A stretch of 64,000 bases of DNA, from contig CAIFEV010000010.1 of assembly GCA_903789615.1 (NCBI GenBank), forward strand, positions 8,566 to 72,565, in the 5' to 3' direction. The notes below the pieces were generated by a model, which had not been told where the DNA came from, ran no database searches, and saw nothing but the letters and a program-made list of their open reading frames with translations. Positions 1 to 64,000 of the stretch are shown here, one piece after another (position 1 is the first letter of the stretch; each line of letters starts with the position of its first letter). The DNA comes from an uncultured Lachnospiraceae bacterium (GTDB lineage: Bacteria; Bacillota; Clostridia; Lachnospirales; Lachnospiraceae). The translations under genes and the position numbers were made by a program.

Positions 1-190
1 TTCCGGTGCGGAGCGGGTGTCATCGGAATGTGTCACCTAACTTGCTTCCCGATGCGCAGCGGCTTCCGGTGCGGAGCGGGTGTCATCGGAATGTGTCACC
101 TAACTTGCTTCCCGATGCACAGCGGTCTCCGGTGGTGGAGCGGGCGGCATCGGAAACTTTCTGGGAACCTGAATCCCGATGCGTGGAGGT
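1..190. repeat. 63-bp-period hairpin array L1 (upstream of btuF)
   Basis: Two near-identical 63-bp units (1-63 and 64-126) are followed by a diverged third (127-190). Each unit holds an inverted repeat, CATCGG (21, 84, 148) with CCGATG 28 bp further on (49, 112, 176). The loop is 22 nt, and in the first two units it contains AACTTGCT. The array probably begins before the window edge. It belongs to the same family as the repeats at 17581-17992 and 22681-22974. No protein-coding meaning is evident, although the units stay open in one frame. Confidence 0.85.
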
Positions 191-198
191 CTCCCGAA

Positions 199-290
199 AA
201 CGGACGGCTCCGGATGAAAATAACGGACGGCTCCGGATGAAAATAACGGACGGCTCCGGATGAAAACAACGGACGGATACAGATGAAAAT
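199..290 (+). repeat. 23-bp tandem repeat, four copies, running into the btuF start codon
   Basis: Copies lie at 199-221, 222-244, 245-267 and 268-290. The first three are nearly identical and the fourth is diverged. Each copy contains ATGA, so three 8-codon ORFs (starts 214, 237, 260; peptides MKITDGSG, MKITDGSG, MKTTDGYR) each stop in the TGA that overlaps the next ATG. The last overlaps the ATG of the lipoprotein gene at 283. Shine-Dalgarno matches inside the copies are weak. This could be a translational relay or a simple consequence of the repeat. Confidence 0.8.
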
Positions 291-1506
291 GAAGAAAAAA
301 AGGCTTGTTTCCTGCATCCTTGCGGCGGCGCTTTTGCTCTCCGGGTGCGGTACGGCAGGCGGAACGGAAAACCCGGCGACAGACCGGCCGCAGACTGCGA
401 GCGCCGGCAATGAGACAGCTGCGAGTGCCGGCAATGAGTCGGATGCGGACGCCGGAAACGAAGCGAATACGAACACGGAAGCACCCGCGCTCTCCTATGC
501 CACGATGTTTTCTGTATCGGACTACGAGGGATGCCGGCTTGTCGATATCCGGGACGAGGGAAAGTTTCTTGTGGTACCGGACGGAACAGAGGTGCCGGAG
601 TCGGTGCCGGAAGGGGCTGTGGTGCTGAAGCAGCCGCTCACACACGTCTACATGGCCTCAAGCCCGGCGATGGACTTAAGCGCCGCGGCGGGCGGACTGG
701 GGCAGATATCATTTTCCTGCCTGAAAGCGGACGACTGGTACGTAAAAGACGCGAAAGAGGCGATGGAAAGCGGAGAGATTTCCTATGCCGGCAAGTACAG
801 CAAGCCGGACTATGAGATGCTGCTTGCGGGCGGCTGCGGTCTGGCCATCGAAAACACGATGATCTACCACTCTCCGCAGGTGATGGAGAAGCTGAAGGAA
901 CTCGGCATTCCGGTGCTTGTGGAGCGCTCCAGCTATGAAAGCGATCCGCTCGGGAGACTGGAGTGGGTGAAGCTATTCGGAATTCTCTTCGGACAGGAGG
1001 AGACGGCGGATGCATTTTTCAGGGAGGAAGAGGCGCGCGTCCTGCCGCTTCTTTCCGGGCAGAGCACGGGAAAGACGGTCGCGTTCTTCTCGGTCACGTC
1101 AAACGGCGCCGTGACTGTGCACAAGCCGGGCGACTACATCGCGAAAATGATAGAATATGGCGGAGGCGTCTACGGTCTTGACAGCCTTGCGATCCCGGAA
1201 GAAGATCAGAACGCGCTCTCGACGGTGCACATGCAGATGGAAGATTTCTACCGGGAGGCGAAGGACTGCGACGTCCTGATCTACAACAGTGCGATCGAGG
1301 GCCAGATCGGCAGCATCAGCGATCTCATCGCCAAAGACTCCATATTCGCGGACTTTGCGGCGGTGAAGAGCGGACAGGTGTACTGCACCGACGCGGACTT
1401 CTTCCAGTGTGTGACGAAGAGCTGTGACTTTATCCTGGACGTCCACGGAATACTCACCACCGGGGACAGCCCGGATACCCTGCTCACGATGGAGAAACTT
1501 TCATGA
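283..1506 (+). CDS. Corrinoid ABC transporter substrate-binding lipoprotein (BtuF-like)
   Basis: This 407-aa protein has a lipoprotein signal peptide with lipobox LSGC (Cys22), so it should be anchored on the outer face of the membrane. A low-complexity Ala/Asn/Glu/Thr linker (about residues 24-66) follows, then a periplasmic-binding-protein-type domain of the BtuF/FecB class. The stop overlaps the permease start (ATGA). Its position ahead of a FecCD permease, an ATPase and the cobalamin genes points to uptake of cobalamin or a corrinoid precursor. A siderophore or heme substrate cannot be excluded from sequence. The start could be 283 or 289; neither has a strong ribosome site, and 283 overlaps a chain of mini-ORFs. 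Confidence 0.8.
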   Translation: MKMKKKRLVSCILAAALLLSGCGTAGGTENPATDRPQTASAGNETAASAGNESDADAGNEANTNTEAPALSYATMFSVSDYEGCRLVDIRDEGKFLVVPDGTEVPESVPEGAVVLKQPLTHVYMASSPAMDLSAAAGGLGQISFSCLKADDWYVKDAKEAMESGEISYAGKYSKPDYEMLLAGGCGLAIENTMIYHSPQVMEKLKELGIPVLVERSSYESDPLGRLEWVKLFGILFGQEETADAFFREEEARVLPLLSGQSTGKTVAFFSVTSNGAVTVHKPGDYIAKMIEYGGGVYGLDSLAIPEEDQNALSTVHMQMEDFYREAKDCDVLIYNSAIEGQIGSISDLIAKDSIFADFAAVKSGQVYCTDADFFQCVTKSCDFILDVHGILTTGDSPDTLLTMEKLS

Positions 1507-2522
1507 CAAATGTGCGGAAACGATGGATCCCGGTTCTTACCGGACTGATTCTGGCGCTTGCGGCACTTGCGTTCTGGAATCTGTACGCCGGCAGCACGAA
1601 AATTCCGGTGAGCCGGATCTTTGCGGTTCTGTCCGGACATACAGCAGATGAATCCGAAGCTGCCGTGATTTTGAAAATCCGGCTGCCGAGGATTCTTTGT
1701 GCTATGCTGGCGGGCGGCGCGCTGTCCGTCTCCGGGTATCTTCTGCAGACATTTTTCGCAAACCCCATCGCGGGGCCGTACATTCTTGGCATCAGCTCGG
1801 GCGCCAAGCTTTTCGTGGCGCTCGTCATGATCGCCTTTGTATCCCGCGGGATAGCCTTGTCCGCGTGCGCGCAGGTCCTGGCGGCCTTCGCGGGAGCGTT
1901 GCTTGCCACGGGATTTGTGCTTCTGATCTCCCTGCGCGTACGGGACATGTCCGTTCTGGTGGTATGCGGCATCATGATCGGTTACGCCGCTTCTGCCGTT
2001 ACGGATCTGCTGGTTACATTTGCCGACGATTCGAATATCGTCAACCTGCACAACTGGTCGCAGGGGTCGTTCTCGGGGCTGAACATGACGGACGCCGCGC
2101 TGATGGCGGCTTTCATCGTGCCGGCGTGCGCGGCGGCCCTGCTTCTGTCAAAGCCTGTCGGCGCGTATCTGCTGGGGGAGAATCTGGCTGCGAGCCTGGG
2201 CGTGCACGTGCGGTGGCTGCGGGTGGCGCTGATCCTGCTCTCGAGTCTGCTCTCCGCGACGGCAACGGCATTTGCGGGGCCGGTATCCTTTGTAGGCATC
2301 GCCGTTCCGCACCTGATGAAGACGGCGACGGCCGAGGCAAGGCCGCTCGTGCTGATCCCGGTGTGCTTCTTTGGCGGGGCAGCGGTGACGCTTGCCTGTG
2401 ACGGACTCGCGCGTGTGCTGTTTTCGCCGACGGAAGTGGCTGCCAGCAGTGTTTCGGCCGTGATTCTGGCGCCGGTAGTCATAGCGATGATGATCCGCAG
2501 GAAAGGAGCGCGCAGTGCCTGA
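1503..2522 (+). CDS. Corrinoid ABC transporter permease (BtuC/FecCD family)
   Basis: This 339-aa polytopic membrane protein belongs to the FecCD family. It starts with an N-terminal hydrophobic segment and carries the family signature NPIAGPYILGISSGA near residue 90. Length and hydrophobic pattern fit the usual 9-10 helix permease. It overlaps the substrate-binding gene by 4 bp (ATGA) and the ATPase gene by 8 bp, so the three are translationally coupled. The likely partner proteins are the BtuF-like and BtuD-like products on either side. Confidence 0.88.
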   Translation: MTNVRKRWIPVLTGLILALAALAFWNLYAGSTKIPVSRIFAVLSGHTADESEAAVILKIRLPRILCAMLAGGALSVSGYLLQTFFANPIAGPYILGISSGAKLFVALVMIAFVSRGIALSACAQVLAAFAGALLATGFVLLISLRVRDMSVLVVCGIMIGYAASAVTDLLVTFADDSNIVNLHNWSQGSFSGLNMTDAALMAAFIVPACAAALLLSKPVGAYLLGENLAASLGVHVRWLRVALILLSSLLSATATAFAGPVSFVGIAVPHLMKTATAEARPLVLIPVCFFGGAAVTLACDGLARVLFSPTEVAASSVSAVILAPVVIAMMIRRKGARSA

Positions 2523-3657
2523 AAAGACGGAAAACCTGCGGCCGGAAGAAAAGAGGACGGAGGGACTGCTGACCGAAGAGCTGTCGGCTGGGTACGGGAA
2601 GCGCGTTGTGGCCGGGGGTGTCAGTCTTAACGTCGCACCGGGTGAGGTGATGGCGCTCATCGGGTGCAACGGCGCCGGCAAGTCGACGATTTTAAAAACC
2701 ATTGCGGGACAGCTCTCCGCTCTTTTCGGGCGGGTATGTTATCTCGGGCAGGACAGAGAGACTCTGACGGCGGGGGAGCGCGCGAAGCGCTGCGCCGTGG
2801 TCCTGACCGACCGCATCCGCCCCGAGAACATGACCGGGCGGGACGTGGTGGAGATGGGGCGGTACCCGTATACCGGGTGCTTCGGGCTTCTTTGTGACGC
2901 TGACCGGGAAAGGGCAGATGAGGCGATCCGGTTTCTCCTCGCGCAGGACGTGGCGGACCGGCCATTTGCCGAGCTTTCGGACGGGCAGAAGCAGCGCCTT
3001 CTGCTGGCGCGGGCGGTGTGCCAGGAACCGCGGATTCTTGTGCTTGACGAGCCGCTCTCGTTTCTGGATCTGCGCTACAAGCTGGAGATCCTGGAGAGAA
3101 TCCGCGTGCTGGCAGCCGCCCGGCATATGGCCGTGATTCTGTCTGTTCACGAGCTGGATCTGGCGCGGCAGGTAAGCGATGTTCTCGCGTGCGTGGCGGA
3201 CGGGAAGATCACGCGCGTCGGGACGCCGGAGGAAGTATTTGCAGACGGGTATCTCTTACGGCTCTTTAACCTGCCGGAAGGCGCGCTTGACGGGAGTACG
3301 GGACTCATCCGGCTTCCCGGCGTCAAAAGAAAACCGGAAGTTTTCGTCATCTGCGGGGGCGGCAGCGGTCTGCCGGTCTTTTCAAGACTCGTCCGGCTTG
3401 GAGTCCCATTTGCCGCCGGAATCCTCCCGGCCCATGACATCGACTACCCGGCGGCCAAAGCACAGGCCGCAGTACTTGTGGAACTTCCGGCTTACGGGGA
3501 GGCGGGGGCGGAGGATCTGCGCCAGGCAGAGAAACTGATCGACGCCTGCGGGGAAGTGCTTGTCCCGCTTGAGACGTTTGGCCCGGGAAACCGCTGGCAG
3601 AAAGAACTTGCGGACTACGCAGGGAAGTGCGGAAAGGAGGCGCCATGCAGCGTCTGA
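2515..3657 (+). CDS. Corrinoid ABC transporter ATPase (BtuD-like) with C-terminal extension
   Basis: The GTG start at 2515 sits behind AAAGGAG. Residues 17-265 form an ABC ATPase: Walker A GCNGAGKST (50-58), signature LSDGQ (154-158), Walker B ILVLDE (174-179) and H-loop His212. Residues 270-380 form an additional domain beginning KPEVFVICGGGSGLPVFSR, absent from standard BtuD/FepC proteins (about 250-260 aa). The extension has a glycine-rich strand-loop start and alternates beta/alpha-like segments; I cannot assign its function. The gene overlaps the cbiET frame at its 3' end. Confidence 0.85.
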   Translation: MPEKTENLRPEEKRTEGLLTEELSAGYGKRVVAGGVSLNVAPGEVMALIGCNGAGKSTILKTIAGQLSALFGRVCYLGQDRETLTAGERAKRCAVVLTDRIRPENMTGRDVVEMGRYPYTGCFGLLCDADRERADEAIRFLLAQDVADRPFAELSDGQKQRLLLARAVCQEPRILVLDEPLSFLDLRYKLEILERIRVLAAARHMAVILSVHELDLARQVSDVLACVADGKITRVGTPEEVFADGYLLRLFNLPEGALDGSTGLIRLPGVKRKPEVFVICGGGSGLPVFSRLVRLGVPFAAGILPAHDIDYPAAKAQAAVLVELPAYGEAGAEDLRQAEKLIDACGEVLVPLETFGPGNRWQKELADYAGKCGKEAPCSV

Positions 3658-4877
3658 TAACGATAGCAGGCATCGGATCCGGCAATCCACAGGACCTGAC
3701 GGTGCGGGCAAGACAGGCGATCCTCGCCGCGGACCGGCTGGCCGGAGCCGCCCGGATGCTCAAGCTGGCGGACGCGCTCGGATGCGGCAGCGTGCCCAGG
3801 CTGGCGGACTGGCGGGCGGAAAGAATCGTCCGCTTTTTTAAAGAAGACGACACCTGGGAAAAAGGGTGCGTGCTCATGTCCGGAGACACCGGCTTTTACA
3901 GCGGCGCCGCGGGTGTACAGACAGCTTTAGAGGCGGCGGGCTTTGCCACCCGGCGTCTTGCCGGAGTGTCCTCTCTGCAGCTTCTGTGCGCCGCGTTCGG
4001 TTTTTCCTGGGAGCAGATGCCGGTCGTGTCGCTGCACGGAGCGAAGGGGGACGCGGCCGGCGCGCTGAAAGAACACGGGAGTGTTTTCGTGCTGCCGGGA
4101 AGCGGTGAAGATCTGCGAAAACTGCAGAAATCTTTACTTGCGGCTGGGGTTTCGGACGCAAAACTCTATCTTGGTTCGCGGCTCGGATATCCGGACGAAA
4201 AAACCATATGCGTTTCGCCCGGGGACCTTCCGGAAGATATCCCGTCTCCCTGCTGCATGATTGTGCAGGCGGGAAAAACAGGCTGTGAGAGTGCGGGCTT
4301 CGGAGAGATTCGCGACGAGGCGTTTATCCGCGGGCGCGTGCCGATGACCAAGGCGGAGGTGCGGGACATTGTCTGCGCGAAGCTGCACCTGCACAGCGGA
4401 AGCGTCCTCTATGACGTCGGCGCCGGGACGGGCTCGGTCAGCGTGCAGGCAGCGCGCAGCGCGCCGGGTGCAGATGTTTTCGCCATCGAGCAGAATCCGG
4501 AAGCCTGTCAGCTCATCCTGGCCAATGCAAGGCGCTTTCAGTGCGGCAATATCCGCCTCGTGCAGGGAGAAGCGCCGGACGTCTTTGAAGGACTTCCGGC
4601 GCCGGATACCGTCTTTGTTGGCGGGACGGGCGGAGGTCTTGAGAAAATCCTCGCGGCGCTGCTCATCAAAAATCCGGGAGTGCGGATTGTGATGACATTG
4701 GTCACGCTGGAGAATCTGGCCAGAGTGCTTGCGGCAGCCGGGAAACTGGAAACGGAGGAGCCGGAGATCGTGCAGGTGAATGTGGCAAGAGCCAGGGCGG
4801 CCGGCGGGCTGCACCTGATGACGGCAAACAACCCGGTGACGATCGTGACGATAACGGGAAAGCGGGGCAAATTGTGA
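3645..4877 (+). CDS. cbiET: Bifunctional cobalt-precorrin-7 C5-methyltransferase / cobalt-precorrin-6B C15-methyltransferase (decarboxylating)
   Basis: The 410-aa protein is a fusion of CbiE and CbiT (CobL-like). Residues 1 to about 200 are a tetrapyrrole methylase fold, with GIGSGNPQDLTVRA at the N-terminus. About 215-410 is a class I SAM methyltransferase with motif I DVGAGTGSVSVQ near residue 256. It methylates C5 and C15 and decarboxylates the acetate side chain of ring C. The ATG at 3645 is chosen because GGAAAGGAGG ends five bases before it; an upstream GTG (3627) lacks this. The stop overlaps the next start. Confidence 0.9.
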   Translation: MQRLITIAGIGSGNPQDLTVRARQAILAADRLAGAARMLKLADALGCGSVPRLADWRAERIVRFFKEDDTWEKGCVLMSGDTGFYSGAAGVQTALEAAGFATRRLAGVSSLQLLCAAFGFSWEQMPVVSLHGAKGDAAGALKEHGSVFVLPGSGEDLRKLQKSLLAAGVSDAKLYLGSRLGYPDEKTICVSPGDLPEDIPSPCCMIVQAGKTGCESAGFGEIRDEAFIRGRVPMTKAEVRDIVCAKLHLHSGSVLYDVGAGTGSVSVQAARSAPGADVFAIEQNPEACQLILANARRFQCGNIRLVQGEAPDVFEGLPAPDTVFVGGTGGGLEKILAALLIKNPGVRIVMTLVTLENLARVLAAAGKLETEEPEIVQVNVARARAAGGLHLMTANNPVTIVTITGKRGKL

Positions 4878-6031
4878 CAGACGCAGGGCAGGGCTGGATG
4901 AATAGCGGCGGAAAGAAGCTGCGGTGCGGATACACGACGGGAAGCTGTGCGGCGGGTGCTGCCAGGGCGGCGGCAAAGATGCTGTTTGAGAGACAGGTCT
5001 GCCCGGAAGTACGCATCAGCACGCCGTCCGGAAAGACGCTTAAGCTTTCTGTTGAGCAGCCGCTTCTGGGAGATGACTTCGCGTCCTGCGCGGTGCGAAA
5101 GGACGGCGGAGACGATGCGGACGCGACGGACGGGCTGCTTATCTTTGCGAAGGCCGAAAAAATCTCAGGCGCGGGGCAGGTGGAGATCTGCGGCGGTCCG
5201 GGGGTCGGCGTCGTGACAAAGCCCGGCCTTGACAGGCCCGTGGGCGAGCCGGCGATCAACTCGGTGCCAAGAAGCATGATCCGGCGGGAGGTCGGGGACG
5301 TTCTTGAGCAGGAGGGAGTGGAAGGAGGCGTGCGGATCACGGTGTGGGTGCCGGGCGGAGAGGCGGCGGCTGAAAAGACGTTCAACGGGAAGCTCGGGAT
5401 CACCGGCGGCATCTCGATCCTGGGGACGAGCGGGATCGTTGAGCCGATGAGCGAGAAGGCGCTGCTTGACACGATCCGCACGGAGCTGGACCAGCACCGC
5501 GCGCTGGGAGAAAAGAACCTCATCCTGGCACCCGGGAATTTCGGACTGAACTTTCTCGCAAAGCACTACGGCATCAGCCCTGAGCGCGCCGTCACCTGTT
5601 CGAATTTTCTCGGCGACGCGCTTGACATGGCGGCGGAAGGAGACTTCGGGAGTGTCCTTGTTGTCGGACATATCGGGAAGCTGGTGAAGGTCGGCAGCGG
5701 CATATTCAACACGCACTCGCACATCGCGGACGGGCGGATGGAGACACTGGCGGCGTGCGGCGTGGAGGCGGGAGCGGACGAGGCGGCGCTGCGGCGCGTG
5801 CTTGCCTGCAACACGACGGAGGATGCGATTGAGTCTTTGATGCGGGACGGGATCTGGAAAGCAGTTCTTTCCCGGCTTCTTGTCCGCATTGACAGGAAGC
5901 TCAGCGACCGGGTGCGGGGAAAGCTTATGACGGGCTGCGTTTTGTTTTCTTCCCGGCAGGGCCTTTTGGGGCAGACGGACACGGCCGGAGAGCTTCTGGC
6001 GCGGGCGGCAGAAGAAAGCCCGGACGCCTGA
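4874..6031 (+). CDS. cbiD: Cobalt-precorrin-5B C1-methyltransferase
   Basis: The 385-aa protein is CbiD, specific to the anaerobic route, which methylates C1 after ring contraction. The diagnostic N-terminal GYTTGSCAAGAARA and the internal GITGGISILGTSGIV are both present, and length is normal for the family. The GTG start overlaps the cbiET stop (GTGA); an ATG at 4898 with CAGGG upstream is an alternative that would remove eight residues. Its presence, with cbiG, shows that this is the oxygen-independent pathway. Confidence 0.92.
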   Translation: MTDAGQGWMNSGGKKLRCGYTTGSCAAGAARAAAKMLFERQVCPEVRISTPSGKTLKLSVEQPLLGDDFASCAVRKDGGDDADATDGLLIFAKAEKISGAGQVEICGGPGVGVVTKPGLDRPVGEPAINSVPRSMIRREVGDVLEQEGVEGGVRITVWVPGGEAAAEKTFNGKLGITGGISILGTSGIVEPMSEKALLDTIRTELDQHRALGEKNLILAPGNFGLNFLAKHYGISPERAVTCSNFLGDALDMAAEGDFGSVLVVGHIGKLVKVGSGIFNTHSHIADGRMETLAACGVEAGADEAALRRVLACNTTEDAIESLMRDGIWKAVLSRLLVRIDRKLSDRVRGKLMTGCVLFSSRQGLLGQTDTAGELLARAAEESPDA

Positions 6032-6055
6032 AACCGGAAAGGAGTAAGGAGTCGT

Positions 6056-6868
6056 ATGGTATACTTTGTCGGCGCCGGGAGCGGCGCGCCGGACCTGATA
6101 ACCGTCCGGGGGCAGCGGCTTCTTTCGGAGGCGGATGTGGTCATCTACGCGGGGTCACTGGTGAATCCGGAACTGCTGAAAAGCGTAAAGACAGGATGTG
6201 AACTGTATGACAGCGCGAAGATGACGCTGGAGCAGGTGGTGGAAAGAATGAAGCGCTCGGAGGAAAAGCACCTTATGACGGTCCGGCTTCACACCGGCGA
6301 CCCGTGTCTGTACGGTGCGATCCGGGAACAGATGGACGCACTGCGGCGCCTCAGGGTCCCCTTTGAGGTGTGTCCGGGCGTCAGCTCGTTTCAGGCAGCC
6401 GCGGCGGCTCTGCAGTGTGAGTACACGCTGCCGGGTGTCAGCCAGACAGTTATCCTGACCCGCTGCCCGGGCCGCACGCCGGTTCCGGAAAAAGAGTCGC
6501 TTGCCTTGCTGGCGTCGCACAGGGCTTCGATGGTGCTGTTTCTGTCCGCCGGAAAAGAAGAGCAGGTCGTGCGGGAGCTGGTACATGGCGGGTATCCGCC
6601 GGACACGCCGGCCGCCATCTGCTATCATCTGGGATTTTCGGACGAGTTGGTGATCCGCTGCCGGCTGGACGCGCTGCCCGGGTGCGCTTTACAAAACGGC
6701 ATAAAAAAGACAGCGCTGCTGCTGGTGGGAGGCTTTCTTGGTGACAAATATGACAGGTCAAAACTGTATGATCCGGGATTTTCTACCGGGTACCGCTTGC
6801 CCGATCCGGCTGCTCACGTACACACAGGCGGGGGCTCAGACAGCCGGGAAGCTGATCCGGTATCTTGA
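6056..6868 (+). CDS. cbiF: Cobalt-precorrin-4 C11-methyltransferase
   Basis: The 270-aa tetrapyrrole methylase carries HTGDPCLYGA (SAM-binding GDPxxYG loop) and PGVSSFQAAAAAL. It starts MVYFVGAGSGAPDLIT, typical of CbiF/CobM. The start at 6056 has AAAGGAGTAAGGAG upstream. The last 40 or so codons overlap the next gene in another frame by about 130 bp. The C-terminal tail after KLYDPGFSTGYR is longer than usual and may be a dispensable by-product of that overlap. Confidence 0.9.
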   Translation: MVYFVGAGSGAPDLITVRGQRLLSEADVVIYAGSLVNPELLKSVKTGCELYDSAKMTLEQVVERMKRSEEKHLMTVRLHTGDPCLYGAIREQMDALRRLRVPFEVCPGVSSFQAAAAALQCEYTLPGVSQTVILTRCPGRTPVPEKESLALLASHRASMVLFLSAGKEEQVVRELVHGGYPPDTPAAICYHLGFSDELVIRCRLDALPGCALQNGIKKTALLLVGGFLGDKYDRSKLYDPGFSTGYRLPDPAAHVHTGGGSDSREADPVS

Positions 6869-8561
6869 AGCGCAGGGGGCGCTCTGCAGCGGGTATCTTT
6901 TTGACCGCTACACCTGTGCTCATCTTGCACCGTTTCACGACGGAAAAGCGCTGGTGCGGGATGCATTTGCCGAGAGGGCGCCGCTTGTCTTTATCAGCGC
7001 CGCCGGCATTGCCGTCCGTCTCATCGCGCCGTTTGTGAAGGACAAGAGTAAGGACAGTCCGGTCCTTGTGATCGATCCGGACGGGCGTTACGTGATCCCG
7101 ATCCTCTCCGGACACATCGGCGGCGCGAATGCCCTGGCGGAGCACCTCGCCGGGGCACTAGGTGCTGCGGCTGTCCTTACGACGGCGACCGATACACAGG
7201 GGCGCTTTGCCGTGGACACATTTGCGGTGCAGCATGACTGCGCGATTTCCGACTTGAAGGCGGCTAAGGAAATTTCCGTGAGGGAGCTTGCGGGTGAACC
7301 GGTGCGCATCTGGGCGGACCCGCAGGTAAGGGGGCTGTTCCCCAGGCTGCAGGGCCGCCTTGCATCAGAACGTGCAGGCGCCGATGTTGTGATTTCCATG
7401 AAAACAGCGGAAGCGGAAAGAAGCGGCGCGCTGCACCTCATTCCGAGGCGGCTTGTCGTAGGCGTGGGCTGCCGGAAAGGCGCCGGGAAAGAGGATATCC
7501 TCGCGGCAATCAGCGGTACACTGCGTGAAGCCGGGTACGATCCTAAGGCTGTCTGCGCGCTCACCTCGATTGACAGAAAGGCAGACGAGCCGGGACTTCT
7601 GGCAGCGGCCAAAGCGTTAACCGTGCCGTTTCTGACCTTTCCCGCCGCGACGCTTTCGCAGGCGTCGGGCAGTGTCAGCCCGTCTTCCTTTGTAAATGAG
7701 GTCACGGGCGTAGACAACGTGTGCGAGCGAAGCGCGCTTACGCTTGGGACTAAGCTTCTGATACAAAAGACGGTGAAATGCCATGTGACCGTCGCCGCGG
7801 CGCTCACGGACTTTGAATTTCTGCTGTTTGGCGGGACGACGGAAGGAAAGGAACTGACGGAATTCCTGGAGCAGACGCACCGGAAAAGCCTTGTGCTCGT
7901 GGCGACCCCCTACGGCGCTGCCGTCCTGCCGGAAGGGATGCGCTGGGTAAGAGTGCTTTCCGGGCGGCTTGACGGGGAGCAGATGGAGAAGCTTTTTGCT
8001 CTCACGCGCCCGCGGTGCATTATCGACGCAACGCACCCCTATGCCGAAAAGGTGAGCACTGCGATCCGCGCCGCGGCCGCAAAGACCGGAAGAAAAGTTC
8101 TGCGCGTGAAGCGGGAGGAGACGCCGGAAATCGGGGGTGCCGCGTACTTTGGCAGCGCGGCTTCGGCTGCGGAGTTTCTTTCCCGCACGGACGGGAACAT
8201 CCTGCTCACGACGGGCAGCAAGGACCTGTCCGTGTACACAGGCGTGCGGGAGGCAGGGAAGCGCCTGTACGCAAGAGTCCTGCCGCACTCGGCTCAGGCT
8301 GCCAGAGAAGCAGGCATACCGGAGGACCATATCCTGACTGGAGAGGGACCATTTACCATGGAGGAAAATGTCCGCGCGATCCGGGAGTGCGGAGCAAGGT
8401 TTCTAGTGACCAAGGATTCGGGCGCGCCGGGAGGCATGAAAGAAAAGGTGCAGGCGGCAGGGAGCTGCGGCTGTGCCCTGCTCGTCATAAGGCGCCCGCG
8501 GGAGGAGGCATGTGACGCGGTAAGCGTGCCGCGCTGTAAGGAGGTGCTTCGTGATCTGTGA
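6738..8561 (+). CDS. cbiGJ: Cobalt-precorrin-5A hydrolase / cobalt-precorrin-6A reductase fusion
   Basis: This is a 607-aa fusion. Residues about 15-350 are CbiG (SGHIGGANALAEHLAG, then VVGVGCRKGAGKEDI of the C-terminal domain), which opens the delta-lactone and releases acetaldehyde. From about residue 358 (FLLFGGTTEGKELTEFL) to the end is CbiJ, the NAD(P)H-dependent precorrin-6A reductase. Start choice is unsettled: TTG 6738 or GTG 6741 has GGGAGG 6-9 nt upstream, while ATG 6750 and 6768 lack a good site. All choices overlap cbiF. The stop overlaps cbiA by 11 bp. Confidence 0.88.
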   Translation: MVTNMTGQNCMIRDFLPGTACPIRLLTYTQAGAQTAGKLIRYLEAQGALCSGYLFDRYTCAHLAPFHDGKALVRDAFAERAPLVFISAAGIAVRLIAPFVKDKSKDSPVLVIDPDGRYVIPILSGHIGGANALAEHLAGALGAAAVLTTATDTQGRFAVDTFAVQHDCAISDLKAAKEISVRELAGEPVRIWADPQVRGLFPRLQGRLASERAGADVVISMKTAEAERSGALHLIPRRLVVGVGCRKGAGKEDILAAISGTLREAGYDPKAVCALTSIDRKADEPGLLAAAKALTVPFLTFPAATLSQASGSVSPSSFVNEVTGVDNVCERSALTLGTKLLIQKTVKCHVTVAAALTDFEFLLFGGTTEGKELTEFLEQTHRKSLVLVATPYGAAVLPEGMRWVRVLSGRLDGEQMEKLFALTRPRCIIDATHPYAEKVSTAIRAAAAKTGRKVLRVKREETPEIGGAAYFGSAASAAEFLSRTDGNILLTTGSKDLSVYTGVREAGKRLYARVLPHSAQAAREAGIPEDHILTGEGPFTMEENVRAIRECGARFLVTKDSGAPGGMKEKVQAAGSCGCALLVIRRPREEACDAVSVPRCKEVLRDL

Positions 8562-9957
8562 CACACCGAGAATCCTTGTCGCGGGGACGGGGAGTGGCTG
8601 CGGAAAGACGACGGTGAGCATGGCGCTTCTGGCGGCGCTGAAAAAGCGCATGAATCTGCGGGCGTTCAAGTGCGGGCCGGACTACATCGACCCGATGTTT
8701 CATGAGCGCGTGCTTGGCGTCCCCTGCAGCAGTCTGGATTCCTATCTGCTTTCCGCGGACACGGTGCGGTATCTGTTCTCCGAAAACAGCCGGGGTGCGG
8801 ATCTTGCCCTGATCGAGGGCGTGATGGGATACTTCGACGGCCTTGAAAACGGCGAAACGGGCAGTACGCACGAGATTGCGAAGATCCTGAAGACGCCTGT
8901 CATTCTGGTGCTTGACTGCCGGGGAAAGAGCCGGTCAGCCGCGGCGGAACTCCTGGGGTTCAGAACGTTTGCGGACGACGGGCTGATAGATGGCGTCATT
9001 TTCAACGAGGCCTCACCCGGAGTGGCGGACACGCTTGCACAGTTTGCCCGTCAGATGGGGATAACGCCGCTCGGGTATATGCCCCGCATGAAAGAGACGC
9101 TGGCGAGCCGGCATCTGGGCCTGGTCACGCCGGACGAGGCGGCGGGGCTGCAGGCGCAGATAGAAAGCTTAAGGCAGGCGGCCGAAGCGACGATTGACCT
9201 CGGAAAAGTTGTGCAGCTGGCAAGGGAGGCTGCGCCGCTTGACGCGCCGGAAGTGACGCTGATGGCGGGAGCGGGAAATTTCACGGCGGGTGCGGAAGAG
9301 ATACATGACCGGACGGGCACTTCCGACGGGGAGGTGCGGATCGGTGTGGCAAGAGACGCGGCGTTCTGCTTTCTTTACGGGGACAACCTGAGACTGCTGG
9401 AGCGGTTCGGCGCCGAACTGGTGTACTTTTCCCCTCTGAACGAAAAAAAACTTCCGGACAGGATTTCCGGGCTGTACCTTTGCGGCGGGTATCCGGAGCT
9501 TTACGCGCGGGAACTGTCCGAAAACAGGACGATGTCAGCGGATGTACGGCGCGCCGCACTGCGCGGCATGCCGGTGTTTGCGGAGTGCGGAGGTTTCCTG
9601 TATCTGCATGAGAAGCTTTCGGATCCGGAGGGGCAGATGTACGGGATGGCGGATGTGATTGCTGCAAAGGCGCGCTTCACGGGAAAACTGCAGCATTTCG
9701 GGTACGTCACCATGCGGGCCGGGAAAGACACGCTGCTGCTTGAGAAGGGAGAATGCGTGCGCGCCCATGAGTTCCACCGGACCGTTTCAGACGCTGTACA
9801 GGACGCCTTTACCGTATGCAAAGGCACCCGTCAGTGGGGCGGATACGTGGCGGAGGGGAACCTGCTCGCGGGTTACCCGCACGTGCACTTCTGGTCGGAC
9901 CCGCACATGGCGGCACGATTTGTTGGCAAATGCAGAGAGTGGGCGGCTTCGCGGTGA
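8551..9957 (+). CDS. cbiA: Cobyrinate a,c-diamide synthase
   Basis: This 468-aa ATP- and glutamine-dependent amidase acts on the a and c carboxylates. The N-terminal P-loop domain has GTGSGCGKTT (about residue 10) and KCGPDYIDPMF. The C-terminal class I glutaminase-like domain has GGYPELYARELSENR and the nucleophile Cys of FAECGGFLYL (about residue 346). The GTG start lies behind AAGGAGG. The gene overlaps cbiGJ and is followed by cbiC after 25 bp. Confidence 0.92.
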   Translation: MICDTPRILVAGTGSGCGKTTVSMALLAALKKRMNLRAFKCGPDYIDPMFHERVLGVPCSSLDSYLLSADTVRYLFSENSRGADLALIEGVMGYFDGLENGETGSTHEIAKILKTPVILVLDCRGKSRSAAAELLGFRTFADDGLIDGVIFNEASPGVADTLAQFARQMGITPLGYMPRMKETLASRHLGLVTPDEAAGLQAQIESLRQAAEATIDLGKVVQLAREAAPLDAPEVTLMAGAGNFTAGAEEIHDRTGTSDGEVRIGVARDAAFCFLYGDNLRLLERFGAELVYFSPLNEKKLPDRISGLYLCGGYPELYARELSENRTMSADVRRAALRGMPVFAECGGFLYLHEKLSDPEGQMYGMADVIAAKARFTGKLQHFGYVTMRAGKDTLLLEKGECVRAHEFHRTVSDAVQDAFTVCKGTRQWGGYVAEGNLLAGYPHVHFWSDPHMAARFVGKCREWAASR

Positions 9958-9982
9958 GGAGTCCGGCAGGAAAGGATACGGG

Positions 9983-10612
9983 ATGAATGAAATAGAACTG
10001 GTTCCGCCGGAGAAAATCGAAGAGAAGAGCTTTTCCATCATCCGGGAAAACCTGACGCGAACCGGCCTTACAGACGGTCAGATGCAGGTGCTGCTCCGGG
10101 TGATTCACACGACGGCGGATTTTGACTATGAAAAGAATCTGGTGTTCTCTGAGGGCGCGGTTGAGACGGCAAGGAAGCTGCTTCTTCAGGGCACGGACAT
10201 TGTGACGGACACGGCCATGGCGGCTGCCGGGATTCACAAGCGCAGTCTCACGCGGCTGGGCGGGAAGGTCCTGAACTTCATGCAGGAAGCGGATGTCGCG
10301 CGGGAGGCAAAGGATCGGGGCCTCACGCGGTCCTGGGTGAGCATGGAAAGAGCTGCGGCGCTTTCGCGGCCTCTGATCTTCGCCGTCGGGAATGCGCCGA
10401 CGGCGCTGCTCTCCCTGGCGGATCTGATGGACAGGGGATACCATCCGGCGCTCATCATCGCGGTCCCGGTAGGATTTGTCAACGCACAGCAGTCGAAAGA
10501 GCTGATTCTGCAAAGAAAAGCCCCGTGTATCGTGGCGCGGGGGAAAAAGGGCGGAAGCAATGTGGCGGCGGCGATTGTGAACGCCCTGCTGTATCAGGTG
10601 ACGGAGCGGTAG
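9983..10612 (+). CDS. cbiC: Cobalt-precorrin-8 methylmutase
   Basis: The 209-aa protein matches CbiC/CobH, which moves the C11 methyl to C12. Conserved features include ATG..AAAGIHKRSL (the His expected to act in catalysis), FAVGNAPTALLSL and PVGFVNAQQSKE. The ATG at 9983 follows AGGAAAGGATACGGG; the longer reading upstream runs through the cbiA tail in another frame and is not used. Length equals the family norm. Confidence 0.92.
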   Translation: MNEIELVPPEKIEEKSFSIIRENLTRTGLTDGQMQVLLRVIHTTADFDYEKNLVFSEGAVETARKLLLQGTDIVTDTAMAAAGIHKRSLTRLGGKVLNFMQEADVAREAKDRGLTRSWVSMERAAALSRPLIFAVGNAPTALLSLADLMDRGYHPALIIAVPVGFVNAQQSKELILQRKAPCIVARGKKGGSNVAAAIVNALLYQVTER

Positions 10613-10622
10613 GAGGTGCCAT

Positions 10623-11372
10623 TTGAAGAAGCTGTATGTGACGGGGATCGGTCCCGGCGGCATGGAAGACTGTACGATCCGGGCGGACCGGGCACTCTCA
10701 GAGTCCGAGGTGATTATCGGCTACACGGCGTACCTGGATCTGGTGCGGGGGCGCTTTCCGGACAAGGACTACCACAGCACCCCGATGGGCGGCGAGCTTG
10801 CGCGCGTGCGCATGGCATTCGGGTCAGCCGCGGCCGGACATACCACGTGCCTCATCTGCTCGGGCGACGCGGGTGTGTACGGTATGGCGGGGCCGGCGCT
10901 GTTCATGGCAGGCAGCTACCCGGACGTGAGCGTGGAGGTGATTCCGGGCGTCACGGCGGCGACGGGAGCCGCGGCCATACTTGGCGCGCCGCTTATGAAC
11001 GACTTCTGCGTCATCTCGCTCTCCGACGACCTGACACCGCAGGCGGTGATTGAGAAGCGGCTGCGGGCGGCGGCTGCGGGTGACTTTGCCTGTGCGCTCT
11101 ACAACCCGAGGAGCCGCAGACGTCCCCGGGCGCTGGCTGTTGCGGTGAAAACCCTGATGGACGCGGGCCTTCCTGCGGACACTCCCTGCGGGCTTGCCGG
11201 ACGGATCGGGCGGGAAGGCGCCTGGAGCCGGATAACGGCTCTTCAGGAGCTTGCAGACGATACGCAGGTCGACATGTTCACGACGGTTGTGATCGGGAAC
11301 AGCCGGACGCGCGTGGCAGACGGGCGGCTCGTCACGGCCCGCGGATATGAAGGGGAGGAAGGCCGTGGCTGA
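10623..11372 (+). CDS. cbiH: Cobalt-precorrin-3B C17-methyltransferase
   Basis: The 249-aa tetrapyrrole methylase carries CSGDAGVYGMAGP (SAM loop) and PGVTAATGAAAILGAP plus NDFCVISLSD, typical of CbiH/CobJ. It performs C17 methylation and ring contraction. The TTG start at 10623 is supported by TAGGAGGTG eight bases upstream; no in-frame ATG is near. It begins 10 bp after the cbiC stop, and its 3' end overlaps the cbiP start region. Confidence 0.9.
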   Translation: MKKLYVTGIGPGGMEDCTIRADRALSESEVIIGYTAYLDLVRGRFPDKDYHSTPMGGELARVRMAFGSAAAGHTTCLICSGDAGVYGMAGPALFMAGSYPDVSVEVIPGVTAATGAAAILGAPLMNDFCVISLSDDLTPQAVIEKRLRAAAAGDFACALYNPRSRRRPRALAVAVKTLMDAGLPADTPCGLAGRIGREGAWSRITALQELADDTQVDMFTTVVIGNSRTRVADGRLVTARGYEGEEGRG

Positions 11373-12909
11373 GGTTCTGATGATCCAGGGCACGATGTCG
11401 GGTGCCGGAAAAAGTCTGATTACGGCTGGGCTTGCCCGCATTTTCTCGCGTCGGGGCATGCGCGTCGCGCCGTTTAAGTCCCAGAACATGTCGCTCAATT
11501 CCTTCATCACCGCCGAGGGACTCGAGATGGGAAGGGCGCAGGTCATGCAGGCGGAGGCAGCGGGGCTGGAGCCCCGCGCGGCGATGAACCCTGTTCTGCT
11601 CAAGCCGTCCGGCGACACGACGTCGCAGGTTATCGTGAACGGCAGGGTGCGCGCCAGCATGAACGCGAAGGAATATTACCGTTTCAGAAAAACACTGATT
11701 CCGGACGTCATACGGGCGTTCCGGACACTGGAAACGGAAGCGGATCTGATCCTGATCGAGGGGGCCGGGTCGCCTGCCGAGATCAACCTGCGGCAGGATG
11801 ACATCGTCAACATGGGCCTCGCGAAGATGGTGGGGGCAGGTGTCCTGCTCGTTGGCGACATCGACCGCGGCGGCGTCTTTGCCCAGCTGTACGGCACGAA
11901 AGCGCTGCTTATGCCGGACGAGCAGGTAATGCTTGGCGGCATGATCATAAACAAGTTCCGGGGCGATGAGAGTATCCTCACTCCCGGCATCCGGGAGCTG
12001 GAGGAGCGCACCGGCTGTCCGGTTCTTGGCGTCGTCCCGTACATGCACCTGTCGCTTGACGATGAGGACTCCCTGTCGGAACGGCTTACGGCCGGGCAAA
12101 ACGGCAGGAGCGGCAAGCCGGGCTTTAGAGACGCGGATGTCCCGGATACGGAAATTGCGTGCACGGATATCGCGGTCATCCGTTTCCCGCGTCTCTCGAA
12201 TTTCACAGATTTTGGCGTGTTCGACGAGTTTCCGGACGTAAGCGTGCGGTACGTGAGGGCGGTCCGGGAGCTGGGCCGCCCGGATCTCATCGTCCTGCCG
12301 GGCAGCAAGAACACGCCGGGGGACCTGACGTGGCTGCGGCAGGAGGGACTGGCAGATGCCGTCTGTCTTCTGGCGGGGGAAGGCGTCCCGGTGCTTGGAA
12401 TCTGCGGCGGTTTTCAGATGCTGGGAGAGTCGGTCGCGGACCCGGAGCGTGTGGAGGCGCTTCACGGGACACCGGACACAGTCCGCGGGCTCGGCCTGCT
12501 GCCGTGCCGCACGGTTTTAAAAGGCGTAAAGACGACAAGACAGTCGCGCGGCGTGATTCCAAAGCTGGCGGGAACATTTGCCGCGCTCTCGGGGAAGCCC
12601 TTCGAGGGGTATGAGATTCACATGGGCGTGACGGCAGGGCCGGGCGGCGCGCCGGTCACGTTCCTCTCCTCGGGAAGCGTGCTTGGCACCTATGTGCACG
12701 GACTTTTTGACAAAAAAGAGCCCGCCGCATCGCTTGTCAGCCTGCTGCGCGCTGCGGCGGGGAAACCGTCTGCACGAAGCGCTTCGCCGGGGCAGCTGCA
12801 GGATCTACAGAAGTTTCGGCAGTCACAGTATGATCTGCTCGCCGACACGCTGGAGCAGTGCCTTGATATAAAAGCCATTGAGGCGCTTTTTAAGAAAGCG
12901 TCGGTCTGA
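11365..12909 (+). CDS. cbiP: Cobyric acid synthase
   Basis: The protein (about 514 aa) is a glutamine amidotransferase that amidates positions b, d, e and g. It has QGTMSGAGKSL (P-loop) and PFKSQNMSLNSF near the N-terminus, and a C-terminal glutaminase domain with LGICGGFQMLG (nucleophile Cys). The GTG at 11365 is preferred because GGGGAGGAA precedes it; an in-frame ATG at 11347 inside cbiH has no ribosome site. The gene overlaps cbiH by 8 bp on this choice. Confidence 0.9.
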   Translation: MAEVLMIQGTMSGAGKSLITAGLARIFSRRGMRVAPFKSQNMSLNSFITAEGLEMGRAQVMQAEAAGLEPRAAMNPVLLKPSGDTTSQVIVNGRVRASMNAKEYYRFRKTLIPDVIRAFRTLETEADLILIEGAGSPAEINLRQDDIVNMGLAKMVGAGVLLVGDIDRGGVFAQLYGTKALLMPDEQVMLGGMIINKFRGDESILTPGIRELEERTGCPVLGVVPYMHLSLDDEDSLSERLTAGQNGRSGKPGFRDADVPDTEIACTDIAVIRFPRLSNFTDFGVFDEFPDVSVRYVRAVRELGRPDLIVLPGSKNTPGDLTWLRQEGLADAVCLLAGEGVPVLGICGGFQMLGESVADPERVEALHGTPDTVRGLGLLPCRTVLKGVKTTRQSRGVIPKLAGTFAALSGKPFEGYEIHMGVTAGPGGAPVTFLSSGSVLGTYVHGLFDKKEPAASLVSLLRAAAGKPSARSASPGQLQDLQKFRQSQYDLLADTLEQCLDIKAIEALFKKASV

Positions 12910-12920
12910 AGAGGGACTTC

Positions 12921-14261
12921 ATGGAAAATACAGGCAATTCAAGCACATTTTTTGAAAACAGGGCATGCCGGTACTATCCGTGCCATACGGGGCTTTCGGA
13001 AATCAACTGTCTGTTCTGTTACTGTCCGCTCTACAGCTTAAACAGCTGTCCCGGGGTGTTTTCGTATGTGAAGACGCGAAGCGGAGCGCGGGTGAAGAGC
13101 TGTATGAACTGTGACTTCCCGCACCGGCGGGAAAACTATGGCGCCGTGATCCGCTGCCTGATGAGCCGGGGCGAAGGTGCAGCCGCCGGACTTCCGGATT
13201 TGCGGGACACGCCGGAGGAGGAGGCGCTTCGCTTTAAGATCCGTGCGCGCTGGGACGGACTCGCCAAGCCGATCGACTCGCTCGGGAAGCTGGAAAAGCT
13301 GATCACGCAGATCGGCGTGATTCAGGGGACGGAGGACGTCAGGCTGAAATCCCGCGCACTGGTCATCTTCGCGGGTGACCACGGCGTCGTGCGCGAGGGG
13401 GTGACACAGACCGATTCGTCTGTCACGAAGACGGTCGCAGAGAATCTTGCAGCGGGGAAAGGCGTGACGAGCATCCTCGCGCATAAGGCCGGCGCGGATC
13501 TTTACGTCATCGACGCCGGGATGGACACGCCCAACAGTCCTCAGGAAAAACTTGTGACGGGTGAGATCGTGGACCGCAAGATCCGGCGTGGGACCGGAGA
13601 TATCGCTAAAGAAGACGCGATGAGCCGGGAAGAGTGCCTCGACGCGCTTGCGGCCGGAGAGAAGCTCGCGCAGGAACTCAAAGACCGCGGGTACGACATT
13701 CTTGCCACTGGCGAGATGGGCATCGGCAACACGACGCCAAGCGCCATTCTGATCGGCCATTTTCTGCAAAAGAAAGCCGGGGCCGTGACGGGCCGGGGGG
13801 CGGGGCTTTCGGACGCAGGTCTGAAAAAAAAGACGCAGGTCATCCGCCGCGCCCTTGAGCGTACATGCAGCCTGACAGATCCCGTCAGCGTGCTCGCGGC
13901 GGCTGGCGGCCTTGAGATTGCCATGATGGCAGGGCTGTACCTCGGCGCTCTCAGGTGCCGTCTTCCGGTACTGATGGACGGGCTCATCTCCCAGGCGGCG
14001 GCCCTGACAGCCGTGATGATGAATCCGGATGTGCGCAGAATTCTGATCCCGACGCACCGGTCGGGCGAAAGCTGCGGAGACTGTGTTCTTGAGGCGCTGG
14101 TCCTTGACCCGGTGATTCATGCTGATATGGCACTCGGCGAGGGCAGCGGCGCGATGATGCTCCTGCCGATGCTTGACATGGCGCTTGCCGTCTACGATCA
14201 GATGGGCAGTTTCGCGGACAGCGGCATAACGCCGTATGAGCGCTTTGAGGAGGCGCCATGA
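12921..14261 (+). CDS. cobT: Cys-rich small domain fused to nicotinate-nucleotide:dimethylbenzimidazole phosphoribosyltransferase
   Basis: Residues 1 to about 85 form a small cysteine-rich domain with Cys at 16, 21, 30, 33, 35, 43, 61 and 64, resembling the standalone Cys-rich proteins of cobalamin loci. Residues about 95-446 are CobT, which activates the lower-ligand base as its alpha-ribotide; TGEMGIGNTTPSA and the C-terminal DMALGEGSGAMM (catalytic Glu) are visible. CobT alone is about 350 aa, so this is a true N-terminal fusion. The Cys pattern suggests metal binding. It overlaps cobU by 4 bp. Confidence 0.9.
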   Translation: MENTGNSSTFFENRACRYYPCHTGLSEINCLFCYCPLYSLNSCPGVFSYVKTRSGARVKSCMNCDFPHRRENYGAVIRCLMSRGEGAAAGLPDLRDTPEEEALRFKIRARWDGLAKPIDSLGKLEKLITQIGVIQGTEDVRLKSRALVIFAGDHGVVREGVTQTDSSVTKTVAENLAAGKGVTSILAHKAGADLYVIDAGMDTPNSPQEKLVTGEIVDRKIRRGTGDIAKEDAMSREECLDALAAGEKLAQELKDRGYDILATGEMGIGNTTPSAILIGHFLQKKAGAVTGRGAGLSDAGLKKKTQVIRRALERTCSLTDPVSVLAAAGGLEIAMMAGLYLGALRCRLPVLMDGLISQAAALTAVMMNPDVRRILIPTHRSGESCGDCVLEALVLDPVIHADMALGEGSGAMMLLPMLDMALAVYDQMGSFADSGITPYERFEEAP

Positions 14262-14836
14262 ATCTGTATCTTGTGAGCGGCGGCGCCGGCAGCGGAAAGA
14301 GTGCCTGGGCCGAAGAACGGACGGTGCGGCGATCAGGCGTTTCCGGCGGCCGCCTCGTCTATCTGGCAACCATGCACCGGTCTTCTGACCCTGAGACAAT
14401 GGAAAGAATCGCCCGCCACCGCCGGCTGCGCGCCGGGAAAGGATTTCTTACGATAGAGAAGGAAAGTCACCTCTCAGAGCTCCTTCCTCTCATCCGCCCT
14501 GGCGATCAGATTCTGCTGGAGGACCTCGGCAACCTCCTGGCAAATGAGCTGTTCACCCCGTCTCCGCGGAATGAAGGGGAGATTTTCGCGGACCTGGAGT
14601 CCCTGGCAAAGGCTGCGGGAGAGGCGGGCAGCCTCACCGTCGTGACGGATGAAGTCGGATGCGACGGCGCGGCGTACGCGCCTGAGACGGTCGGGTACAT
14701 CAGGCGGCTCGGACGCCTGAACGCAGCACTTGCCGGAGCGTCCCGGGCAGTCTTGCGGCTCGTGGCGGGGATTCCGGTGGTGATTAAGGATGAGGAAGAG
14801 AAAGAAGAGAAGGGAGGCACAGAATGCGTGCGCTGA
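14258..14836 (+). CDS. cobU: Adenosylcobinamide kinase / adenosylcobinamide-phosphate guanylyltransferase
   Basis: The 192-aa protein has the CobU P-loop GGAGSGKSAWAE at the N-terminus and ERIARHRRLR, which contains the His guanylylated in CobU. The usual EVGxGIVP segment is altered here to TDEVGCDGAAYAPE. It phosphorylates cobinamide and transfers GMP during loop assembly. ATGA overlaps cobT, and the stop overlaps the cobS start. A second, shorter CobU-like gene lies just beyond cobS. Confidence 0.88.
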   Translation: MNLYLVSGGAGSGKSAWAEERTVRRSGVSGGRLVYLATMHRSSDPETMERIARHRRLRAGKGFLTIEKESHLSELLPLIRPGDQILLEDLGNLLANELFTPSPRNEGEIFADLESLAKAAGEAGSLTVVTDEVGCDGAAYAPETVGYIRRLGRLNAALAGASRAVLRLVAGIPVVIKDEEEKEEKGGTECVR

Positions 14837-15576
14837 TCATCGCATTTTCCATGTATTCGAAGGTTCCGATGCCGCATGTCCCGTGGAATGACCGGGACAT
14901 GAAGTACGCCATGTGCTTCTTCCCGGCGGTGGGCGCGGGGCTTGGCGCCTGCTTCTGGCTGCTTTTTCTGCTTCTTTCAGGGCTGAAATTTCCGGACTTT
15001 GCGCGCGCGGCGCTCCTCACGGCGCTGCCTGTCCTCTACACCGGCGGCATTCATCTGGACGGGTTTCTCGACACGCAGGACGCCATTCATTCTTACGGAG
15101 ACCGGGAGAGACGGCTGCAGATCCTGAAGGACCCGCATGTCGGCGCCTTCGCCGTCATTTACGGCATCGTTTACGTGCTCGTTTCCGCCGCCCTTTTTTC
15201 CATGGCGGACGAAAAGACGGCCGGTCCCATCGCGTGTACCTTCGTGTATTCGCGCATCTTGAGCGCCATCGCGGTGGTGCGCTTTCCGAAGGCGAAGAAG
15301 GACGGGACGCTGAGGACATTTTCAGACCGGGCCGGCGGCCACGTACTTTGCGTGCTTGCCGGGGAACTCGCCGTCTTCGCGGCAGCCTCGCTTTTCCTGT
15401 TTGAAGCAGCCGGGGCAGTGCTGCTTGTCACCGGGCTTCTCGTCTTTGCCTGGTATCACCATCTGGCTGTGAAGACGTTCGGCGGAACGACGGGCGACCT
15501 GGCCGGATACTTTGTCTGCGAGGCACAGCTGTGGATGCTGGCGGCGCTGGTGATGGCGCAGAGGGTTTTTGGATGA
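14824..15576 (+). CDS. cobS: Adenosylcobinamide-GDP ribazoletransferase (cobalamin synthase)
   Basis: The 250-aa integral membrane protein has several hydrophobic segments. The CobS-typical GGIHLDGFLDTQDAI with acidic residues lies near residue 75, followed by LKDPHVGAFAVIYG. It joins adenosylcobinamide-GDP with alpha-ribazole (phosphate) to form cobalamin. The start at 14824 overlaps cobU, with GAAGGGAGGCACAG upstream. Length fits the family. Confidence 0.9.
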   Translation: MRALIIAFSMYSKVPMPHVPWNDRDMKYAMCFFPAVGAGLGACFWLLFLLLSGLKFPDFARAALLTALPVLYTGGIHLDGFLDTQDAIHSYGDRERRLQILKDPHVGAFAVIYGIVYVLVSAALFSMADEKTAGPIACTFVYSRILSAIAVVRFPKAKKDGTLRTFSDRAGGHVLCVLAGELAVFAAASLFLFEAAGAVLLVTGLLVFAWYHHLAVKTFGGTTGDLAGYFVCEAQLWMLAALVMAQRVFG

Positions 15577-15589
15577 AGGGGGCTGGCAC

Positions 15590-15931
15590 ATGATCCTGAT
15601 AACAGGCGGACTTGGTTCCGGAAGACATACTTACGCGCGGCGCGCGTTTTTCGGGAAAGAGATCCTGGAGTTCGGACCGGTGCAGGCGCAGGGAATCCTG
15701 CGCGCGGGCGGTGATATCATCCGGGAAGCTGTGCAGCTTGCAGCGGCGCACCCGGAGGCGGTTATGATCACACAGGAAGTGGGCTGCGGCATAGTGCCTG
15801 CCGAGGCATCGGACAGGGCATGGCGCGAGGCGCTCGGACATGCCGCATGCAGACTGGCAGAGAAAAGCGACACGGTGATCCTCATGAACTGCGGCATCGC
15901 GCAGGTTATCAAGGGAAGGAGGCGGGAGTGA
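15590..15931 (+). CDS. Short CobU-like protein, degenerate P-loop
   Basis: The protein is about 113 aa starting at ATG 15590 (GAAGGGGGC upstream); a TTG at 15569 would add seven residues. The N-terminus ITGGLGSGRHTYARR looks like a CobU P-loop whose Lys is replaced (GSGRHT), and the middle third of CobU, including the guanylylated His region, is missing. The C-terminal TQEVGCGIVPAEASDRAWREA is closer to canonical CobU than the same part of the full-length copy. It may be a degraded duplicate or an accessory subunit. It sits tightly between cobS and cobC. Confidence 0.7.
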   Translation: MILITGGLGSGRHTYARRAFFGKEILEFGPVQAQGILRAGGDIIREAVQLAAAHPEAVMITQEVGCGIVPAEASDRAWREALGHAACRLAEKSDTVILMNCGIAQVIKGRRRE

Positions 15932-16563
15932 ATATCATCCTTCTGCGCCACGGCGCGACCAGAGGAAACGAAGAACACCGCTATGTCGGGACGACCGATG
16001 AGGCTCTCTTGCCGGAAAGCACTGCAAAACTCGCATCTGCGGCCGGTGATTTCAGGAACCGGGTTCTGCGTGGCCGCCGCGTCCTGTTTCTTGTCAGTCC
16101 GATGAAGCGCTGCATACAGACGGCAGAACTTCTGACAGGCGGATTTCCGGAAAACAGCATTTCTCTTGCAGTTCGCGTGGTCCCGGATTTCCGTGAAACC
16201 GATTTCGGCGCGTTTGAATACAAGACATTTGCCGGGCTTGACGGCAATCAGGACTATCAGCGATTCATCGATTCCGGGGGCCGGGCACCTTTCCCTGACG
16301 GTGAGAGCCGCGGGGAGATGCAGGCGCGCGTGACGCGCGCCTTCCGGGAACAGCTGAACGGTCTTCCCGCCGCAGGCGCGCCGGACACGATTGTCATTAT
16401 CTGCCACGGCGGGACGATCATGGCTCTGATGGACCGCTTCGCCGTCCCGCACAAGACCTTTTATACCTGGCAGTGTGCGAATCTGGCGGGCTTTTCCGCA
16501 AGACTCACGCGCCTGCCCAGACCGCAGATTGTGGAGGCTGAACCGTTTTGTCTCAGATGGTAG
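15928..16563 (+). CDS. cobC: Histidine phosphatase, probable alpha-ribazole-5'-phosphate phosphatase
   Basis: The 211-aa protein belongs to the histidine phosphatase (phosphoglycerate mutase-like) superfamily, with LLRHGATRGNEEHRY (RHG catalytic motif) at the N-terminus and VIICHGGTI (second His) near residue 155. Position in the cobalamin locus suggests removal of the 5'-phosphate from alpha-ribazole-P or cobalamin-P. GTG 15928 follows GGAAGGAGGCGGGA and overlaps the upstream stop by 4 bp; longer readings upstream are another gene's frame. Confidence 0.85.
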   Translation: MNIILLRHGATRGNEEHRYVGTTDEALLPESTAKLASAAGDFRNRVLRGRRVLFLVSPMKRCIQTAELLTGGFPENSISLAVRVVPDFRETDFGAFEYKTFAGLDGNQDYQRFIDSGGRAPFPDGESRGEMQARVTRAFREQLNGLPAAGAPDTIVIICHGGTIMALMDRFAVPHKTFYTWQCANLAGFSARLTRLPRPQIVEAEPFCLRW

Positions 16564-17534
16564 ATGTCAGAGCTGTCGTACTGATTCTTGCCTTCGCGCT
16601 GGATGCGCTCGTCGGCGACCCGCCGTTTCTCTGGCATCCGGTGCAGGGTATTGGATTTCTTATCAGCCGGTTTGAAAAGGTCCTGTGGCATCAGTTCTCT
16701 CTGCGGGACGGAAGAGAAGATGACCGGGAAAAGAAGCGGGCTGCGGGAGTAATCCTTTGTGTCCTGGTGCCGCTTGTCACGCTGGCGCTTGTCGGCGGAA
16801 TTCTGTATGCGTCGGAGAAAATTTCACCTGTCGTGGGCTTTATTGTTCAGGTGATTTTCTGCTGCCAGTGTCTTGCGGCGAGATCGCTCACCGATGCGGC
16901 GCGCGCGGTGTATACACCGCTCACCCGCGGCGATCTGCCGGGCGCGCGCCGGGCTGTCTCGATGGTGGTGGGGCGCGACACGGATGCCCTTGACGCGTCC
17001 GGTGTGACACGGGCTGCCGTTGAGACGGTGGCGGAAAATGCTTCCGACGGCGTCATCGCCCCGCTTTTCTGGATGGCACTTCTCGGGCCCTTAGGCGGTT
17101 TTTTTTACAAGTCCGTCAACACCATGGACTCGATGATCGGCTACAAAAATGACCGGTACCGCTACTTTGGCACGGCGGCCGCAAAACTGGACGATTTCGT
17201 AAACTTCATTCCGTCCCGGATCGCCGGACTTCTGATGGTGGCTGCCGCATTTCTGCTTTGGCTTGACGGGAAGAATGCCTGGAAGATTTTCAGGCGCGAC
17301 CGGAATAAGACGCCAAGCCCGAATGCCGGACAGACCGAAGCGGCTGCTGCCGGCGCTCTGGAAGTGCGCCTTAGCGGTGATGCGAGGTATTTCGGCAGGA
17401 TGGTCCACAAAGAACCCTTAGGCGACCCGATCCGCCAGATCCGCCCGGAAGATATCCTGACCGCAAACCGCCTCATGTACACGGCGGCCATTCTCGCCCT
17501 GATCCTGGCGGCAGGCATCCTGATCGCGGTGTGA
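16548..17534 (+). CDS. cbiB: Adenosylcobinamide-phosphate synthase
   Basis: This membrane protein of about 325 aa, CbiB/CobD family, attaches aminopropanol phosphate to cobyric acid. ALDALVGDPPFLWHPVQGIG near the N-terminus and ETVAENASDGVIAPLFWMALLGPLGGFFYKSVNTMDSMIGY are family hallmarks. TTG 16548 or ATG 16557 may be the start; GTGGAGG lies about ten bases before the TTG. It overlaps cobC. A long repeat array follows before cobD. Confidence 0.88.
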   Translation: MSQMVDVRAVVLILAFALDALVGDPPFLWHPVQGIGFLISRFEKVLWHQFSLRDGREDDREKKRAAGVILCVLVPLVTLALVGGILYASEKISPVVGFIVQVIFCCQCLAARSLTDAARAVYTPLTRGDLPGARRAVSMVVGRDTDALDASGVTRAAVETVAENASDGVIAPLFWMALLGPLGGFFYKSVNTMDSMIGYKNDRYRYFGTAAAKLDDFVNFIPSRIAGLLMVAAAFLLWLDGKNAWKIFRRDRNKTPSPNAGQTEAAAAGALEVRLSGDARYFGRMVHKEPLGDPIRQIRPEDILTANRLMYTAAILALILAAGILIAV

Positions 17535-17580
17535 TGCTGCGCGGCGATGGGTGGCAGCATTTTCGGAAAAAGGAGAGTGT

Positions 17581-17992
17581 CAGCGGGATTTCTTTGGAGA
17601 TGTTCATTCCGATGCGCGATGTGTCCCCGGAAAGAAACTCTGTCATCGGGAATATCTGGCAGCCTTGAAATTTGATGATTTTTTCACCTTCACGAAACAG
17701 GCCTATCATCGGAGCATTTCAGGCTGAAGAATTCCCGATGATAGAAAACCCTTCTGGAAGGGAAATGAATCAGCGGAAATGTCTGTAACTTGCTATTTTG
17801 ATGACGGAAAGACCTTTTTGGGGTCAAAATCGCATCGGAAGCAGGCACAGAAAGAAATTTCCGCTGACAGGCATCCAGAGGGAAGGGCAGGAAAGCATCG
17901 GGATTACTCATATAACTTGCTTCCCGATGCGCGGAGGAATCCGGATAGGGGCGGCTGTCATCGGGGATGTATCACGAGTCAGTTTCCCGATG
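17581..17992. repeat. 63-bp-period hairpin array L2, seven units
   Basis: This array fills most of the 17535-18070 gap. First half-sites CATCGG/CAGCGG start at 17581, 17644, 17707, 17771, 17833, 17896 and 17959. Second half-sites start at 17609 (CCGATG), 17672 (TTGATG), 17735 (CCGATG), 17798 (TTGATG), 17861 (CCGCTG), 17924 (CCGATG) and 17987 (CCGATG). Spacing between half-sites is 28 bp (27 once) and unit spacing is 62-64 bp. At 17644/17672 the change to TTGATG keeps pairing through G-U wobbles. Some loops contain AACTTGCT. The same family occurs upstream of btuF. Confidence 0.85.
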
Positions 17993-18070
17993 CGCGGCGG
18001 CTTTGGAGGAAAGCCGGCGGCAGCCCGGATTGGATCCCGCATCCGCTTCAAAAGAAAAAGGAGCAGATCA

Positions 18071-19180
18071 ATGTCTGATTTTCAGGTCCACGGCGGGGAT
18101 GTGTACCGCCGGAGAGGTATTCTTGATTTTTCAGCCAATATCAATCCGCTCGGCATGCCGGAAAGCGTGCGGGAGGCGGCCATTCAGGGAGTGTGCGGAT
18201 CGGAGTACTATCCGGACCCGGAGGCAGAGGAGCTGAAAGCGGCCTGTGCGCAGGCGCTTGGCGTGTCAGAAGATATGCTTGTCATGGGCAACGGGGCCGC
18301 CGAACTCATCCGGGCAATTCCGGAAGTGCTTTGTGCGAAAAGACGCAAAAGAAGCGGCGGCAGTCCGGTGACAACAGTCGGCGGCCTTGTACTGCCTTGC
18401 TTTGGCGAGTACGCGGCGGGGATGCGTCTTTCCGGAATGGATATCCGGGAGATCGCCTTTGAAGACGCGAAGGATGGAAAAATTCCGGAGGGCACAGATC
18501 TCGTATTCCTGGGGAATCCGTCCAATCCCGACGGAAGATGGTTTACGCGCCGGGAACTCACGAAACTGGCTGCGGAAAATCCGCAGACGAGACTGGTCAT
18601 TGATGAGAGTTTTCTGCCATTTGCCAGGGAGGCGGGAGAGGTGACGTGCGTGCCGTGTCTGAGAGAGTGGCGGAATCTGGCGGTTATCCGGTCGTTCACG
18701 AAGATTTACGCGATGCCGGGGCTGAGACTGGGAATCCTGCTGACGGCGGACGAGGTGTTCGGGCGGCAGGTGAGGGAATGGCTGCAGCCGTGGACGGTGT
18801 CGCTGCCGGCGCAGAAAGCCGGGACGGCGGCGCTCTTAGAAAACGGATTTGTCAGACGGACGGTGGCGTTTCTGGAAGAAGAGCGGCCGCGGATGGCGCG
18901 GGAGATAGGAGACCTTCCCTTTGTGGACCGCGTGTTTCCGTCGCCGGCCAATTTCCTTCTTTTTCACGTGAGAGAGAGCAGGCCGCACCGGCTGTACCGG
19001 GTGCTTCTTGAAAAAAACATTCAGGTGCGGGACTGCAGCAGCTTTGCCGGAATGAGCCGGCTGGATCTGCATGCCGGGGAGACGGGCTGGTACAGGACGG
19101 CCATCCGGACCCGGGAGGAAAATGAGAAGCTCCTTGAAACGATGCGGGAAGCGGCGGATATACTGGATATACTCAGGTGA
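18071..19180 (+). CDS. cobD: L-threonine-O-3-phosphate decarboxylase
   Basis: The 369-aa PLP enzyme of the class I/II aminotransferase fold makes (R)-1-amino-2-propanol phosphate for CbiB. It opens with HGGDVYRRRGILDFSANINPLG, typical of CobD, and has RSFTKIYAMPGLRLG containing the PLP lysine. The ATG at 18071 follows AAAAGGAGCAGATCA; the reading upstream runs through the repeat array. It is separated from cbiB by 536 bp of repeats but stays on the same strand. Confidence 0.88.
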   Translation: MSDFQVHGGDVYRRRGILDFSANINPLGMPESVREAAIQGVCGSEYYPDPEAEELKAACAQALGVSEDMLVMGNGAAELIRAIPEVLCAKRRKRSGGSPVTTVGGLVLPCFGEYAAGMRLSGMDIREIAFEDAKDGKIPEGTDLVFLGNPSNPDGRWFTRRELTKLAAENPQTRLVIDESFLPFAREAGEVTCVPCLREWRNLAVIRSFTKIYAMPGLRLGILLTADEVFGRQVREWLQPWTVSLPAQKAGTAALLENGFVRRTVAFLEEERPRMAREIGDLPFVDRVFPSPANFLLFHVRESRPHRLYRVLLEKNIQVRDCSSFAGMSRLDLHAGETGWYRTAIRTREENEKLLETMREAADILDILR

Positions 19181-19279
19181 GTGCGCACAGCTGCCGCAGG
19201 AGCACGGGTGACACCTCGCGCAGCGGCCGCCAAAACCGTTTCAAACCACAATGTCGGGCTTTCTCTCGCCTTTCTTCTG

Positions 19280-19288
19280 TGGTAGAAT
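19280..19288 (+). promoter_or_regulatory. Extended -10 promoter element for thrS
   Basis: TGGTAGAAT at 19280-19288 matches an extended -10 (TGnTAnAAT) about 70 bp before the thrS start. No clear -35 was found, and no T-box sequence (GGTGGTACCGCG-like) is present in the 175-bp leader. Confidence 0.5.
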
Positions 19289-19355
19289 CGAACGCGTAAT
19301 CCGCCGGTAGCGGAAATCAAATCGGATCGAGTGCGGTCCGGAAGGAGTAAGTGCA

Positions 19356-21134
19356 ATGGAAAAAGAGGAATTTGCAGCCGTTTATCGTCACTCCATGGCC
19401 CATATCCTGGCCAAGGCAGTCATCGAGATTTTCGGCAGGGAGAACGTTCAGTATGCGATCGGCCCGCAGATTGCGGACGGATGCTACTATGATTTCGTTC
19501 TTCCGCGCGCGGTGACACAGGATGATTTCGACACCATCGAGAAGAAGATGCGCGAGATCATCAGGAGACGCGAGGACTGGACGCGCAAAGAAGTGAGCCG
19601 CGGCGAGGCGCTGAAGATCTTTGCGGGGCAGAAGTTCAAGACCGAGTTGATCGAGGATCTGCCGGAAGACGAGGTTATCACGGTTTATTATACAGGCGAT
19701 GATTACGTGGATCTGTGCCGCGGACCGCACGTTGACAACTCCCAGGAACTCATGAACGTGGCTTTCAAGGTGAAGTCCGTGTCCGGAGCGTACTGGAGAG
19801 GCGACGAGAAGCGCGACAGCCTGCAGAGAATCTATCTGTATGTGTTCCAGAACAAGGAAGATCTGAAGGCTCACCTGGCGCTGGTGCGCGAGGCGCAGGA
19901 ACGCGACCACAAGAAGATCGGTCCGCAGCTTGACTTGTTCATGTTCAACGAGACGGCCCCGGGCATGCCGTACTGGCTGCCGCGCGGCTGGAAGTCCTAC
20001 CGGGCTCTGGTAAAGTACTGGAGAGAAGTGCATGACCGTCACGGCTATCAGGAAATCTCCGCTCCGGTCATCAACAACAAGAAGCTCTGGCTGATCTCCG
20101 GTCACTGGGCACATTATCAGAACAACATGTTCATCGTCCCGGGCACTACGATGGATCTGAGCGCGGACGATGTCATGGCGGCCAAGCCGATGAACTGCCC
20201 GAACGCGATGATGACCTACAAGAGAACGGTTCACTCCTACAAGGAACTGCCGATCCGCTACAACGAGCTGGACGTCATTCACAGAAAAGAGAAGTCCGGC
20301 GAGCTGAACGGCCTGTTCCGTGTTCAGGAATTCCGTCAGGACGACGACCATACATTTGTCACAGAGGATCAGATTGAGTCCGAGATCGATGACGTTATGG
20401 ACATCGCCGATCAGATCTACAAGACGTTCGGTATCACCTACCGCGCCGAGCTTTCCACCCGCCCTGACGATTACATGGGCGACATCAATGTGTGGAACAA
20501 GGCTGAGGCGGCGCTTCGCCGGATTCTGGACAACAAGTACGGCGCCGGCAACTATGAGGTTAACGAGGGCGACGGTGCGTTCTACGGCCCGAAGATCGAC
20601 CTGCAGATGAAGGATGCGCTCGGCCGCGAGTGGCAGACCGGCACAATTCAGCTGGATTTCCAGCTGCCGCATAACTTCGGCCTGACCTACACGGCGCCGG
20701 ACGGCAGCCTGAAGCAACCGGTTGTCATTCACCGCGCGATCTTCGGCTCCATCGAGCGTTTCATGGGCATCCTCATCGAGAACTTCAAGGGCGCTTTCCC
20801 GTTCTGGATGTCTCCGTATCAGGTCGGCATCGTTCCGATCCGCACCGAGCACAACGAATACGCGCGCAAGGTTGAGCTGATGCTCGCCGACAAGGGTATC
20901 CGCGTCGAGTCCGACTACGCCGACAAGAACATGAACGAGAAGATCAAGGCGTTCCGCACCTACAAGGATCCGTACGTTCTGGTCATCGGCGACAAGGAAG
21001 TGGCAGACGGCACCGTTTCCGTCACCGTCCGCGGCCAGAAGCAGCAGCTCCACGGCGTGCCGCTTGAAGCCTTCGTGGCAGCCTGCGACAGGCAGAACAA
21101 AGAGCGCACACTGGAGCTTGTAAACCAGTTCTGA
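19356..21134 (+). CDS. thrS: Threonine--tRNA ligase lacking the TGS domain
   Basis: The 592-aa class II synthetase begins almost directly with the editing domain (RHSMAHILAKA at residues 11-21; DLCRGPHV further on). The N-terminal TGS/N1 domain of about 60 residues found in the common 640-aa form is absent. Catalytic-domain motifs are visible: ELPIRYNELDVIHRKEKSGE, RVQEFRQDDDHTF and HRAIFGSIERFMGILIE; the anticodon-binding domain closes the protein. The start at 19356 has GGAAGGAGTAAGTGCA upstream, so the short form is genuine. Codon use is strongly biased, as in highly expressed genes. Confidence 0.93.
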   Translation: MEKEEFAAVYRHSMAHILAKAVIEIFGRENVQYAIGPQIADGCYYDFVLPRAVTQDDFDTIEKKMREIIRRREDWTRKEVSRGEALKIFAGQKFKTELIEDLPEDEVITVYYTGDDYVDLCRGPHVDNSQELMNVAFKVKSVSGAYWRGDEKRDSLQRIYLYVFQNKEDLKAHLALVREAQERDHKKIGPQLDLFMFNETAPGMPYWLPRGWKSYRALVKYWREVHDRHGYQEISAPVINNKKLWLISGHWAHYQNNMFIVPGTTMDLSADDVMAAKPMNCPNAMMTYKRTVHSYKELPIRYNELDVIHRKEKSGELNGLFRVQEFRQDDDHTFVTEDQIESEIDDVMDIADQIYKTFGITYRAELSTRPDDYMGDINVWNKAEAALRRILDNKYGAGNYEVNEGDGAFYGPKIDLQMKDALGREWQTGTIQLDFQLPHNFGLTYTAPDGSLKQPVVIHRAIFGSIERFMGILIENFKGAFPFWMSPYQVGIVPIRTEHNEYARKVELMLADKGIRVESDYADKNMNEKIKAFRTYKDPYVLVIGDKEVADGTVSVTVRGQKQQLHGVPLEAFVAACDRQNKERTLELVNQF

Positions 21135-21201
21135 CGCGGGATGAGCGGCAGCCTGCAGTGAGCTCGCCCGGTTCTGTCCGGAATATACAGTATGAAAAAA
21201 T

Positions 21202-21241
21202 GGCATCTGCTCCTGAAAGGAAGGGGCGGATGCCTCTTTTT
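21202..21241 (+). terminator. Intrinsic terminator of thrS
   Basis: GGCATCTGCTCC pairs with GGGGCGGATGCC around a short loop, followed by CTCTTTTT. It lies 67 bp past the thrS stop. The next 180 bp up to the radical SAM gene hold no other feature I can support. Confidence 0.85.
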
Positions 21242-21424
21242 ATGGGCTCAGAGAAAGATCCGGGCCGAAAAACCATCTGACATCCGGTTCCGGGAATGGC
21301 AATGCAGGCGCCGCACGCGAAAGTCGGCATGGTGAATCTGGAACCGGCGGTACTGATTCCTTGGAAACATTTCGAACAATGGCGTATGATTAAAGAAAAG
21401 ATTCAGAAAATGTGAGGAACAGAT

Positions 21425-22594
21425 ATGGACAGGACAACAGGCAGAATGGATGCGGACACACGGCATATCAGCTCGGTTCTGATAAAACCGGCGTCTTCGC
21501 AGTGCAATCTTGCCTGCACATACTGCTTCTATCATGACGAGGCAGAAAACCGCGGGACGCCGACATTTGGCATCATGTCGGAGGAGACGGCGGAGCGCAT
21601 TGTGCGCAGGATTCTGGGCCAGGGCCCGGGCACGTACACGTTCGCCTTTCAGGGAGGAGAGCCGCTGCTTGCCGGAATCCCCTTTTTCAGGAATTTTTTC
21701 CGGCTTGCGGAAATGTATGCCAGCAATGCTTCCCGGCTTCAGTTTCTGGTTCAGACCAACGGGACGCTGCTTACGGCAGAGTGGTGCCGGCTTTTTGCAA
21801 AACATCATGTCCTTGTCGGCGTGTCGCTTGACGGACCGCAGGCCGTGCACGATGCATACAGAAAAACGGCGGATGGGAAGCCTTCCGGCAGCCGGGTGGA
21901 ATCCGGGATACGTTTTCTGGAGCAGGCGGGATGTGAGTTTAACATTCTCACCGTCGTCACGGCGCAGACAGTTTCTGATGTCCGCGAAATCTATCGTTAC
22001 TTTATGGCAAATGGCTGGAAGTACCAGCAATATATTCCGTGCCTGGACCCGATCGGCAGCGGAGAAAAGCACGGCATCTGGCTGAAGGATGAGCAGTACG
22101 GAGAATTTCTTATTAGCCTGTTTGACCTCTGGTATAAAGACTGGAAGAAGAACCGGGCACCGTATATCCGCGAGTTTGAAAACTGGATTGGAATTCTGAT
22201 GGGAAGGCGTCCGGAGTCCTGCGCGATGAACGGAATCTGCAGCATGCAGTGTGTCATAGAGGCGGACGGAAGTGTATACCCGTGTGACTTCTACTGTCTG
22301 GACGAGTGGAAACTGGGAAATATCTGCTCCGGCCCGCTTAAGAAACTGACAGACACAGAAAAATTGGAACGGTTTATCAGAGAATCCGTCAGATGGCGCA
22401 GCAGGCGGTGTGAGGCCTGCCCGTACCGGATACTCTGCCGGACAGGCTGCCGCAGAGACCGCATTCCGGACGGAGAAGGCGGATATATCAGCCGGTACTG
22501 CCGGTCGTATCAGACGTTTTTTGCAGCTTGCGGGGACAGAATGAAGGAAGTCGCAGACTATTTGCTGCAAACCGGGAGAGATTCGATTGTATGA
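21425..22594 (+). CDS. Anaerobic sulfatase-maturase-type radical SAM/SPASM protein
   Basis: The 389-aa protein has the radical SAM cluster motif CNLACTYC (CxxxCxxC, about residues 23-30), FAFQGGEPLLAG (GGE motif) and a C-terminal SPASM region rich in Cys (CSMQCVIEADGSVYPCDFYC and CEACPYRILCRTGC). This matches anSME, which oxidises Cys or Ser to formylglycine in sulfatases. No sulfatase gene is in the window, so the substrate must be encoded elsewhere or be another peptide. ATG 21425 has GTGAGGAAC upstream. It is convergent with the DUF438 gene. Confidence 0.82.
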   Translation: MDRTTGRMDADTRHISSVLIKPASSQCNLACTYCFYHDEAENRGTPTFGIMSEETAERIVRRILGQGPGTYTFAFQGGEPLLAGIPFFRNFFRLAEMYASNASRLQFLVQTNGTLLTAEWCRLFAKHHVLVGVSLDGPQAVHDAYRKTADGKPSGSRVESGIRFLEQAGCEFNILTVVTAQTVSDVREIYRYFMANGWKYQQYIPCLDPIGSGEKHGIWLKDEQYGEFLISLFDLWYKDWKKNRAPYIREFENWIGILMGRRPESCAMNGICSMQCVIEADGSVYPCDFYCLDEWKLGNICSGPLKKLTDTEKLERFIRESVRWRSRRCEACPYRILCRTGCRRDRIPDGEGGYISRYCRSYQTFFAACGDRMKEVADYLLQTGRDSIV

Positions 22595-22680
22595 AAGGCC
22601 TGAGACGCTTTCCCGCTCTGAACAGCTTGCGTCTGTCAGCTTTGAATTTTGCGCTTTTCAGCTCTGTATTTTGTTCCTGT

Positions 22681-22974
22681 CAGCGGAAATGATTTTGCGT
22701 GGGCAAATCGATGATTTTTTGCCCGCTTTTGGCAGTTTCCGTCATCGGACAAGCAAGTTACAGGATGTTTCCGCTGTCGATCCCCCTCAAATCAGCCTTT
22801 AAAATCATCAAAAACACGGCTCCTGGCTGCTTCCGATGAAAGCCGCTTCGCGGAAAACGAAAAAACGCATCGGGATTGACGGCAGAAAATCAATCCCGAT
22901 GCGTCAAATAAGCCTGGACACAAGTCCGGACAACTGTCGTTCATCAAAAACAAATATATACGCAAATTCCGATG
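22681..22974. repeat. 63-bp-period hairpin array L3
   Basis: This array occupies the 434-bp gap between two convergent genes. Half-sites: CAGCGG 22681, CATCGG 22743 with CCGCTG 22771, CATCAA 22806 with CCGATG 22833, CATCGG 22868 with CCGATG 22896, and CATCAA 22942 with CCGATG 22969. Spacing is 27-28 bp within units and about 62-63 bp between most units, with more indels than the other arrays. A loop at 22750-22759 contains AGCAAGTTAC. Confidence 0.7.
22865..22904. terminator. Perfect 15-bp inverted repeat, possible bidirectional terminator
   Basis: ACGCATCGGGATTGA (22865-22879) is the exact reverse complement of 22890-22904, with a 10-nt loop. It is the strongest unit of the L3 array and lies between convergent genes. 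On the minus strand the stem is followed by TTTTTCG; on the plus strand no T-run follows, so termination is more likely for the minus-strand gene. Confidence 0.6.
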
Positions 22975-23028
22975 CGCCAGCCGCCTTCTTGTGCCAGCCA
23001 CTTTCTTGTGCCAGATGGGCCGCTTTTG

Positions 23029-24600
23029 TCAGTCCGCAAAGTGCTCTCTTGCGAATTCCATGTCCTGTACGACTTCCAGAGTGCCCAGATAGTTGTGCTC
23101 TTTATCGCGCACAGCCATGTAGTTTACATAGACGGTGCGGCCGTTCTTCTTCATCCAGATCGGGACGCAGTCTTTTCTCCCGGCGCGGAAATCCTCGATG
23201 ATGGAGCGGACAATGGGCTCCACCTTCGGCGGATGGCAGGAGAATACTTCGCGGCCGATGGCCATGGCGGGGCGCTTGAAGACTTTCGGCCCTTCGTTGA
23301 AGAAGCGGTTGATGTTGTCCGCGTCGACGAATGTGATCTCCATCGGGATGGTGTTAAGAAGCGCCGTTAGCTGGCTGACGCTCATATGGCCGCCCGGCAT
23401 CACGACCTCTTCCTCCCCGTCGGAGGCTGCCGTTGCCTTCAGCGGGGCAGCCGTATTCAGCTGTGCGGCCGCCTGTGTCTCAGCCTTCGCCCAGGTTTTC
23501 TTAACCACGCCGAGGCAGTCGGCGTAATCTTTTGAATCCCGGTAGATGCTCATCCACTCTTCCTCGGTGAAGTTGACCGCGCAGATGGGGAAGAGAATGT
23601 TATTCTCTTTGTAGATCATTTCTTCCGCGCGCTTAAGCACGGCGCGGGCACGCTGTTCCCATGCGGCGTTTCTCTCTTCCTGACCGGCAAGAAAGGCAAG
23701 CTCGTCCCGGATCTCGTCGTCGACGGTCCACATGACGTCAGAAGGGCCGGAGATGTCGTAATTCACTTTCAGCAGCGGGTACAGAAGATCTCCTTTTTTG
23801 GCGTAGTGTATGGAGAGTTCCCGGATGCTGTCCAGGATGCCGCCGAGTTCTTCGCTGGCATCAAGCCGTTCTCTGGCCTGCGTGATCAGCCCTTCCAGCG
23901 CTTTGTTTTCCTTTTTCAGCGTGTTCAGCGGGTGACCGGGAATGGCGGAGAGGATCGCAGCGCGCTCATTTTTGTTCTTGTAATCCTTCTGCGCGCCTTT
24001 TTCCTGCGCCCGCCGCATGGAGGCAGCTACTTCTGCTTCGGCGTTGGCGATCTGTTCTTCCCTTGTTGCGCCGTGGAAGAGGGCGGAGTGGATGTCGCAG
24101 AGCTTTTGTACATCTGCCAGCGGCGTTCCTTCTTTCATCAGTTCCTGCTCGGCCTTCATGATCTCCGAAGCCTCTACGTCCCGGAAATTCCTGACGAAAT
24201 CCGCGCGGACATCGTCCAGGGATTCACCGGCGCCAAGCCGGCGCAGATAGTCTTTGAGCAGCTCCATACGCGATGCTTCAGAAGATGCTTCCGGCGCGCC
24301 TGAAGCAGACGACTGCGGTGTATCATCTCCGGCGGAGCCGGCAGCCGCGGCGGCTTTTTCCGGCATGGAGCCGGCAAGCGTAAATCCGTGCTGCATAAGA
24401 GCGGCGATGACATCTCCCATGGGAATGTTCTTCATCTTCGCGCCGCGCGGAAGAGTCATCAGCTTTCCGACCGAGTGAAGCATGGCCGGCTTTTTGATTT
24501 CTGTAAATCCCAGGTCTTCCATGATGTCTGCAAGTTCCGGGTATTCTGTCACCAGCTCGTATACAGAGCGGTTTAAATCAATTGTCTTGTTCATGATCAT
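23029..24600 (-). CDS. DUF1858/DUF438 protein with hemerythrin-like and PAS domains
   Basis: The 523-aa cytoplasmic protein reads, in order, as a DUF1858 domain (about 5-75, with TEYPELADIMEDLGF), an Ala/Ser-rich linker, a DUF438 helical domain (about 110-180), a hemerythrin-like four-helix region (about 215-350, beginning HPLNTLKKENKAL) and a C-terminal PAS-like domain (about 410-515). Proteins with this build are thought to sense redox or bind metal or cofactor, but no specific function is established. The start at 24600 has AAGGAGGTCCA upstream. It is divergent from an AraC regulator. Confidence 0.75.
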   Translation of the reverse strand: MIMNKTIDLNRSVYELVTEYPELADIMEDLGFTEIKKPAMLHSVGKLMTLPRGAKMKNIPMGDVIAALMQHGFTLAGSMPEKAAAAAGSAGDDTPQSSASGAPEASSEASRMELLKDYLRRLGAGESLDDVRADFVRNFRDVEASEIMKAEQELMKEGTPLADVQKLCDIHSALFHGATREEQIANAEAEVAASMRRAQEKGAQKDYKNKNERAAILSAIPGHPLNTLKKENKALEGLITQARERLDASEELGGILDSIRELSIHYAKKGDLLYPLLKVNYDISGPSDVMWTVDDEIRDELAFLAGQEERNAAWEQRARAVLKRAEEMIYKENNILFPICAVNFTEEEWMSIYRDSKDYADCLGVVKKTWAKAETQAAAQLNTAAPLKATAASDGEEEVVMPGGHMSVSQLTALLNTIPMEITFVDADNINRFFNEGPKVFKRPAMAIGREVFSCHPPKVEPIVRSIIEDFRAGRKDCVPIWMKKNGRTVYVNYMAVRDKEHNYLGTLEVVQDMEFAREHFAD

Positions 24601-24704
24601 TGGACCTCCTTGTCAGATTCCATGAGTATAGTACCCGGCTTTGACCGGGAGTTCCGTTGCAATGGCAACAAAATAAAACATGTGTACCGGATGAAGAGAC
24701 CTTG

Positions 24705-24719
24705 TATAATATATTTATG
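24705..24719 (+). promoter_or_regulatory. -10 box abutting the AraC start codon (possible leaderless mRNA)
   Basis: TATAAT at 24705-24710 ends only six bases before ATG 24717, so transcription from it would begin at or next to the start codon. No ribosome site precedes this ATG. No good -35 is visible. A TTG at 24657 behind GGGAG is the alternative start. Confidence 0.45.
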
Positions 24720-25907
24720 GAAAATATCGAAAAATACAATCTGCTGGCTTCCTACACGGAGGAGATCTTTTCCCTGAAGCTCACACTGGCGGATACCAGG
24801 GAGAAGGTGGAAGCTTTCAGCCGGGAACACTATTTTCATCCGCTGCAGACCTGGCTTGATCCGCAGGCGCTGCAGCTGATACTGGATCAGTCCCGTCGTG
24901 AATACTGCTATCGCTTCACGGATGCTCTCGGGCTTCATCTGGTATTTTTTTATTTTGAAAATGTGCCGGTCCTGATCGGGCCGTTCCTTACGGAACCGGC
25001 TTCCAGAGAATCCTGTGCGGCTTTAAAGCATAGGTATCCTGATCAGAATATCTCTTTGGAAGACATCCTGATCTATTTCGGCAAATATCCGGTGATTCCG
25101 GCGGAAATCCTGAACCGTCTGATTGCCGCACTCTGCGGGAAGCTGGGACTGAGCGAGCTGGAGGATCACGCCGTTTCCTATGCGGACAGAAACCGGGAAC
25201 AGCAGGAGGATCCGGAAACGGCCGCCCGCATAGCCGGTGAAGGACTGGAACATCACTACTGGATCGAAGTGATGTACATGGATGCAGTCGGAAGGGGGAA
25301 TGCCCGGGACGCCTTGCGGTATCTTCAACAGACGCAGACCCATGCGCAGATGCTCTGGAATACCGGAGGGCTTCAGATGTGCGCAGCAGGGGCGGCCGTG
25401 AGCCGGACAATGGCCAGAATCGCCGCCTACCGCGCCGGGGTTCCGGCGCCCCTGATTCACAGGATCACTTCCGGCAGTGCGAGGCGGATTACAGCCGCGG
25501 AAACGGTTGACGAAATCCGGAAGGAACAGAAGAGAGTGGTGCAGGAGCTCTGCCTTGCGGTTTCCCGCATGAGATCCGGAAAGTACTCCGCTCTGGTGCA
25601 GACAGTTCTGTATGCGCTGGAAACCGGATACGATCAGGACAAAAGCGAACGGGAGCTGGCGGATGAGATAGGAGTAACGGAGAGCTATATGATTGCGCAA
25701 TTCCGCCGGGAAACCGGGAAAACACCCGGACAGTATCTGCGGGACATCCGGATGAAACAGGCAGCCCGCATGCTCACCTCATCAGAAGAAAGCATACGGG
25801 CTGTCGCCGGGAAATGCGGCATACCGGACAGCAATTATTTTGTCAAGCTGTTCCGCGCATACCACGGATGTACACCGAGAGAATACAGAAAAAAGTACTG
25901 CGTGTAA
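24717..25907 (+). CDS. AraC-family transcriptional regulator
   Basis: This protein is about 396 aa. The C-terminal 100 residues form the double helix-turn-helix (ERELADEIGVTESYMIAQFRRETG, then IRAVAGKCGIPDSNYFVKLFRAYHGCTPREYRKKY). The N-terminal 290 residues lack a recognisable cupin; they align in outline with the second AraC protein here (28833-30041), sharing a HPLQxW/HPVQQL segment near residue 35 and RxAAYxAGVPxxLIxxITS mid-protein. ATG 24717 is chosen by that similarity. It is divergent from the DUF438 gene and convergent with the esterase operon, which it may regulate. Confidence 0.82.
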   Translation: MENIEKYNLLASYTEEIFSLKLTLADTREKVEAFSREHYFHPLQTWLDPQALQLILDQSRREYCYRFTDALGLHLVFFYFENVPVLIGPFLTEPASRESCAALKHRYPDQNISLEDILIYFGKYPVIPAEILNRLIAALCGKLGLSELEDHAVSYADRNREQQEDPETAARIAGEGLEHHYWIEVMYMDAVGRGNARDALRYLQQTQTHAQMLWNTGGLQMCAAGAAVSRTMARIAAYRAGVPAPLIHRITSGSARRITAAETVDEIRKEQKRVVQELCLAVSRMRSGKYSALVQTVLYALETGYDQDKSERELADEIGVTESYMIAQFRRETGKTPGQYLRDIRMKQAARMLTSSEESIRAVAGKCGIPDSNYFVKLFRAYHGCTPREYRKKYCV

Positions 25908-25931
25908 GTTACAGGATCTTATGAACGTCGT

Positions 25932-27236
25932 TTATGGGCGTACCTGAACGCCGATGTCACCAAATTCCAGGAACGGTCCCGACGGGCTGTCCATAGGCTG
26001 CCATGCGGGAAGCGCCGTGCTTTCCGGTGAGCCGCTTTGCGCAAAGCAGCAGAACGCAGACACCAGCGCATGGCTCAGGGCATAGTCATTTTCCGTCATC
26101 GGACGCCAGCAGCGGCTGAGGGTCCCCATGGTATACCAGAGCTCTGCCGAGTGAAAAGCGCCGGAATCATCGCCCGGAAGCTGTCTTGAGAACCGGAAGT
26201 ACCAAGCCGGTTTCCGGTGCAGCGCGTTGACCGACGTACAGAAATCCACAGCCATCCGGCTCAGAATCTCCGGGAGCATATCCTCTGAATTGGTGCTGAG
26301 AAGATACGGGATGTCAGCCATTTTCCCTTCCGAGACAGCCTTTGCAGGGTCTTCCGGTATCAGCTGCCCGTCAACGTGCGGACAGAGGTGGTTCAGGAGA
26401 TTTCGGTCAGCGGCGGATTTTACCGCAGAGAGAACTTCTTCTGCGGATTTCTGGCGCCACTCTTGCGGTGTGGCACCGAGCAGCTTTGTGATTTTGCTGC
26501 AGTACGTCAGACTGTCCTGTACCGGAGTCACGGCAGCGAATTCATGGCCGACTCCTCCGCCGCTGCTCATGATGGCGCCTGCGATGAGCGGCTTTACGGA
26601 CGGAGAAAGCACCAGCTGCTGGATGCTCATGGCGCCGGCAGACTGGCCGAACAGTGTAATGCGCTTTGGATCCCCGCCAAACGATGAAATATGACGGTGG
26701 ACCCACCGGATTGCCGCAGCCTGATCATACAGACCGTAATTTCCGGTGTGACCGGATTCTTCTTCCAGCTCGCGGCTGCACAGGAACCCAAACACACCAA
26801 GCCGGTAATTGATGCTCACGAAGATCACGCCGCGCTTTGCAAATTCCGTGCCGTCCATGTGCATCTCATTTCCGCAACCGCCCATGAACGCGCCGCCGTG
26901 AATATAGAGGATGACCGGTGCGTGGCTGGCATAGACCGGAGCCCAGATGTTCAGAAACAGGCAGTCTTCGCTGTAGTCAAAATCCATATTTTTCCGAAAT
27001 TCCCGGTAATAGAACGGTTCCGGATCCTTGTCTGCCTCCCGGTCAAAGGTGCGCATCTGTGTGCAGGCAGCGCCGAAAGCCGTGGCATCATACACGCCGT
27101 CCCAAGTCTCCACCGGCTTCGGATATTTCCAGCGCTCTGCAGTGGCGTACCGGATGCCCCGGTATTCCGCGACACCTGCATCGCTGATCAGTCCGAGAAT
27201 TTTTCCGCACCCGGTTTCTTTTTCAATCGTCTTCAT
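25932..27236 (-). CDS. Type-B carboxylesterase
   Basis: The 434-aa alpha/beta hydrolase of the carboxylesterase type B family has YIHGGAFMGG (oxyanion hole), LFGQSAGAMS (nucleophile Ser in GQSAG; GESAG is more usual), TNSEDML (probable acid) and GAFHSAELWY (catalytic His). No signal peptide is evident, so it is probably cytoplasmic. ATG 27236 overlaps the GPH symporter stop (ATGA); readings further upstream fall in the symporter's other frame. The pairing suggests deacylation of an imported esterified glycoside. The family is about 500 aa, so this is a compact member. Confidence 0.85.
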   Translation of the reverse strand: MKTIEKETGCGKILGLISDAGVAEYRGIRYATAERWKYPKPVETWDGVYDATAFGAACTQMRTFDREADKDPEPFYYREFRKNMDFDYSEDCLFLNIWAPVYASHAPVILYIHGGAFMGGCGNEMHMDGTEFAKRGVIFVSINYRLGVFGFLCSRELEEESGHTGNYGLYDQAAAIRWVHRHISSFGGDPKRITLFGQSAGAMSIQQLVLSPSVKPLIAGAIMSSGGGVGHEFAAVTPVQDSLTYCSKITKLLGATPQEWRQKSAEEVLSAVKSAADRNLLNHLCPHVDGQLIPEDPAKAVSEGKMADIPYLLSTNSEDMLPEILSRMAVDFCTSVNALHRKPAWYFRFSRQLPGDDSGAFHSAELWYTMGTLSRCWRPMTENDYALSHALVSAFCCFAQSGSPESTALPAWQPMDSPSGPFLEFGDIGVQVRP

Positions 27237-28675
27237 ACTTTGTCCGCTCCGGCATTTGCTGCACTGTCTGCCTGCGCGGCTTTCCGGCGGGATTCCAGTT
27301 CGTCGTGAACTTCCTGAGCCTTTTTCTGATTCAGATTGTAGATGAGACCGATTCCCACGAGTATGATCAGTGCGCCGATCATCGGAAGAACCAGCATCAG
27401 GATCCGGACATTGGGGCCGAAGGAGTCCGGCTGAACGGATGCGCCTTTGACGAAGCCGATGGCGCCGATCGCCCATGACGTGATAGAGCTGACGATAGCG
27501 GATCCGATCTTGCGGGAGAAGGTATACACGGAGTAGAGTGTGCCGTCCGACCGCTCACCGTTCTTGTATTCCTGATAGTCGATGGCATCCGTCACCAGCG
27601 CCCAGACAAGCATGATGAAAATCGTGCCGCCAAAGCAGGCAACCGTGTTGGCAAACATGAACACGTATGGATTTGCAATCGGGAAAGCCAGCAGAATGGC
27701 ATAACCAATCAGGCTCTGTACAGCACCGATGAGGATCAGGGAGCGCTTGCCTATCTTCCGGGAGAGACGGGGAACCAGCCAGAAAGCCAGAAACATCATG
27801 GGAAGGCTGATATACGAGCTGGCCGCCATAGCCTTGGGCTGATGGTAGTATTCCCGGAACAGATAACTGCTTACACTCTGCGAGGTGTAGAACATGCTTC
27901 CGATGGAAGCGATCATGACGCCTACGAGCGGACGGTTCGTAAAGGCTTCTTTAACTACTTTGAAGAAGCTGAATCTCGCCTTTGCCTTTGTTCCGTCCGC
28001 CTTAACGGAGTACTTGAGCGGCTGTCTCACCCGTTCTTTGGAAAAGATAATCAGCATCGTGTAGAAAATTACGGTTCCGATTCCGGCGATGACAGCCATC
28101 AGAAAATAACCGCCTGCATTCGGATTGTTATTGGCATCCCAGATTGCCAGGGAGACAAGCGGGATAAACAGAATGCCTACGCCCATGCCGCCGAAGGATC
28201 TCGCGCGGGAGAGCTTGGTTCTTTCCACCGGATCGGTTGTGATGACACTTGCCATGGCGCCATACGGCATGGAAGTTCCCGTGTACGCCATTCCGTACAG
28301 AATATAGGAAACGGCAACCCAGGTGTGCTTGAGAAGGGAAGGAAACGAAGAGACATCGGTAAAGCACAGCAGCCCGGATACGGCCAGCGGCACTACGAAC
28401 AGCTTCACCCACGGCTTGAACTTGTCGTCTGTTTTACCTATGTGGAAGTGATCGGGAAGCGAGCCGATCAGCGGATCGTTGATGGCATCCCATATTTTGG
28501 CCACCAGGATCAGTCCGGCCATCCATTTCGGATCGATTCCCAGGACATACGTGCAGAAGGTGAGGAAAAATGCACTCACATACAGGTTGACGAGACTTCC
28601 CCCGAAGTCTCCGCAGAAATATCCGAACTGTTCCAGTACGGATACTTTCTGACTTTCAGGATTTTCTTTTTTCAT
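27233..28675 (-). CDS. GPH-family (glycoside-pentoside-hexuronide) sugar:cation symporter
   Basis: The 480-aa polytopic MFS protein has the GPH hallmark WDAINDPLIGSLPDHF after helix 2 and about twelve hydrophobic segments, and ends in a charged tail. It would import a glycoside or sugar with Na+ or H+. The start lies behind AAGGAGAATCAGAAAGG. It is first in a two-gene operon with the esterase. A TTTTTCTATATTTTG element upstream is shared with the other symporter gene. Confidence 0.85.
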   Translation of the reverse strand: MKKENPESQKVSVLEQFGYFCGDFGGSLVNLYVSAFFLTFCTYVLGIDPKWMAGLILVAKIWDAINDPLIGSLPDHFHIGKTDDKFKPWVKLFVVPLAVSGLLCFTDVSSFPSLLKHTWVAVSYILYGMAYTGTSMPYGAMASVITTDPVERTKLSRARSFGGMGVGILFIPLVSLAIWDANNNPNAGGYFLMAVIAGIGTVIFYTMLIIFSKERVRQPLKYSVKADGTKAKARFSFFKVVKEAFTNRPLVGVMIASIGSMFYTSQSVSSYLFREYYHQPKAMAASSYISLPMMFLAFWLVPRLSRKIGKRSLILIGAVQSLIGYAILLAFPIANPYVFMFANTVACFGGTIFIMLVWALVTDAIDYQEYKNGERSDGTLYSVYTFSRKIGSAIVSSITSWAIGAIGFVKGASVQPDSFGPNVRILMLVLPMIGALIILVGIGLIYNLNQKKAQEVHDELESRRKAAQADSAANAGADKV

Positions 28676-28755
28676 CCTTTCTGATTCTCCTTTCAGACAA
28701 GCGGATCGAATGGTGACGATCGTTTTATTGCCTGTAGCATACGGAGAAACATATT

Positions 28756-28770
28756 CAAAATATAGAAAAA
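28756..28770 (-). promoter_or_regulatory. Shared AT-rich upstream element (candidate regulator site)
   Basis: On the minus strand TTTTTCTATATTTTG lies about 80 bp before the GPH symporter start at 28675. TTTTTCTATATAAAG occurs at 30122-30136 on the plus strand before the second GPH gene. Eleven consecutive bases are identical and both point towards the symporter they precede. Confidence 0.4.
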
Positions 28771-28832
28771 TATATCACGAATCAGGATGATCTGTCACTA
28801 AGAAGAGAGTTCTTGCGAAGCGCAGACTGGTT

Positions 28833-30041
28833 TTATACCTTACTCTGTCTCCTGTACTCCCCGGGCGTCTTTCCGTACTGCCGCCGGAAGACTTTGACGA
28901 AATAGTTGGCGTCCCCGATTCCGACGATCTGACTGATCTCCTGGATGCTTTTGTCCGAGGAACCGAGCAGGAACGCGGCTTTCTGCATCCGGAAGCGGTT
29001 GAGGTATTCGATCGGCGTGACTCCGTACTCCTTCCGGAAGACCTGGACCAGTTTTGTGCGGGAGGTCTCCAGGTCCGCCGCCATCTTGTCCAGCCGGATC
29101 TTCCGGAAGTATTCGTGCTCCAGGTAGTACAGGGCGCTCTGCGCCAGCGCGCTGTGCGTGTGTTCCGAGTTTGCGGTCACGGCGCGGCAGATGGAAAGAA
29201 CCATCTCTTCCTTTGCCTGCAGAATCCGGGACACGGACTGCGCGGACATGACGGCGCGCGTGTTTTCCGACGTGATGCGGTCGATGAGAATGGGTGGAAC
29301 CCCGGCCTCAAGAGCCGCAATCCGGGCACTCGTCCGGGTGATGGCGGCACCGATCCGCTCGTTTTCAAGTGTTGTTCCGATCCGTTTCAGATACGAGACG
29401 TCCTGCTGCATGTTGCGCAGGTTGAGGAGCGCAGAGCGCGCCCGCCCCCGGCGGATGTCATCCATGAAATGCTGCTCGTACTCATAGCGCTGCTGGAGTC
29501 TGCGGATGTAGTGATCGCGGCTGTCCCCGCGGGAATCATCCTGCCCGTCTGTCCCGTCCGGTCCGGCAGCACTTTGCCGGACTCTCTGGATTTCGCGCTG
29601 AGACGACTCCGGATCGCAGATCCGGATCAATGACTGGATGATTTCCTCCATGCGCCTCTCCGTCATTTCAGGGTATGATTCCCGGTACGAGAGAAAATCG
29701 CGAACGCTCAGATCCGGAATCTGGTATTTCTTCAGGATGTCAGCGGCGTCCCTGGCGGACATCGGAGACGGGGCGAAGGGACCGAAAAGAAACAGCTTAT
29801 CCCTGAGGGATACGAGCGCAATTTCTATGTAAAAAGGATCCTGGACCAGTGTGACTGCGCCCGGCTGTGCATTCATGCGCAGTGCGTTCAGGCCGGAGAC
29901 GGAGAAAAGCTGCTGAACCGGATGCAGCCGGTGCCGCCCGGCAAATGCTGCCTCCCGCTCTTCATTGCCGGATGACAGTTCCAGGATATCCAGATGAAAC
30001 AGCTCCCGGACCATCTGCAGGCCGGTTTCCAGTGAGTCCAT
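28833..30041 (-). CDS. AraC-family transcriptional regulator
   Basis: The 402-aa protein ends in an AraC double helix-turn-helix (LDKMAADLETSRTKLVQVFRKEYGVTPIEYL, then IQEISQIVGIGDANYFVKVFRRQYGKTPGEYRR). The N-terminal 290 residues are related in outline to the AraC protein at 24717 and may be an effector domain, not a standard AraC cupin. It is divergent from the second GPH symporter/GH2 operon, so it is the likely regulator. ATTATA at 30101-30106 gives a minus-strand TATAAT about 60 bp before its start. Confidence 0.85.
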   Translation of the reverse strand: MDSLETGLQMVRELFHLDILELSSGNEEREAAFAGRHRLHPVQQLFSVSGLNALRMNAQPGAVTLVQDPFYIEIALVSLRDKLFLFGPFAPSPMSARDAADILKKYQIPDLSVRDFLSYRESYPEMTERRMEEIIQSLIRICDPESSQREIQRVRQSAAGPDGTDGQDDSRGDSRDHYIRRLQQRYEYEQHFMDDIRRGRARSALLNLRNMQQDVSYLKRIGTTLENERIGAAITRTSARIAALEAGVPPILIDRITSENTRAVMSAQSVSRILQAKEEMVLSICRAVTANSEHTHSALAQSALYYLEHEYFRKIRLDKMAADLETSRTKLVQVFRKEYGVTPIEYLNRFRMQKAAFLLGSSDKSIQEISQIVGIGDANYFVKVFRRQYGKTPGEYRRQSKV

Positions 30042-30121
30042 GCGGCCTCCTTCCTGACGCTTTTGCTGCTTTGTGCGGGGAAAATAAAGAAAGCTGTTCT
30101 ATTATACTGTTTACTGTCTTA

Positions 30122-30136
30122 TTTTTCTATATAAAG
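30122..30136 (+). promoter_or_regulatory. Shared AT-rich upstream element, second copy
   Basis: TTTTTCTATATAAAG lies in the divergent region between the AraC gene and the GPH symporter and matches the minus-strand copy at 28756-28770. It may be an operator recognised by one of the local AraC proteins. Confidence 0.4.
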
Positions 30137-30228
30137 TCTTCCTTACAATGGTATTCTCTGTGCATCACGAAACACGGCAGCGGCGCGGCAGGGAACCGGA
30201 CGCAGCCGGAAATGTCAGGAGGAAAGAA

Positions 30229-31740
30229 ATGGGTAATCAGGCTAAGGCCGGCTATGAGAAATATCAGAAGCCGGGAGGAATTCACTATGTGCCGGTATGG
30301 AGAATTTTCGGATTTTCCGGAGCCAACATGGCGGTTAATCTGTACATGGGACTGACGATGATCATGTCCTACTATCTGAACGGGTATGTCGGAATGGCGG
30401 TTATTCTGGCGTCCAGCTTTTCGACGATCATGCGTCTGTGGGACGGCGTCACCGATCCGCTGGTAGGTTTTCTGGTTGATCGTTTCCGGGAAACGGAGAA
30501 AATGGGGAAAACCAGGCTGTGCCTGATCGCCGGCGGCGTTCTGCTGTTCATCAACAGCTTCCTGATGTTCAACGTGACCGACCGCCTGCCGGAAGGTGCG
30601 CTGCGCCCGGTATTTTTCATCATCTTTACACTGATCTACTATATCGGATACACATTCCTGAACATCAGCAATCACGTCGGCAACGTATGTCTGACCAATG
30701 ATCCGAAGCAGCGGCCGATTCTCTCGATCGTCGGAACCGTTCTGGTACGGATTATGCGCGCGGTGATGCAGATTGTCGTTGCTGCGCTGGCTGTGAAGTA
30801 CGGCTCTATGGCAAGTGCACAGCTTTTCCACGAGTACTGGCTGATCGTTGCACTGATCGCGACAGCCGGCATCGTGATTGCTTACATCTCCATCGCACCC
30901 AAGGATATTCCGGAATTTTCCGAGACAAGTGCGGAAAAGAAACCGGATATAAAGTTCTCGGATTATCTGGATGTACTGAGGTACAATCGCCCTCTGCAGA
31001 TGATGATCGTAACGAGAGCGACGGATATGCTGGCAAATACATGCAAGACCAGCGCGATTCTGCTCGTACTTTACGGTATCGCAGCAGGCAACTACAAACT
31101 CTCCGGCGGATGGACCATGTACACGACGATTGTAGGTCTCATCATGATGGCGCTTGGAGTCGGCGCGATCGGGAGTCGTTTCGGCCTGAAGAAAGCCATG
31201 CAGATTGGTTCCTGGGGTGTGGTTGTCATGGACTTTGTGGCGATTCTCATCTGGCTGCTCATGGACCCGAAGACGCTGAACCTGCCGGGGTATACCAACG
31301 GATACGGAGAAGCGTTCAGCGGATTTACCGCATTTACCATTCTGTTGTTCCTGGTGACGGTCGTGGGCGGCGGTTTTCAGATGATTACCAGCTCTATTAT
31401 CCCGCCGATGATTGCGGATGTGAATGACTACGAGGCATCGCGCTCCGGAAAATATATTCCGGGAATGGTCGGCACCCTGTTCTCTTTCATGGACAAGATG
31501 ATCAGTTCCTTCGGGCCGCTTCTGGTCGGTGTCGGTTTCGCGACGATCGGCTTTGCCGACAAATTCCCGGATCTGAACACTCCGTACAGTTTCAAACTTC
31601 TGGCGGTTGCGCTTCTGTTTTATTACGGGCTGGAACTCATCGGCGCTGCCTGCAACATTGTGGCGATGAAATTCTACGATCTGACTCCGGAAAAAATGAA
31701 AGAAGTTGAGATGACGATCGACGAAATGAGGAGAGAATGA
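30229..31740 (+). CDS. GPH-family sugar:cation symporter
   Basis: The 503-aa polytopic membrane protein shows MRLWDGVTDPLVGFLVDRFR, the GPH signature, and about twelve hydrophobic segments. ATG 30229 lies behind AGGAGGAAAGAA; the upstream reading lacks support. The stop overlaps the glycosidase start by 4 bp, so it likely imports the substrate of that enzyme. It is a distant paralogue of the symporter at 27233-28675. Confidence 0.87.
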   Translation: MGNQAKAGYEKYQKPGGIHYVPVWRIFGFSGANMAVNLYMGLTMIMSYYLNGYVGMAVILASSFSTIMRLWDGVTDPLVGFLVDRFRETEKMGKTRLCLIAGGVLLFINSFLMFNVTDRLPEGALRPVFFIIFTLIYYIGYTFLNISNHVGNVCLTNDPKQRPILSIVGTVLVRIMRAVMQIVVAALAVKYGSMASAQLFHEYWLIVALIATAGIVIAYISIAPKDIPEFSETSAEKKPDIKFSDYLDVLRYNRPLQMMIVTRATDMLANTCKTSAILLVLYGIAAGNYKLSGGWTMYTTIVGLIMMALGVGAIGSRFGLKKAMQIGSWGVVVMDFVAILIWLLMDPKTLNLPGYTNGYGEAFSGFTAFTILLFLVTVVGGGFQMITSSIIPPMIADVNDYEASRSGKYIPGMVGTLFSFMDKMISSFGPLLVGVGFATIGFADKFPDLNTPYSFKLLAVALLFYYGLELIGAACNIVAMKFYDLTPEKMKEVEMTIDEMRRE

Positions 31741-33998
31741 ACCGGATTGCGATCAATGACGCCTGGCAGTTTGTAAAACTGCCGGGCTGCTCTATGCAGA
31801 CGCTGCGGGAGACGGCAAAGGGCAGGTCCGCGTGGCCGCAGGAAATACGGGAAAAAATCGAAAGCGCGTCGGCAGAGACCGTCTGCCTGCCGCACACCTG
31901 GTACCGCGACGAGGACGCGTACCGGGGACTGACGATGTATGAAAAAGAAGTGACCGCAGATCCTGCCTGGGAGTGTCTGTTCGTGGACGTCCCGGCGGCC
32001 GACCAGCAGGCGCTTATCTTTGCTAACGGGACGCTCATCGCCGATCACAAGGGCGGATACAGCGCCTTCCGCGGCGAAGTCCCGGAAAGACTCATCCGGG
32101 CGGGACACTTTACGCTGCGGATCTTTGTGTCCAACGAAGTGAATGATGAGATATCGCCGCTTGCCGGTGATTTTGCCGTCTACGGAGGACTTTACCGCGG
32201 CGTGAATCTTATCGTGGCGGCAAAAACACACTTTGATTATCTGTACTACGGAACCAATGGCGTCACGGCCCGTACAGCGATTTCGGACACCGGTGCAGGA
32301 AAACTGTTCCTGACACCGCACGTAAAAGCGCCGGAAGGCGTGACGGCAGCCGTGCGGTATACGCTCCTGGACGGTTCCGGGGAAGTGCGGGCCCGGATAA
32401 CGGGCGGTCCGGAGGAAGAAAAAATTCTGGAAATCGGAGATCCGCACCGCTGGGACGGGAAGAAAGATCCGTATCTCTATACCCTGCGGGCGGAACTGTT
32501 TTCCGACGGACAGGTATCTGACTGCATGGAAGAACACGTCGGTTTCCGGTCGGTCAGCCTGAGTGCCGACAGCGGATTTTACCTGAACGGCAGACATCTT
32601 CGTATTAACGGCGTCTCCTGTCACCAGGATCGCGCGGGGGGGTTCAACGCAAAACGGGAGGTGGACATTGACCGGGATTTTGCATTTGCCGGGGAAATCG
32701 GGGCGAACGCGCTCCGGCTGTCCCACTATCAGCACCCGCAGCGCGCTTACGATCTGGCGGATCGGAATGGATACTTGGTCTGGGCGGAGATCCCGATGCT
32801 AAAGCTTCCGCCTGCGGACGCGGTTCTTGAAAACGCGAAGCAGCAGCTTGCGGAACTGATTCTGCAGAACCTGCATCACCCGTCTGTTTTCTGCTGGGGG
32901 ATCCAGAACGAGATCGGAATGTATGGCGACGCCCCGTATATGTACGATGCCCTGCAGGAGCTGAAAGAGGAGGCGAAGCGGCTGGATCCGGACAGACCCG
33001 TCGCCGGCGCCAATCTGTATACCGTGAAGGCGGGCAGCGGCCTGAACGCCGCGACCGACATGGTCGGTTATAACATCTATTTCGGGTGGTACTACGGGAA
33101 GATGCAGGACTATGACGCGTTTCTTGACAGGCTGCACGAAAAAAGACCCCGGCTGCCGCTCGGGATCAGCGAGTATGGCGTCGACGCCAGCCCGAAACTG
33201 CATTCGGCGGACCCGAAGGTGCGGGATTATTCCGAGGAATACCAGGCGCTCTTCCACGAGACGGTGTACCCGATTTTCAAAAGCAAGCCGTATCTGTGGG
33301 GGACATTTGTCTGGAATCTGTTTGACTTCGCAAGCCCCATGCGCCGGGAAGGCGGCGTGGTGAACCGCAACCAGAAAGGCCTTGTGACCTTTGACCGGAC
33401 GGTCCGCAAGGACGCCTTCTATTATTACAAGGCGCAGTGGTCGGACGAGCCATTTGTCCACATCTGCTCCAGGCGTTTCGTTCACCGCACGGAGTCTGCT
33501 ATCCCCGTCCGCCTGTACACCAATCAGCCGTCAGTCTCTCTTATGGTAAATGGCGTCTCCTTCGGCGAAAGGACAAATGACGGGAACGGCACGGTAGTCT
33601 TTGAAGACGTCCTGCTTCGCATGGGAGAAAATCGCATCGAGGCGGTTTCCGGCGCCCTGCGGGATGCCTGCGTGTTCATACGGACGGACACGCCGGATGA
33701 GAGCTACACGCTGCCGGACAGCGGTGCGGGCAAAACGGTCCGCAACTGGTTCCTGACGGATGATGACATTGTCCGGGAAGGATACTACTCCATAAAGGAC
33801 ACGGCAAATGATCTCCTTGCGGACGCCAGAAGCCGGGCAGTGATCAAGCGCTTTGCTCCGGATCTCTTCCGCCTGATGACGACGCGGGATGTTGTTCCGC
33901 TCGGCCTTCCACTGCAGAGCATTCTCAGCCGCAACCCGGACGGGATCGACCAGAAGGCGCTGAACGACGCACTCAACCAGATACCGGCGGAAGAGTGA
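31737..33998 (+). CDS. Glycoside hydrolase family 2 (beta-galactosidase-like)
   Basis: This 753-aa protein has no signal peptide, so it is probably cytoplasmic. The domain order is sugar-binding (about 1-180), Ig-like (180-280) and TIM barrel (280-560). CWGIQNEIGMYGD carries the acid/base Glu and LGISEYGVDA the nucleophile Glu; a further C-terminal Ig-like domain follows. Substrate could be a beta-galactoside, glucuronide or mannoside. Coupling to a GPH symporter (ATGA) suggests hydrolysis of an imported oligosaccharide or glycoside. The C-terminal 100 residues (SIKDTANDLLADARSR onward) look like an extra helical module. Confidence 0.87.
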   Translation: MNRIAINDAWQFVKLPGCSMQTLRETAKGRSAWPQEIREKIESASAETVCLPHTWYRDEDAYRGLTMYEKEVTADPAWECLFVDVPAADQQALIFANGTLIADHKGGYSAFRGEVPERLIRAGHFTLRIFVSNEVNDEISPLAGDFAVYGGLYRGVNLIVAAKTHFDYLYYGTNGVTARTAISDTGAGKLFLTPHVKAPEGVTAAVRYTLLDGSGEVRARITGGPEEEKILEIGDPHRWDGKKDPYLYTLRAELFSDGQVSDCMEEHVGFRSVSLSADSGFYLNGRHLRINGVSCHQDRAGGFNAKREVDIDRDFAFAGEIGANALRLSHYQHPQRAYDLADRNGYLVWAEIPMLKLPPADAVLENAKQQLAELILQNLHHPSVFCWGIQNEIGMYGDAPYMYDALQELKEEAKRLDPDRPVAGANLYTVKAGSGLNAATDMVGYNIYFGWYYGKMQDYDAFLDRLHEKRPRLPLGISEYGVDASPKLHSADPKVRDYSEEYQALFHETVYPIFKSKPYLWGTFVWNLFDFASPMRREGGVVNRNQKGLVTFDRTVRKDAFYYYKAQWSDEPFVHICSRRFVHRTESAIPVRLYTNQPSVSLMVNGVSFGERTNDGNGTVVFEDVLLRMGENRIEAVSGALRDACVFIRTDTPDESYTLPDSGAGKTVRNWFLTDDDIVREGYYSIKDTANDLLADARSRAVIKRFAPDLFRLMTTRDVVPLGLPLQSILSRNPDGIDQKALNDALNQIPAEE

Positions 33999-34069
33999 AG
34001 CCGGAGTGATAGCAGAATCCCTCTTGAAATAATAAGCGCGGATTGCATTGTGACGAGAAACATCCGGGA

Positions 34070-34366
34070 TTTCAGCAAAAGGCTCGATTTATATCAATCT
34101 CGCTGATTATTTTATAGGATATTTGCATACATTTAAGCAAAACAAGGAGTTCCTGCTGCTTCCGCTTATATTTTCACAGGATTCGGCGCGTAAAATCCAG
34201 CGGAAAGCAGGTTGGTGCCAATTTTAGCTGAAACCGTCACGGAATCTACCCCTGAACATTCAGCAAAAAGCAAGTTGGGGTCCATTTTAGCTGAAACCGT
34301 CATCGATCCGGCTCCTTCAATTCAGCAAAAAACAAACTACTGGAAGCCATTCCGATCTTCTGAATA
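34070..34366. repeat. 63-bp-period hairpin array L4
   Basis: This array lies in the 613-bp gap between the glycosidase and the DeoR gene. First half-sites start at 34070 (TTTCAGC), 34132 (TTTAAGC), 34195 (ATCCAGC), 34258 (ATTCAGC) and 34320 (ATTCAGC). Second half-sites start at 34102 (GCTGATT), 34165 (GCTTATA), 34227 (GCTGAAA), 34290 (GCTGAAA) and a displaced TCTGAAT at 34359. Spacing is 32-33 bp within the first four units. TTTAAGC/GCTTATA looks like a compensated stem. A loop contains AGCAAGTT. Confidence 0.75.
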
Positions 34367-34416
34367 TGTGAAATGAACCGCCTTTAACAGGAAAGTTTTC
34401 CCGGGCTCACCCATAA

Positions 34417-34458
34417 CACCCCGGCGTCCGTCTGTTCACGGATGCCGGGGTGCTTTGT
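34417..34458. terminator. Strong GC hairpin downstream of the GH2 gene
   Basis: CACCCCGGCGTCCG (34417-34430) pairs with CGGATGCCGGGGTG (34439-34452) with one G-T, followed by CTTTGTCT. The stem is strong but the T-run weak. It could serve the plus-strand operon. The remaining bases up to 34611 show nothing else I can support. Confidence 0.6.
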
Positions 34459-34611
34459 CTGTTGTCTGCCGGGCAATTCCATCATTTCGGGTGAATGGCC
34501 TTAAGCGTCACCCTGAATATCTGGATAGTGAGCACAAAATGAACATAAATGAACATCTGCCAACCTGAATGCCATCCGTTGAAAAGGTTTGAAGCAGATG
34601 GTAGCATAAAC

Positions 34612-35397
34612 TTACGAGTGCGGAGGACGGGAAGAAGAGCAGGAAAGAAGCGCGCAGCCGGCTGCCTTTACGGCATCGGACAGAGGGGCGGAAGGGTGCG
34701 CGTCGGTGATCAGCGTGGCAATGTCGGAAAAATCCGACAGGCGGATGAAGCCCTGACAGTTCTCTTTGGAGGAGTCGCAGAGAACGGCGGTTTTCAAGGC
34801 TCCCCGGATCATGTGGCGTTTGATCATCGCCTGGGAACTGTCCCCTTCGTACAGCCCGGACGGGCGGACGGCCTTGCAGGAGATAAAAGCTGCGTCAGCG
34901 CTGAAACCGGACAGAAACGACGAGGCGTACTCGCCGATGGTGGAGTAGCTGTTGTGCTTTACGACGCCGGGGCAGAGAAAACAGGTGACAGACCGGGCGG
35001 TGTTGAGTTTCAGCGCGACGTCGATCCCGTTTGTAATCACCGTCATGTTCTCGTGAGCCGTTATGTAGGGCACGAGATACGAGACGGTGGAAGAAGAGTC
35101 CAGAAACAGGACCATGTTGTCGTGCAGAAGTGTGGCAGCCAGCCGGGCAATGGCGCTCTTTTTGTCCCGGTTCTCCAGGACGCGGCGGGCCGCTGCGGAT
35201 TCTTTTGAAGAAGAAGGAGTAAGAGACACCGCGCCGAAGTGACGGATGACGAGGCCCTCTTCTTCCATTCGGATGAGATCCCGCCGCATGGTGGAGCGGG
35301 ACGCGTAAACATGGGCGCAGAGCTGGTCAGTGGAAAGAGCGCTGTCCGACTCTTTCAGAAGTGTGAGGATTTCCTGTCTGCGCTGTGTGTATGCCAT
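34612..35397 (-). CDS. DeoR-family transcriptional regulator
   Basis: The 261-aa protein has an N-terminal winged helix (TQRRQEILTLLKESDSALSTDQLCAHVYASRSTMRRDLIRMEEEGLVIRHFGAV is cut here into its parts: helix-turn-helix at about 18-45, wing to 55). The DeoR C-terminal sugar-phosphate sensor domain follows (LFLDSSSTVSYLVPYI, then DAAFISCKAV). It is divergent from the class II aldolase and fucose isomerase genes and most likely represses them until a sugar phosphate accumulates. Confidence 0.88.
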   Translation of the reverse strand: MAYTQRRQEILTLLKESDSALSTDQLCAHVYASRSTMRRDLIRMEEEGLVIRHFGAVSLTPSSSKESAAARRVLENRDKKSAIARLAATLLHDNMVLFLDSSSTVSYLVPYITAHENMTVITNGIDVALKLNTARSVTCFLCPGVVKHNSYSTIGEYASSFLSGFSADAAFISCKAVRPSGLYEGDSSQAMIKRHMIRGALKTAVLCDSSKENCQGFIRLSDFSDIATLITDAHPSAPLSDAVKAAGCALLSCSSSRPPHS

Positions 35398-35491
35398 GCT
35401 TTCTCCTTCAGGCCGCCTGCGCAGGATCTGCTGAGCGGACGGAACGTGCTGTTTAATTCTAAGTATACATCAGAAAGGCGGAGCTACGGGT

Positions 35492-36136
35492 ATGAGAATG
35501 GAAGCGGAGCGGAAACTCCTGGTTGAGTATGGGAAGAAACTTTCCGGACAGGGACTGACCAAAGGAACCGGCGGGAACCTGAGCATATTTGACAGGAAGA
35601 GCGGCCTCATGGCGATAACGCCGTCGGGCATCGATTTTTTTGCCATACAGCCGGAAGACATCGTACTGATGGATCTTGCCGGCAATATCGCGGAGGGCGA
35701 TAAAACGCCGTCCTGCGAGTGGGAGATGCATCTTCAGCAGTACCGCAGCCGCGAGGACATCGACGCTTTGATCCACGCCCATACGGTTTGGGCGGGAGTG
35801 ATGGCCTGCCTGCGCCGGACGCTGCCTGCGGCCCACTACATGATCGCCGTCGCCGGGAAGGATGTGCGCTGTGCGAAGTACGCCATGTACGGCAGCCATG
35901 AACTCGCGGAAAATGCGTGTGAAGGGATGCGGGACAGAAAAGCCGTGTTCCTGGCCAATCACGGGATTCTCGCGGGCGGCACCACCATTCAAGAGGCTTT
36001 CAACGTCATCGTGCAGACCGAGTACTGCTGCGAGGTGTACCTGAAGGCGAAGGAAGTGGGAGAACCGGTTATTCTTCCGGATGACGAGATGGCGCGCGTG
36101 GCGGAGAACTTCAAGGGCTACGGGCAGAAAAAATAA
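35492..36136 (+). CDS. fucA: Class II aldolase, probable L-fuculose-1-phosphate aldolase
   Basis: The 214-aa zinc aldolase of the aldolase_II/adducin family has GTGGNLS (phosphate loop), CEWEMH (Glu), IHAHTVWA (two His ligands) and LANHGILAGG (third His). Length fits FucA. It cleaves L-fuculose-1-P (or a related ketose phosphate) to DHAP and lactaldehyde. It is followed by fucI after about 40 bp, which supports the fucose assignment; rhamnulose or ribulose phosphate aldolases are alternatives. ATG 35492 follows AAAGGCGGAGC; ATG 35498 is also possible. Confidence 0.82.
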   Translation: MRMEAERKLLVEYGKKLSGQGLTKGTGGNLSIFDRKSGLMAITPSGIDFFAIQPEDIVLMDLAGNIAEGDKTPSCEWEMHLQQYRSREDIDALIHAHTVWAGVMACLRRTLPAAHYMIAVAGKDVRCAKYAMYGSHELAENACEGMRDRKAVFLANHGILAGGTTIQEAFNVIVQTEYCCEVYLKAKEVGEPVILPDDEMARVAENFKGYGQKK

Positions 36137-36175
36137 CGGAAAGTGACAGACATTGGCCATGAAGGAGGTTTGAAA

Positions 36176-37981
36176 ATGGCGGCAAACAGATATATCGGAG
36201 AGTATCCGGTGATCGGAATCCGGCCCTGCATCGACGGAAGAAGAGGAAAGCTCGGTGTCCGGGAATCGCTGGAGGACCAGACGATGGGAATGGCGCTGGC
36301 GGCAAAGCGTCTGTTTGAGGAGAATCTCCGTTACACAAACGGCGACCCGGTGCGGGTTGTGATCGCGGACACGACCATCGGCCGTGTGGCGGAGGCGGCG
36401 ACCTGTGAGGCGAAGTTCAGGAAGGAAGGCGTTTCCATCACCCTCACGGTGACCCCCTGCTGGTGCTACGGCGCGGAGACGATGGATATGAATCCGATGA
36501 CGATCAAGGCGGTCTGGGGGTTCAACGGCACAGAGCGGCCGGGCGCCGTGTATCTGGCATCGGTCCTGGCGACGCACGCCCAGAAGGGGCTTCCGGCGTT
36601 CGGCATCTACGGACGGGACGTGCAGGAAAAAGACGACCGCGAGATCCCGGAGGACGTGCAGGAGAAGCTCCTGCGCTTCGGCCGGGCGGCTGTCGCGGCG
36701 GCGACCATGCGTGGCAAATCGTATCTCCAGATCGGCTCGGTGACCATGGGCATCGGCGGTTCCATCATCGATCCGGCTTTTATCGAGGAATATCTGGGGA
36801 TGCGGGTTGAGTCGGTCGACGAGGTGGAGATTATCCGCCGGATGGACCAGCATATCTACGACGAGGCAGAGTACAGAAAGGCTTTTGCCTGGACGAAGGC
36901 GCACTGCCGGGAGGGATGGGACAAGAATCCCGACGGCCTTCGCAAGTCTCCGGAGCAGAAGGAGAAAGACTGGGAATTCACGGTCAAAATGCTGTGCATC
37001 ATGAAGGATCTGATGAACGGCAACCCCAATCTGCCGGCGGGGTGCGAAGAAGAAGCGGTCGGCCATAACGCCATCGCGGGCGGTTTCCAGGGACAGCGTC
37101 AGTGGACGGACTTTTACCCGAACGGGGACTATCCGGAGGCGCTTCTCAACACATCCTTTGACTGGAACGGGCCGAGGGAACCGTATATTCTCGCCACGGA
37201 GAACGACTGTCTCAACGGTCTTGGCATGCTGTTCATGAAGCTGCTGACCAACCGGGCGCAGATGTTCGCCGATGTCCGCACGTACTGGAGTGAGTCAGCT
37301 GTTCAGAGGACGACCGGCTACAGACTGGAAGGTGCCGCGAAAGAGGCGGGCGGTTTCATTCATCTGATCAATTCCGGAGCCTGCTGTCTGGATGCCTGTG
37401 GCGAGGTAAAAGACGGGGAAGGCCACGGCATCATGAAGCGCTGGTGGGAGTACACCGGGGAGGACATTGAGAATATCATGTCCCATACACAGTGGTGTGC
37501 GGCGGACATGGGATATTTCCGCGGCGGCGGCTTTTCTGCCCGCTTCCTCACCCGGGCGACAATGCCGGCGACCATGGTGCGGCTGAATCTGGTGAAAGGA
37601 CTCGGACCGGTGATGCAGATCTGCGAAGGCTGGACGATCCGGCTGCCCGACGAGGTGTCGGACTATATCTGGAAACGAACCGACTACACGTGGCCCTGCA
37701 CCTGGTTTGCCCCGCGCGTATCCGGTAAGGAGGACGCTTTTGCCAGCGCGTATGACGTGATGAACAACTGGGGCGCCAATCACGGCGCGATCAGCTACGG
37801 TCACATCGGCGCGGATCTGATCACTCTGTGCTCGATACTGCGGATTCCGGTCAGCATGCACAACGTGCCGCTGAAAGATATCTTCCGCCCTGCCGCGTGG
37901 AACGCATTCGGCATGGACAAGGAGGGCCAGGATTTCCGCGCCTGCCGGGCGTATGGTCCGATGTACAGGAATATCCGGTAA
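36176..37981 (+). CDS. fucI: L-fucose isomerase
   Basis: The 601-aa protein matches the L-fucose isomerase family in length and sequence ([24 protein letters not shown] at the N-terminus, here in two parts; [33 protein letters not shown]). It converts L-fucose to L-fuculose in the cytoplasm and usually also accepts D-arabinose. ATG 36176 follows GAAGGAGGTTTGAAA; an earlier in-frame codon lacks this. No fuculokinase or fucose permease is in the window, so those steps must be elsewhere. Confidence 0.92.
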
Positions 37982-38014
37982 GAGAAAATCCCTTCAGATC
38001 TCATATTGCAGAAA

Positions 38015-38057
38015 CTGCCATGGCTCCCGGAACGCTCCGGGAAACCATGGCAGTTTT
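38015..38057 (+). terminator. Intrinsic terminator of fucI
   Basis: CTGCCATGG plus CTCCCGGA pair with TCCGGGA plus CCATGGCAG, then TTTT. A strong stem 34 bp past the fucI stop, in front of a convergent gene. Confidence 0.85.
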
Positions 38058-38089
38058 CATGGAGATGTACGGAAAAAACAGGAGTCTTC

Positions 38090-38812
38090 TCAGGCCTTTG
38101 ACGGATCGTCAGCCGGCGTCATCTTAATGATGCCGAGCTTCAGAAAGACGGGTGCCGTGATGCAGATGATCAGGATTCCCAGGAAGATCGCCAGTCCGGT
38201 GCTGCGGGAGAAATCGAACAGACCGGAGAAGTGAATTACAGAGATGATTATAATCGCCGGGACGATAATCCAGTTCTTGCCCTTCACTTTGTAGCTGCCG
38301 GCTCTGCCGCCTCCGACAAACATTCCGAGGAACAGGGCTCCGAACATGGCGGGCAGCATGTAGTTGGTTGCTGTCTTGACAGCCGGCAGAGTCAGGATCG
38401 GCTGCAGCGGCACCAGGAGGACAACTCCCAGCGCGATGATGAGAGTTGTCATCATGGAGGAGGCTGCAACGGACATTGCGCTGATCGTGTCTCCTTCTTC
38501 CGTGCCCTGCTGGGCACCGGCCTGTTCCATGGCGCTGATGGCGCAGGGAAGCTTCAGATTCAGGACGTTTCCGGTCAGGAAGGCGATATATCCGGCCGAT
38601 CCCAGAATCGGTGTATAGCTTAAGAACTCGACGATGGCGATCGGGGCGAAGACGGCAAACAGGCCGCCGCCGATGCGCACGATGTCACCGACAGTCGGCA
38701 TCTGGTCGTAGACCAGACCGATGACGGCGGGCATTCCGAACATGAACAGAAGGCCGATCACAATGCCGATCCGGCCGATGCGGTGAATTTTGTCTTTATA
38801 TGTATTTTTCAT
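38090..38812 (-). CDS. Hypothetical multi-pass membrane protein, partner of the DUF5058-like protein
   Basis: The 240-aa protein has about six or seven hydrophobic segments and the internal stretch LSYTPILGSAGYIAFLTGNVLNLKLPCA. I do not recognise a named transporter family. The start at 38812 (MKNTYKDKIHR) is chosen because GAGGAA lies upstream; in-frame ATGs at 38818 and 38833 are possible. It is 35 bp downstream of another membrane protein gene and both follow an amidohydrolase gene, so a two-subunit transporter for an amide or peptide-like substrate is inferred. Confidence 0.65.
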   Translation of the reverse strand: MKNTYKDKIHRIGRIGIVIGLLFMFGMPAVIGLVYDQMPTVGDIVRIGGGLFAVFAPIAIVEFLSYTPILGSAGYIAFLTGNVLNLKLPCAISAMEQAGAQQGTEEGDTISAMSVAASSMMTTLIIALGVVLLVPLQPILTLPAVKTATNYMLPAMFGALFLGMFVGGGRAGSYKVKGKNWIIVPAIIIISVIHFSGLFDFSRSTGLAIFLGILIICITAPVFLKLGIIKMTPADDPSKA

Positions 38813-38847
38813 AGTCATTTCCTCATTTGTCATGTAAATGCCTGTGT

Positions 38848-39564
38848 TCAGGCACCGAATACCTGTACCCACACGAGAGAGGACGCCATGCCGAGAATCA
38901 GGCAGAGGGCCATCTCAAAACTGCTCAGCCATTTCTGCCCCGTTTTTTTGGCCAGCACGCGGCAGAGCAGCGATATAAGGGCGGAGGTGATCATGGTCGC
39001 GATGTACACGGGGCCCTTGGCGACCTGCAGCGGGATGTTCACCGTGAGCGCCAGCAGCAGGGACGACACAATCAGCGCGCCGACGGGGCCGGCATTGTTC
39101 ATTTTTGAGATGGCGCCGTTGAAGCCTTTGTTGAAGAACAGCGTCGCGAGGATTCCGCAGACGATGCAGAAACTCATGACAAACATGATCGTGGCCACCA
39201 GTTTCGGATCGCCGGTCTGCGCGAGTGCGGATATGGATTCATACCCGGCGCCGGTCGCGGTCATGTCCGCCGCCATGAGTTCGTAGGTGACCGATCCGAC
39301 TACGGAGAGGCGGAACCAGGACCACGGGATTCCGATCACGGCGGACAGCGTGATGAGCCCGATGACGATGGCGATGGACGGAACGACGGTGAAGACAAGA
39401 GCGCCGCGGGTGATCTCCCGGAGCTTTTCCTTCTTGTATCCCAGCTCCAGAGCATGCCTGTAGGCTGTTATATAGGTGATGAGCGAGTACAGAAAGATAA
39501 AAGCGATGGCCGCTATGACCATGATAAAAAGCAGCGGACTGTTGAAAATGCCGAAATATGTCAT
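38848..39564 (-). CDS. DUF5058-like multi-pass membrane protein
   Basis: The 238-aa protein has about six hydrophobic segments (starting LLFIMVIAAIAFIFLYSLI) and VVGSVTYELMAADMTATGAGYE. It resembles the uncharacterised DUF5058 family by recall; I cannot verify this here. It lies between the amidohydrolase gene (22 bp upstream) and another membrane protein gene, and probably works with both. Confidence 0.65.
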   Translation of the reverse strand: MTYFGIFNSPLLFIMVIAAIAFIFLYSLITYITAYRHALELGYKKEKLREITRGALVFTVVPSIAIVIGLITLSAVIGIPWSWFRLSVVGSVTYELMAADMTATGAGYESISALAQTGDPKLVATIMFVMSFCIVCGILATLFFNKGFNGAISKMNNAGPVGALIVSSLLLALTVNIPLQVAKGPVYIATMITSALISLLCRVLAKKTGQKWLSSFEMALCLILGMASSLVWVQVFGA

Positions 39565-39585
39565 TATATTTTCTCCTCAGGGTAT

Positions 39586-41034
39586 TCAGTCTGTGATTAC
39601 ATCAGCCGGTGTCACATCGTCCGGGATAGGGCACTGATAGATGCCGCCGGTCTCGGCGAGAAGTTCCTGTTTTGCCTTTTCACATACGGACGGGTTCCGG
39701 TACACTTTTGTGCACGCGTACGCGATGGCCCGCGCTGCAGCCACGGCGGCTTTGCCGCCGATCCCCGAACCTACCATCGCCGTGTGCTGCCAGGTGTGCA
39801 TGGCGGTTCCCGGGATGCAGGTCGCGGCGGACAGCTGCGCCTGCGGGACGAGATAGCTCACGTCGCCGACATCGGTGGAAACCGGAACGGACACATTCAT
39901 GAGATTCCTGTCAAACGGAGTGATGGACGTCACAAGCGGCCTTTCGGCAAATGCCTCCTCCGACACATGATTGGCGGAAGCACCCTGCTTTATAACTTCA
40001 CGCCGCTGCGCGTCCGGAAGAATGCCGAGAAATGCCCTTGCGGTCGCGTAGTCGTTTTCGTCATAGTCCGCCGGCCCTGTTTCCAGAAATGCGTCGGACA
40101 GGATCTGCTGTGCGGTGGCATTCGGGATGAGATCGGAGAGCCCTCCCACGATCTTCATATGTACCTTTGTTCCGGTCATCAGGGCTGCGCCTTTCGCACA
40201 GTCCTCAACGCGGCTTAAAATCTCGCGACACTGGGAATTTTTCGGAGCCCGGACAAAATAGAGAAGAGAGGCGTGGGACTGCACCACATTCGGCGCTTTC
40301 CCGCCGGCGTCAAGATAGGCGTAGTGGACACGCGCCTGGGAGATGATATGTTCCCGGAGATAGTTGACGCCGCTGTTCATCAGCTCGCAGGCGTCCAGGG
40401 CGCTGCGGCCGAGTTCCGGAGACAGTGCGGCGTGAGAGCTGATCCCCTCGAAGTCAAACCGGGCGCAGAGATTTCCGACACAGCGCCCCGCCATAGCCGA
40501 ATTGCGGTCGGAAGGGTGCCAGGTAAACAGCATGTCCAGTCCGTCAAATACGTGCTGTCTGGCCAGAAACACTTTTCCGTACCCGGTCTCCTCGGCCGGT
40601 GTTCCGAACAGAACAACCGTGCCGGAATTTCCGGTGTCCCGGAGCCAGTCCCGCACGAGAACAGCGGCGCCGGCCGCGCCCGCTCCGAGAGCGCAGTGAC
40701 CGCATCCGTGGCCGAAAGTGTTCCCGTCTGCGGCTTCTTTTCTGGCGACACCCTTTTTCTGACTCAGCCCCGGGAGGGCATCGTATTCAGCTGTGATTCC
40801 GATGACGGGCCGGCCGCTGCCGTACGTGGCGGCAAATGCCGTCTGTATGCCGCCGATACCCCGCTCCAGCGTGAACCCTTCTTTCTCCAGGGCCTCCTCC
40901 AAAGCCCGGCTGCTTTTGAACTCTTTGTAGCCCGGCTCAGCAAATGCCCAGAGCTTCTGGTTCATCGCACAGATGGCGTCAGAGCGCTGCTTGGCATGAT
41001 CCCGGATCAGATCCAGATCATTCTTTTGTTCCAT
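39586..41034 (-). CDS. M20-family amidohydrolase, AbgB-like
   Basis: The 482-aa metallohydrolase has metal-binding features GHGCGHCALGAGA, GTPAEETGYGK and TWHPSD, with the dimerisation domain between. Length equals that of AbgB, the subunit of p-aminobenzoyl-glutamate hydrolase. ATG 41034 follows GCAGGAGGAGGAAGTA; the upstream reading has no support. No abgA or abgT is adjacent; two other membrane proteins are instead. The substrate may be another N-acyl or p-aminobenzoyl amino acid. Confidence 0.83.
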   Translation of the reverse strand: MEQKNDLDLIRDHAKQRSDAICAMNQKLWAFAEPGYKEFKSSRALEEALEKEGFTLERGIGGIQTAFAATYGSGRPVIGITAEYDALPGLSQKKGVARKEAADGNTFGHGCGHCALGAGAAGAAVLVRDWLRDTGNSGTVVLFGTPAEETGYGKVFLARQHVFDGLDMLFTWHPSDRNSAMAGRCVGNLCARFDFEGISSHAALSPELGRSALDACELMNSGVNYLREHIISQARVHYAYLDAGGKAPNVVQSHASLLYFVRAPKNSQCREILSRVEDCAKGAALMTGTKVHMKIVGGLSDLIPNATAQQILSDAFLETGPADYDENDYATARAFLGILPDAQRREVIKQGASANHVSEEAFAERPLVTSITPFDRNLMNVSVPVSTDVGDVSYLVPQAQLSAATCIPGTAMHTWQHTAMVGSGIGGKAAVAAARAIAYACTKVYRNPSVCEKAKQELLAETGGIYQCPIPDDVTPADVITD

Positions 41035-41395
41035 TACTTCCTCCTCCTGCACGTTTCTTAAGCCGGAAACAACAGGAGAGGATAATATGCCCCTCTCATG
41101 CGATCCAGCTTCAAAGCCCGCGCCCTCATTCACAGGCTTTGCAGTGCTGTAATCACGCCCCTTTGCGTGAATTTAATATGATAACAGTTTAATACGATGA
41201 AATCAGAATGACAATCGAAATCTTGAGACTGCTTCTTTTATTGAAGCGAACTGAGCAAACCGATTGATACGGATCGGATAATGAAGTAAAATGAAAACCA
41301 ACGGACAATCCTTACAGAACTGTGAACGCTGACAGACAGGGCGTTTGTAAAGGAACAAAATGCAGGTTGTAAATATCAGCAGATAAGGAGCAGAT
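41035..41395. other. Divergent intergenic region between the amidohydrolase and aldolase genes
   Basis: This 361-bp stretch should hold both divergent promoters, but I see no confident -35/-10 pair. A 6-bp inverted repeat TCACGC/GCGTGA (41153-41170) is the only small structure noted. The 63-bp arrays found in other gaps are absent here. Confidence 0.5.
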
Positions 41396-42052
41396 ATGCA
41401 GTTTTTCATTGACACAGCCAATGTAGACGAGATCAGAGAAGCCTGCGATATGGGGATTATCTCCGGCGTGACCACGAATCCATCCCTCATCGCCAAAGAG
41501 GGCAAGGATTACATGAAGACGCTGAGGGAGATCACCGGCATTGTGGACGGGCCGATCTCGGGTGAGGTCAAGGCGAGCACGACAACGGCAGAAGGGATGA
41601 TTGCTGAGGGACGCGAGATCGCGAAGATTCACAAGAACATGGTTGTGAAGATCCCGATGACGACGGAAGGCCTGAAGGCGGTGAAGGTTCTCACGGCGGA
41701 AGGCATCCACACCAACGTGACGCTTGTGTTCTCCGCGTCGCAGGCGCTGCTGGCGGCCAGAGCGGGCGCCACATATGTTTCCCCGTTTCTCGGCAGGCTG
41801 GATGACATTTCCACCGACGGCATCACCCTGATCGAAGATATCATGCAGATCTTCGAGATGTATCCGGACATAACGACGCAGGTCATCTGCGCGTCCATCC
41901 GTCATCCGATGCACATCGTGGAGTGCGCGAAGACCGGCGCCGACATTGCGACGGTTCCGTACAAGGTTCTGATGCAGATGACGAAGCATCCGCTCACCGA
42001 CATCGGCATCGCCCGCTTCAAAAAGGATTACGAGTCCGTCTTCGGCAAATGA
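41396..42052 (+). CDS. Transaldolase / fructose-6-phosphate aldolase family (TalC/Fsa)
   Basis: The 218-aa protein belongs to the small transaldolase subfamily: [29 protein letters not shown], and [14 protein letters not shown] with the Schiff-base Lys near residue 84. [25 protein letters not shown] is also typical. It could be a true transaldolase in the pentose phosphate pathway or an Fsa-type aldolase. ATG 41396 follows ATAAGGAGCAGAT. It is monocistronic, ended by a terminator 35 bp downstream. Confidence 0.88.
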
Positions 42053-42086
42053 TGCCTGGCGCGGGGCACGGCTGTAAGGAAACCAC

Positions 42087-42116
42087 GGGACTGCCTTTTT
42101 CGGGGCAGTCCCTTTT
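42087..42116 (+). terminator. Intrinsic terminator of the transaldolase gene
   Basis: GGGACTGCC pairs with GGCAGTCCC around TTTTTCGG, followed by TTTT. Confidence 0.88.
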
Positions 42117-42165
42117 GATATTACACGGGCGATGACCCGGACGGCACAGACGATGAAAAATGTGC

Positions 42166-42195
42166 TTGACAGCCGCGAGATGAAAGTGGTATTAT
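42166..42195 (+). promoter_or_regulatory. Promoter of the tRNA-Arg gene
   Basis: TTGACA at 42166-42171 and TATTAT at 42190-42195, 18 bp apart, about 37 bp before the tRNA. Confidence 0.8.
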
Positions 42196-42231
42196 CTACT
42201 CTGCACGTGGGAGCAATCCCAGATGAATCAT

Positions 42232-42305
<74 letters not shown>

Positions 42306-42314
42306 TCACTTGAG

Positions 42315-42348
42315 GCCGTATCCGAATCAGTCGGGTACGGCTTTTTTT
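42315..42348 (+). terminator. Intrinsic terminator of tRNA-Arg
   Basis: GCCGTATCCGA pairs with TCGGGTACGGC, followed by seven T. The IS607-type element begins shortly after. Confidence 0.9.
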
Positions 42349-42387
42349 ATCCCTGAGAATAGGAGAAATGCTATATTAATTAATAAG

Positions 42388-42416
42388 TGTACATAAGTGT
42401 ATAAATGTGTTATAAT
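42388..42416 (+). promoter_or_regulatory. Promoter of the IS607 tnpA
   Basis: TGTACA at 42388-42393 and TATAAT at 42411-42416, 17 bp apart, lie 22 bp before the tnpA start. The -35 overlaps repeats that may be TnpA sites. Confidence 0.55.
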
Positions 42417-42437
42417 GTACTCATAGGAGAAAAATCT

Positions 42438-43100
42438 ATGAATACATCCAATATCACAAATTACAAGCCAAAGGATTTTGCCGAGCTTATAGGCGTTTCA
42501 GTAAAAACCCTGCAGAGATGGGACCGCGAAGGCATACTAAAGGCAAACCGCACTCCTACAAACAGAAGATATTATACATTCGACCAGTACCTTGCTTTTA
42601 AAGGCATCAATGCTGAGAATGATGCCAGACAGACAGTCATATATGCAAGGGTCTCTACCATAAACCAGAAAGACGACCTGAGAAACCAGGTGGCTTTCCT
42701 GAAACAATTCTGCAATAGCAGGGGGATGATAGTAGATCAGTGCATAGAGGATTTTGGAAGCGGGCTGAACTACAACCGCAAGAAATGGAACACGCTTCTC
42801 GAAGAGGTGATGGAACGGAAGATAAAGACCATCATCATCTCGAACAAGGATCGTTTCGTCAGGTTCGGGTTTGACTGGTTCGAAAAATTCTGCATGAAAT
42901 TCAACACGAGCATCATAGTGGTGAACAATGAAGAACTGTCACCACAGGAGGAACTTGTACAAGACATCATATCCATACTGCGTGTATTTTCATGCCGACT
43001 GTACGGACTCCGGAAGTATAAGAAACAGATACAGGAGGACGAGGAAATTGCTGAAGAGTTACAAGACGGAAATAAATCCCACGCCGGAGCAGAGGCTTAA
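42438..43100 (+). CDS. IS607-family serine recombinase (TnpA)
   Basis: The 220-aa protein has an N-terminal MerR-like helix-turn-helix (PKDFAELIGVSVKTLQRWDREG, in order: helix, turn, helix; then NRRYYTFDQYL). A resolvase catalytic domain follows, with VIYARVSTINQKDDL, where the Ser of ARVS is the nucleophile, and NKDRFVRFGFDWFE. This build defines IS607 TnpA. ATG 42438 follows ATAGGAGAAAA. It overlaps tnpB by 53 bp. Confidence 0.9.
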   Translation: MNTSNITNYKPKDFAELIGVSVKTLQRWDREGILKANRTPTNRRYYTFDQYLAFKGINAENDARQTVIYARVSTINQKDDLRNQVAFLKQFCNSRGMIVDQCIEDFGSGLNYNRKKWNTLLEEVMERKIKTIIISNKDRFVRFGFDWFEKFCMKFNTSIIVVNNEELSPQEELVQDIISILRVFSCRLYGLRKYKKQIQEDEEIAEELQDGNKSHAGAEA

Positions 43101-44208
43101 AATAAACAGGACCATAGGCGTATGCCGTTTCGTGTACAACTTCTATCTTGCACATAACAGAGAGCTTTACGAATCCGGGAAGAAGTTTATGACCGGGAAA
43201 GACTTCAGCAAGTGGCTCAACAACAGCTACCTGCCTGACAACTCCGATAAGGCATGGATAAAGGAAGTCAGCTCGAAATCGGTAAAACGCTCGCTCGAAG
43301 ACGGATATGCAGCATTCAGGAAGTTCTTCGACCATAAGGCTGGATACCCGAGATTCAAGAAGAAGGACGTGTCCGACCCGAAGATGTACTTCGTGAGAAA
43401 TAATCCAGGTGACTGTTTCTGCGAACGCCACAGGATAAAAATCCCTACTCTGGGATGGGTACGGCTCAAGGAAAAAGGCTACATCCCGACAGCGAAAGAC
43501 GGATATAGCATAAAAAGCGGCACCGTGTCAAAGCAAGCCGGAAGATACTATGTATCTGTCCTGATAGATATTCCGAGTCCCGAAAGGGACAAAAACAATT
43601 ACGCTGATCAGGGGATAGGCATAGACCTTGGCGTAAAGGAACTTGCCGTATGTTCCAGCGGAACGGTTTACAGGAACATCAACAAGACGGCAAAGGTGAA
43701 GCAACTGGAAAAGCAGTTACATCGTGCACAGCGGTCGCTGTCACGGATGTACGGGAACTTAAAGAAAGGAGGAGCTACCCAAAGAAAAAACATATCAAAA
43801 CAGAAGCTCAAGGTACAGAGGATCTATAAGAGGATGAATGACATCCGCACCGATTACATGAACAAGACCATCTCGGAGACGGTGAAAACCAAACCGCCAT
43901 ACGTAACGCTTGAAGACCTTAATGTAAGAGGAATGATGAAGAACAGGCATCTTTCAAAGGCTGTAGCAGGACAGAAGTTTCACGAGTTCAGGACAAGGCT
44001 TACTGCAAAATGCCACCAGAACGGCATTGAGGTGCGTATCGCGGACAGGTTCTACCCGTCGTCAAAACGCTGTCACTGCTGCGGGAAAGTCAACAGAGGG
44101 CTGAAGCTTTCAGACAGGATCTTTCGTTGCGAATGTGGCTATGTCGCTGACAGGGATTTTAATGCCAGCCTCAATCTGAGAGATACCGAAGCCTACAGCA
44201 TCGCATAG
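43048..44208 (+). CDS. TnpB, RNA-guided nuclease of the IS200/IS605/IS607 group
   Basis: This protein is about 386 aa from TTG 43048 (GGAGGACGAGGAAA upstream; the protein then starts LKSYKTEINPT, as TnpB usually does). The three RuvC acidic residues are present: GIDLGVKE (Asp), TLEDLNV (Glu) and ADRDFNAS (Asp). Between the last two lies the zinc ribbon CHCCGK...CEC. It appears full length and potentially active. TnpB proteins use an omega-RNA from the element's right end to cut target DNA and help retain the element. Confidence 0.9.
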   Translation: MLKSYKTEINPTPEQRLKINRTIGVCRFVYNFYLAHNRELYESGKKFMTGKDFSKWLNNSYLPDNSDKAWIKEVSSKSVKRSLEDGYAAFRKFFDHKAGYPRFKKKDVSDPKMYFVRNNPGDCFCERHRIKIPTLGWVRLKEKGYIPTAKDGYSIKSGTVSKQAGRYYVSVLIDIPSPERDKNNYADQGIGIDLGVKELAVCSSGTVYRNINKTAKVKQLEKQLHRAQRSLSRMYGNLKKGGATQRKNISKQKLKVQRIYKRMNDIRTDYMNKTISETVKTKPPYVTLEDLNVRGMMKNRHLSKAVAGQKFHEFRTRLTAKCHQNGIEVRIADRFYPSSKRCHCCGKVNRGLKLSDRIFRCECGYVADRDFNASLNLRDTEAYSIA

Positions 44209-44275
44209 GAAAGCGGCTATAGGCATGTACCGATGGCTAGTCGGGAATTTACGGCTATGGAGTGTACATGAACTT
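44195..44275 (+). ncRNA. Possible omega-RNA at the right end of the IS607 element
   Basis: The segment overlapping and following the tnpB stop contains nested pairing: CATGTAC (44224-44230) with GTACATG (44264-44270), and inside it TAGTCG with CGGCTA. Position and structure fit the guide RNA scaffold that TnpB systems encode at this end, with the guide read from flanking DNA. This is inferred from position and folding only. Confidence 0.45.
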
Positions 44276-44390
44276 GTGAGTAGCAGTAACATCGCCAAAG
44301 CATACACAATGAAATAGCAAGAATGTTCCGTGAGGAATACGATTCTCGATGTGATGAGTATGTTTTATCACATTTTGAGTAGCAGCGGCA

Positions 44391-45533
44391 ATGGAAACCT
44401 GGACACTGACGGCACTCTGCCATTTCGGACTGGAATCGGTCCTGAAACGGGAAATATACGATCTCGGCTATGACATCACGCAGGTGCGGGACGGAGAAGT
44501 GAGCTTCACCGGAGATGCCGAGGCGGTGGCGCGCGCCAACATCTGGCTGCGGACAGCGGAGCGGCTTCTGCTTGAAGTCGGGCGCGTGAGCGCGCATACC
44601 TACGATGAGCTGTTCGAAAACGTAAAAGCGCTCCCCTGGGAGGCATTCATTCCGCTTCACGGAAAGTTCTGGGTTACCAAGGCCAATGCCGTGAACTGCC
44701 AGCTGTACTCTCCCTCGGATATTCAGTCCATTGTCAAAAAGGCCATTGTTGAACGGCTGAAGGAAAAATACCATGTCGCCTGGTTCCCGGAGGACGGAGA
44801 GGAGTACCCGATCCGCGTCCGGGGGCGCAAGGACGAATTCGCCATCTGTCTGGACACGAGCGGACCGTCGCTTCACAAGCGGGGATACCGCACGGAGGCC
44901 GGCGGCGCGCCGATTTCAGAAACTCTGGCGGCAGCCCTGATTGGCCTTACGCGCTTCAGAAAGGGACGCATTCTGGTCGATCCGTTCTGCGGGAGCGGGA
45001 CATTTGCCATTGAGGCGGCGCTGATCGCAGCGAACCGTGCGCCGGGACTTACGCGGGATTTCACGGCTGAAAAGTGGGCGGGGCTGATCCCGAAGAGATG
45101 CTTCACCGACGCGGTGGAGGAAGCGGAGGACCTGGAGGATCTGTCTGGCGTGGGCGACCTGCAGGGGTACGACATCGACGCGGACGTTCTGCGGTATGCG
45201 AGAGCCAATGCGGCGCGGGCCGGCGTGGATTCGCTCATCCACTTCCAGCAGCGGGATGTGGCGGATCTGCACCATGCGAAGAAATACGGATTCATCATCA
45301 CGAATCCGCCGTATGGCGAGCGCATGGGCAGTGAGGACGAGCTTGAGGGGCTGTACCGCACGCTCGGCAGCCGGTTTGCGGCTCTGGACAGCTGGTCATG
45401 CTATGTCATCACACCGTACGCGGATATCGAGAAAGCATTCGGCCGGAAGGCGACGAAAAACCGGAAAGTGTACAACGGTATGATACGGACTTACTTTTAT
45501 TCTTTTGAAGGGCCAAAGCCTGTGCACAAATAA
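44391..45533 (+). CDS. THUMP-domain class I SAM-dependent RNA methyltransferase (RlmL/YpsC-like)
   Basis: The 380-aa protein has an N-terminal ferredoxin-like/THUMP region (about 1-155) and a methyltransferase domain with VDPFCGSGTFAIEAALIA (about 199-216) and IITNPPYGERMG (NPPY, typical of exocyclic N2-guanine methylation). It most likely methylates 23S rRNA. The start at 44391 has no ribosome site and is 115 bp from the IS607 end. Direct repeats TGAGTAGCAG at 44277 and 44376 flank the intervening segment. Confidence 0.87.
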   Translation: METWTLTALCHFGLESVLKREIYDLGYDITQVRDGEVSFTGDAEAVARANIWLRTAERLLLEVGRVSAHTYDELFENVKALPWEAFIPLHGKFWVTKANAVNCQLYSPSDIQSIVKKAIVERLKEKYHVAWFPEDGEEYPIRVRGRKDEFAICLDTSGPSLHKRGYRTEAGGAPISETLAAALIGLTRFRKGRILVDPFCGSGTFAIEAALIAANRAPGLTRDFTAEKWAGLIPKRCFTDAVEEAEDLEDLSGVGDLQGYDIDADVLRYARANAARAGVDSLIHFQQRDVADLHHAKKYGFIITNPPYGERMGSEDELEGLYRTLGSRFAALDSWSCYVITPYADIEKAFGRKATKNRKVYNGMIRTYFYSFEGPKPVHK

Positions 45534-45560
45534 AGTGCAGAAAGTGATAAAGTGAAGACT

Positions 45561-46157
45561 ATGAAAAAAATCATTTTTGCGTCCAACAATCAGGGGAAGA
45601 TCCGGGAGGTCAAGGATATGCTGGCGGACCCGGACGTGGAAGTCCTCTCGATGAAAGAAGCTGGAATTGACATGGACATCGAGGAGAACGGCACCACGTT
45701 TCAGCAAAATGCGCTCATCAAGGCGCGTGCGGTGTGGAACGAGACGCACGAGCTGACGATTGCCGATGATTCGGGGCTGGAGATCGACTGGATGAACGGC
45801 GAGCCGGGCGTGTACTCCGCGCGCTTCATGGGGCATGACACGAGTTACGACGTCAAGAACGCGGCGATCCTGGAGAAGATGAAGGACGTAAAGGGAGCGG
45901 ACCGCTCTGCGCGCTTTGTCTGCGCGATGGCGGCGATCCTGCCGGACGGCCGCGAGATCACGACCCGGGGGACAATGGAGGGCGTGATCGCGGACAAAGT
46001 CCAGGGCAGCAACGGCTTCGGGTATGATCCGATCCTGTATCTGCCGGAGTACGGCAAAACCTCGGCGCAGCTCACGGAGGACGAGAAAAACAGGATCAGT
46101 CACCGGGGGAAGGCGCTGCGGGAACTGGTGCGGGAACTCAGGCTTCTGAATGTCTGA
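45561..46157 (+). CDS. rdgB: XTP/dITP diphosphatase (HAM1/RdgB family)
   Basis: The 198-aa protein starts MKKIIFASNNQGKIREV, the substrate-binding SxNxxK signature of the Ham1 family, and continues ADDSGLEIDWMNGEPGVYSARF and GSNGFGYDPILYLPE. It removes non-canonical purine nucleotides. The ATG at 45561 is used; a GTG at 45552 is possible. It is followed by the phosphodiesterase gene after 12 bp, a common Clostridia arrangement. Confidence 0.92.
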   Translation: MKKIIFASNNQGKIREVKDMLADPDVEVLSMKEAGIDMDIEENGTTFQQNALIKARAVWNETHELTIADDSGLEIDWMNGEPGVYSARFMGHDTSYDVKNAAILEKMKDVKGADRSARFVCAMAAILPDGREITTRGTMEGVIADKVQGSNGFGYDPILYLPEYGKTSAQLTEDEKNRISHRGKALRELVRELRLLNV

Positions 46158-46169
46158 GAGGGTGAAAAC

Positions 46170-46658
46170 TTGAAAAAGATACTTGTGGTAAGCGACACAC
46201 ACAGGAAACTGACAAACCTGCAGAGAGCACTCGAGACGGAAAAAGGCGCGGATCTGCTGATCCATCTGGGCGACATCGAGGGCGACGAGGAAGAGATCCG
46301 GCGTCTGGCCGGCTGTCCGGTGGAGATGGTGAAGGGAAACAACGACTTTTTCTGTGCGCTTCCCCGGGAAGAGGAGATCTGGCTGGCGGGGCACAAGGCG
46401 TTTCTCACGCACGGACATGATTACGGCGTGTCCGTGGGGGATGAGATTCTTCGGGATGAGGCCAGGGCACGCGGCTGTGACATCGTCATGTATGGCCATA
46501 CGCACCGTCCGGTTCTGGACGAAAATGACGGCGGTCTCACGGTTTTAAATCCCGGGAGTCTTTCCTATCCCAGACAGATGGACCGTCGGCCGTCATATGC
46601 CGTGATTCTGGCGGAGACCGGGAAAAATTTATCGTTTGAACTGAAAGAATTAGGTTGA
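46170..46658 (+). CDS. YfcE/MJ0936-type metallophosphoesterase
   Basis: This 162-aa calcineurin-like phosphoesterase carries VVSDTHRK (DxH), HLGDIEG (GD), VKGNND (GNxD), THGHDYG (GHxH) and YGHTHRPV, so the metal site is complete. The TTG start follows GAGAGGGTGAAAAC. Paralogues hydrolyse phosphodiesters, but the physiological substrate is not known. It ends just before a promoter for the tRNA cluster. Confidence 0.88.
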   Translation: MKKILVVSDTHRKLTNLQRALETEKGADLLIHLGDIEGDEEEIRRLAGCPVEMVKGNNDFFCALPREEEIWLAGHKAFLTHGHDYGVSVGDEILRDEARARGCDIVMYGHTHRPVLDENDGGLTVLNPGSLSYPRQMDRRPSYAVILAETGKNLSFELKELG

Positions 46659-46684
46659 CAGCAGGGGAGGACGTATAATATAAT
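46655..46684 (+). promoter_or_regulatory. Promoter of the tRNA cluster
   Basis: TTGACA at 46655-46660 and TATAAT at 46679-46684, 18 bp apart. The -35 overlaps the stop of the phosphoesterase gene. Confidence 0.85.
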
Positions 46685-46740
46685 ACATCTTGCGTTTCAC
46701 AGAAACGTCTTCGGATGTGATGCGCAGGATTTTGGGTTTA

Positions 46741-46815
46741 CGGGGTGTGGCTCAGCTTGGCTAGAGCGCTTGATTTGGGATCAAGAGGCCGCAGGTTCAA
46801 ATCCTGTCACCCCGA
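46741..46815 (+). tRNA. tRNA-Pro (anticodon TGG)
   Basis: A 75-nt cloverleaf with acceptor CGGGGTG/CACCCCG, anticodon stem CTTGA/TCAAG and loop TTTGGGA, and T-loop GTTCAAATC. First gene of the cluster. Confidence 0.95.
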
Positions 46816-46828
46816 TCCGCTTAATTTT

Positions 46829-46899
46829 GCGGGTGTAGTTCAATGGTAGAACACTAGCCTTCCAAGCTAGATACGTGGGTTCGATTCCCATCACCCGCT
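46829..46899 (+). tRNA. tRNA-Gly (anticodon TCC)
   Basis: A 71-nt cloverleaf with acceptor GCGGGTG/CACCCGC, anticodon stem CTAGC/GCTAG and loop CTTCCAA. Second gene of the cluster. Confidence 0.95.
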
Positions 46900-46904
46900 C
46901 TTGT

Positions 46905-46978
<74 letters not shown>

Positions 46979-47010
46979 CTTTTTGCATCGAAAGATGCAT
47001 CATATACTAT

Positions 47011-47085
47011 GGTGGGTGTAGCACAGTTGGTTAGCGCGTCAGATTGTGGCTCTGAAGGTCGTGGGTTCGAGTCCCATTACCCACC
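47011..47085 (+). tRNA. tRNA-His (anticodon GTG)
   Basis: A cloverleaf with the extra 5' G (47011) opposite C73, acceptor GTGGGTG/TACCCAC, anticodon stem CAGA/TCTG and loop TTGTGGC. Confidence 0.94.
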
Positions 47086-47098
47086 CTTGGACCGTTTT

Positions 47099-47170
47099 TG
47101 GGCTATCGCCAAGCGGTAAGGCACAGGGTTTTGATCCCTGCATTCGTTGGTTCGAATCCAACTAGCCCAG
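47099..47170 (+). tRNA. tRNA-Gln (anticodon TTG)
   Basis: A 72-nt cloverleaf with acceptor TGGGCTA/TAGCCCA, anticodon stem CAGGG/CCCTG and loop TTTTGAT. Confidence 0.94.
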
Positions 47171-47241
47171 CTTACAACCGGGCTGGGATGCGAACGGAAG
47201 ATATGTGCCTGCCGTGACAAAGGCGCCGGATGGTCTCAAAT

Positions 47242-47314
47242 GGGCTCATAGCTCAGCCGGTAGAGCACTAGACTTTTAATCTAGGTGTCCCGGGTTCGAA
47301 CCCCGGTGGGCTCA
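47242..47314 (+). tRNA. tRNA-Lys (anticodon TTT)
   Basis: A 73-nt cloverleaf with acceptor GGGCTCA/TGGGCTC (two G-T pairs), anticodon stem CTAGA/TCTAG and loop CTTTTAA. Last gene of the cluster. Confidence 0.95.
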
Positions 47315-47324
47315 TCAAAAGAAT

Positions 47325-47361
47325 GCTCGCATTCACCCCGTCGGTGTATGTGAGCTTTTTT
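47325..47361 (+). terminator. Intrinsic terminator of the tRNA cluster
   Basis: GCTCGCATTCACC pairs with GGTGTATGTGAGC (one mismatch, one G-T), followed by six T. Confidence 0.85.
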
Positions 47362-47384
47362 GTTTAGGGAGGATTTCAAAAACT

Positions 47385-48194
47385 ATGGCCGAAGAAAAGA
47401 CCACGAAAAAAGCGAGAGTTCCGTACAAGGATCCCCGCAGAGAAAGAACGGAAAACAACAAGGACGTCGGCAAAGTTATCGCCGTTGTGTCCGGCAAGGG
47501 CGGCGTCGGCAAGTCGCTGATCACGTCGCTTCTCGCGGTTGAGTCGGTGAGAAGAGGCCACTCGACCGGCATTATGGACATCGATATAACAGGCCCGTCC
47601 ATCCCGAAATCGTTCGGCCTTCACGGCCGTCTTCTGGCTAGTGCGGACGGTTCCGCGCTGCTGCCGGCCAAAACCCGCACCGGCATCCAGGTCGTTTCGA
47701 TGAACCTGCTCATCGGCGAGGAGCAGCCGGTCATCTGGAGAGGACCGATCATCTCCGGAACGGTCGGCGAGTTCTGGACCAAGACGGTCTGGGGGAAGAC
47801 GGATTATCTCTTCGCGGACTGCCCGCCGGGAACCGGTGACGTTCCGCTCACGCTGTTCCAGACCGTTCCGGTGGCCGGGATCGTCGTTGTCACCTCTCCG
47901 CAGGACCTGGTGTCCCTGATTGTGGAAAAGGCTGTCAACATGGCGAAGATGATGAACGTGCCGATTCTTGGCATTGTGGAGAACATGTCGTACTTTGTAT
48001 GCCCGAACTGCGGGCAGAAGCACGCGATCTTCGGCGAGAGCCATGTGGAAGAGATTGCCGAAAAGAACGGCATCGGCGCCGTGGCAAAGCTTCCGATCGA
48101 CCCGTCCGTTGCGGCCGCGGTGGACGCAGGGAATGTCGAGTCGCTGGACACATCAGCCCTGAAGGAAATCTCCGATCTGATCTTCGGGGAATAA
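47385..48194 (+). CDS. Mrp/NBP35-family ATPase, iron-sulfur cluster carrier
   Basis: The 269-aa P-loop ATPase has a deviant Walker A, SGKGGVGKS (about residues 36-44), DIDITGPSIPKSFG, and CPNCGQ with the CxxC that bridges an Fe-S cluster between subunits. It is expected to load Fe-S clusters onto apoproteins in the cytoplasm (ApbC/Mrp role). The N-terminal 25 residues are charged; no DUF59 domain is present. It is a single gene between the tRNA cluster and the metal-resistance operon. Confidence 0.88.
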   Translation: MAEEKTTKKARVPYKDPRRERTENNKDVGKVIAVVSGKGGVGKSLITSLLAVESVRRGHSTGIMDIDITGPSIPKSFGLHGRLLASADGSALLPAKTRTGIQVVSMNLLIGEEQPVIWRGPIISGTVGEFWTKTVWGKTDYLFADCPPGTGDVPLTLFQTVPVAGIVVVTSPQDLVSLIVEKAVNMAKMMNVPILGIVENMSYFVCPNCGQKHAIFGESHVEEIAEKNGIGAVAKLPIDPSVAAAVDAGNVESLDTSALKEISDLIFGE

Positions 48195-48216
48195 TACAAC
48201 GAAAACATAGGATTTA

Positions 48217-48255
48217 TCAGGCGCACAGGAGCAGAAAAAGCCCCTGCGCGCCTGA
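48217..48255. terminator. Hairpin downstream of the mrp gene
   Basis: TCAGGCGCACAGG pairs with CCTGCGCGCCTGA with one mismatch. No T-run follows on the plus strand, so it is only a possible terminator. Confidence 0.5.
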
Positions 48256-48381
48256 TTGCGTACAGGGGACAAGTGTTCGGGACGGATGGCGGAATCTTCT
48301 TGACAAATGCCTTGCCTCGTATTACTATGAACACATGAACAGATAAGCATATGTTCAAATCACAGAAAGAGAGGAACTTCC

Positions 48382-48678
48382 ATGGACGATCAGGAGGTGA
48401 AGGATGTCGCCGATGTGTTCCGTATCTTCGGCGATCCGACCCGCGTGCGGATTCTGGGACTGCTGATGGAAGGCGAGTTCAGCGTTACCGACATAACACA
48501 GAAGCTGGACATGACCCAGTCGGCGGTGTCTCATCAGCTCCGGATCCTTCGGGATTCCAGGCTGGTGAGGAGCCGGCGCGACGGCAAGCAGATATTTTAT
48601 GCGCTGGACGATGATCACGTGCGGACCATTCTCTTTATGGGACTTGAGCATGTGCGCGAAGCGGAGAGCGGAAAGTGA
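48382..48678 (+). CDS. ArsR/SmtB-family metal-responsive repressor
   Basis: The 98-aa winged-helix protein has FRIFGDPTRVRILGLLM and the recognition helix DMTQSAVSHQLRIL, followed by the wing RRDGKQIFYALDDDHV. An ELCVCDL-type Cys motif is absent; the C-terminal DDDHVRTILFMGLEHV could hold a CzrA-like His/Asp zinc site. It heads the operon with an HMA protein and a P1B ATPase, so it is likely to repress it until zinc, cadmium or a similar metal is in excess. ATG follows GAGAGGAACTTCC. Confidence 0.88.
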   Translation: MDDQEVKDVADVFRIFGDPTRVRILGLLMEGEFSVTDITQKLDMTQSAVSHQLRILRDSRLVRSRRDGKQIFYALDDDHVRTILFMGLEHVREAESGK

Positions 48679-48688
48679 GGGCACGGTT

Positions 48689-48898
48689 ATGAGAAAGAAG
48701 TATGCAATCGCTGTGGACTGCGCAAACTGCGCGGCAAAGGTTGAAAATGCGCTGAATGGGATGCCGGGACTGAAGGCCCAGGTGAATTTCATGACGCAGA
48801 AGATGACGCTGGAGGCGGAGACGATCGATGAGGCGCTCCTTGCAAGCGTAGAGAAGACAGCCAGAAAAATCGAGCCGGAGTTTGAGATCAAAAAGTAA
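48689..48898 (+). CDS. Small HMA-domain metal-binding protein
   Basis: The 69-aa protein is a single heavy-metal-associated domain with CANCAAKVENAL (CxxC, residues 10-13) and the usual beta-alpha-beta length. The ATPase encoded 48 bp downstream lacks its own N-terminal HMA, so this looks like the detached metal-binding domain or metallochaperone for it. ATG 48689 lacks a strong ribosome site; it follows the arsR stop by 10 bp. Confidence 0.85.
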   Translation: MRKKYAIAVDCANCAAKVENALNGMPGLKAQVNFMTQKMTLEAETIDEALLASVEKTARKIEPEFEIKK

Positions 48899-48946
48899 GG
48901 CAGGATGAGCTGCGGCCGGAAAGGGAATGAAGGACAGGAGACGGAT

Positions 48947-50827
48947 ATGGATGGAAAACAGAAAAAACAATTGAAGTGGATCTGCCTGACCGGTGCTATT
49001 TACGCGCTGATCCTGATCGTCCTGCACACAGGGTCTGGCAAGACGTTTAATATCTTTCCGGTTAATTTCCTGCTTTTTCTGGTTCCCTACCTCATGGTGG
49101 GGTGGAAGGTGATCCGCAAGTCGCTCATCAACATCCGCCACGGCCAGATCTTTGACGAGAACTTCCTGATGATGGTGGCGACCTTCGGCGCGCTGGCGAT
49201 CGGCGAATACTCCGAGGCGGTGGCCGTCATGCTGTTCTATCAGGTAGGCGAGTTCTTCGAGGATTTTGCCGTCGACCGTTCCCGCCGCTCCATCACGGCA
49301 CTGATGGATATCGCGCCGGAATATGCCAACGTTGAGAGTTCCGGAGAGCTCGTTCAGGTTGATCCGGAAGATGTGAAGGTCGGCGACATCTTCGTCGTGC
49401 GCCCGGGTGAGAGGGTCCCGCTTGACGGCGTTGTCACGGAAGGTGAGTCAATGCTTGACACGGCGGCACTCACCGGCGAGTCGGTTCCCCGCTCTGTTCA
49501 CGAAAACGATGAAGTCATCAGCGGATGCGTCAACGGAAGCGGTGTGCTCAAAATCCGTGCCGAAAAGGCATACGAAGATTCCACGGTCAGCCGGGTTCTT
49601 GACCTCGTGGAAAATGCCTCCGACCGCAAGGCGCGCACCGAAAACTTCGTAACCCGGTTCGCAAGGTACTACACGCCGGTCGTGGTATTTGCCGCGGTCC
49701 TGGTGGCAATTCTTCTCCCGCTGCTTTCGGGTGCTTCCTGGCAGCAGGGCCTCAAGAGCGCCTGCATCTTCCTGGTAGTGTCCTGCCCGTGCGCCTTCGT
49801 CCTGTCGGTGCCGCTTACATTTTTCGGGGGCATCGGCGCAGCGTCCCATATGGGAATCCTGATTAAGGGCAGCAACTACCTTGAGGCGGCGGCAAAACTG
49901 AAGACGGTCGTGTTCGACAAGACCGGAACGCTCACCCGCGGCGAGTTCTCCGTCACGAAGATTCTGCCATCTGACGGAACCAGTGAAGAGGAACTCCTCT
50001 CAAAAGCGGCTGCCGCAGAAGCGTACTCTACGCATCCGGTGGCGGAGTCGATCCGCCGGGCGTACGGAAAGACGGGGGAGACTCTGGATACTTCCGGGAT
50101 CAGCGAAAACACGGAAACGGCCGGTCACGGCGTGGCCGTCGTTGTAAACGGCCGGAAAATCTGCGCCGGAAACCGGAAGCTTATGGACGCAGAAGGAATT
50201 GCCATCCCGCCGGTTGAGACGTCCGGAACGGTCGTGTATGTGTCGGAGGACGGACGGTATCTCGGGGCTCTCGTTATCTCGGACGTTGTGAAGCCGGAGG
50301 CAAAGAAGGCGATCGAAGAGCTGCACGCCGCGGGCGTCACGAAGACAGTGATGCTCACCGGAGACAGAAAGGAGAGCGGCGAGGCTGTTGCCGGGGAGCT
50401 TGGACTTGACGAGGTATACACCGATCTTCTTCCGGGAGACAAGGTCGGGAAGGTTGAAGAACTTCTGGCCCGCGAAGACAAGAAGAGCCGGCTGGCATTT
50501 GTCGGGGACGGCATCAATGATGCGCCGGTCATCACAAGAGCGGATGTTGGATTCGCGATGGGCAGCATGGGATCGGATGCGGCGATCGAGGCGGCGGACA
50601 TTGTACTGATGGATGATGACACCCGTAAGGTTTCAAAGACCGTGCAGCTGGCCCGCCGGACGATGCGGATTGTCTACGAGAACATCACGTTTGCTCTTGT
50701 GGTCAAGATCACGGTTATGATTCTGAGTCTGTTTGCGGCGGCGAATATGTGGGAAGCGGTGTTCGCCGATGTCGGCGTGTCGGTGCTCTGCATTCTGAAT
50801 GCCATGCGGATGCTGCGCACAAAGTGA
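48947..50827 (+). CDS. Heavy-metal-exporting P1B-type ATPase (Zn/Cd/Pb-like)
   Basis: The 626-aa membrane pump has TGESVP (actuator), SCPCAFVLSVPL (transmembrane CPC metal site), DKTGTLTRG (phosphorylated Asp), HPVAESI (HP motif) and GDGINDAPVI. The N-terminus begins directly with transmembrane helices and has no HMA domain. The CPC context and the C-terminal helices fit the ZntA/CadA class more than copper pumps. ATG 48947 follows GGACAGGAGACGGAT; an upstream ATG (48905) is possible. The TetR gene follows after 7 bp. Confidence 0.9.
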   Translation: MDGKQKKQLKWICLTGAIYALILIVLHTGSGKTFNIFPVNFLLFLVPYLMVGWKVIRKSLINIRHGQIFDENFLMMVATFGALAIGEYSEAVAVMLFYQVGEFFEDFAVDRSRRSITALMDIAPEYANVESSGELVQVDPEDVKVGDIFVVRPGERVPLDGVVTEGESMLDTAALTGESVPRSVHENDEVISGCVNGSGVLKIRAEKAYEDSTVSRVLDLVENASDRKARTENFVTRFARYYTPVVVFAAVLVAILLPLLSGASWQQGLKSACIFLVVSCPCAFVLSVPLTFFGGIGAASHMGILIKGSNYLEAAAKLKTVVFDKTGTLTRGEFSVTKILPSDGTSEEELLSKAAAAEAYSTHPVAESIRRAYGKTGETLDTSGISENTETAGHGVAVVVNGRKICAGNRKLMDAEGIAIPPVETSGTVVYVSEDGRYLGALVISDVVKPEAKKAIEELHAAGVTKTVMLTGDRKESGEAVAGELGLDEVYTDLLPGDKVGKVEELLAREDKKSRLAFVGDGINDAPVITRADVGFAMGSMGSDAAIEAADIVLMDDDTRKVSKTVQLARRTMRIVYENITFALVVKITVMILSLFAAANMWEAVFADVGVSVLCILNAMRMLRTK

Positions 50828-50834
50828 GGCGTGT

Positions 50835-51488
50835 ATGGAAAAGGGAAATACAAGAGAGGCAATCGCGGAGAGCCTTAAGGAACTGACAGAGGGCAAGGAA
50901 TTTGAGAAAATCTCCGTCGGGGAGATCTGTGAGAACTGCGGCATCACCCGCAAGAGCTTTTACTATCATTTCCGTGACAAATACGATCTCGTCAGCTGGA
51001 TCTTCCGCAATGAATTCATGGACAAGGCGGCGGAAGTCGGGTACAAGAACTTCATGAACATGATCGACGCGCTGCTCAAATATCTGGCGTCGGAGCGCAC
51101 ATACTACCGCTCGGTCTTTTCCTACAGCGGTCAGAATTCCTTCAAGGATACGTTCATTGAGAGCATGATGCCTCTGGTGGAGTGCTACGCGGAGATTCTG
51201 TTCCCGGCGTGTGACGACCAGGTGATCCGGACCGGCTCGTACTTTTTCTGCGGCGGCGTAGCGTCTATGATCAAGGACTGGCTGATGACCGACATCTCGG
51301 CGGAGGAGCTGATTGAGACGGACCATTATCTGATGAAGGAAGCCGCGCGGATCATTCACATGCAGCAGACGCTGAAGGAAGTGGCAGGCGGCAAGGGACC
51401 CTTTGACGCGGGAGATGAGAAGCCCACACCGTCCCTGACGCAGGTGATGGAAGCGGAGAAAATCGCTACGAAGAAAAGCGACGAATAA
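50835..51488 (+). CDS. TetR-family transcriptional regulator
   Basis: The 217-aa protein has an N-terminal TetR helix-turn-helix (FEKISVGEICENCGITRKSFYYHFRDKYDLVSWIF, read as helix 2-turn-helix 3 at about residues 22-50). The ligand domain resembles the DhaS/TetR_C_8 group. It is the last gene of the metal operon (7 bp after the ATPase). Its target is unclear; it could modulate the operon or the downstream structured region. A hairpin with T-run follows. Confidence 0.82.
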   Translation: MEKGNTREAIAESLKELTEGKEFEKISVGEICENCGITRKSFYYHFRDKYDLVSWIFRNEFMDKAAEVGYKNFMNMIDALLKYLASERTYYRSVFSYSGQNSFKDTFIESMMPLVECYAEILFPACDDQVIRTGSYFFCGGVASMIKDWLMTDISAEELIETDHYLMKEAARIIHMQQTLKEVAGGKGPFDAGDEKPTPSLTQVMEAEKIATKKSDE

Positions 51489-51555
51489 TTCTGAATATTC
51501 GGCTTCCCGGTGCTGGAGCGGGGAGTCGGATTTTTATATCGTTAATATTCAGAAT
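51488..51555 (+). terminator. Terminator of the metal operon, flanked by a 12-bp inverted repeat
   Basis: GGCTTCCCG (51501-51509) pairs with CGGGGAGTC (51519-51527, two wobbles), then GGATTTTTA. Outside it, ATTCTGAATATT (51488-51499) is the exact reverse complement of 51544-51555. Confidence 0.75.
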
Positions 51556-51611
51556 AATAATCACAAAACGACGGCAAATAAAGTATTATAGCATTATTTT
51601 CAAAAATAGTA

Positions 51612-51645
51612 TTGACAAATAAAGAAAAGCATGGTACTTTATAAT
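51612..51645 (+). promoter_or_regulatory. Probable promoter of the structured noncoding region
   Basis: TTGACA lies at 51612-51617. TACTTT lies at 51635-51640 at 17-bp spacing, and a better TATAAT at 51640-51645 but at 22 bp. The region just upstream is AT-rich. Confidence 0.5.
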
Positions 51646-51649
51646 CAGT

Positions 51650-52134
51650 CAAAGGAACAGGGGACCTTCGAAAGGCAGCCGCCTTTCATCGAAAGAAGGC
51701 TCAGATTCCATTGAAAGGAGGTTGGTACCGTTGCCGTTCAATGATACTGACCTGGAAAGCAGCAGAACCTGAAGCTGCAGCGTTGAAAACCTTTGGAAGA
51801 AACGATTGTTAAAACGGATTGGTTCTGATAACAGCTGGTCGGAACGAAAAAGATAACCAAAGGGGACAGAAGAAGTAGGGTTCTGCAGGAGGAAAAAACA
51901 TCGAAGGAAATGCACTGACGTAAAATTTCTGAAGAGTTTTTTCAAAACTGGCTGTCCTTAAATTCACAAGCGAAAGCAAGTTGCAGCACCAAGTAACCGG
52001 AAGGTTGGCGGCCTTCCAAAACCAAAAAAGTCTTCCCGGGAATTTAAGGAAGACGAAAGGCAGTAACAAGTGAATAGTTCTGAAACATGAAGCGGCCGTT
52101 ATTTGCATTCTGCGAATAGCGGTCGTTTCATGTT
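51650..52134 (+). ncRNA. Candidate large structured noncoding RNA
   Basis: This stretch of about 480 nt contains no supportable ORF and many perfect pairings: GAAAGGC/GCCTTTC (51670/51681) inside CCTTC/GAAGG; CATTGAA/TTCAATG (51709/51737); GCAGAACC/GGTTCTGC (51762/51879) enclosing CCTTTGG/CCAAAGG (51790/51857); AGTTTT/AAAACT (51935/51944); GGAAGG/CCTTCC (51999/52012); and GTCTTCC/GGAAGAC (52030/52048). A 24-bp hairpin ends it. I do not recognise tmRNA, RNase P RNA, SRP RNA or a T-box. Confidence 0.55.
52084..52134. terminator. 24-bp hairpin shared by the structured region and the antitoxin gene
   Basis: AACATGAAGCGGCCG and onward (52084-52107) pairs with 52111-52134 with a few wobbles around a TTC loop. 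It overlaps the last codon of the convergent antitoxin gene. T-runs are short on both sides, so the terminator role is likely but not certain. Confidence 0.6.
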
Positions 52135-52432
52135 ATCTGACAGATTTCGCACTGGATTTCGGAACGAATTCCAGCCGGAGCTGCATACCAAGACCGGCTG
52201 CAATACGCTTCATCATAGCGAGACTCGGATTTCTGGTTCCGTTTTCGATCCGGCTGATGTCCGCCTGCGTAATGCCGGTACGTTTGGAAAGCTCTTTTTG
52301 CGTCAGCCCTTCTTTTGTGCGGGCGTCAATCATAGCCTGTATGATATCATATTCTGGTTCGAGAGCCTCATATTCCGCTTTTACTTCCGGGTCTTTAAGT
52401 GCGTTCTCTTTGTATTGACGATAACTGCTCAT
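52133..52432 (-). CDS. XRE/HigA-type antitoxin
   Basis: The 99-aa protein has a helix-turn-helix of the XRE/Cro class (TQKELSKRTGITQADISRIENG) in the C-terminal half and an acidic N-terminus. The gene overlaps the toxin gene stop by 4 bp. This toxin-first order is typical of HigBA. The protein should neutralise the toxin and bind the palindrome in the shared promoter. Confidence 0.85.
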   Translation of the reverse strand: MSSYRQYKENALKDPEVKAEYEALEPEYDIIQAMIDARTKEGLTQKELSKRTGITQADISRIENGTRNPSLAMMKRIAAGLGMQLRLEFVPKSSAKSVR

Positions 52433-52776
52433 GTTCCAAACCTTCTTTCATAGTCAGCTCTGTATTTTATGGCAAGTTCTATTTCAGAGCGAGGTGTTTT
52501 CTGCTTTTTTTTCACGAATCCATTTGTCAGTACTGCTTTTTTTCCGAAATAAAAGAAATAGAGTACTCGGGTGATATCTGAACTTTGCCTCACTCTGAGT
52601 TTAAAAATACCGTTTCCAAGCGGTGAGGAATATGGAGGCCTGAGAGCAGGCCCGTTTTTTTCCAGAAGATCGATGGTTCTCAGAGCTTTCGCCTTCATTT
52701 TTGGTTCCAGTGTGTCTAAGAAATTCTGTACGGGAGAAGTGCCATTTTCGAGATCGTAGAATTCAATCTGATACAT
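52429..52776 (-). CDS. HigB/RelE-type toxin (phage Gp49-like family)
   Basis: The 115-aa protein has the HigB/Gp49-like core: FLDTLEPKMKAKALRTIDLLEKNG, FKLRVRQSSDITRVLYFF and LTNGFVKKKQKTP (the KKTxKTP-like basic end). It is expected to cleave ribosome-bound mRNA. ATG 52776 follows GAGGAATACCACAT; an earlier codon at 52818 overlaps the promoter and is rejected. It is the first gene of the two-gene operon. Confidence 0.85.
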   Translation of the reverse strand: MYQIEFYDLENGTSPVQNFLDTLEPKMKAKALRTIDLLEKNGPALRPPYSSPLGNGIFKLRVRQSSDITRVLYFFYFGKKAVLTNGFVKKKQKTPRSEIELAIKYRADYERRFGT

Positions 52777-52797
52777 ATGTGGTATTCCTCTAAATTC

Positions 52798-52826
52798 ATA
52801 ATATGTCTTATGCGACATATTGTCAA
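52798..52826 (-). promoter_or_regulatory. Toxin-antitoxin promoter with palindromic operator
   Basis: On the minus strand TTGACA (52826-52821) and TATTAT (52803-52798) are 17 bp apart. The spacer is occupied by ATATGTC-N6-GACATAT (52801-52820), a perfect 7-bp inverted repeat. This is well placed for autorepression by the antitoxin. Confidence 0.8.
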
Positions 52827-53138
52827 TGGACTTACTGCGGAAGAGACGTTGGTATTGAAAAGATAAAATAAGTGCTTATCAGCACGCGATTATAAGAAAT
52901 TGAAGAGAAACGTGGATGAACAAGGTGATGATATGGAGAAAATACAGAATAAGAATACAACAAAAGAGTATCATCTCTGCCTGTAAAAAGCAACACCGGC
53001 AGTCGAAAACTGCATTTGACAGATCCCTGCATTTATTTTTTCTTTATCAAATCGACAGCAAATCTTTCCGACTTTCACAAAAGATGAAGATGCGCGACAA
53101 ATTTGAATCACAAATCGGGCGTATTGTATCTGACATAA

Positions 53139-53178
53139 GGATGAACAACAAAAGCGTTCCCCCCAAACGCGTTCATCC
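53139..53178 (+). other. Nested hairpin upstream of a free-standing terminator
   Basis: GGATGAAC (53139-53146) pairs exactly with GTTCATCC (53171-53178), and inside it GCGTT pairs with AACGC. With the terminator at 53211-53241 it may form the 3' part of a small RNA; no ORF with a ribosome site is seen from 52830 to here. Confidence 0.5.
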
Positions 53179-53210
53179 CGAACAAATTTCATACTTTCCC
53201 CCTCTTTTAA

Positions 53211-53241
53211 CCCCTGCCGGAAGAAGGCAGGGGCTTTTTTT
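53211..53241 (+). terminator. Orphan intrinsic terminator
   Basis: CCCCTGCC pairs with GGCAGGGG, followed by seven T. No plus-strand gene is recognised in the 380 bp before it, which suggests a small transcript. Confidence 0.85.
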
Positions 53242-53242
53242 G

Positions 53243-53441
53243 CGCATAAGCCAGCACCGGTGCATGGCGGTTTTGCGTGCTTGCACGCAAAAATGCGCCG
53301 GCACCGGGTGCGGCAACGGAAAACCGCATGGAGCCGTGCGGAGCATGGCTGGAATGCGGTTTTCCGTTAGCGGCGCGAAGAGCTGCCGCAAGGCAGCGCA
53401 GCGACGCGTGGCTTATGCGCTTATAAAGCCAGCACCGGTGC
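53243..53441. repeat. Nested palindromic element with closing stem and three internal hairpins
   Basis: GCGCATAAGCCA (53243-53254) is the exact reverse complement of TGGCTTATGCGC (53409-53420). Inside are TTTTGCGTGC/GCACGCAAAA, a perfect 15-bp pair AACGGAAAACCGCAT/ATGCGGTTTTCCGTT, and GCTGCC/GGCAGC. AAGCCAGCACCGGTGC occurs at both ends (53248 and 53426) as a direct repeat. It may be a nonautonomous mobile element or a structured leader of the Crp/Fnr gene. Confidence 0.7.
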
Positions 53442-53464
53442 CGGTAGTTTCGATCCGCGCTGTC

Positions 53465-53473
53465 TGTTATGAT
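53465..53473 (+). promoter_or_regulatory. Extended -10 of the Crp/Fnr gene
   Basis: TGTTATGAT matches an extended -10 and lies 23 bp before the start codon. No clear -35. Confidence 0.5.
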
Positions 53474-53495
53474 GGGGAAAAGGAGAGGCGGTTGT

Positions 53496-54164
53496 ATGGC
53501 AGACAGCAGACTTACAAAGCGGGAAATTGAGGTTATCGGACACTTCGGACAGGAGCTGGAGCTTGCGGCGGGGCAGATCGTGTACCGAAAGGGAAGCCCT
53601 TCCGAAAGCCTGTACTACATCAAGTCCGGACGTGTCCGGATTTTTGACGGGTTTTCATCCGGGCGGGAGGTCACGGTCGATGTGATCGAGACGGGGCACA
53701 TCTTCGGCGAGTCGGCATTTGCCGGGTGCGAGGAGGGAACGCCGCGGCCGATCAACGTGATGACGGTGACGGACACGGTGCTCATCCGCATGCCGGTATA
53801 CAGGCTGGCGGAGGCGGCCGCAAAAGATCCGCAGCTTTTACTGCATCTGCTGCAGCTGTGCTCGGACAGTATGGACCGGCTGACCAGGCGGCTGGAGGAA
53901 CAGTGCATGCTGGACCGCTACGGCAAGACGGCAAGTTATCTGCTGGATGTGACGGCCGTCCAGTCAAAGGAGAAGGGGACGCTTGACGGCAATGTCCCTT
54001 ACACGCACAGCCAGCTGGCCGTGGCGCTGGGACTGAACCGGACCACGGTGTCGGAGGTGCTGAAGTATTTTGACCGGAAGCGCTGGATCTTCTGCGGTTA
54101 CGGGAAGGTACAGGTGACCGACAGGGCAGGGCTGGAGGCATTTGTCAGGGGGCAAATGCCGTAA
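53496..54164 (+). CDS. Crp/Fnr-family transcriptional regulator
   Basis: The 222-aa protein has an N-terminal cyclic-nucleotide-binding-like beta barrel (IVYRKGSPSESLYYIKSGRVRI; ETGHIFGESAFAG) and a C-terminal winged helix (HSQLAVALGLNRTTVSEVLKYF). The arginine that contacts cAMP phosphate in CRP is not evident, and no Cys cluster for Fe-S is seen, so the effector is unknown. ATG 53496 follows AAAGGAGAGGCGG. It precedes a dehydrogenase/aminotransferase pair that it may control; CCGGA-N6-TCCGG lies between them. Confidence 0.85.
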   Translation: MADSRLTKREIEVIGHFGQELELAAGQIVYRKGSPSESLYYIKSGRVRIFDGFSSGREVTVDVIETGHIFGESAFAGCEEGTPRPINVMTVTDTVLIRMPVYRLAEAAAKDPQLLLHLLQLCSDSMDRLTRRLEEQCMLDRYGKTASYLLDVTAVQSKEKGTLDGNVPYTHSQLAVALGLNRTTVSEVLKYFDRKRWIFCGYGKVQVTDRAGLEAFVRGQMP

Positions 54165-54251
54165 ATCCGACAATTTCCGGATTCCGGATGACTCTCCGGA
54201 TTTAAAGTGATAAAGTAGCAGCAAAAGCAGGAGAGCCGGAAGGGAGGAGCA

Positions 54252-55253
54252 ATGCGGATTCTTGTAATAGGAAAAGAGGGGAGGCTGCAGTCCCACGCCA
54301 ACCCGGAGGTGTACGCGAAACACACATACACGTATGTGCCGCTCGGAACACCGGACGAGGAGATTCTTGCGGCCGGCGGTGACGCGGATATCATCGTCGT
54401 GGATGCGATCGGAAAGGTCAGCGGAAAGGTGATTGACGGCATGCCGAATCTGAAGATGATTCACTCGGAGGGCGTCGGCTATCAGGGAGTCGACGTGAAG
54501 GCGGCCACAAGGCGCGGCATTGCTGTCTGCAACTGCAAGGGCATGAATTCTTCAGCTGTCGCGGAGCAGGCACTTCTGCTGATGCTCGGCTGTGTGAAGC
54601 ATGTCATTCACGATGACAGAGAGTTTCGGCAGGGCCGCCAGATTCAGGTAAAAGAAGCGTATTTTCTGACGGGACTTAAGGAGCTTGCAGACTGTCAGGT
54701 CGGCCTTATAGGCCTGGGCGACATCGGACAGGCGACGGCCAGACTGCTTGGTGCGTTTGGCTGCCGAGTTGTATACACCAGCCGTCACAGGAGAAGCGAA
54801 GAACTGGAGAAGGCCCTCGGCGTGTCCTATATGCCGATGGATGAGCTGCTGGCGTCATCGGACATCGTGAGCCTGCACGTGGCGGTGGCACCGGAGACCG
54901 TCCACATGGCGGACGATGCATTTTTTGAGAAAATGAAGGCTGGATCGTATCTGATCAACACGTCCCGCGGCGAGCTTGTCGACACGGATGCGCTCGGGCG
55001 TGCGATTTTGTCCGGAAAAATCGCGGGAGCCGGGCTTGACTGTGTGGACGGAGAACCGGTCACGGCGGACAATGCCATCTTCAGACAGAAGGAAGAGGTG
55101 CTGGACAAGATCGTGTTCAGCTGTCATATCGGCGGGATCACGACATCTTCCATGAAACGGGGATACACCATGATCTGGGACGACATCAGTAAAGTGGAGA
55201 ACGGCGAAAAGCCGGGTCACATCTGCAACAGGGAGGTACTGGGGAATGATTAA
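54252..55253 (+). CDS. D-2-hydroxyacid dehydrogenase family protein
   Basis: The 333-aa NAD-dependent dehydrogenase has GLIGLGDIGQATARLLGAFG (Rossmann GxGxxG, about residue 150), NTSRGELVDTDAL (substrate/NAD Arg) and CHIGGIT with the catalytic His. It would interconvert a 2-oxoacid and a D-2-hydroxyacid, or act on phosphoglycerate-like substrates. ATG 54252 follows AGGGAGGAGCA. Its stop overlaps the aminotransferase start by 8 bp, so both likely act on the same 2-oxoacid. Confidence 0.85.
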   Translation: MRILVIGKEGRLQSHANPEVYAKHTYTYVPLGTPDEEILAAGGDADIIVVDAIGKVSGKVIDGMPNLKMIHSEGVGYQGVDVKAATRRGIAVCNCKGMNSSAVAEQALLLMLGCVKHVIHDDREFRQGRQIQVKEAYFLTGLKELADCQVGLIGLGDIGQATARLLGAFGCRVVYTSRHRRSEELEKALGVSYMPMDELLASSDIVSLHVAVAPETVHMADDAFFEKMKAGSYLINTSRGELVDTDALGRAILSGKIAGAGLDCVDGEPVTADNAIFRQKEEVLDKIVFSCHIGGITTSSMKRGYTMIWDDISKVENGEKPGHICNREVLGND

Positions 55254-56442
55254 TCAGTCGTATAAGGATATGCTTCAGGGAAAGTCGGTCATCCGGGAGC
55301 TCAGCGAGTATGCCACGGCGCGCGGCAAAGAGATCGGCTATGAGAACGTGTTTGACTATTCGCTGGGCAATCCGAGCGTGCCGTGTCCGCAGGATTACAC
55401 GGATGTGGTCATCGACATGTACCGGACAAAGCCGTCCGGTTATATTCACAGCTACAGTCCGTCACTGGGCATCGAGTCGGTGCGGCATGCGGTGGCAGAA
55501 AGCCTCAACCGGCGCTTTGGCATGAACTATGAGACGAAGCACATCTTCATGGCGATCGGCGCGGCGGGCGCCCTGGCGCATGCGTTCCGTCTGGTTACAC
55601 AGCCAGGTGATGAGATCATCGTGTTCGCGCCCTTCTTCCCGGAGTACCGGGAGTACATCCGCCGCACCGGCGCCATCATGCGCCTGGTACCAGCGGATAC
55701 GGGCAGCTTTCAGATCAACTTCGAAGAATTTGAGAAGGCACTGAATCCGAAGACCCAGGCGGTACTCATCAACACGCCGAACAATCCGTCCGGCATCGCC
55801 TACAGCACGGAGACGATTCAGAGACTGGCGGACATCCTGCGCGAAAAGCAGAAGGAATACGGTCACGACATTTTCCTGATCAGCGACGAGCCGTACCGGG
55901 AGATCGTGTTTGAGGGCGCCGACAGTCCGTATCCGGGCCGGTTCTATGACAACACACTGTCCTGCTATTCCTTTTCCAAGAGCCTGTCGCTGCCGGGAGA
56001 GCGCATCGGCTACATCGCCGTGAACCCGAAGGCGACCGACGCCGACATTCTGGCGGTCATCTGCGGTCAGATCAGCCGCGGCATCGGACACAACTGCCCG
56101 TCCTCGACGTCACAGCTGGCCGTGGCACAGGTGCTCGACAAGACCAGTGATCTCTCGGTTTACGAGACCAATATGAACATTCTTTACAAAGCGCTGAAGG
56201 AACTGGGCTTCACGGTGGTGAAACCGGGCGGTACATTTTACATTTTCCCGAAGGCGCTGGAGGACGACGCCGTCGCGTTCTGCATGAAGGCCAAAAAGTA
56301 CGACCTGATTCTGGTTCCTTCTGACAGCTTCGGTGTGCCGGGGTATTTTCGCATGGCGTACTGCATCGACACGGAAAAGGTAAAGCGCTCGATCCCGGTG
56401 CTGCGCCGCTTTGTGCGCGAACAGTACGGCGTAAACGGCTGA
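55246..56442 (+). CDS. Class I/II pyridoxal-phosphate aminotransferase
   Basis: The 398-aa fold-type I aminotransferase has NTPNNPSGIAYS (substrate/PLP Asn), LISDEPYREIVF, and SFSKSLSLPGERIGY with the PLP lysine near residue 246. The family includes aspartate- and aromatic-type enzymes; substrate cannot be set from sequence. Overlap with a 2-hydroxyacid dehydrogenase suggests a short amino acid fermentation route (amino acid to 2-oxoacid to hydroxyacid). Confidence 0.88.
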   Translation: MINQSYKDMLQGKSVIRELSEYATARGKEIGYENVFDYSLGNPSVPCPQDYTDVVIDMYRTKPSGYIHSYSPSLGIESVRHAVAESLNRRFGMNYETKHIFMAIGAAGALAHAFRLVTQPGDEIIVFAPFFPEYREYIRRTGAIMRLVPADTGSFQINFEEFEKALNPKTQAVLINTPNNPSGIAYSTETIQRLADILREKQKEYGHDIFLISDEPYREIVFEGADSPYPGRFYDNTLSCYSFSKSLSLPGERIGYIAVNPKATDADILAVICGQISRGIGHNCPSSTSQLAVAQVLDKTSDLSVYETNMNILYKALKELGFTVVKPGGTFYIFPKALEDDAVAFCMKAKKYDLILVPSDSFGVPGYFRMAYCIDTEKVKRSIPVLRRFVREQYGVNG

Positions 56443-56503
56443 GAGCCCGGGGCCCCGCACAAAAGCCGTGCGGTTTCTGATGTACAGGCCTCACAAAAAT
56501 GAC

Positions 56504-56548
56504 AGGCATCTTTCCTGACCAAATGTCCGGAAAGGTGCCTTTTATTTT
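56504..56548 (+). terminator. Intrinsic terminator of the dehydrogenase/aminotransferase operon
   Basis: AGGCATCTTTCC pairs with GGAAAGGTGCCT around a 13-nt loop, followed by TTTTATTTT. Confidence 0.88.
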
Positions 56549-56675
56549 ACAAAAACTTTAAATGAGGCCGGAAGCAGACTTTACATTGCCCCTGTATTGT
56601 TTAGTCGTGACCGGAAGAGAAACGGGCGAAAGACGAAACAGCCCGTGTACGGTACGATTTGGAGGACGAAAAGAA

Positions 56676-57602
56676 ATGTCAAGAGAAAAGGTACTCAGAG
56701 CAGCAGCACTACTTCTCACGGGAATTATGGCGGCAGGTGCCGCAGGCTGCGGCAGCAGCACGGGCAGCGCTGGCAGCACCACAACCACCACTAAGGCGGC
56801 TTCTGCGGCCAAGGTTTCTGGACAGATCACAGCGGCAGGATCTTCTGCACTGCTTCCGCTTGTTCAGGACGCTGCGGACGCATTCATGGCAGAGAATCCG
56901 GACTGCGTGATTTCCGTAAACGGCGGCGGTTCCGGGCAGGGCCTGAAGCAGGTGAGTGACGGCGCCGTAAACATCGGAAACTCGGATGTCTTTGCCGAGG
57001 ATAAGTTTGACGCAGGCGCCGCGGCAGAACTTGAGGATCATCAGGTCTGCACCGTGACCATGGCTCCGATTGTGAACAAGGACCTGGGCGTGACCAACCT
57101 TTCAACCGGTGATCTGGTGAAGATCTTCACCGGTGAGATCACGAACTGGAGCGAGGTGGGCGGCCCGAACGAGGACATCATGCTCATCACAAGGCCGTCG
57201 TCCTCCGGTACCCGCACACTGTTCAAGGAGTGGGCGATGAACGGAGCGGAGGAGTCTTCTTCCTCGGCGCTTGAGACGGACGATTCCGGCACACTGCTTC
57301 AAAACGTGTCGGACAACAAGAATGCCATCGGCTATGTGGCGCTTTCCTACCTGGTTAATAACAGCGGCGTCCAGGCCGTTTCGATCGACGGCGTGGCTCC
57401 GACACTGGAAAATACGTACAACGGTTCGTACAAAGTATGGGGTTACGAGCACATGTACACAAAGAAGGGCGCTGACAACACGGCGGCAGAGGCATTTATC
57501 AACTACATGATGGGTGACAGCTACTCGTCCAAGCTTGAGAGCATGGGATACGGCGTATCGTCCAAGATGACACAGAGCGCGATCGACTCTCATAACAAGT
57601 AA
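56676..57602 (+). CDS. pstS: Phosphate ABC transporter substrate-binding lipoprotein
   Basis: The 308-aa protein has a lipoprotein signal peptide ending GAAGC (Cys25), a short Thr/Ser/Ala linker, then the PstS fold: AGSSALLPLVQDAADAF, GGGSGQGLKQV (phosphate loop), GNSDVFA and RPSSSGTRTLF. ATG 56676 follows GGAGGACGAAAAGAA. First gene of the pst-pho operon. TTTACA at 56579 upstream may be part of a promoter or Pho box, but I cannot define it. Confidence 0.92.
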   Translation: MSREKVLRAAALLLTGIMAAGAAGCGSSTGSAGSTTTTTKAASAAKVSGQITAAGSSALLPLVQDAADAFMAENPDCVISVNGGGSGQGLKQVSDGAVNIGNSDVFAEDKFDAGAAAELEDHQVCTVTMAPIVNKDLGVTNLSTGDLVKIFTGEITNWSEVGGPNEDIMLITRPSSSGTRTLFKEWAMNGAEESSSSALETDDSGTLLQNVSDNKNAIGYVALSYLVNNSGVQAVSIDGVAPTLENTYNGSYKVWGYEHMYTKKGADNTAAEAFINYMMGDSYSSKLESMGYGVSSKMTQSAIDSHNK

Positions 57603-57628
57603 TCCGCCTGAAGAAATGCAGAACTCCC

Positions 57629-57677
57629 GGAACTCATTCTCCAATCGGTGCCACGCCGCCCGTGGGGAATGGGTTCC
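57629..57677 (+). terminator. Attenuator-like hairpin between pstS and pstC
   Basis: GGAACTCATTCTCC pairs with GGGGAATGGGTTCC, with CCACG/CGTGG inside. It has no long T-run, so it more likely stabilises the pstS message or attenuates transcription, giving more PstS than permease. Confidence 0.65.
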
Positions 57678-57715
57678 TTCTGCGTAAAGTTAGCCTAAGA
57701 GTAAGGAAGGTTCGG

Positions 57716-58621
57716 ATGAATAAATTCAAAAACGAATATGCCGGGCGGATTCTGGTCACCATCTGCGGCGGATTTCTGATTGTGCTGACTCTGATCATCG
57801 CGGTTTTCCTGATCGTGCGGGGATCGGTGACCTTCACACAGTTTCACCACTCCGTGGCGGAATTTCTGTTTTCTTCGGACTGGTCTCCGGAGGATTCGGC
57901 CGGAGTGTACGGCGGAGGCGTCGGGGCGGCCATTTACATTGTCGGATCGCTTCTGACCTGCGGTCTCGCGCTTCTCATCGCGGCTCCGTTCTCGATCGCG
58001 GCGGCGGTTTTCATAACGGAGATCGCGCCGGAACTGGGAACAAAGCTGTTCCAGCCGGCGGTTGAAATCTTCGTCGGAATTCCGTCTGTTGTATACGGCT
58101 GGGTCGGCATGACGGTTCTGGTGCCCTGGATCCGCGACACATTCCATGCTCCCATGGGTGGGTACTCGGTCCTTGCGGCCGGCATCGTCCTTGCAGTCAT
58201 GATCTTCCCGACCATCACAACCGTGGCGGCTGACAGCATCCGTTCTGTCTCCGACAACTACCGCAAGGCAGCGTACGGACTCGGATCCACCCGCTGGCAG
58301 ATGATCTGGCACATCAGCCTTCCGGCTGCCATGCCGGGAATTCTGACCGGTATCATCCTGGGGCTGGCAAGAGCTTTCGGCGAGGCGCTCGCGGTAGCCA
58401 TGGTCATCGGCAAGACCCGGGCGTTCCCGTCTGGTATCCTCTCGCCCACAAACAATCTGACGGCGGCCATCGCCTCGGATATGGGCAACTCGGCCAACGG
58501 CGGTGAGATGAACATGGCTCTCTGGTCCATGGCGCTGCTGCTGTTCCTGATCTCGATTGCCTGCATCCTCGTGATCCATCTGATTTCGGCGAGAGGTCAG
58601 AAAAAGATGTCGGGAAAGTAA
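57716..58621 (+). CDS. pstC: Phosphate ABC transporter permease PstC
   Basis: The 301-aa protein has about six transmembrane segments and the permease EAA-type loop LGSTRWQMIWHISLPAAMPGILTGIILGLARAFGEALA (split here for reading: LGSTRWQMIWHISLPAAMPG, then LARAFGEALA). ATG 57716 follows GTAAGGAAGGTTCGG. It partners PstA in the membrane. A 14-bp repeat stretch separates it from pstA. Confidence 0.92.
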   Translation: MNKFKNEYAGRILVTICGGFLIVLTLIIAVFLIVRGSVTFTQFHHSVAEFLFSSDWSPEDSAGVYGGGVGAAIYIVGSLLTCGLALLIAAPFSIAAAVFITEIAPELGTKLFQPAVEIFVGIPSVVYGWVGMTVLVPWIRDTFHAPMGGYSVLAAGIVLAVMIFPTITTVAADSIRSVSDNYRKAAYGLGSTRWQMIWHISLPAAMPGILTGIILGLARAFGEALAVAMVIGKTRAFPSGILSPTNNLTAAIASDMGNSANGGEMNMALWSMALLLFLISIACILVIHLISARGQKKMSGK

Positions 58622-58661
58622 AGCGGCTTCAATAGCGGCTTCTATTTAGCGGCTTCTATTT
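58622..58661 (+). repeat. Short tandem repeat between pstC and pstA
   Basis: AGCGGCTTCAAT is followed by two identical 14-bp copies AGCGGCTTCTATTT (58634-58647, 58648-58661), ending just before the pstA ribosome site GAGGAAAA. Confidence 0.85.
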
Positions 58662-58674
58662 AGAGGAAAATTCT

Positions 58675-59571
58675 ATGAATGAAGATTCAATGAAACGGAT
58701 CCGGAAGGCGAAGGGAGTCAACCGATTCATGACGGGGCTCCTGTATGCGGTCGGCGGTTCCTTTCTGGTGCTTCTGATCGTCCTGGCCGGATATATCATC
58801 ATCTCGGGAATCCGGGACCTGAAGCCGGAGTATCTTTCCTATACGAACCAGGGAATCGGCAATCAGTTCTTCAACACGATCTACCTGGTATTCTGGTCCC
58901 TGCTTATCAGCGTGCCGATCGGCGTGGGAGCCGGTGTCTACATGGCGGAGTACGCGGGTGACAACAAGTTCACGAAAGCGCTTCGCGTCAGCATGGAGGC
59001 GCTCTCCTCTCTTCCTTCCATCGTGGTCGGTCTGTTCGGATACCTGGTGTTTATCCTGACGTTCGGCTTTCAGTGGAATCTGCTGGCCGGCGCGCTGGCG
59101 GTCAGCATTCTGAACCTGCCGTCGATCACAACGACGACCGAGGACGCGCTCCGATCGCTTCCTAAAAGCTACAAGCAGGGCAGTATGGCACTTGGCGCGA
59201 CGCACTGGAAGGCAATCACCACGGTACTTCTTCCGGCGGCGCTTCCCCGCATCATCACCGGAGTTATCCTGGCGGCAGGACGAGGCTTCGGCGAGGCGGC
59301 CGCGCTTCTGTACACATCCGGACAGAGTACGGTACTCAACTGGCACAACTGGAATCTGACGTCCATCACCTGCCCGCTGAATCCCATGCGGTCCGGTGAA
59401 ACGCTGGCACTCCACATCTGGGTTTTGAGAACGGAAGGCGCCCTGCACGCCAACTCCACGGAAATCGCCAATGTCGCGGCTATGATCCTGGTTCTCATGA
59501 CGCTGGGATTCAGCATCACGGCCAGAATCCTCACGTGGCGCATCAATAAAAAGTCAACCGGTGAGAAATGA
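58675..59571 (+). CDS. pstA: Phosphate ABC transporter permease PstA
   Basis: The 298-aa integral membrane protein has an initial helix [32 protein letters not shown] and the loop [20 protein letters not shown] followed by [10 protein letters not shown]. It forms the translocation pore with PstC. ATG 58675 follows GAGGAAAATTCT. The gene ends 16 bp before pstB. Confidence 0.92.
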
Positions 59572-59587
59572 CAGAAGAGGAACAAAA

Positions 59588-60352
59588 GTGGAAAACGAAA
59601 CAAACTACAAATTTGTCGTGAACAATCTGAACCTGTGGTACGGGACGTTTCAGGCACTCAAGGGCATCAGTCTGAATATTGCAAAAAATGAGATCACGGC
59701 ACTCATCGGACCGTCCGGGTGCGGAAAATCTACCTTCCTGAAGACGCTCAACCGCATGAACGACCTCGAAAAAGGCGTGAAGATCACAGGCTCCGTGAAG
59801 CTTGACGGTGTGGACATCTACAAGGACATGGACGCCATCGAGCTGAGGCGCCGGGTCGGCATGGTATTCCAGCAGCCGAACCCGTTCCCGAAGTCGGTAT
59901 ATGACAACGTGGCATACGGGCCGCGCATCAACGGTGTGCGCAGCAAGGCAAAGCTCGACGAGATCGTGGAGACGAGCCTGAAACAGGCGGCGATCTGGGA
60001 CGAACTCAAGGACCGTCTGTACAAGAGCGCACTGGGGCTGTCCGGCGGCCAGCAGCAGAGACTCTGTATCGCGCGCACGCTGGCCGTGCACCCGGAGGTC
60101 ATCCTGATGGACGAGCCGACGAGCGCCCTGGACCCGATCTCCACGTCAAAGATCGAGGATCTGGCGGAGGAACTGAAAAAGAACTACACCATCGTCATTG
60201 TCACGCACAACATGCAGCAGGCGGTGCGTATCTCGGACAAGACCGCATTCTTCCTCCTGGGCGACATGGTCGAGTTCGGACAGACCGATCATCTTTTCTC
60301 GAAACCGAAAAGTCCGCAAACAGAGCGGTACATCACAGGGAGGTTTGGCTGA
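59588..60352 (+). CDS. pstB: Phosphate ABC transporter ATPase
   Basis: The 254-aa ABC ATPase has Walker [11 protein letters not shown]-loop [13 protein letters not shown] (characteristic of PstB), signature LSGGQQQR and Walker [17 protein letters not shown] 59588 follows AGAGGAACAAAA; a longer reading overlaps pstA. The stop overlaps the phoU start by one base. Confidence 0.94.
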
Positions 60353-61002
60353 TGAGACTCAAATTCGACGAAGAACTGAACAATCTGAACCGGGAGATGA
60401 TCCTGATGGGCTCCATGTGCGAGGATGCCATTAACACCGCGATCTGCGCGCTCATCAAGGGCGATCCGGAAGGCCACAAGAATGTTTCCGCCATCGTGAC
60501 GGAGATCAGCCACAAGGAGCGCGAGATCGAGGACATGTGCCTGAAGCTTCTGATGCAGCAGCAGCCGGTCGCGACCGACCTGCGCACGATCTCCTCCGCC
60601 CTGAAGATGGTCTCGGACCTCGAGCGCATCGGCGACCAGTCCGACGACATCGCGGAGATCGTCTCCATGCAGAACGTCTCCGATGCCGATGACAAATATG
60701 AGATACTCGACCTCGGACAGGCCTCGAGCCGCATGGTGACCGGGGCGGTGGATGCATTTGTCAAGAGAGACGAAAAGGCGGCCAGAGCGGTCATCAAAGA
60801 GGATGACACAGTTGATGACTATTTTGATAAAATAAAGAAGGAGCTTGCAAAGAGCATCCAGACGGACGAGACAGGACTGGAGAAGACGCTGGACCTGCTG
60901 ATGATTTCGAAGTATTTCGAGCGTATCGGCGACCACGCTGTCAATATCGCCCAGTGGGTGATTTTTTCTGTCACCGGCATTCTGGAAGGAAATACAAAGT
61001 GA
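60352..61002 (+). CDS. phoU: Phosphate signalling protein PhoU
   Basis: The 216-aa all-helical protein is built of two three-helix repeats with PhoU-type E/DxxxD motifs (IGDQSDDIAE near residue 87; IGDHAVNIAQW near 193). It links the Pst transporter to the PhoR kinase and restrains the Pho response when phosphate is plentiful. The gene overlaps pstB (TGATG) and is followed by phoB after 7 bp. Confidence 0.92.
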   Translation: MRLKFDEELNNLNREMILMGSMCEDAINTAICALIKGDPEGHKNVSAIVTEISHKEREIEDMCLKLLMQQQPVATDLRTISSALKMVSDLERIGDQSDDIAEIVSMQNVSDADDKYEILDLGQASSRMVTGAVDAFVKRDEKAARAVIKEDDTVDDYFDKIKKELAKSIQTDETGLEKTLDLLMISKYFERIGDHAVNIAQWVIFSVTGILEGNTK

Positions 61003-61009
61003 GGCTGGC

Positions 61010-61690
61010 ATGATTTACTGTGTTGAGGATGACGAGGCCGCCGGCAATCTGGAGGCCTACGCACTGGAGACATCGGGATACGGGGTAGAGCTGTTTTCGG
61101 ACGGCAAGAGCTTCTTTCATGCGCTGGCAGGTGAGCGCCCGGAGCTGGTCCTGCTGGACATCATGCTTCCCGGAGACGACGGGATTACCATTCTGCGAAA
61201 ACTTAAGGGCGATCCGGTGAGCGCAGACATCCCCGTGATCATGACCACGGCAAAGGGGACGGAATTCGACAAGGTGCGGGGACTGGACCTCGGGGCGGAT
61301 GACTATCTGGTCAAGCCGTTCGGAATGATGGAGATGGTCTCGAGAGTGCGCGCGGTACTGCGGCGCACATCCGCGAAGACGGCGGAGGCGCCGGTGCTTG
61401 CCGCGGGCGGCGTCAGTGTCAACCGGACGGAGCACACGGTGACGGTGGACGGCGAGAAGGTGGACCTGACGCTCAAGGAATACGGCTTGCTGGAGCTGTT
61501 CATGGAGTACCCCGGCAGGGTGTTTGACCGGGAGACGCTGCTGGCCCGCGTCTGGAACTCGGAGTACACCGGCGATACGCGCACGGTGGATGTCCACATC
61601 GGGACCCTGCGCACAAAGCTGGGGCGGTACGGCGGTCTGATTCAGACCATCCGCGGCCTGGGCTACAAGCTGGAGGCTGACGCCTCATGA
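61010..61690 (+). CDS. phoB: Phosphate-regulon response regulator, OmpR/PhoB family
   Basis: The 226-aa protein has an N-terminal receiver with acidic pocket EDD (6-8), phosphoacceptor Asp50 (LLDIMLPG) and Lys102 (LVKPFG). The C-terminal OmpR-type winged helix has LTLKEYGLLELFMEYPG and TVDVHIGTLRTKLG. It most likely activates the pst operon under phosphate limitation. It overlaps phoR by 4 bp (ATGA). Confidence 0.9.
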   Translation: MIYCVEDDEAAGNLEAYALETSGYGVELFSDGKSFFHALAGERPELVLLDIMLPGDDGITILRKLKGDPVSADIPVIMTTAKGTEFDKVRGLDLGADDYLVKPFGMMEMVSRVRAVLRRTSAKTAEAPVLAAGGVSVNRTEHTVTVDGEKVDLTLKEYGLLELFMEYPGRVFDRETLLARVWNSEYTGDTRTVDVHIGTLRTKLGRYGGLIQTIRGLGYKLEADAS

Positions 61691-63378
61691 CGAGACAGAT
61701 TTTCAAACACATGCTGATTCTGATCACGGTCGCGCTCCTTGTGGCGTTTACGGCGGTGCTGGGAATTCTGTACAGCTACTTCGGCGTGGTCCAGGAAGGG
61801 CAGGTGAAGGCTGAGGCGAAGCTGGCGGCGCAGGCGGTAGAGGCGGAAGGCATTTCGTATCTGGAAAATCTGGATCCTGACACCACGCGTGTGACGCTTG
61901 TCGCATCTGACGGACAGGTCATCTATGACAGTGAGGCTGACGCTTCGACTCTGGAAAATCACGCCGACCGCCCGGAGATAAAGGAAGCACTTGTTAGCGG
62001 CGAGGGCATGAGCACCCGTTTTTCGGGCACGCTTCTCAAGTCCTTTGTCTACTGTGCCGAGCGGCTGTCTGACGGGACGGTGCTGCGCATCGCGGAGCCA
62101 AGAGACACGGCGTTAAATATCGCGGCGGGGATGGTGCCATTTGTTCTGATGCTTCTCATCATCCTGATGGTGTGCATGTGGTTTGCCGCCAGACGCGTCG
62201 CGGCGCGGATAACGGAACCGCTCAACCGGCTCGACCTGGATCACCCGATGGAAAATGACGAGTACGAGGAGATCAGCCCGCTGCTTAAGCGCATCTACGC
62301 CCAGCAGAAGCAGATTGCGGATGAGAAGGGCCGCCTGGTGCGGATTGAGCGGGATTTCACGGCGGTTACCCAGCATATGGCGGAAGGTCTGATACTGCTT
62401 GACGAGGAAGGCCGCGTCCTGAACATGAACAACAAGGCCGGAAAGCTTCTGAATGCCGGCGATGTCTATATAGGCATGGACATCCTGGCGCTGGAGAGGC
62501 GCGAAAAGTTCCGGGAGATCCTGGCCGGGGCGCTCGAGGAAGGGGAACACGGCGAGGCGATCCTGCCGTATGACCGGCTCAGCTATCAGGTGGACGTGAC
62601 TCCTGTCATGGACGGGAAAAAGGTCATCGGAACGGTTGTGCTGCTCTTTGATGTCACGGAACGAGAGACGGCAGAGCAGATGCGCCGCGAATTCACGGCC
62701 AATGTATCCCATGAGCTCAAGACCCCCCTTCACACGATCTCCGGCTGTGCGGAGATGCTGGAGAGCGGCGGTGTGCGGCCGGAGGATCAGAAAAAGTTTG
62801 TGCACCTGATCTACACGCAGGTGCAGCGCATGATCACACTGGTTCAGGATATTCTGTACATCTCGCATCTGGATGAGGGGGCGGTTGACATGAGCTGTTC
62901 GCGGATCGATATGTGTCTGATGGCGGACAAGGTCATCGAGAGCCTGTCGCAGGAAGCTGAGAAGAAGCATGTGGGTGTCAGCCTCGATTCAGACGGCGAG
63001 GTCATCTATTACGGCGTGGCGAGGCTGACGGAGAGCATTATCTTCAACCTGATCGACAACGCCATCAAGTACAACAAAGAAGGCGGCGAGGTGCATGTTC
63101 GTCTTCGCGCCGCGGCTCATACGATTACGCTGCAGGTGTCGGACAACGGAATCGGTATCCCGGAGGAGGACCAGACCCGGATCTTCGAGCGGTTTTACCG
63201 GGTCGACAAGAGCAGGTCGCGGGAGATCGGCGGCACCGGCCTCGGACTGGCCATTGTCAAGCACGCCGCGATGCTGCAGAACGCGCAGATCAGGCTTGAC
63301 AGTCAGCCCGGGCGGGGCAGCACCTTCACGGTCGTCTTCCCGGAGAAGGCTACGGATGAGGCAGAGGCGGCGGTGTGA
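61687..63378 (+). CDS. phoR: Phosphate-regulon sensor histidine kinase
   Basis: The 563-aa membrane kinase has TM1 (about 9-32), an extracytoplasmic sensor (about 33-140), TM2 (about 142-165), a HAMP-like linker, a PAS-like domain (about 215-330), then HisKA with FTANVSHELKTPLH (phospho-His) and an HATPase domain (NLIDNAIKYNKEGG; GIGIPEEDQTRIFERF; GGTGLGLAIVKH). This architecture matches PhoR. The operon context with PhoU suggests signal input from the Pst transporter. Confidence 0.9.
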   Translation: MTRQIFKHMLILITVALLVAFTAVLGILYSYFGVVQEGQVKAEAKLAAQAVEAEGISYLENLDPDTTRVTLVASDGQVIYDSEADASTLENHADRPEIKEALVSGEGMSTRFSGTLLKSFVYCAERLSDGTVLRIAEPRDTALNIAAGMVPFVLMLLIILMVCMWFAARRVAARITEPLNRLDLDHPMENDEYEEISPLLKRIYAQQKQIADEKGRLVRIERDFTAVTQHMAEGLILLDEEGRVLNMNNKAGKLLNAGDVYIGMDILALERREKFREILAGALEEGEHGEAILPYDRLSYQVDVTPVMDGKKVIGTVVLLFDVTERETAEQMRREFTANVSHELKTPLHTISGCAEMLESGGVRPEDQKKFVHLIYTQVQRMITLVQDILYISHLDEGAVDMSCSRIDMCLMADKVIESLSQEAEKKHVGVSLDSDGEVIYYGVARLTESIIFNLIDNAIKYNKEGGEVHVRLRAAAHTITLQVSDNGIGIPEEDQTRIFERFYRVDKSRSREIGGTGLGLAIVKHAAMLQNAQIRLDSQPGRGSTFTVVFPEKATDEAEAAV

Positions 63379-63427
63379 GCATCCATTGAGTTTATATGTC
63401 GGATACTCAGGACGGTTAACGATACTA

Positions 63428-63719
63428 ATTCAGCTGATTTCTTGTATTTTGACCGAATTGCTGAAAATACGAAGCGGTTAGTCATGGCTGATTCAGCAAT
63501 TTTCTTGATTCTAAGATTCATAGCTGAATAAAAAGCGAAGTTAGAAACTGCTAATTCAGCTGCCTGGTTGCTACAAAGCAAAATAGCTGAATTCCCGGCG
63601 AAAAACCTGCGTAAAAATTCAGCAAAGAACTGCGGAGACAGATTCTTAGCTGAATGACGGTTCATAGGAAGACTCGAAATTTCAGCGGATAGCCGCCTGA
63701 ACGGGCGGTTTCGCTGAAT
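63428..63719. repeat. 63-bp-period hairpin array L5, five units
   Basis: ATTCAGC starts at 63428, 63491, 63554, 63617 and (as TTTCAGC) 63680, exactly 63 bp apart. GCTGAAT or GCTGAAA starts at 63460, 63523, 63586, 63649 and 63713, which leaves 25-nt loops (26 in the last). Consecutive half-sites are therefore 31-33 bp apart along the whole array. The loops and the 24-nt spacers differ in sequence between units. It begins 50 bp after phoR. Confidence 0.9.
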
Positions 63720-63733
63720 TCCGGGTCTTTTTT
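63680..63733 (+). terminator. Last unit of array L5 acting as the pst-pho operon terminator
   Basis: The unit has an inner GCCGCC/GGGCGG-type stem (around 63692-63710) inside TTTCAGC/GCTGAAT and is followed by CCGGGTC and seven T. No other terminator follows phoR closely. Confidence 0.7.
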
Positions 63734-63780
63734 TATGATTCGGCAAATGGACCTGGTTTGCCAGTTGCCGGAACACAAAA

Positions 63781-63812
63781 CAGGCAGGGCGGGAACAATC
63801 CTGCCCTGCCTG
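63781..63812. terminator. Perfect 10-bp hairpin before the EamA gene
   Basis: CAGGCAGGGC (63781-63790) pairs exactly with GCCCTGCCTG (63803-63812). On the minus strand it is followed by TTTTG; on the plus strand by AAAAC. Confidence 0.6.
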
Positions 63813-63909
63813 AAAACCGTCCGGAACCGGGCGGGTTTGTGATACACTGAATGCAGACGAAATGAAAACAGAGGATTATAGAAAGAAATTTTGTGACAGG
63901 AGAGAGCTT

Positions 63910-64000
63910 GTGAGCAGCAAGAAGACGGAAGTTATCAATACGCTGGCGCTGGTGTTCGCGGCATTCATATGGGGAACGACATTTGTCGCGCAGAGCGAGG
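63910..64000 (+). CDS. EamA/DMT-family transporter, partial (runs off the window)
   Basis: Only the first 30 codons are present. GTG 63910 follows ACAGGAGAGAGCTT, and the peptide contains TLALVFAAFIWGTTFVAQS, the first membrane helix typical of EamA drug/metabolite transporters. Substrate cannot be judged from this fragment. TGATACACT at 63839-63847 could be its -10 region. Confidence 0.75.
   Translation, partial: MSSKKTEVINTLALVFAAFIWGTTFVAQSE

Follow-up and report, generated by a model that had tools for sequence, protein, structure and literature searches.

The stretch of DNA analysed here (the window, 64,000 nucleotides) derives from the genome of an uncultured Lachnospiraceae bacterium (G000, 2.45 Mb). 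Towards its right-hand end an array of short inverted repeats at 63428-63719 lies between a sensor histidine kinase gene (Table 1) and a gene that, judged by eye, starts at about 63910 on the strand of the histidine kinase gene. The array consists of five inverted pairs of TTCAGC and GCTGAA at 63-bp steps, three of the five units being perfect and two deviating. TTCAGC starts at 63429, 63492, 63555, 63618 and 63681, and GCTGAA at 63460, 63523, 63586, 63649 and 63713; the longer word ATTCAGC starts at 63428, 63491, 63554 and 63617 (63 bp apart) and GCTGAAT at 63523, 63586, 63649 and 63713. An initial annotation of this DNA had described an exact 63-bp period with GCTGAAT falling 32 bp after each ATTCAGC. 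The 63-bp steps of ATTCAGC are correct, but exactness extends to three of the five units only; the 32-bp offset applies to units 2-4, while unit 1 ends in GCTGAAA and unit 5 begins with TTTCAGC and has its inverse 33 bp on.

Table 1. Coordinates of array units, arrays and adjoining features in the window
Feature	Position	Strand	Description
Sensor histidine kinase gene	61687..63378	+	HisKA, HATPase_c and PAS; upstream, ends 50 bp before the 63428-63719 array
Unit 1	63428..63466	.	ATTCAGC-N25-GCTGAAA; one deviation in right arm
Unit 2	63491..63529	.	ATTCAGC-N25-GCTGAAT
Unit 3	63554..63592	.	ATTCAGC-N25-GCTGAAT
Unit 4	63617..63655	.	ATTCAGC-N25-GCTGAAT
Unit 5	63680..63719	.	TTTCAGC-N26-GCTGAAT; one additional base in loop
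Terminator-like extension of unit 5	63670..63734	+	AGAC...GTCT closing stem, then T run (fold; by eye)
Second TTCAGC-type array	34071..34295	.	Other subfamily; units at 34071, 34196, 34259
Seven-unit array	17579..17992	.	CAGC and CATC half-sites mixed; unit starts 62-64 bp apart
CATC/CAGC array	22680..22902	.	Linked units at 22741, 22804, 22866; 22680 weaker
End of CATC-type array	1..182	.	Units at 19, 82, 146

The array is far from a chance assembly of words. With up to two mismatches allowed, ATTCAGC-N25-GCTGAAT has eight matches in the window against 0.31 expected, a count reached by none of 100 dinucleotide shuffles of the window; four of the eight lie in the 63428-63719 array, three in the array at 34070-34296 and one is a stray at 43307. 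Throughout the genome of origin the exact ATTCAGC/GCTGAAT pair with N20-30 occurs at 11 places, all of them within three arrays, and its reversed-orientation control at 0 places. The array thus stands: genome-wide, the pairs are not found at random spacings, and the period is not confined to this site. The further claim that loops and spacers differ while their lengths stay fixed is confirmed, since at fixed length the mean pairwise identity is 0.29 among the four spacers and 0.37 among the first four loops. CRISPR arrays are alike in having repeat-like words and unique spacers of constant length, but here all five units share TTCAGC/GCTGAA alone, no near-identical repeat of 24-48 bp is conserved and the family is dispersed; CRISPR was rejected. 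By contrast, a CRISPR-like array with a period of 67 bp and about 16 copies is found in the congener G009 (L141 518-1618); the 67-68 bp signal of that genome comes from this array and is unrelated to the 63-bp arrays.

The array at 63428-63719 is a member of a dispersed, mostly intergenic array family. Four more arrays lie in the window (Table 1), and the CATC-type array at its left edge extends upstream (G000:C10:~7936-8465), followed by an N-run assembly gap at 8466-8565 (L020). The genome contains two further homologues of the 63428-63719 array, at C7:28889-29169 and C7:67705-68066, as well as arrays of different sequence and the same geometry. Sixteen sampled 20-kb stretches beyond the window yielded five arrays in three of them (two in L123, one in L131 and two in L132), a count that may miss arrays whose half-sites have diverged. 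What recurs is the architecture, an inverted pair of 37-38 bp with a period mostly of 62-64 bp, and the words vary between arrays. According to crude ORF calls, 35 of 40 arrays are not wholly within a called ORF, and there is no clear excess of arrays between convergent genes (16 of 40, compared with 47 of 164 gaps).

In the analysed stretches of six genomes 225 linked units of 37-38 bp were found; removal of redundancy by identity reduced these to 97 units, 144 spacers to 36 and 47 TTCAGC-type units to 26. The half-site consensus learned from the linked units is [T/G]CANCGGAAA. Its forms are CAGC, CATC and CAAC, at times mixed inside one array, and TTCAGC represents the CAGC form, its tail having diverged. 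The C, A and C of CANC are nearly invariant, which is partly a selection effect because the matrix and the later scans required or favoured CANC. The half-site is asymmetric and its orientation alternates about every 31.3 bp, or three helical turns. Flanking the half-site pattern with GGAAAT on both sides produced no match, this pattern being either too strict or badly spaced.

A spacing of 62-64 bp predominates in six array-bearing genomes belonging to four genera. Distances to the next unit of 62, 63 and 64 bp number 12, 27 and 5 in G000, 4, 12 and 1 in the congener G005 and 21, 18 and 0 in the congener G007, where three distances of 61 bp and also 60 bp occur; the corresponding numbers are 5, 0 and 0 in G231, 13, 18 and 3 in G238, and 4, 0 and 0 in G214. 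G238 further has 11 steps of 51 bp, between similar copies, and G231 five of 59 bp and one of 60, the 59s stemming from alternative scan starts 3 bp off. The spacers of the seven-unit array at 17579 are 31% identical and hold 29-30 bp between half-site cores. Within the four family-1 arrays, the family of the 63428-63719 array, half-site columns are 83-88% identical and the remainder 62-73%, a contrast that is understated because, on our reading of the alignment, one unit beyond the shared part was counted into the half-site columns. The letters of spacers and loops drift, while lengths and the helical phase of A/T-rich stretches, described below, are kept.

The distribution of the architecture is sporadic; outside G000 it turned up, with other words, in three further genera and in two of the ten congeners that were searched. 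Genomes were counted with the pattern CANCGGAAN{16,19}TTCCGNTG, which is blind to arrays made of other half-site words. At least one place with this pattern exists in 82 of 299 genomes of the family, but at least 10 places only in G000 (19), G238 (28) and G231 (10); G214 has five, some of them 62 and 124 bp apart. Among the congeners, G005 has 14 places and G007 has 92, G009 and G010 have one each, and G001, G002, G003, G004, G006 and G008 have none, several of the assemblies with 0-1 places being just 70-88% complete. Linked units were likewise absent from samples of G002, G008, G009 and G010. At the level of the class, 52 of 391 genomes (a set that includes G000) match the pattern, and G000 alone does so more than three times. 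A scan of named genomes for the same words returned 73 stretches, and of the 12 loci inspected five are arrays like that at 63428-63719, all from Lachnospira sp. UBA4285 (G005; NCBI lineage Lachnospiraceae); of the other seven, two are coding-like, two contain an array of short palindromes and three have a different repeat in common. The bacterium Verrucomicrobiales bacterium Gx481_bin94 (L028, L041, L062, L066, L091) has a dispersed inverted repeat with TTCAGC/GCTGAA words, of which three of the five loci were inspected and have one common sequence, unrelated to the 63-bp arrays. In Pyrinomonadaceae cam-2 (L039 3440-3640, L080 5380-5560), dense short palindromes with TTCAG and TGCTGAA roughly 20 bp apart represent a different repeat made of similar words. 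An origin from phages or plasmids was rejected, as blastn of the 63428-63719 array against plasmids and phages gave no match; in 23 viral stretches matching half-site patterns (15 + 8), no two units lie within 130 bp.

The spacing of the half-sites follows the turns of the DNA helix. Measured from the point between C and A of CANC, the distance is about 31.3 bp for half-sites that face each other and for those placed back to back alike. Of 39 non-redundant pairs with their distances, 19 are period multiples (124-128, 188-189, 250-251), and two were further removed (one of two 51-bp events of G238 and one pair across the N run of L020). The 18 off-period distances that remain cluster at multiples of 10.4-10.5 bp (Rayleigh R 0.66, p about 4e-4), with four of the 18 (59.5, 60, 81, 161) off the helical multiples; out of 20,000 jittered sets each time, 8 clustered as well on an identical period grid and 14 on a coarser null grid.

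The base composition between the half-sites is phased as well. Over the 97 non-redundant units, AAA/TTT has peaks at about 0, 10, 21 and 31 bp from the centre of the unit, and the sixth harmonic holds 53% of the harmonic power (k 1-15). Outside the half-sites the phasing has a z of 12.5 at 10.42 bp, compared with 1.8 at 12.5 bp and -2.2 at 8.93 bp, and by genome it amounts to 6.8 in G000, 7.4 in G005, 7.8 in G007, 1.8 in G238 and 3.1 in G231. The 26 TTCAGC-type units alone, with only the six-base words masked, reach a z of 8.0, and the eight non-redundant family-1 units alone are weakly phased (z 2.6). The peak at 21 bp has a strand polarity (0.20 for outward T, 0.02 for outward A), and this part of the signal may stem from T-tracts of the terminator kind or from a half-site that extends further. 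This polarity fits bidirectional terminators, but the signal in the middle of the spacers escapes such a reading: in 36 strictly non-redundant spacers the central 17 bp are phased with a z of 4.15, reached by none of 3000 shuffles, clearly so in G000 (2.9) and G005 (2.6), at 1.6 in G007 and without significance in G238 and G231.

Every unit is an inverted repeat, and the arrays might therefore act as chains of RNA hairpins or as tandem bidirectional terminators at gene ends. The last unit of the 63428-63719 array looks like an intrinsic terminator (Table 1); its terminator-like extension is missing from the output of a simple terminator scan, and the T-rich tail is kept in the paralogue C7A and in UBA4285 array L093 and mostly lost in C7B. 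T-tracts flank units with terminator-like polarity. Single CANCGGAA-type palindromes that look like bidirectional terminators also occur in other Lachnospiraceae genera (L195 1477-1510, L197 1013-1047, L199 1480-1513); those of L195 and L197 are followed by T-tracts and adjoin tRNA-like genes as judged by eye. A palindrome of this type is a possible ancestor of the array unit. However, the T-tract directly after each stem that tandem intrinsic terminators need is not found: one follows, on either strand, 19 of 97 non-redundant units (7 of 42 in G000, 2 of 2 in G214, 4 of 10 in G238).

Taken whole, the 63428-63719 array is more stably folded than shuffled sequences (z -5.7, 0 of 100), as the inverted half-sites alone would ensure, and real units out-fold unrestricted chimaeras in G000 (-7.1 against -5.6), G005 (-9.5 against -6.0), G238 (-11.7 against -10.9) and G231 (-11.1 against -10.4), but not in G007. 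When the variable base of CANC is held fixed, re-paired arms fold nearly as well (-8.16 for real units against -7.80, over 87 units, the 10 of 97 in classes of fewer than three being excluded). The gain is not significant, 28 of 300 re-pairings being at least as stable on the plus strand (z -1.36) and 64 of 300 on the minus strand (z -0.79), and it is strongest in G005 (z -1.94). The variable base agrees within units in 68 of 97 cases against 47.6 expected; it agrees, however, equally well across spacers (111 of 142, as against 108 of 142 within units; 16 and 14 of 41 in G007) and is thus a property of the array rather than of pairing. Compared with re-paired arms of the same genome, the inner arms have no excess complementarity (z -0.7), and no compensatory stem changes, that is no pairing-specific covariation, were seen. 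No Rfam family matches over the 63428-63719 array at the gathering threshold. There is, moreover, no evident reason for an RNA to keep spacer length and 10.4 bp phasing. The lack of covariation or folding gain, the helical multiples among the off-period distances and the A/T phasing at 10.4 bp place the pattern of spacing, half-site identity and A/T helical phase at the level of DNA. The chain of RNA hairpins proposed earlier retains the terminator-like last unit and the good fold of the whole array but is weakened by the lack of covariation and folding gain and by the 78 of 97 units without a T-tract, and an RNA or terminator function for the arrays is considered unlikely. A coding repeat (63 bp being 21 codons) was rejected: a minus-strand frame is open in 63428-63719, but stops or changes of frame interrupt its homologues in C7A and C7B.

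The number of units varies between relatives. The histidine kinase junction has five units in G000 and seven in G005 (three of them near-identical), and none in G007, where the same two neighbours are present; the array at this orthologous junction is therefore not indispensable. At C1:118599 one unit in G000 compares with five near-identical direct copies in G005 (L042), and L034, with an expanded unit, is a second case of recent tandem expansion. Arrays thus appear and disappear, and they grow via tandem duplication of the 63-bp unit. Recent tandem copies, the empty junction in G007 and the sporadic distribution would be expected of a selfish or neutral satellite, in which a REP-like palindrome has spread and been tandemly duplicated; the period of about 63 bp would then be a legacy of the founding unit that has yet to decay. 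Such an origin is unlikely, since the spacers have diverged almost to saturation and yet vary in length by no more than 1-2 bp, the same period is found in four genera and the A/T phase is kept in non-homologous spacers. The decayed satellite with half-sites under selection, another option of the initial annotation, agrees with the expansions at L034 and L042; not only the half-sites, however, but the lengths too have been kept.

Neighbouring genes suggest no candidate for a binder. A scan of 20 genes adjoining or close to arrays left five without a Pfam match, and those recognised, such as SAM synthetase, MreB, ThiC, NAPRTase, CobD, an epimerase and the histidine kinase, are all ordinary; the neighbours examined have no gene in common. 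A very array-rich region, G007:C15:27887-39646 (L216, L217), contains arrays of 13, 12 and 14 units surrounding SAM synthetase, MreB and genes whose Pfam matches are weak or absent.

The view that the array belongs to no described class was too strong, as REP and BIME extragenic palindromic repeats are described and of a similar kind. Like these (PMC3733652), the arrays are built of short palindromes in many copies, mostly intergenic and clustered at regular spacing, and they agree with the description of REPs as extragenic palindromes of 20-40 bp. They differ in that the half-sites alone are conserved rather than the whole palindrome, and in that the units follow one another as direct repeats at a constant six turns, with A/T-phased spacers. 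The GTAG or CGTC terminal tags that, according to PMC3733652, define two large super-families comprising most REPs are absent from the consensus of 97 non-redundant units. Where BIMEs alternate the orientation of their REPs, array units share one orientation (e.g. L042) and it is the half-sites that alternate. Membership of the arrays in REP/BIME is therefore not claimed.

An associated REP-associated Y1 transposase (RAYT) that mobilises the arrays as REP/BIME elements would account for their being intergenic, palindromic and multicopy, and long-form Y1 proteins (frames of 261-338 aa), which we read as RAYTs, are present in G231, G238 and G214. But of the array-bearing genomes, G000 has Y1 frames of the short, IS200-like form alone (139 and 160 aa, besides a fragment), G007 has short ones only, and in G005 (83% complete) none was found; long-form Y1 proteins are also present in G002 and G014, both with 0 pattern places. 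Six Y1 loci were scanned (L235, L238, L239, L242, L243, L244); an isolated palindrome lies near one of them, and no array near any. Mobilisation by a RAYT is accordingly very improbable.

In function, the closest analogue of the arrays is the gyrase-binding BIME-2 of E. coli. If gyrase itself were the binder, a special case of the platform reading given below, the arrays would be preferred wrapping and cleavage sites that act as a supercoil sink between transcription units, as in BIME-2. Gyrase is expected in all relatives, yet most searched genomes are without pattern places. In E. coli, the GC content of gyrase sites is phased at 10.75 bp along a motif of 130 bp, which the authors interpreted as DNA wrapping, and the sites are over-represented in BIME-2 (PMC6379681); roles of BIMEs as protein platforms and in supercoiling have been proposed (PMC3733652). 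The gyrase motif and the arrays are alike in their symmetric, helix-phased base composition over more than 100 bp, and the A/T phasing of the arrays at 10.4 bp speaks for gyrase. The E. coli motif, however, is long and degenerate with a period of 10.75 bp (PMC6379681), whereas the arrays have a nearly invariant C, A and C in CANC (in part through selection) and a period of about 10.4 bp, repeated over hundreds of bp. Gyrase as the binder thus appears rather improbable.

The arrays may be platforms for a putative protein that polymerises on one face of the DNA or wraps DNA, a reading to which we assign a probability of about 0.55. The earlier suggestion of a DNA-binding protein on one helix face gains support from the period shared by four genera, the helical multiples among off-period distances and the A/T phasing at 10.4 bp. 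Each half-site would be contacted by one subunit of the putative sequence-specific protein. Because the half-sites lie on one helix face, dimers could bind side by side, polymerise or wrap the DNA, and in a wrapped state the A/T-rich minor grooves would face inward. Such a platform may fix local supercoiling or insulate adjoining transcription units; the more units, the stronger the platform would be, and unit number shifts by tandem duplication. More tentatively, a putative architectural protein might read CANCGGAAA half-sites every three turns in alternating orientation and form filaments or wraps at intergenic arrays, which would amount to a site-specific, quantised bacterial chromatin. It is similarly conceivable, if doubtful, that array length in this chromatin is tuned by unit number and that some Lachnospiraceae possess it as a dispersed chromosomal system.

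Many dispersed bacterial repeats have no known binder and follow no known rule beyond palindromicity. In the arrays the sequence itself states a rule, namely half-sites every three turns and an A/T phase of 10.4 bp, with length kept and letters drifting. This rule makes a DNA-level function in wrapping or polymerising directly testable; the array can serve as bait for the protein, and 0, 5 and 7 units at one gene junction represent natural alleles. Phased protein sites on one helix face that nucleate nucleoprotein assembly are familiar from SopC, the ParR iterons and the Lrp sites in pap, which are three turns apart. The 63-bp arrays resemble these plasmid centromere and operator arrays in their regular phasing on one face; however, SopC, the ParR iterons and the Lrp/pap sites are single loci with a known binder, whereas the 63-bp arrays are dispersed over the chromosome and their examined neighbours have no gene in common.

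No description of such repeats in Lachnospiraceae was found in PMC full texts, a weak result as papers were judged by title and the start of the abstract and subscription literature lies mostly outside PMC. The terms 'Lachnospira' and 'Clostridi' are absent from PMC3733652, as are 'Lachnospir' and 'Clostridi' from PMC12306157. The window also holds repeats and RNAs of other kinds: four copies of a 23-bp repeat at 199-290 lie before and across the start of a periplasmic-binding-protein gene, and Rfam matches to Clostridiales-1 RNA and RAGATH-18 are found at 53246-53416 and 44254-44320, respectively.
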